A DNA stretch of 10,274 nt from a bacterium (GCA_021789095.1 JAJYJX010000086.1:1-10274), one strand, 5' to 3'; counted from the first letter of the stretch, positions 1-10,274 are shown. Translations and numbers: made by a program. Notes: generated by a model not told the origin, from the letters alone.

Positions 1-186
1 CATGTCATGCCTCCTTATAAATATCCCTATAGATGCCTTGGTCATGAAAAGTACAGCAATGCCCGCGATAGAAACGACAGACTGCCATGCTGTGCCTCGT
101 GAAACAAACAGGCCGATCAGGCACGACGTAATCAATATGCCCCACGAACCATACTCTTTAGGAAAAGGTACATCTTTAAATTTCAT
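1..186 (-). CDS. YwiC-like membrane protein, N-terminal part (cut by window edge)
   Basis: The minus strand reads open from an ATG at 186 to the window edge, giving 62 residues with no stop. The N-terminus has a P-K-E-Y-G-S-W motif at residues 9-15, followed by two hydrophobic stretches (about 16-29 and 36-49). This is the layout of the YwiC-like family, whose members start with P-K/R-E-H-G-A-W and then several membrane helices. The family is an integral inner-membrane protein of unknown function. The SD site is weak (ACAGG just upstream). The gene diverges from the operon starting at 312, with 125 bases between. The plus-strand frame over the same bases looks like a shadow: it has no family resemblance, while this frame gives a clean membrane protein. 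The family call rests on the N-terminal motif alone, because the rest of the gene is outside the window. Confidence 0.65.
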   Translation of the reverse strand, partial: MKFKDVPFPKEYGSWGILITSCLIGLFVSRGTAWQSVVSIAGIAVLFMTKASIGIFIRRHDM

Positions 187-311
187 GCCTGTAATCTAAC
201 CGTCTGCTTAAGAAATGTGTATGAGATAGATCATAAAAGTCAAATTTCAGGGATCTTCAAATTGTTGACTTAACATAAATTTATAGAATAACAATAGGGA
301 AAGGAGGGGTT
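187..311. promoter_or_regulatory. Divergent intergenic region with candidate promoter
   Basis: This 125-base A+T-rich gap separates the YwiC-like gene (minus) from the operon starting at 312 (plus). A plus-strand TTGACT lies at 265-270 and a TAGAAT at 284-289. The 13-base spacing between them is too short for sigma-70. The overlapping TTGTTG at 262-267 gives 16 bases but is a poor -35. On the minus strand another TTGACT is the complement of 238-243. Both strands therefore carry a -35-like hexamer, but no single promoter is convincing. The plus-strand gene has a strong SD (AAGGAGGGG, 301-309). Confidence 0.3.
238..270. repeat. Imperfect inverted repeat between divergent genes
   Basis: AGTCAA at 238-243 followed by ATTT is mirrored by AAATTG plus TTGACT ending at 270. 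The outer six bases match exactly, and the inner part matches if two bases are left unpaired. The arms coincide with the -35-like TTGACT hexamers of both strands, so the site could be a regulator binding site acting on both genes, or only two back-to-back promoter elements. No known operator is recognised. Confidence 0.35.
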
Positions 312-878
312 ATGGCACAGGTAAAAGGTGTTGCAATCCTCGGATTCATAAAGTTTATAAAAAAGTATATGAAGGACGCATTGCCGAAAATCATTGCTGC
401 TATGCCGCCGGAAACAAGGAAGTACATGGACGAACACATTGTTCTCACAAGATGGTATCCTTACAAGCTGTACACCGACCTGCTAAAAGCACTTGATAAC
501 ATCGCAGGTACAGGGGATCTGTCCTACTGCGTGGAACAGGGCAGGCTTTCGGCAAAGCATGACCTCTCTACGGTGTATAAGATTTTCCTGGAGTCGGTAA
601 GTATAAATACCATCATGACAAGGTCAATGAGCATGTGGAGCAGCTATTATGATACAGGAAGGGTGGATTTTAACCTTCCCTCAGACAATGAACTCATTTA
701 CACAATAAATGAATTTCCGGATATAGACATAGCCCACGTTAAAAATGTGCAGGGATGGTTTGAACAATTTATGAGTATGAGTGGGTTCAAAGACGTAAAG
801 TCCGAGATCGCAAAATGCCAGTGCTACGGAGATCCCGTAACTGAAATGAAGTTTAAATTTAAACAAAAGACGGCATAA
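312..878 (+). CDS. Uncharacterised protein, first of a tandem pair (V4R/DUF2378-like layout)
   Basis: A 188-residue soluble protein with no signal peptide or membrane segment. I do not recognise the family with certainty. Visible landmarks are W-Y-P-Y near residue 48, a GDLSYC-EQGRLSAKHDLS block at about 68-86, M-W-S-S-Y-Y-D at 108-114, Q-G-W-F-E-Q-F near 147, and a C-terminal K-C-Q-C-Y-G-D-P with Cys169 and Cys171. The order (helical N-terminus, G-x-L-x-x-C-x-x-x-G-R region, W-x-x-Y-x-x-G strand, late G-W and a Cys-rich end) recalls V4R/heme-NO-binding-like small-ligand domains and the myxobacterial DUF2378 (TIGR02265) group. That is a pattern impression only. The start is the ATG at 312 behind a strong SD (AAGGAGGGG). 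The next gene is a paralogue, about 66% identical by hand count without gaps. It heads an operon that continues into the deoxyhypusine-synthase-like genes, so a regulatory or sensory role there is possible but unproven. Confidence 0.8.
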   Translation: MAQVKGVAILGFIKFIKKYMKDALPKIIAAMPPETRKYMDEHIVLTRWYPYKLYTDLLKALDNIAGTGDLSYCVEQGRLSAKHDLSTVYKIFLESVSINTIMTRSMSMWSSYYDTGRVDFNLPSDNELIYTINEFPDIDIAHVKNVQGWFEQFMSMSGFKDVKSEIAKCQCYGDPVTEMKFKFKQKTA

Positions 879-909
879 ATAATATGACTCCATATAAAAT
901 GGTTAAGGT

Positions 910-1479
910 ATGGCACAGGTAAAAGGTGTTGCAATCCTCGGATTAATAAAGTTTATAAAAAAGGACATGAAAGATGTCCTCCCGAAGGTCATAAGCTCAC
1001 TGCCCCCTGAGACACGGAAGTACATGGATGAGCACATTCTCCTTACCGCATGGTACCCGTATAAACTTTACATAGATTTGCTGAAGACGCTGGATAAGAT
1101 TGCAGGAAATGGTGATCTGTCCTTTTGCTTGGAACAGGGCAGGCTTGCGGCAGAACACGACCTCTCAACAATATACAAGACTTTCCTGAGCTTTGTTGAG
1201 CCGAAATTGCTGGTTACAAGGGCCATGAGTGTCTGGAGCAGCTACTTTGACAGCGGAAAGGCGGAAGTTAATATAATCTCCAATGCCGAGGCTGTGGTTA
1301 CAATAAAGGATTTTCCTGATATTGACCTGTCGCATATCAAAAATATACAGGGATGGCTTGAACAATTCATGAGCATGTGTAATTTTAAAAATGTAAGATC
1401 TGAAATTACAAAATGTCAGTGTTATGGGGATCCACTGACTGATTTGCGGTTTACATTCGTTTACAAGGAGGATAAATGA
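910..1479 (+). CDS. Uncharacterised protein, second of the tandem pair
   Basis: A 189-residue paralogue of the preceding gene. The length and all landmarks are kept: W-Y-P-Y near 48, GDLSFC-EQGRLAAEHDLS at 68-86, V-W-S-S-Y-F-D at 108-114, Q-G-W-L-E-Q-F, and K-C-Q-C-Y-G-D-P. Cys73, Cys169 and Cys171 are shared by both copies, which makes them candidates for metal, cofactor or disulfide roles. Divergence is concentrated in residues 91-100 and 111-130, as expected if the two copies bind different ligands or partners. The SD is weaker (AAGG at 905-908), 31 bases after the first copy. The stop overlaps the next start as ATGA, so translation of the deoxyhypusine-synthase-like gene is probably coupled to this one. 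Function is unknown. The first 54 bases are almost identical to those of the first copy. Confidence 0.8.
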   Translation: MAQVKGVAILGLIKFIKKDMKDVLPKVISSLPPETRKYMDEHILLTAWYPYKLYIDLLKTLDKIAGNGDLSFCLEQGRLAAEHDLSTIYKTFLSFVEPKLLVTRAMSVWSSYFDSGKAEVNIISNAEAVVTIKDFPDIDLSHIKNIQGWLEQFMSMCNFKNVRSEITKCQCYGDPLTDLRFTFVYKEDK

Positions 1480-2519
1480 AGGTTCCCGGTAAAAATGAAC
1501 TATTATCGGAGAAGGTGAAATATCTCGACCTGGAAAAGATAAGAACCATAAGGGATTTGCTGATCGCCTTTCAGCATACATCCATACAGAGCAGAAACCT
1601 TGGCAAAGCACTGAGTATATACGAAAGGATGCTGTCGGACCAGGCCAGGCCAACTATATTCATGGGACTCGCAGGCCCGATGGTCCCGGGCGGCATGCGC
1701 AAGGTCATAAGGGACATGATTGAGCACGGCCTGATAGACGTGCTGGTTTCAACAGGTGCAAACCTCTACCAGGACTTTTATGTGGGCCGCGGGTTCAGCC
1801 ATTACATAGGTTCACCGAACATGGATGACCTTTTGCTGAGGAAGTACTTCATTGACAGGATATACGATACGCTTGTTGACGAGGAGAAGTTCAGGGAAAC
1901 CGATGATGCCATAGGCAGGATCGGGGACAGACTTGAAAAAAAGGAATATTCCAGCAGGGAATTTCTCGAGATACTCGGCAAGAATATATCGGACAAGAAC
2001 TCTATACTGTACACCGCAGCAAAAAAGCATGTACCGGTATTCTGCCCTGCGCTGAACGACAGCTCAATCGGTATAGGGTTAACAAAGCATTACAGCAAGG
2101 GCAAAGACAGGATCATAATAAACCCGATAAGGGATAATTACGAGCTTGCCCAGATAAAAATGCAGTCAAAGAGTGCGGGGGTTATCTACATAGGCGGAGG
2201 TACGCCCAAAAACTATATACAGCAGATGGAGGTCATATCCGAGATACTTGGTGCCGATGAGAATGGCTACAGGTACGCAATACAGATTACAACCGATACC
2301 CCGCAATGGGGAGGGTTGAGCGGCTGCACATTCGAGGAGGCCCAGTCCTGGGGCAAGATACACAAAGAGGCGGACAAAATACAGGTTACCATAGAATCAA
2401 CAGTCGGTATGCCCCTGCTTGTCGGTGCGGTCTTGCAGGGCCGCAGCTTCAGAAAGAGAAAACCGCTGAACATGAGATGGAATAACGATAAACTCGAAGG
2501 ACTTAAGAAAGGAAAGTAA
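1476..2519 (+). CDS. Deoxyhypusine-synthase-family protein (possible homospermidine-type synthase)
   Basis: A 347-residue protein of the deoxyhypusine synthase (DHS) family, NAD-dependent enzymes that transfer an aminobutyl group. Evidence: the G-L-A-G-P-M-V-P-G-G-M-R motif (residues 64-75), S-T-G-A-N-L-Y-Q-D near 92, C-P-A-L-N-D-S-S-I-G near 190, I-G-G-G-T-P-K-N (G240-N246), and S-W-G-K-I with Lys294. Lys294 matches the catalytic Lys329 of human DHS, which forms the enzyme-butylimine intermediate. At the human His288 position there is Asn246, and at Asp316 a Leu, both spermidine-contacting residues. Bacteria lack eIF5A, and bacterial members are often named homospermidine biosynthesis protein or, in some annotations, 1,9-bis(guanidino)-5-aza-nonane synthase. 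A polyamine product is therefore the likeliest role, with the exact substrate unknown. The SD is AAGGAGGA (1465-1472), and the start overlaps the previous stop by four bases. It acts in the cytoplasm, probably as an oligomer. Confidence 0.88.
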   Translation: MKVPGKNELLSEKVKYLDLEKIRTIRDLLIAFQHTSIQSRNLGKALSIYERMLSDQARPTIFMGLAGPMVPGGMRKVIRDMIEHGLIDVLVSTGANLYQDFYVGRGFSHYIGSPNMDDLLLRKYFIDRIYDTLVDEEKFRETDDAIGRIGDRLEKKEYSSREFLEILGKNISDKNSILYTAAKKHVPVFCPALNDSSIGIGLTKHYSKGKDRIIINPIRDNYELAQIKMQSKSAGVIYIGGGTPKNYIQQMEVISEILGADENGYRYAIQITTDTPQWGGLSGCTFEEAQSWGKIHKEADKIQVTIESTVGMPLLVGAVLQGRSFRKRKPLNMRWNNDKLEGLKKGK

Positions 2520-2522
2520 CAC

Positions 2523-3467
2523 ATGATGATAGAGCCGATAGATCTGAAAAGAGTAAAAACCAGTTCAATAAAAACACGCAAAAATAAGGTTAAAATAAAT
2601 GACTTTGCTCTTCCTTACAAAACAGGCTCATCCGTGAAACAGTTCTTGGCCGGTCTGCCCAAAATACTTAAGGCAGAAGATCTTTTAGCATCGGCAAATG
2701 CAATTGTGACGGCAAAAAGGAACAACAAACAATGCATACTCGCAATGGGTGACAGCGTGATAAAGGTTGGGCTTTCACCGCTTGTCATACAGCTGATGGA
2801 GAAAAAGGTCATTACCGCGATAGCCATGCAGGGCGCGGGCGTCATACACGACACGGAGATAGCCCTTATAGGCGAGACCTCGGAAGATGTAGCCGTTACG
2901 ATAAAGGACGGCAGTTTCGGTATGGCCGAAGAAACAGGTTCCATCCTCAACGATGCTATCAAGGCCGGTGCAGATAAAGGTATGGGGCTTGGCGAAGCAG
3001 CAGGGAAAGTGCTCTCGGAGATCAACGCCCCGCGCAGGGATATGAGTATAACGTACAATGCCTACAAGCTCGGTATACCGCTTACAGTACATGTTGCGTA
3101 CGGCACCGATATTATACACATGCATCCGAAAGCCGATGGTGCGGCAATAGGAAAAGCCACAGAGATAGACTTCAGAAAATTTGCAGCTATTGTATCCATG
3201 CTTGAGAACGGTGTTATTATAAACATAGGTTCGGCCGTAATTCTTCCGGAGGTATTTTTGAAGGCACTCTCAGTCGCAAGAAATATCGGATACGATGCGA
3301 AAAATTTTACAGCCATAAATATGGATATGATCCAGCATTACAGGCCCCTTGAGAATGTTGTGAAGAGACCGACCAAGACCGGTGGACAGGGATTCGCAAT
3401 CACCGGGCACCATGAGATCATGTTCCCCCTGCTTACTGCATGGGTACTTGAGTCATTAGAGTCATAG
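2523..3467 (+). CDS. Distant deoxyhypusine-synthase-like protein lacking the S-W-G-K lysine motif
   Basis: A 314-residue cytoplasmic protein without clear family assignment. Residues 72-122 resemble the NAD-binding half of DHS: M-G-D-S-V-I-K-V-G-L-S (75-85) aligns with the G-P-M-V-P-G-G-M-R region of the upstream protein. The stretch after it, A-M-Q-G-A-G-V-I-H-D-T-E, aligns with S-T-G-A-N-L-Y-Q-D, including the Asp. Further motifs are G-T-D-I-I-H-M-H-P (His199, His201) and, near the end, G-G-Q-G-F-A-I-T-G-H-H-E (287-298). I see no S-W-G-K segment, so the canonical lysine chemistry is probably absent. The start follows the upstream stop by three bases, with SD GGAAAG (2511-2516). An ATG directly after the first (2526) is an alternative. 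The next gene abuts as TAGATG. It could be a regulatory subunit for its neighbour or a separate enzyme using the same fold. The fold call is by eye and tentative. Confidence 0.75.
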   Translation: MMIEPIDLKRVKTSSIKTRKNKVKINDFALPYKTGSSVKQFLAGLPKILKAEDLLASANAIVTAKRNNKQCILAMGDSVIKVGLSPLVIQLMEKKVITAIAMQGAGVIHDTEIALIGETSEDVAVTIKDGSFGMAEETGSILNDAIKAGADKGMGLGEAAGKVLSEINAPRRDMSITYNAYKLGIPLTVHVAYGTDIIHMHPKADGAAIGKATEIDFRKFAAIVSMLENGVIINIGSAVILPEVFLKALSVARNIGYDAKNFTAINMDMIQHYRPLENVVKRPTKTGGQGFAITGHHEIMFPLLTAWVLESLES

Positions 3468-4367
3468 ATGAAGATAGGTATTACCGGCGTAACAAGCCTG
3501 CTCGGATCCCACCTTGCAAAAGCACTGGTCAACTCCGGACACGAGGTCCATGGTATCGCAAGGTCTAAAAAAGCATCCATCGAACCTATAATGCACAATA
3601 AGCTTTTCAAATTTTTCCCCGGTGACGTCACAAAGTTCGAGGACATGGAACATCCTCTCAAAGACGTCGACTACGTATTCCATCTCGCAAGTGTATCATC
3701 GGAGAGAAAAGCAATGGAGGAACCCCTGGGATGCTTTAAGGTAAATGTACTCGGTACGGTAAATGTACTTGAAATGATCAGAAGGGCAAAGCTGAAAAAG
3801 ATCGTCTTTTCATCTTCCGGTGCTGTTTACAAGAATCCGGACAACGCACAGGAAAACGATCCTGTTCCATCCAGCGGTTATTATGGTTTCACAAAATGGA
3901 ATGCGGAGAACATAATAAGGCTTTACAGGGAAAAATTCTCCGTATCATACACGATACTCAGATTATCAAGGCTGTACGGTCCATTCATGGAACGCAATCC
4001 CGTGTTTGATATGGCTTACGGCATCATACATAAAAACAGCGTGAAGCTTTACGACAGTGCTGGTTCCCTGTACGATTTTCTGTTTGTCGAGGACGCAGTA
4101 CATGCGCTTGTTACTTCATTAAATACGAACTGGGACAATGAGGTTATAAATATAAGCTCCGGCACAGGAACAAAGATTTCTGGGCTTTTCGACATTTTCA
4201 AGCTTGTTTCAGGAAAACAGGACATACCTCTTGAAATCTTGAAACACAATGACCAGATTGATATATTATCGAACAAAAAAGCTTTATCTCTTGGATGGAA
4301 GCCGTTTGTTTGTATAAAAGAAGGAGTAGAGAAAACTTATAAATGGTTTCTTGGTAACAAACGGTAG
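3468..4367 (+). CDS. NAD-dependent epimerase/dehydratase (extended SDR family)
   Basis: A 299-residue protein of normal length for nucleotide-sugar epimerases and related extended short-chain dehydrogenases. The N-terminal Rossmann motif reads T-G-V-T-S-L-L-G, with Ser in place of the middle glycine of the usual TGxxGxxG. D-V-D-Y-V-F-H-L-A follows at about 66-74, then N-V-L-G-T-V-N-V-L, then F-S-S-S-G-A-V-Y. The active site is Tyr139-x-x-x-Lys143 (YGFTK), and R-L-S-R-L-Y-G-P comes after it. This is typical of UDP-glucose 4-epimerase-like proteins, but the sugar substrate cannot be read from sequence. The start abuts the preceding stop (TAGATG), so it is probably translated by coupling with the DHS-like pair. 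That is an unusual neighbour for a sugar epimerase and may mean a different carbonyl or alcohol substrate. A 6-bp inverted repeat (4358-4363 with 4376-4381) overlaps the stop codon but has no strong T-run. Confidence 0.85.
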   Translation: MKIGITGVTSLLGSHLAKALVNSGHEVHGIARSKKASIEPIMHNKLFKFFPGDVTKFEDMEHPLKDVDYVFHLASVSSERKAMEEPLGCFKVNVLGTVNVLEMIRRAKLKKIVFSSSGAVYKNPDNAQENDPVPSSGYYGFTKWNAENIIRLYREKFSVSYTILRLSRLYGPFMERNPVFDMAYGIIHKNSVKLYDSAGSLYDFLFVEDAVHALVTSLNTNWDNEVINISSGTGTKISGLFDIFKLVSGKQDIPLEILKHNDQIDILSNKKALSLGWKPFVCIKEGVEKTYKWFLGNKR

Positions 4368-4404
4368 GTATCTTTCGTTTGCTGAATGAAAATTAACAAA
4401 TTGA

Positions 4405-4417
4405 CCGCATTGTGCGG
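4405..4417 (+). other. Small hairpin immediately upstream of the thioredoxin SD site
   Basis: CCGCA (4405-4409), a three-base loop TTG, and TGCGG (4413-4417) form a perfect 5-bp stem. It ends one base before the AGGAGG SD (4419-4424) of the thioredoxin gene. It is too short and lacks the T-run for a terminator. It may stabilise the 5' end of the mRNA or affect ribosome access, or be chance. Confidence 0.3.
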
Positions 4418-4432
4418 CAGGAGGACTTAGCT

Positions 4433-4765
4433 ATGGGTGGGACAATGTATACGGTAACAGTAACAGATAACAATTTTGAACAGGAAGTATTGAAATCCGA
4501 AAAACCTGTTCTGGTAGACTTCTGGGCAGACTGGTGTATGCCCTGCAAGATGATGGAACCAACGTTTAAATCCTTGTCTGAACAGTACAACAGTAAGATC
4601 AAATTCGGGAAACTGAACACCGATGAAAATCCGCGTATACCTACACAGTATAACATAATGGGTATACCTACGGTTATCCTTTTTAAGGATGGAAAGGTCA
4701 TCGATCAAATAGTTGGTGCAGTGCCGAAATCAAACCTGGAAAAGATGTTTAGCAAGGTGTTGTAA
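4433..4765 (+). CDS. trxA: Thioredoxin with WCMPC active site
   Basis: A 110-residue single-domain thioredoxin that reduces protein disulfides in the cytoplasm. The fold markers are complete: V-L-V-D-F-W-A-D-W before the active site, Cys35-Met-Pro-Cys38, and the cis-proline loop M-G-I-P-T-V-I around residue 80, with F-K-D-G-K after it. Canonical thioredoxins have WCGPC, and Met in place of Gly is unusual and should shift redox potential or partner choice. The start chosen is the ATG at 4433, eight bases behind a strong AGGAGG. An in-frame GTG at 4412 would add seven residues, but it lies upstream of this SD and has none of its own. It is the first gene of the redox cassette. Sixty-five bases separate it from the epimerase gene, so it may have its own transcript. 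Confidence 0.92.
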   Translation: MGGTMYTVTVTDNNFEQEVLKSEKPVLVDFWADWCMPCKMMEPTFKSLSEQYNSKIKFGKLNTDENPRIPTQYNIMGIPTVILFKDGKVIDQIVGAVPKSNLEKMFSKVL

Positions 4766-4917
4766 ACAGTACCTGTGCAACCGCAGGCGAATATATAAGG
4801 ATAAAGCCAAAACCAAAAAGTCGAATATGTCAAAATCACTGCAACAGGGCTTAAAATCCTTACAAAGGCTAACTTTAAACTTCTGACTATAAAATATAAT
4901 ATGGTACGTGGCGAAAT
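4766..4917 (+). promoter_or_regulatory. Intergenic region between the two thioredoxins, with a hairpin
   Basis: This gap is 152 bases and A+T-rich. Near its start CCTGTG (4772-4777) can pair with CGCAGG (4782-4787) around a four-base loop, with one G-T pair. No T-run follows, so it is at best a weak terminator or an mRNA-processing hairpin. The far end carries the promoter described separately. I see no small gene or RNA family in it. Confidence 0.3.
4874..4900 (+). promoter_or_regulatory. Candidate sigma-70 promoter for the second thioredoxin and reductase genes
   Basis: A perfect TATAAT lies at 4895-4900, with TTTAAA at 4874-4879 as a -35 matching four of six bases at 15-base spacing. Transcription would begin near 4907, leaving a leader of only about ten bases before the ATG at 4918. 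That fits the absence of a clear SD there. In such A+T-rich sequence a perfect -10 can arise by chance, and the short spacing weakens the call. Confidence 0.45.
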
Positions 4918-5301
4918 ATGGTAAAGATTGAAACAGTAAAAGAAAAAAACATGGAAGCCGGTTCTGCTTTACTGGCGGACATCACCTGTGAAGAATTTTA
5001 CAACCTCGTGTTAAAGTCGGGCAAGCCTGTGATTGTAGACTTCTGGGCTGATTGGTGTGCATCCTGTCACACAATAAAACCTTTACTGGAGAAACTCGCA
5101 GGGAAATATAAAAACAAGATAGCCTTCTACCGTATAAATGCTGATACCTGCCCTACTATACTATCTGCATACCAGATATCGAGCATCCCAACTCTTGTCA
5201 TATACTACCAGGGCAACTCTGTTGAAAGAATTGTCGGGGCCGGTAAAGAATCAGAATATGAAAGGTTCATAGAAAATGCTCTTATCAGACTTAACAATTG
5301 A
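4918..5301 (+). CDS. Thioredoxin-like protein with WCASC active site
   Basis: A 127-residue thioredoxin-fold protein. I-V-D-F-W-A-D-W precedes Cys47-Ala-Ser-Cys50, and the cis-proline loop is S-S-I-P-T-L-V near residue 92. The active site lacks the proline of classical thioredoxins and resembles the C-terminal thioredoxin domain of DsbD (C-x-A-C), so a role as an electron relay rather than a general reductase is plausible. It has about 12 more N-terminal residues than the neighbouring thioredoxin. No signal peptide is visible, so it is probably cytoplasmic. The ATG at 4918 has only a weak GTGGCG behind it. The ATG at 4951 is the alternative start and would remove 11 residues without harming the fold. 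The thioredoxin reductase gene begins within its last 26 bases, so the two are co-transcribed and probably work together. Confidence 0.9.
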   Translation: MVKIETVKEKNMEAGSALLADITCEEFYNLVLKSGKPVIVDFWADWCASCHTIKPLLEKLAGKYKNKIAFYRINADTCPTILSAYQISSIPTLVIYYQGNSVERIVGAGKESEYERFIENALIRLNN

Positions 5302-6259
5302 TAAGGCCGAGCAGAAACCGTCCTGTGAATCATACGATTGCGTGATTATCGGGACAGGGCCTGCAGGGCTGACAGCGGGGATCTATACAGCCAGGGCAAG
5401 GCTCAAGACCCTTTTGCTGGAGGAAAAGGCGGTAGGCGGTGAGCTGGTAGTAGCCGACATCGTCGAGAATTATCCCGGCTTTCCCAAGGGCATCACGGGT
5501 GCGGATCTTACGTCTGCCATGGAAGAACAGGCCAGATCGTTCGGTGCGGAGATCTGCGAGGTAGGAGCAAAAAGCATAAATATTGAAGGAGATAACAAGA
5601 TCGTAAACACGACCGACGATCGCCAAATCAGCACAAAAGCCGTGGTTATAGCTGCCGGCACCGAAAGCCTTAAACTGAATGTAAAAGGCGAAAAACAATT
5701 TACAGGCAGGGGGGTATCGTATTGCGCCCAGTGCGACGGCGCTTTCTTCAGAGACAAGGAAATAATCGTTGTAGGAGGAGGAGATACGGCGATAGGCGAT
5801 GCCATATTCCTGACACGGTTTGCCAAAAAAATCTACGTGGTACACCGCAGGGACAAACTCAGAGCTGAGAAGATATTGCAGGAGCGTGCATTCAGCATAC
5901 CTACAATAGAATTTATTTGGGATTCCGTGGTTGCCGAGATAAAGGGAAGCAAAACAGTTGCAGCCGCAGATGTAAAGAATGTCAAAACAGGCAATGTCGC
6001 TACGAAAAAGGTTGACGGGGTTTTCATATTCATAGGAACGAAGCCAAATACCGAGTTCGTCAAGGATATTATAACCATGGACGAGAGCGGATACATAATC
6101 ACAAACGAGCATATGGAAACAAATCGGCCGGGTATATTTGCAGCTGGCGATATAAGGGTAAAGAATGTAAGACAGATTTCAACCGCAGTGGGCGATGGTG
6201 CCATTGCAGGCTACGCCGTACAGCATTACATTGAAAAATTGGAAACGATAAAGAAATAA
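5276..6259 (+). CDS. trxB: Thioredoxin reductase (NADPH)
   Basis: A 327-residue low-molecular-weight thioredoxin reductase of normal length that transfers electrons from NADPH through FAD to thioredoxin. Seen in order: FAD-binding G-T-G-P-A-G (26-31); E-N-Y-P-G-F-P; the redox pair Cys150-Ala-Gln-Cys153-Asp-Gly, where most family members have CATC; NADPH-binding G-G-G-D-T-A (167-172) with H-R-R-D-K-L-R-A from His190, the basic set that selects NADPH; and F-A-A-G-D near the C-terminus, which contacts FAD. The start overlaps the thioredoxin-like gene by 26 bases, with AAAGG at 5261-5265. No later in-frame ATG exists before the FAD motif, which supports this start, although the first 20 residues precede the conserved core. 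It probably serves the flanking thioredoxins and the downstream two-domain disulfide oxidoreductase. Confidence 0.95.
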   Translation: MLLSDLTIDKAEQKPSCESYDCVIIGTGPAGLTAGIYTARARLKTLLLEEKAVGGELVVADIVENYPGFPKGITGADLTSAMEEQARSFGAEICEVGAKSINIEGDNKIVNTTDDRQISTKAVVIAAGTESLKLNVKGEKQFTGRGVSYCAQCDGAFFRDKEIIVVGGGDTAIGDAIFLTRFAKKIYVVHRRDKLRAEKILQERAFSIPTIEFIWDSVVAEIKGSKTVAAADVKNVKTGNVATKKVDGVFIFIGTKPNTEFVKDIITMDESGYIITNEHMETNRPGIFAAGDIRVKNVRQISTAVGDGAIAGYAVQHYIEKLETIKK

Positions 6260-6271
6260 AACGGAGGCAAT

Positions 6272-6922
6272 ATGAGTTTACTGCAAGAGAAAGACAAAGA
6301 ATATCTTAAAAATGAATTCTCGAAATTAAAAAACGACGTAAAATTGGTTCTTTTCACCCAGGAAAAAGATTGCACCTACTGTAATGATGAAAAGATGCTT
6401 ATAGAAGAATTAGGTTCTCTATCCGAAAAAATAAAGGTCGAGTATTACGATTACGCAGTGCAGAATGACAAGAAAGAACAATACAGGGTAGACAAGTATC
6501 CTGCACTTATCATAGAAGGCGCGAAGGATTACGGCATAAGGTATTACGGCATACCGGCGGGTTATGAGTTCGCATCGGTGATAGAGGACATTATGGATGT
6601 ATCGGCGGGCAATACCAATCTGACCGAACAATCGAAAAAGAAGTTAAAATCCATCGACAAACCGGTAAGGATACAGGTTTTTGTAACTCCGAGCTGCCCT
6701 TATTGTCCGAGGGCCGTAAGAACCGCACATAAAATAGCAATAGAAAGCGACCTTGTGACTGCGGACATGGTAGAAGCAACAGAGTTTCCCGAGATCAGCA
6801 CGAGGTACAGCGTTCAGGCCGTGCCAAAAACAATCGTTAATGATGATACTGAATTCGTAGGTGCTGTGCCGGAGGATCAATTCGTAGATGAAGTGCTCTC
6901 CGCACTTAAACCGCATGAATAA
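6272..6922 (+). CDS. Protein disulfide oxidoreductase with two thioredoxin folds (glutaredoxin-like, TIGR02187 type)
   Basis: A 216-residue protein made of two thioredoxin folds. The first has Cys34-Thr-Tyr-Cys37 and a cis-proline in V-D-K-Y-P-A. The second has Cys142-Pro-Tyr-Cys145, the glutaredoxin-type site, and a cis-proline in Q-A-V-P-K-T. Length and two-site layout match the archaeal and thermophile PDO family (glutaredoxin-like domain protein), which can oxidise, reduce or isomerise protein disulfides and in several organisms takes electrons from thioredoxin reductase. Both active sites are intact. In this family the C-terminal CPYC site is usually the more reactive one. The ATG lies five bases after GGAGG (6263-6267) and twelve bases after trxB, so trxB-PDO looks like one transcriptional unit. 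Confidence 0.93.
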   Translation: MSLLQEKDKEYLKNEFSKLKNDVKLVLFTQEKDCTYCNDEKMLIEELGSLSEKIKVEYYDYAVQNDKKEQYRVDKYPALIIEGAKDYGIRYYGIPAGYEFASVIEDIMDVSAGNTNLTEQSKKKLKSIDKPVRIQVFVTPSCPYCPRAVRTAHKIAIESDLVTADMVEATEFPEISTRYSVQAVPKTIVNDDTEFVGAVPEDQFVDEVLSALKPHE

Positions 6923-7003
6923 CGCCGGCGTACCTGCCATACACTTGAAAATTTTTATGTCATTCCCTGAAACATATTTTAACAGGTAAAGGAGAACCGG
7001 CTG

Positions 7004-8356
7004 ATGTCTGAGAATGTTGTTATCGTAGGCGGTGTTGCAGCAGGGATGAGTGCAGCAAGCCAGGCGAAAAGAAGAAAACCTTCGTTAAACGTTATTGCGC
7101 TGGAAAAAACTGAATTTGTCTCTTACGGCTCATGCGGCCTGCCGTACTACATTATGGACATAATAAAGAAGCATACGGATCTCATCGCCGTTACGAAGGA
7201 AAAATTCAAGACCGAAAGAAACATTGATGTCCAAACAAGAATAGAAGCCGTCAGCATAGATCCGAAAGAGGGCAAAATTCATGCAATCGATCACAACGAG
7301 AAAAAAGATGTTGTCTTCCCGTATGATTATCTTGCCATTACAACAGGTGCTTCTTCAATAAAACCTGCCATACCGGGGATAGAACATCCCGGCATATTCC
7401 TGCTCAGAACCCTTGATGACGGAATTGCCGTTAAAGGTTACATAAAATCATTCCCTGTAAAGAGAACCGCCATTATAGGAGCGGGCTATATCGGTATGGA
7501 AATGGCAGAAGTATTCAAGGGGCTTGGATTCGAAGTCGTTGTAATCGAGAAAATGCCGAACATACTCGGCACCATGGATGAGGAAATTACGTCCGTCGTG
7601 GAAAAAACCCTTGAAAGCAATGGTGTAAGGATCCTCAAGTCAACAGAGGTCAAATCATTTGATAGGAAAGACAGCGGCATGATAAAGATAGAAACAAGCA
7701 ACGGCGGTTTTGACGTTGATATGGTTATGTTCGGGACGGGTGTTAAGCCGAATTCCATGATTGCAAAAGCAGCCGGTGCCCTGACAGGTGCCCATGATGC
7801 AATACTTGTCAACGAGAAGATGGAAACCAACATCCCTCATGTATATTCGGCAGGTGATTGTGCCACTGCAAAGCATATAGTTCTCAAAAAGGATCTGTAC
7901 ATACCAATGGGTACAACCGCCAATAAACAGGGCAGGATTGCAGGAGCAAACATAGCAGGCGGTGATGAAACGTTTAAGGGCGTCGCAGGTACTGCTGTTG
8001 TAAAGGTATTTGATCTGGAAGTTGCCAGGACCGGCTTAACTGAAAAAGAGGCCAGGGATTATGGGTTTAATGTGGTTTCAAGCGTCATTACATCAAGGAC
8101 GAGGGCACATTACTACCCCGGCAGCAAGCCTATAACGATAAAAGTTGTAATAGATAAAAAAAAGGGTAAACTCATGGGAGCGCAGATGGTAGGCGGGGAA
8201 GGTGTGGCAAAGAGAATAGATATTGTTGTTGCAGGATTGTATGAAGGTATGACCGTTGGTGAACTGTCCAGACTCGACTTGAGCTATGCACCGCAATTCG
8301 CTCCTGTATGGGATCCTTTGTTAGTAGCTGCAAACGACGCTTTAAAAAAGGTGTAG
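7004..8356 (+). CDS. CoA-disulfide / CoA-persulfide reductase-like flavoprotein
   Basis: A 450-residue FAD- and NAD(P)H-dependent disulfide oxidoreductase of the single-cysteine group (CoA-disulfide reductase, NADH-dependent persulfide reductase, NADH oxidase). It shows G-G-V-A-A-G-M-S near the N-terminus for FAD and Y-G-S-Cys44-G-L-P-Y-Y, the redox cysteine. G-A-G-Y-I-G-M-E at about 159-166 binds the nicotinamide nucleotide, and S-A-G-D-C is the second FAD motif. The C-terminus D-L-S-Y-A-P-Q-F-A-P-V-W-D-P-L is the CoA-disulfide reductase signature. Tyr370 and Tyr428 are 58 residues apart, matching Tyr361 and Tyr419 of the Staphylococcus aureus enzyme that assist catalysis across the dimer. 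Those tyrosines favour CoA-disulfide or persulfide reduction over plain NADH oxidase activity. There is no rhodanese domain fused at the C-terminus. The SD AAAGGAGA (6988-6995) is strong. The gene follows the PDO after 81 bases and ends one base before the OsmC gene. Confidence 0.9.
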   Translation: MSENVVIVGGVAAGMSAASQAKRRKPSLNVIALEKTEFVSYGSCGLPYYIMDIIKKHTDLIAVTKEKFKTERNIDVQTRIEAVSIDPKEGKIHAIDHNEKKDVVFPYDYLAITTGASSIKPAIPGIEHPGIFLLRTLDDGIAVKGYIKSFPVKRTAIIGAGYIGMEMAEVFKGLGFEVVVIEKMPNILGTMDEEITSVVEKTLESNGVRILKSTEVKSFDRKDSGMIKIETSNGGFDVDMVMFGTGVKPNSMIAKAAGALTGAHDAILVNEKMETNIPHVYSAGDCATAKHIVLKKDLYIPMGTTANKQGRIAGANIAGGDETFKGVAGTAVVKVFDLEVARTGLTEKEARDYGFNVVSSVITSRTRAHYYPGSKPITIKVVIDKKKGKLMGAQMVGGEGVAKRIDIVVAGLYEGMTVGELSRLDLSYAPQFAPVWDPLLVAANDALKKV

Positions 8357-8357
8357 T

Positions 8358-8789
8358 ATGCCGAAAACAGAAATTAAATGGCAGAATGAAATGAGGTTCG
8401 AAGGTATACCCGAATCAGGACATGCTGTTATTATGGACGCAGAAAAGGTCCACGGTGGGGCTGATACCGGTGCAAGGCCTATGGAATTGCTGCTTGTAGG
8501 CTTGGGCGGATGCACGGGCATGGATGTTGTGTCCATCCTGAAAAAGATGCGAAAACACATAAAGAGCTTCAGGATGAATATCAATGCTGAAAGGGCCAAG
8601 GAACATCCGAAGGTTTATACAAACATATCACTTGAATACATCGTTGAGGGGGATATGGAAGAGAAAGATGTTATGAAAGCCATAGAACTCTCCCGGCAGA
8701 AATTCTGTTCGGTTTCTGCCATGCTCGGGAAAACGGCAAAAATATCTTATACCTGGAAACTGTTAAGGACTGGGGACAGTGTTTCTTGA
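8358..8789 (+). CDS. OsmC-family protein (YhfA-like peroxide/thiol protein)
   Basis: A 143-residue OsmC/Ohr-fold protein. These form dimers in which a pair of cysteines reduces organic hydroperoxides. The first cysteine is in G-G-C-T-G-M-D-V (Cys52) and the second in K-F-C-S-V-S-A-M-L (Cys117), both present and in the expected places. The G-G-C-T-G-M-D-V-V-x-I-L-x-K-M-R run is typical of the YhfA-like subgroup, whose physiological substrate is less certain than that of Ohr. The ATG follows the flavoprotein stop by one base, so the two are surely co-translated and probably act on related thiols or peroxides. Some related proteins are linked to sulfane-sulfur metabolism, and the neighbour makes that possible here. 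Confidence 0.92.
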   Translation: MPKTEIKWQNEMRFEGIPESGHAVIMDAEKVHGGADTGARPMELLLVGLGGCTGMDVVSILKKMRKHIKSFRMNINAERAKEHPKVYTNISLEYIVEGDMEEKDVMKAIELSRQKFCSVSAMLGKTAKISYTWKLLRTGDSVS

Positions 8790-9646
8790 GGCGGATATTT
8801 TTATCAGCAGTACTTATATTATTTATTGTGTCCACTGCTTCTTTATCCATTGCCGATTCAACACTTCTTTATGCAACCCCCGCAGCCGCAGGCATGGGCG
8901 GGGCATTCGGCTCAATCGCTGATGACAACAGCGCAATCATTATAAATCCGGCAGGCATGAGCGCTAAGAAACGGTACGGCGCGCACATCGGCTACCTGTA
9001 TACCAACCCCGATACCGAGAGCAGGGTTGATTTTTCCGCGGTTGACAGCCACACGAGCCAGGTGGGCGTCGGTGTCGCATACATCAGGGACTATTACAGA
9101 ACACCGTCGTTCGGCGTACAGAGAAATACATACGTGACGGCAATATCGATGGGAACGCCGGGAATCTTCAGTGCAGGCATCAATGGCAGGATGGATCAGT
9201 TTACACAGGGCCTTTCAGGCGAATCGCAAACACTCGGGTACGGCATTATCTTTTCGCCGGGGCTGTCTTTCTTAAACCTTTCCATTGCAGGTCTGAACCT
9301 CACAAGGATCAAGGGAACGCGTGAACAACTTCCTCCAAGGCTTATAGATGCGGGCATATCATTGCAGCTCCAGGACGTGCTGACGATCTCCTTTGACGGG
9401 GTAAAAAACCTTGAAATCTCCACCGGGAAAAATATCGATTATCATGCAGGCGGAGAAATTGTGCTGGTAAAACAAATCGTCCTGCGCGGCGGTTATGCAT
9501 GGATGGATACACAAAACGACAAAACCTATTCAGCAGGTATTGCATGGGACGCGCCAAGGTTCACCATTGCCTACACCTTTGTGGGCGACGTGATCCACAA
9601 GCAGAACAACGTCCAGCTCGTGTCCTTTACCTTATACCCTTTTTAG
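8786..9646 (+). CDS. Outer-membrane beta-barrel protein, PorV/UPF0164-like
   Basis: A 286-residue exported protein. The N-terminus has two arginines, a hydrophobic core (about 4-20) and a likely signal-peptidase site after S-I-A (near residue 23). The mature start contains A-A-A-G-M-G-G-A-F-G-S-I-A-D-D, followed by I-I-I-N-P-A-G-M, the hallmark of PorV/PorQ, UPF0164 and FadL-related barrels. Alternating polar and hydrophobic strands fill the rest, and the last residue is Phe (T-L-Y-P-F), an outer-membrane insertion signal. This implies a Gram-negative host. The start is a TTG overlapping the osmC stop (TTGA), with GGGGA about ten bases upstream. No ATG in this frame precedes the signal peptide core. 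It may share the redox transcript, but a functional link is not evident. Confidence 0.85.
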   Translation: MRRIFLSAVLILFIVSTASLSIADSTLLYATPAAAGMGGAFGSIADDNSAIIINPAGMSAKKRYGAHIGYLYTNPDTESRVDFSAVDSHTSQVGVGVAYIRDYYRTPSFGVQRNTYVTAISMGTPGIFSAGINGRMDQFTQGLSGESQTLGYGIIFSPGLSFLNLSIAGLNLTRIKGTREQLPPRLIDAGISLQLQDVLTISFDGVKNLEISTGKNIDYHAGGEIVLVKQIVLRGGYAWMDTQNDKTYSAGIAWDAPRFTIAYTFVGDVIHKQNNVQLVSFTLYPF

Positions 9647-9851
9647 GATATACAGAATCAAATTACCGCACCGCGGTTGACTTTAACAAAGAAGGTTTGA
9701 AAATATCCTTATGAAAACCGATCTTGCGAGAGATGATCTTCATGAACCCTCATGATAAATATAACCGTTATTAAAAACAGTAATATTCTGTCAAGGAAAA
9801 ACGGTAATAGCTGTTGACAGGAATATCAAAACTAAATTATCGCGCCGCTGT
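9647..9851. other. Convergent intergenic region (205 bases)
   Basis: This gap lies between the beta-barrel gene (plus) and the GTPase gene (minus). It contains an 8-base palindrome ACCGCGGT (9670-9677), a short palindromic TAACCGTTA, and the long hairpin described separately. The only reading frames are short, without SD sites or recognisable products. I see no RNA gene. Confidence 0.5.
9783..9826 (-). terminator. Probable terminator hairpin for the minus-strand GTPase gene
   Basis: ATATTCTGTCAA (9783-9794) pairs with TTGACAGGAATAT (9814-9826) apart from one bulged G, giving a 12-bp stem with a 19-base loop. On the minus strand the stem is followed within a few bases by TTTTT, which fits a terminator for the gene ending at 9852. 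On the plus strand no T-run follows. The loop is long for a classical intrinsic terminator, and a protein-binding inverted repeat is the alternative. Confidence 0.4.
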
Positions 9852-10274
9852 TCAGAACTTTATCGTTACCTTCAGCTCGTAGTGTGTTTTGTCCTCGTCC
9901 ACAGCTATGATAGGTATTATCACTGTACCATCGCTCAAGGCTTCGGGTTTGCCTACTTCCAAAACATTCAGGATTTTTCTTGGCTGCGTCTGGACAGCAC
10001 GCTTTACGTCAGCCTGTACAAACTTTTGTTCCGTCGTTGGTACCGCAGACTCTTTAAACGGTTCTATTACCTGCTGCCGCCCGGGGTTGACTGGCTCTGA
10101 CTGTTCTATCTGTATCTCTCTTACTTCTTTGTCCTGCGCCTTTCCAACATCGGCTATGGACGTCTGATTTTTTAATCTATGGACGACCAACTTGGTAATG
10201 CCGGTCAGGGTCTGCAAAACACCTGCCCCGTTGTTTGCCGAAGCTTCGAAATACGGCACATTCAATTTATTCAA
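9852..10274 (-). CDS. MglA-like small GTPase, C-terminal part with extension (cut by window edge)
   Basis: The frame is open from the window edge to a TGA at 9852-9854 (140 codons). The first codon at the edge is an internal TTG, not a start. The N-terminal visible part, N-V-P-Y-F-E-A-S-A-N-N-G-A-G-V followed by T-L-T-G-I-T, matches the G5 region and last helix of Ras-like bacterial GTPases of the MglA type (polarity and gliding switch proteins). The nucleotide-binding G1-G4 motifs would lie outside the window. After the helix comes a linker rich in Gln, Glu and Val of about 60 residues, then a strand-rich end (about 100-140) with V-I-I-P-I-I-A-V-D-E-D and Y-E-L-K-V-T-I. MglA itself ends shortly after the last helix, so this tail is an additional domain of unknown role. 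Confidence 0.7.
   Translation of the reverse strand: MNKLNVPYFEASANNGAGVLQTLTGITKLVVHRLKNQTSIADVGKAQDKEVREIQIEQSEPVNPGRQQVIEPFKESAVPTTEQKFVQADVKRAVQTQPRKILNVLEVGKPEALSDGTVIIPIIAVDEDKTHYELKVTIKF

Follow-up and report, generated by a model that had tools for sequence, protein, structure and literature searches.

The window analyzed here, a stretch of 10,274 nucleotides from a bacterium (GCA_021789095.1 JAJYJX010000086.1:1-10274), carries on its plus strand a tight gene string that includes two adjacent genes, the products of which we refer to as P1 and P2. A preliminary description of the window had placed an adjacent pair of deoxyhypusine synthase (DHS)-like proteins at 1476-3467, and the two open reading frames lie exactly there: P1 (347 aa) is encoded at 1476-2519 and P2 (314 aa) at 2523-3467, with a gap of only three bases (CAC, 2520-2522) between them. 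On the 5' side are two tandem genes for a 188-189 aa protein (312-878 and 910-1479), the products of which are 66% identical to each other and matched no Pfam or NCBIfam model over cut-off; the stop codon of the copy at 910-1479 and the start codon of P1 overlap in the sequence ATGA. On the 3' side, a gene for an NAD-dependent epimerase/dehydratase-type SDR (3468-4367; PF01370, E = 1.5e-45), a conserved neighbor of the type A proteins (see below) to which P2 belongs, starts directly at the stop codon of P2, and is followed by genes for thioredoxins, a thioredoxin reductase-like protein, a CoA-disulfide reductase-like protein, OsmC, and an outer-membrane-like protein.

P1 belongs to the DHS family proper and retains the catalytic lysine. 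It matched PF01916 with 319 bits (E = 3.6e-95; gathering threshold, 27 bits), and the lysine of its SWGKI motif, previously given as Lys294, is indeed residue 294 (codon 2355-2357) and is invariant in an alignment of 14 DHS sequences. Among the NCBIfam models, the top match was PRK00805 (373 bits, under the cut-off of 434), and P1 remained under the cut-off of every NCBIfam equivalog. Relatives of P1 in other bacteria that carry a gene of the P2 family (GSU2086, see below) are 39-51% identical to it. Some of their genes adjoin those of agmatinase and pyruvoyl arginine decarboxylase (PvlArgDC; two loci, L108 and L113), of the decarboxylase alone (L112), or of agmatinase and SpeD (L109); the decarboxylase of L108 was tested, and those of L112 and L113 were called by their likeness to it in sequence. 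In the window genome, PvlArgDC and agmatinase genes are located side by side on contig C195. CdmS, the 1,9-bis(guanidino)-5-aza-nonane synthase (NF002699; PMC10981699), and the Anabaena-type homospermidine synthase share with P1 the DHS fold and the retained lysine, and the position of genes of P1 relatives beside agmatinase and arginine decarboxylase is a further likeness; P1, however, is well under the cut-off of the NF002699 caldomycin synthase model (314.8 vs 500 bits). The polyamine neighbors of the P1 relatives and the gene pair on C195 fit homospermidine synthesis or agmatine coupling, the latter being catalyzed by a DHS-fold enzyme in Thermus (PMC10981699). By analogy with the contexts of its relatives, P1 itself may have such a role, in which NAD and Lys294 would move a four-carbon amine between small amines to give homospermidine or its diamidino precursor. 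Bacteria use EF-P, as opposed to eIF5A/aIF5A, the target of DHS, and eIF5A would not be the target of P1.

Judged by its sequence, P2 is a member of a family that is uncharacterized but already modeled, matching NF052581 (GSU2086 family protein) with 423.9 bits over residues 5-306 (cut-off, 250). GSU2086 of Geobacter sulfurreducens, which is encoded in an hldE-gmhA operon, belongs to the same family, and our search for literature on GSU2086 found nothing beyond one Tn-seq paper. Against the Pfam DS model (PF01916), P2 scored 16.9 bits over residues 50-115 only, under the cut-off of 27, and single-sequence BLASTP of P1 against P2 yielded no convincing match (E = 0.018 over 33 aa). P2 had been described as having no SWGKI-type motif but its own HxH and C-terminal motifs, and all three observations held. 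SWGK was not found in P2, and no lysine is invariant in the C-terminal region of 52 family members, in which the lysines conserved throughout are K81 and K247. The HxH lies within HMHP (residues 199-202; 3117-3128), where H199 is invariant and H201 and P202 are nearly invariant among the 52 members, and the C-terminal motif reads GGQGFAITGHHE (residues 287-298). The widespread family is very highly conserved: more than sixty residues are invariant in the 52 sequences, many of them His, Asp, or Glu, including H109, D110, and E112 of an HDxE motif (HDTE in P2, residues 109-112; 2847-2858) as well as E121, E136, E137, H190, D196, H199, and E298. This set of residues suggests an active site, which we argue from conservation and alignments.

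An AlphaFold model of P2 constructed from 52 relatives (pLDDT 90.7, pTM 0.87) was used for structural comparison. The best Foldseek matches of the model were Pyrococcus DHS (E = 1.5e-9), and VIA-align superimposed it on DHS 7cmc (Z = 22.0, 275 residues, rmsd 3.7) and on AgrE 6lrf (Z = 22.3, 220 residues, rmsd 2.8). Profile-profile comparison of the P2 family with DHS gave 91.5% and an E value of 8.5e-7. The predicted structure and the profiles together confirmed that P2 carries the DHS fold over nearly the whole protein; the resemblance to DHS that the preliminary description had guessed from the sequence was correct, but it extends beyond residues 75-122. The relation is visible solely by structure and profile-profile comparison, and searches of the sequences of solved structures with P2 alone or with a profile (A1) gave no significant match. 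From the fold, P2 would be expected to bind NAD. In the profile alignment, the ArgZ chain 6juy reads HDIE opposite the HDxE of P2, a motif common to the ArgZ C-domain and absent from DHS. The C-terminal ornithine cyclodeaminase domain of ArgZ/AgrE and the LOR/SDH proteins of TIGR00300 share both the fold and HDxE with P2. P2, however, has no N-terminal dihydrolase domain, does not match the TIGR00300 model (unlisted at E ≤ 1; diverged members of the GSU2086 family reached 23 bits at most against a cut-off of 411), and has a genomic context of sugar genes, not amino-acid genes. P2 also differs from DHS, of which P1 is a full member, in lacking the lysine, in falling under the Pfam threshold, and in occurring independently of the presence of DHS. 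The fold of P2 has so far been known for DHS and ornithine cyclodeaminase.

In trypanosomatids, active DHS is a heterotetramer of a catalytic subunit and an inactive paralogue, and the preliminary description had suggested a similar complex here; in such a complex, P2 would be a catalytically dead DHS-like subunit that activates P1. The common fold, the missing lysine, and the three-base spacing are in line with this idea, as is the adjacency of the two genes in both genera of the window's phylum in which DHS was found, where the tight spacing suggests co-transcription. The distribution of the two genes argues against it. GSU2086 was found in all nine genomes of the phylum and DHS in only two of them, one from each of the two genera, both with the DHS gene directly upstream of the P2 orthologue. 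DHS was not found in the other seven, one of which is 99% complete; in these, the gene for the 188 aa protein lies directly upstream of the P2 orthologue in the order 188 aa protein-GSU2086-SDR with no intervening gene, so that DHS was either inserted into, or lost from, this otherwise invariable order. A DHSc/DHSp-type pair would call for both genes together. A whole-genome search of 50 further GSU2086 genomes detected DHS in 22 and not in 28, with adjacent genes in none and a distance of more than 100 kb where both were on one contig (counts read from the match table after removing matches of about 20 bits, which are GSU2086 itself), and a genome-wide search found no DHS near GSU2086 at any of 80 loci. 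According to the preliminary description, the two genes never co-occurring would speak against the pairing, and this is nearly what we observed, the adjacency being confined to two genomes. Furthermore, the nearest relative of the window P2 (92% identical) comes from a genome without detected DHS, the P2 of the other DHS-bearing genus is more distant, and the two DHS-bearing genera form no clade in the P2 tree; there is thus no indication that P2 has adapted to DHS. The regulatory subunit of Trypanosoma brucei (6dft_B) matches P1 with an E value of 7.6e-15 and is directly detectable as DHS; the trypanosomatid DHSp is a recognizable DHS paralogue, whereas the sequence of P2 is much too distant from DHS for a paralogue that became inactive recently, and P2 has its own strongly conserved set of residues. 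On the grounds of co-occurrence, sequence distance, and the tree, we rejected the P1/P2 heterotetramer as highly improbable; an active/inactive DHS complex of the two proteins is not supported. The other possibility raised in the preliminary description, that P2 is an undescribed enzyme on the DHS fold, is the better reading, with the qualification that the family is uncharacterized but already named in NCBIfam. The P1/P2 pair is in itself ordinary, a neighbor relation in two genera, and its value lies in the family of P2.

The GSU2086 family comprises two types, which positions 77 and 103 separate without exception in the 52 sequences. Type A has the motifs GD[SA]xIK and QGA, whereas type B has GAHxIK (GGH in one case) and NGA. 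P2 is a type A protein (GDS/QGA, SDR-linked), and its loop GDSVIKVGLS (residues 76-85; 2748-2777), on the predicted cofactor side, where type B has GAHxIKVGL, contains the diagnostic D77, which is accompanied by Q103; most of the sampled members are of type B (GAH/NGA, gmhA-linked). Type A forms one clade with support of 100/100 and comes from the window phylum, Omnitrophota, and a Planctomycetales bin. Among 84 loci with enough upstream sequence, which are not independent because many are from Nitrospira and a few of the phylum loci probably represent genomes that were sampled twice, gmhA, encoding phosphoheptose isomerase, was located immediately upstream of GSU2086 in 57, and a sugar-type SDR gene immediately downstream in 15 (the window phylum, Omnitrophota, and the Planctomycetales bin). 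Type A was SDR-linked wherever downstream sequence was visible and type B was mostly gmhA-linked, and the pattern was seen in several phyla. Diverged members were also found among sugar genes: a Solidesulfovibrio plasmid has the order HldE-like kinase/adenylyltransferase-GSU2086-SIS isomerase, and a Chloroflexota plasmid has HAD-GSU2086-HldA-like kinase-SIS, adjoining a sugar ABC transporter and a Gfo/Idh/MocA oxidoreductase. Since gmhA is located elsewhere in the genome in the window phylum and not beside GSU2086, only the SDR link applies to the window P2. We found no literature that links DHS with phosphoheptose isomerase. In Geobacter, mutants in hldE, GSU2086, and gmhA were strongly impaired in growth on electrodes (defects of -3.1, -3.2, and -3.7, respectively, in a single Tn-seq data set that may be affected by polarity within the operon; PMC5585712). 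Gene neighborhood and this data set point to a link of GSU2086 with heptose and other sugars.

Two other functions of P2 have to be weighed against this background. Because both kinds of solved relatives on the fold, DHS and the ArgZ/AgrE ornithine cyclodeaminase, use amines, P2 might act on an amine or amino acid, as a cyclodeaminase or in a polyamine step, and its adjacency to P1 would then reflect a common pathway. We consider this quite unlikely, since the context of GSU2086 across several phyla consists of sugar genes, true DHS genes elsewhere sit with polyamine genes, and PvlArgDC and agmatinase, present in eight of the nine phylum genomes, are located away from GSU2086. Alternatively, the strict adjacency to GmhA or SDR genes and the missing Schiff-base lysine could mean that GSU2086 proteins are non-catalytic partners of these enzymes, serving as a scaffold or regulator. 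This is unlikely, if somewhat less so, given the many invariant His, Asp, and Glu residues that suggest an active site; moreover, a partner that changes by clade (gmhA vs SDR) is harder to explain for a dedicated scaffold. On balance we lean toward the reading that P1 and P2 are operon neighbors with separate jobs, the former a polyamine synthase and the latter a type A, sugar-linked hydride-transfer enzyme that is no DHS subunit. P2 would keep the dinucleotide-binding fold of DHS and the ArgZ C-domain without the Schiff-base lysine and would use a bound nicotinamide cofactor for hydride transfer, for example in an epimerization or a redox reaction. Its substrate may be a sugar phosphate or nucleotide sugar, and its putative partner would be the downstream SDR.

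The two types also differ in their relation to nickel. LarC is needed for nickel insertion into the nickel-pincer nucleotide (NPN), LarE is a PP-loop protein, and LarB is PurE-like, as is seen in the window genome, where larB is present and its product matches the purE model. Of 34 type B genomes, the completeness of which is unstated, 27 had larC, whereas none of the six named type A genomes had it in full length (Fisher p = 2e-6 to 4e-4, depending on how the window phylum is counted); because this split coincides with one deep branch, the correlation reflects few independent events. The list of Geobacter genes for electrode growth that contains GSU2086 also includes GSU0140 (phosphoribosylaminoimidazole carboxylase-like), its neighbor GSU0141 (hypothetical), GSU0536 (adenosine nucleotide alpha-hydrolase superfamily), and the nickel importer nikMN (PMC5585712). 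Given the PurE-like and PP-loop nature of LarB and LarE, GSU0140 may plausibly be LarB and GSU0536 LarE, as judged from their annotation, and the Geobacter GSU2086 is probably of type B in view of its gmhA-linked context. The presence of larC in type B genomes, the company of GSU2086 in the Geobacter Tn-seq list, and the NPN-dependent label that NCBIfam gives to TIGR00300 on the same fold make type B GSU2086 a candidate for an NPN enzyme other than LarA, with a sugar as its substrate. About 15% of genomes contain larB, larC, and larE without larA, and acceptors other than LarA are being sought (PMC11796402); should type B prove NPN-dependent, part of this question would be answered, and types A and B would be a natural experiment on an enzyme with and without nickel. 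We tentatively propose, as a possibility that we would not yet call probable, that the GSU2086 family is a group of sugar enzymes with the DHS fold that had not been assigned before, in which the main branch, type B (for example in Nitrospira and Deltaproteobacteria, and probably Geobacter), uses NPN and type A, without the GAH histidine, needs none.

The window P2 could itself be an NPN enzyme, like the ornithine cyclodeaminases of TIGR00300, which have the same fold and are named NPN-dependent in NCBIfam; we found no literature on NPN with ornithine cyclodeaminase, and the source paper of this label was not traced. The fold common to P2, ArgZ/AgrE, and the TIGR00300 relatives, the HDxE shared with ArgZ, and the larB of the window genome are compatible with such a function. 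Nevertheless, the only traces of larC in the window phylum are a partial match in one genome (G007) and, in the window genome, a 243 aa frame that covers LarC1 alone, and a 99% complete genome (G002) keeps a type A GSU2086 without larC and without larB over cut-off. Together with the missing GAH histidine of type B, these findings make NPN dependence of the window P2, and of type A, very improbable, and it was rejected on the state of larC and larB in the phylum. The window P2 is probably a nickel-independent sugar enzyme, and its type A motifs are also found at an Elusimicrobiota locus.

A gene upstream of GSU2086 across the window's phylum encodes a protein of 188-189 aa with a conserved C-x-C-Y-x-D-P motif close to its C-terminus. 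While the relatives seen carry one copy, the window has a tandem pair (312-878 and 910-1479, plus strand) whose products are 66% identical to each other, and a Pfam/NCBIfam search with them gave no significant match. Downstream, two thioredoxins, a thioredoxin-reductase-like protein, a tandem glutaredoxin-fold protein, a CoA-disulfide-reductase-like protein, and OsmC are encoded at 4412-8789 of the window, and this cluster is kept 3' of GSU2086-SDR in the phylum (loci L103-L105).

In Table 1 of the Geobacter electrode Tn-seq study (PMC5585712), hldE-GSU2086-gmhA is listed with a nickel importer and genes whose annotations resemble those of LarB and LarE, a grouping that draws no comment in the passages of that article consulted. 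The nickel-pincer synthesis genes look eroded in the window's phylum (loci: G000, contig C145: L098, 1486-2214, and L107, 1498-2235, both minus strand; L099, 1234-1815, plus strand). Intact larB was found in the window genome and G006; the only traces of larC were a frame of 243 aa covering just LarC1, in the window genome, and a partial match in G007.

Diverged plasmid-borne copies of GSU2086 occur with an HldE/HldA-like kinase and a SIS isomerase in Solidesulfovibrio and Chloroflexota (loci L096, 3324-6405, and L097, 5032-8462). The Chloroflexota cluster lies in a sugar-uptake gene setting and may be a pointer to the substrate.
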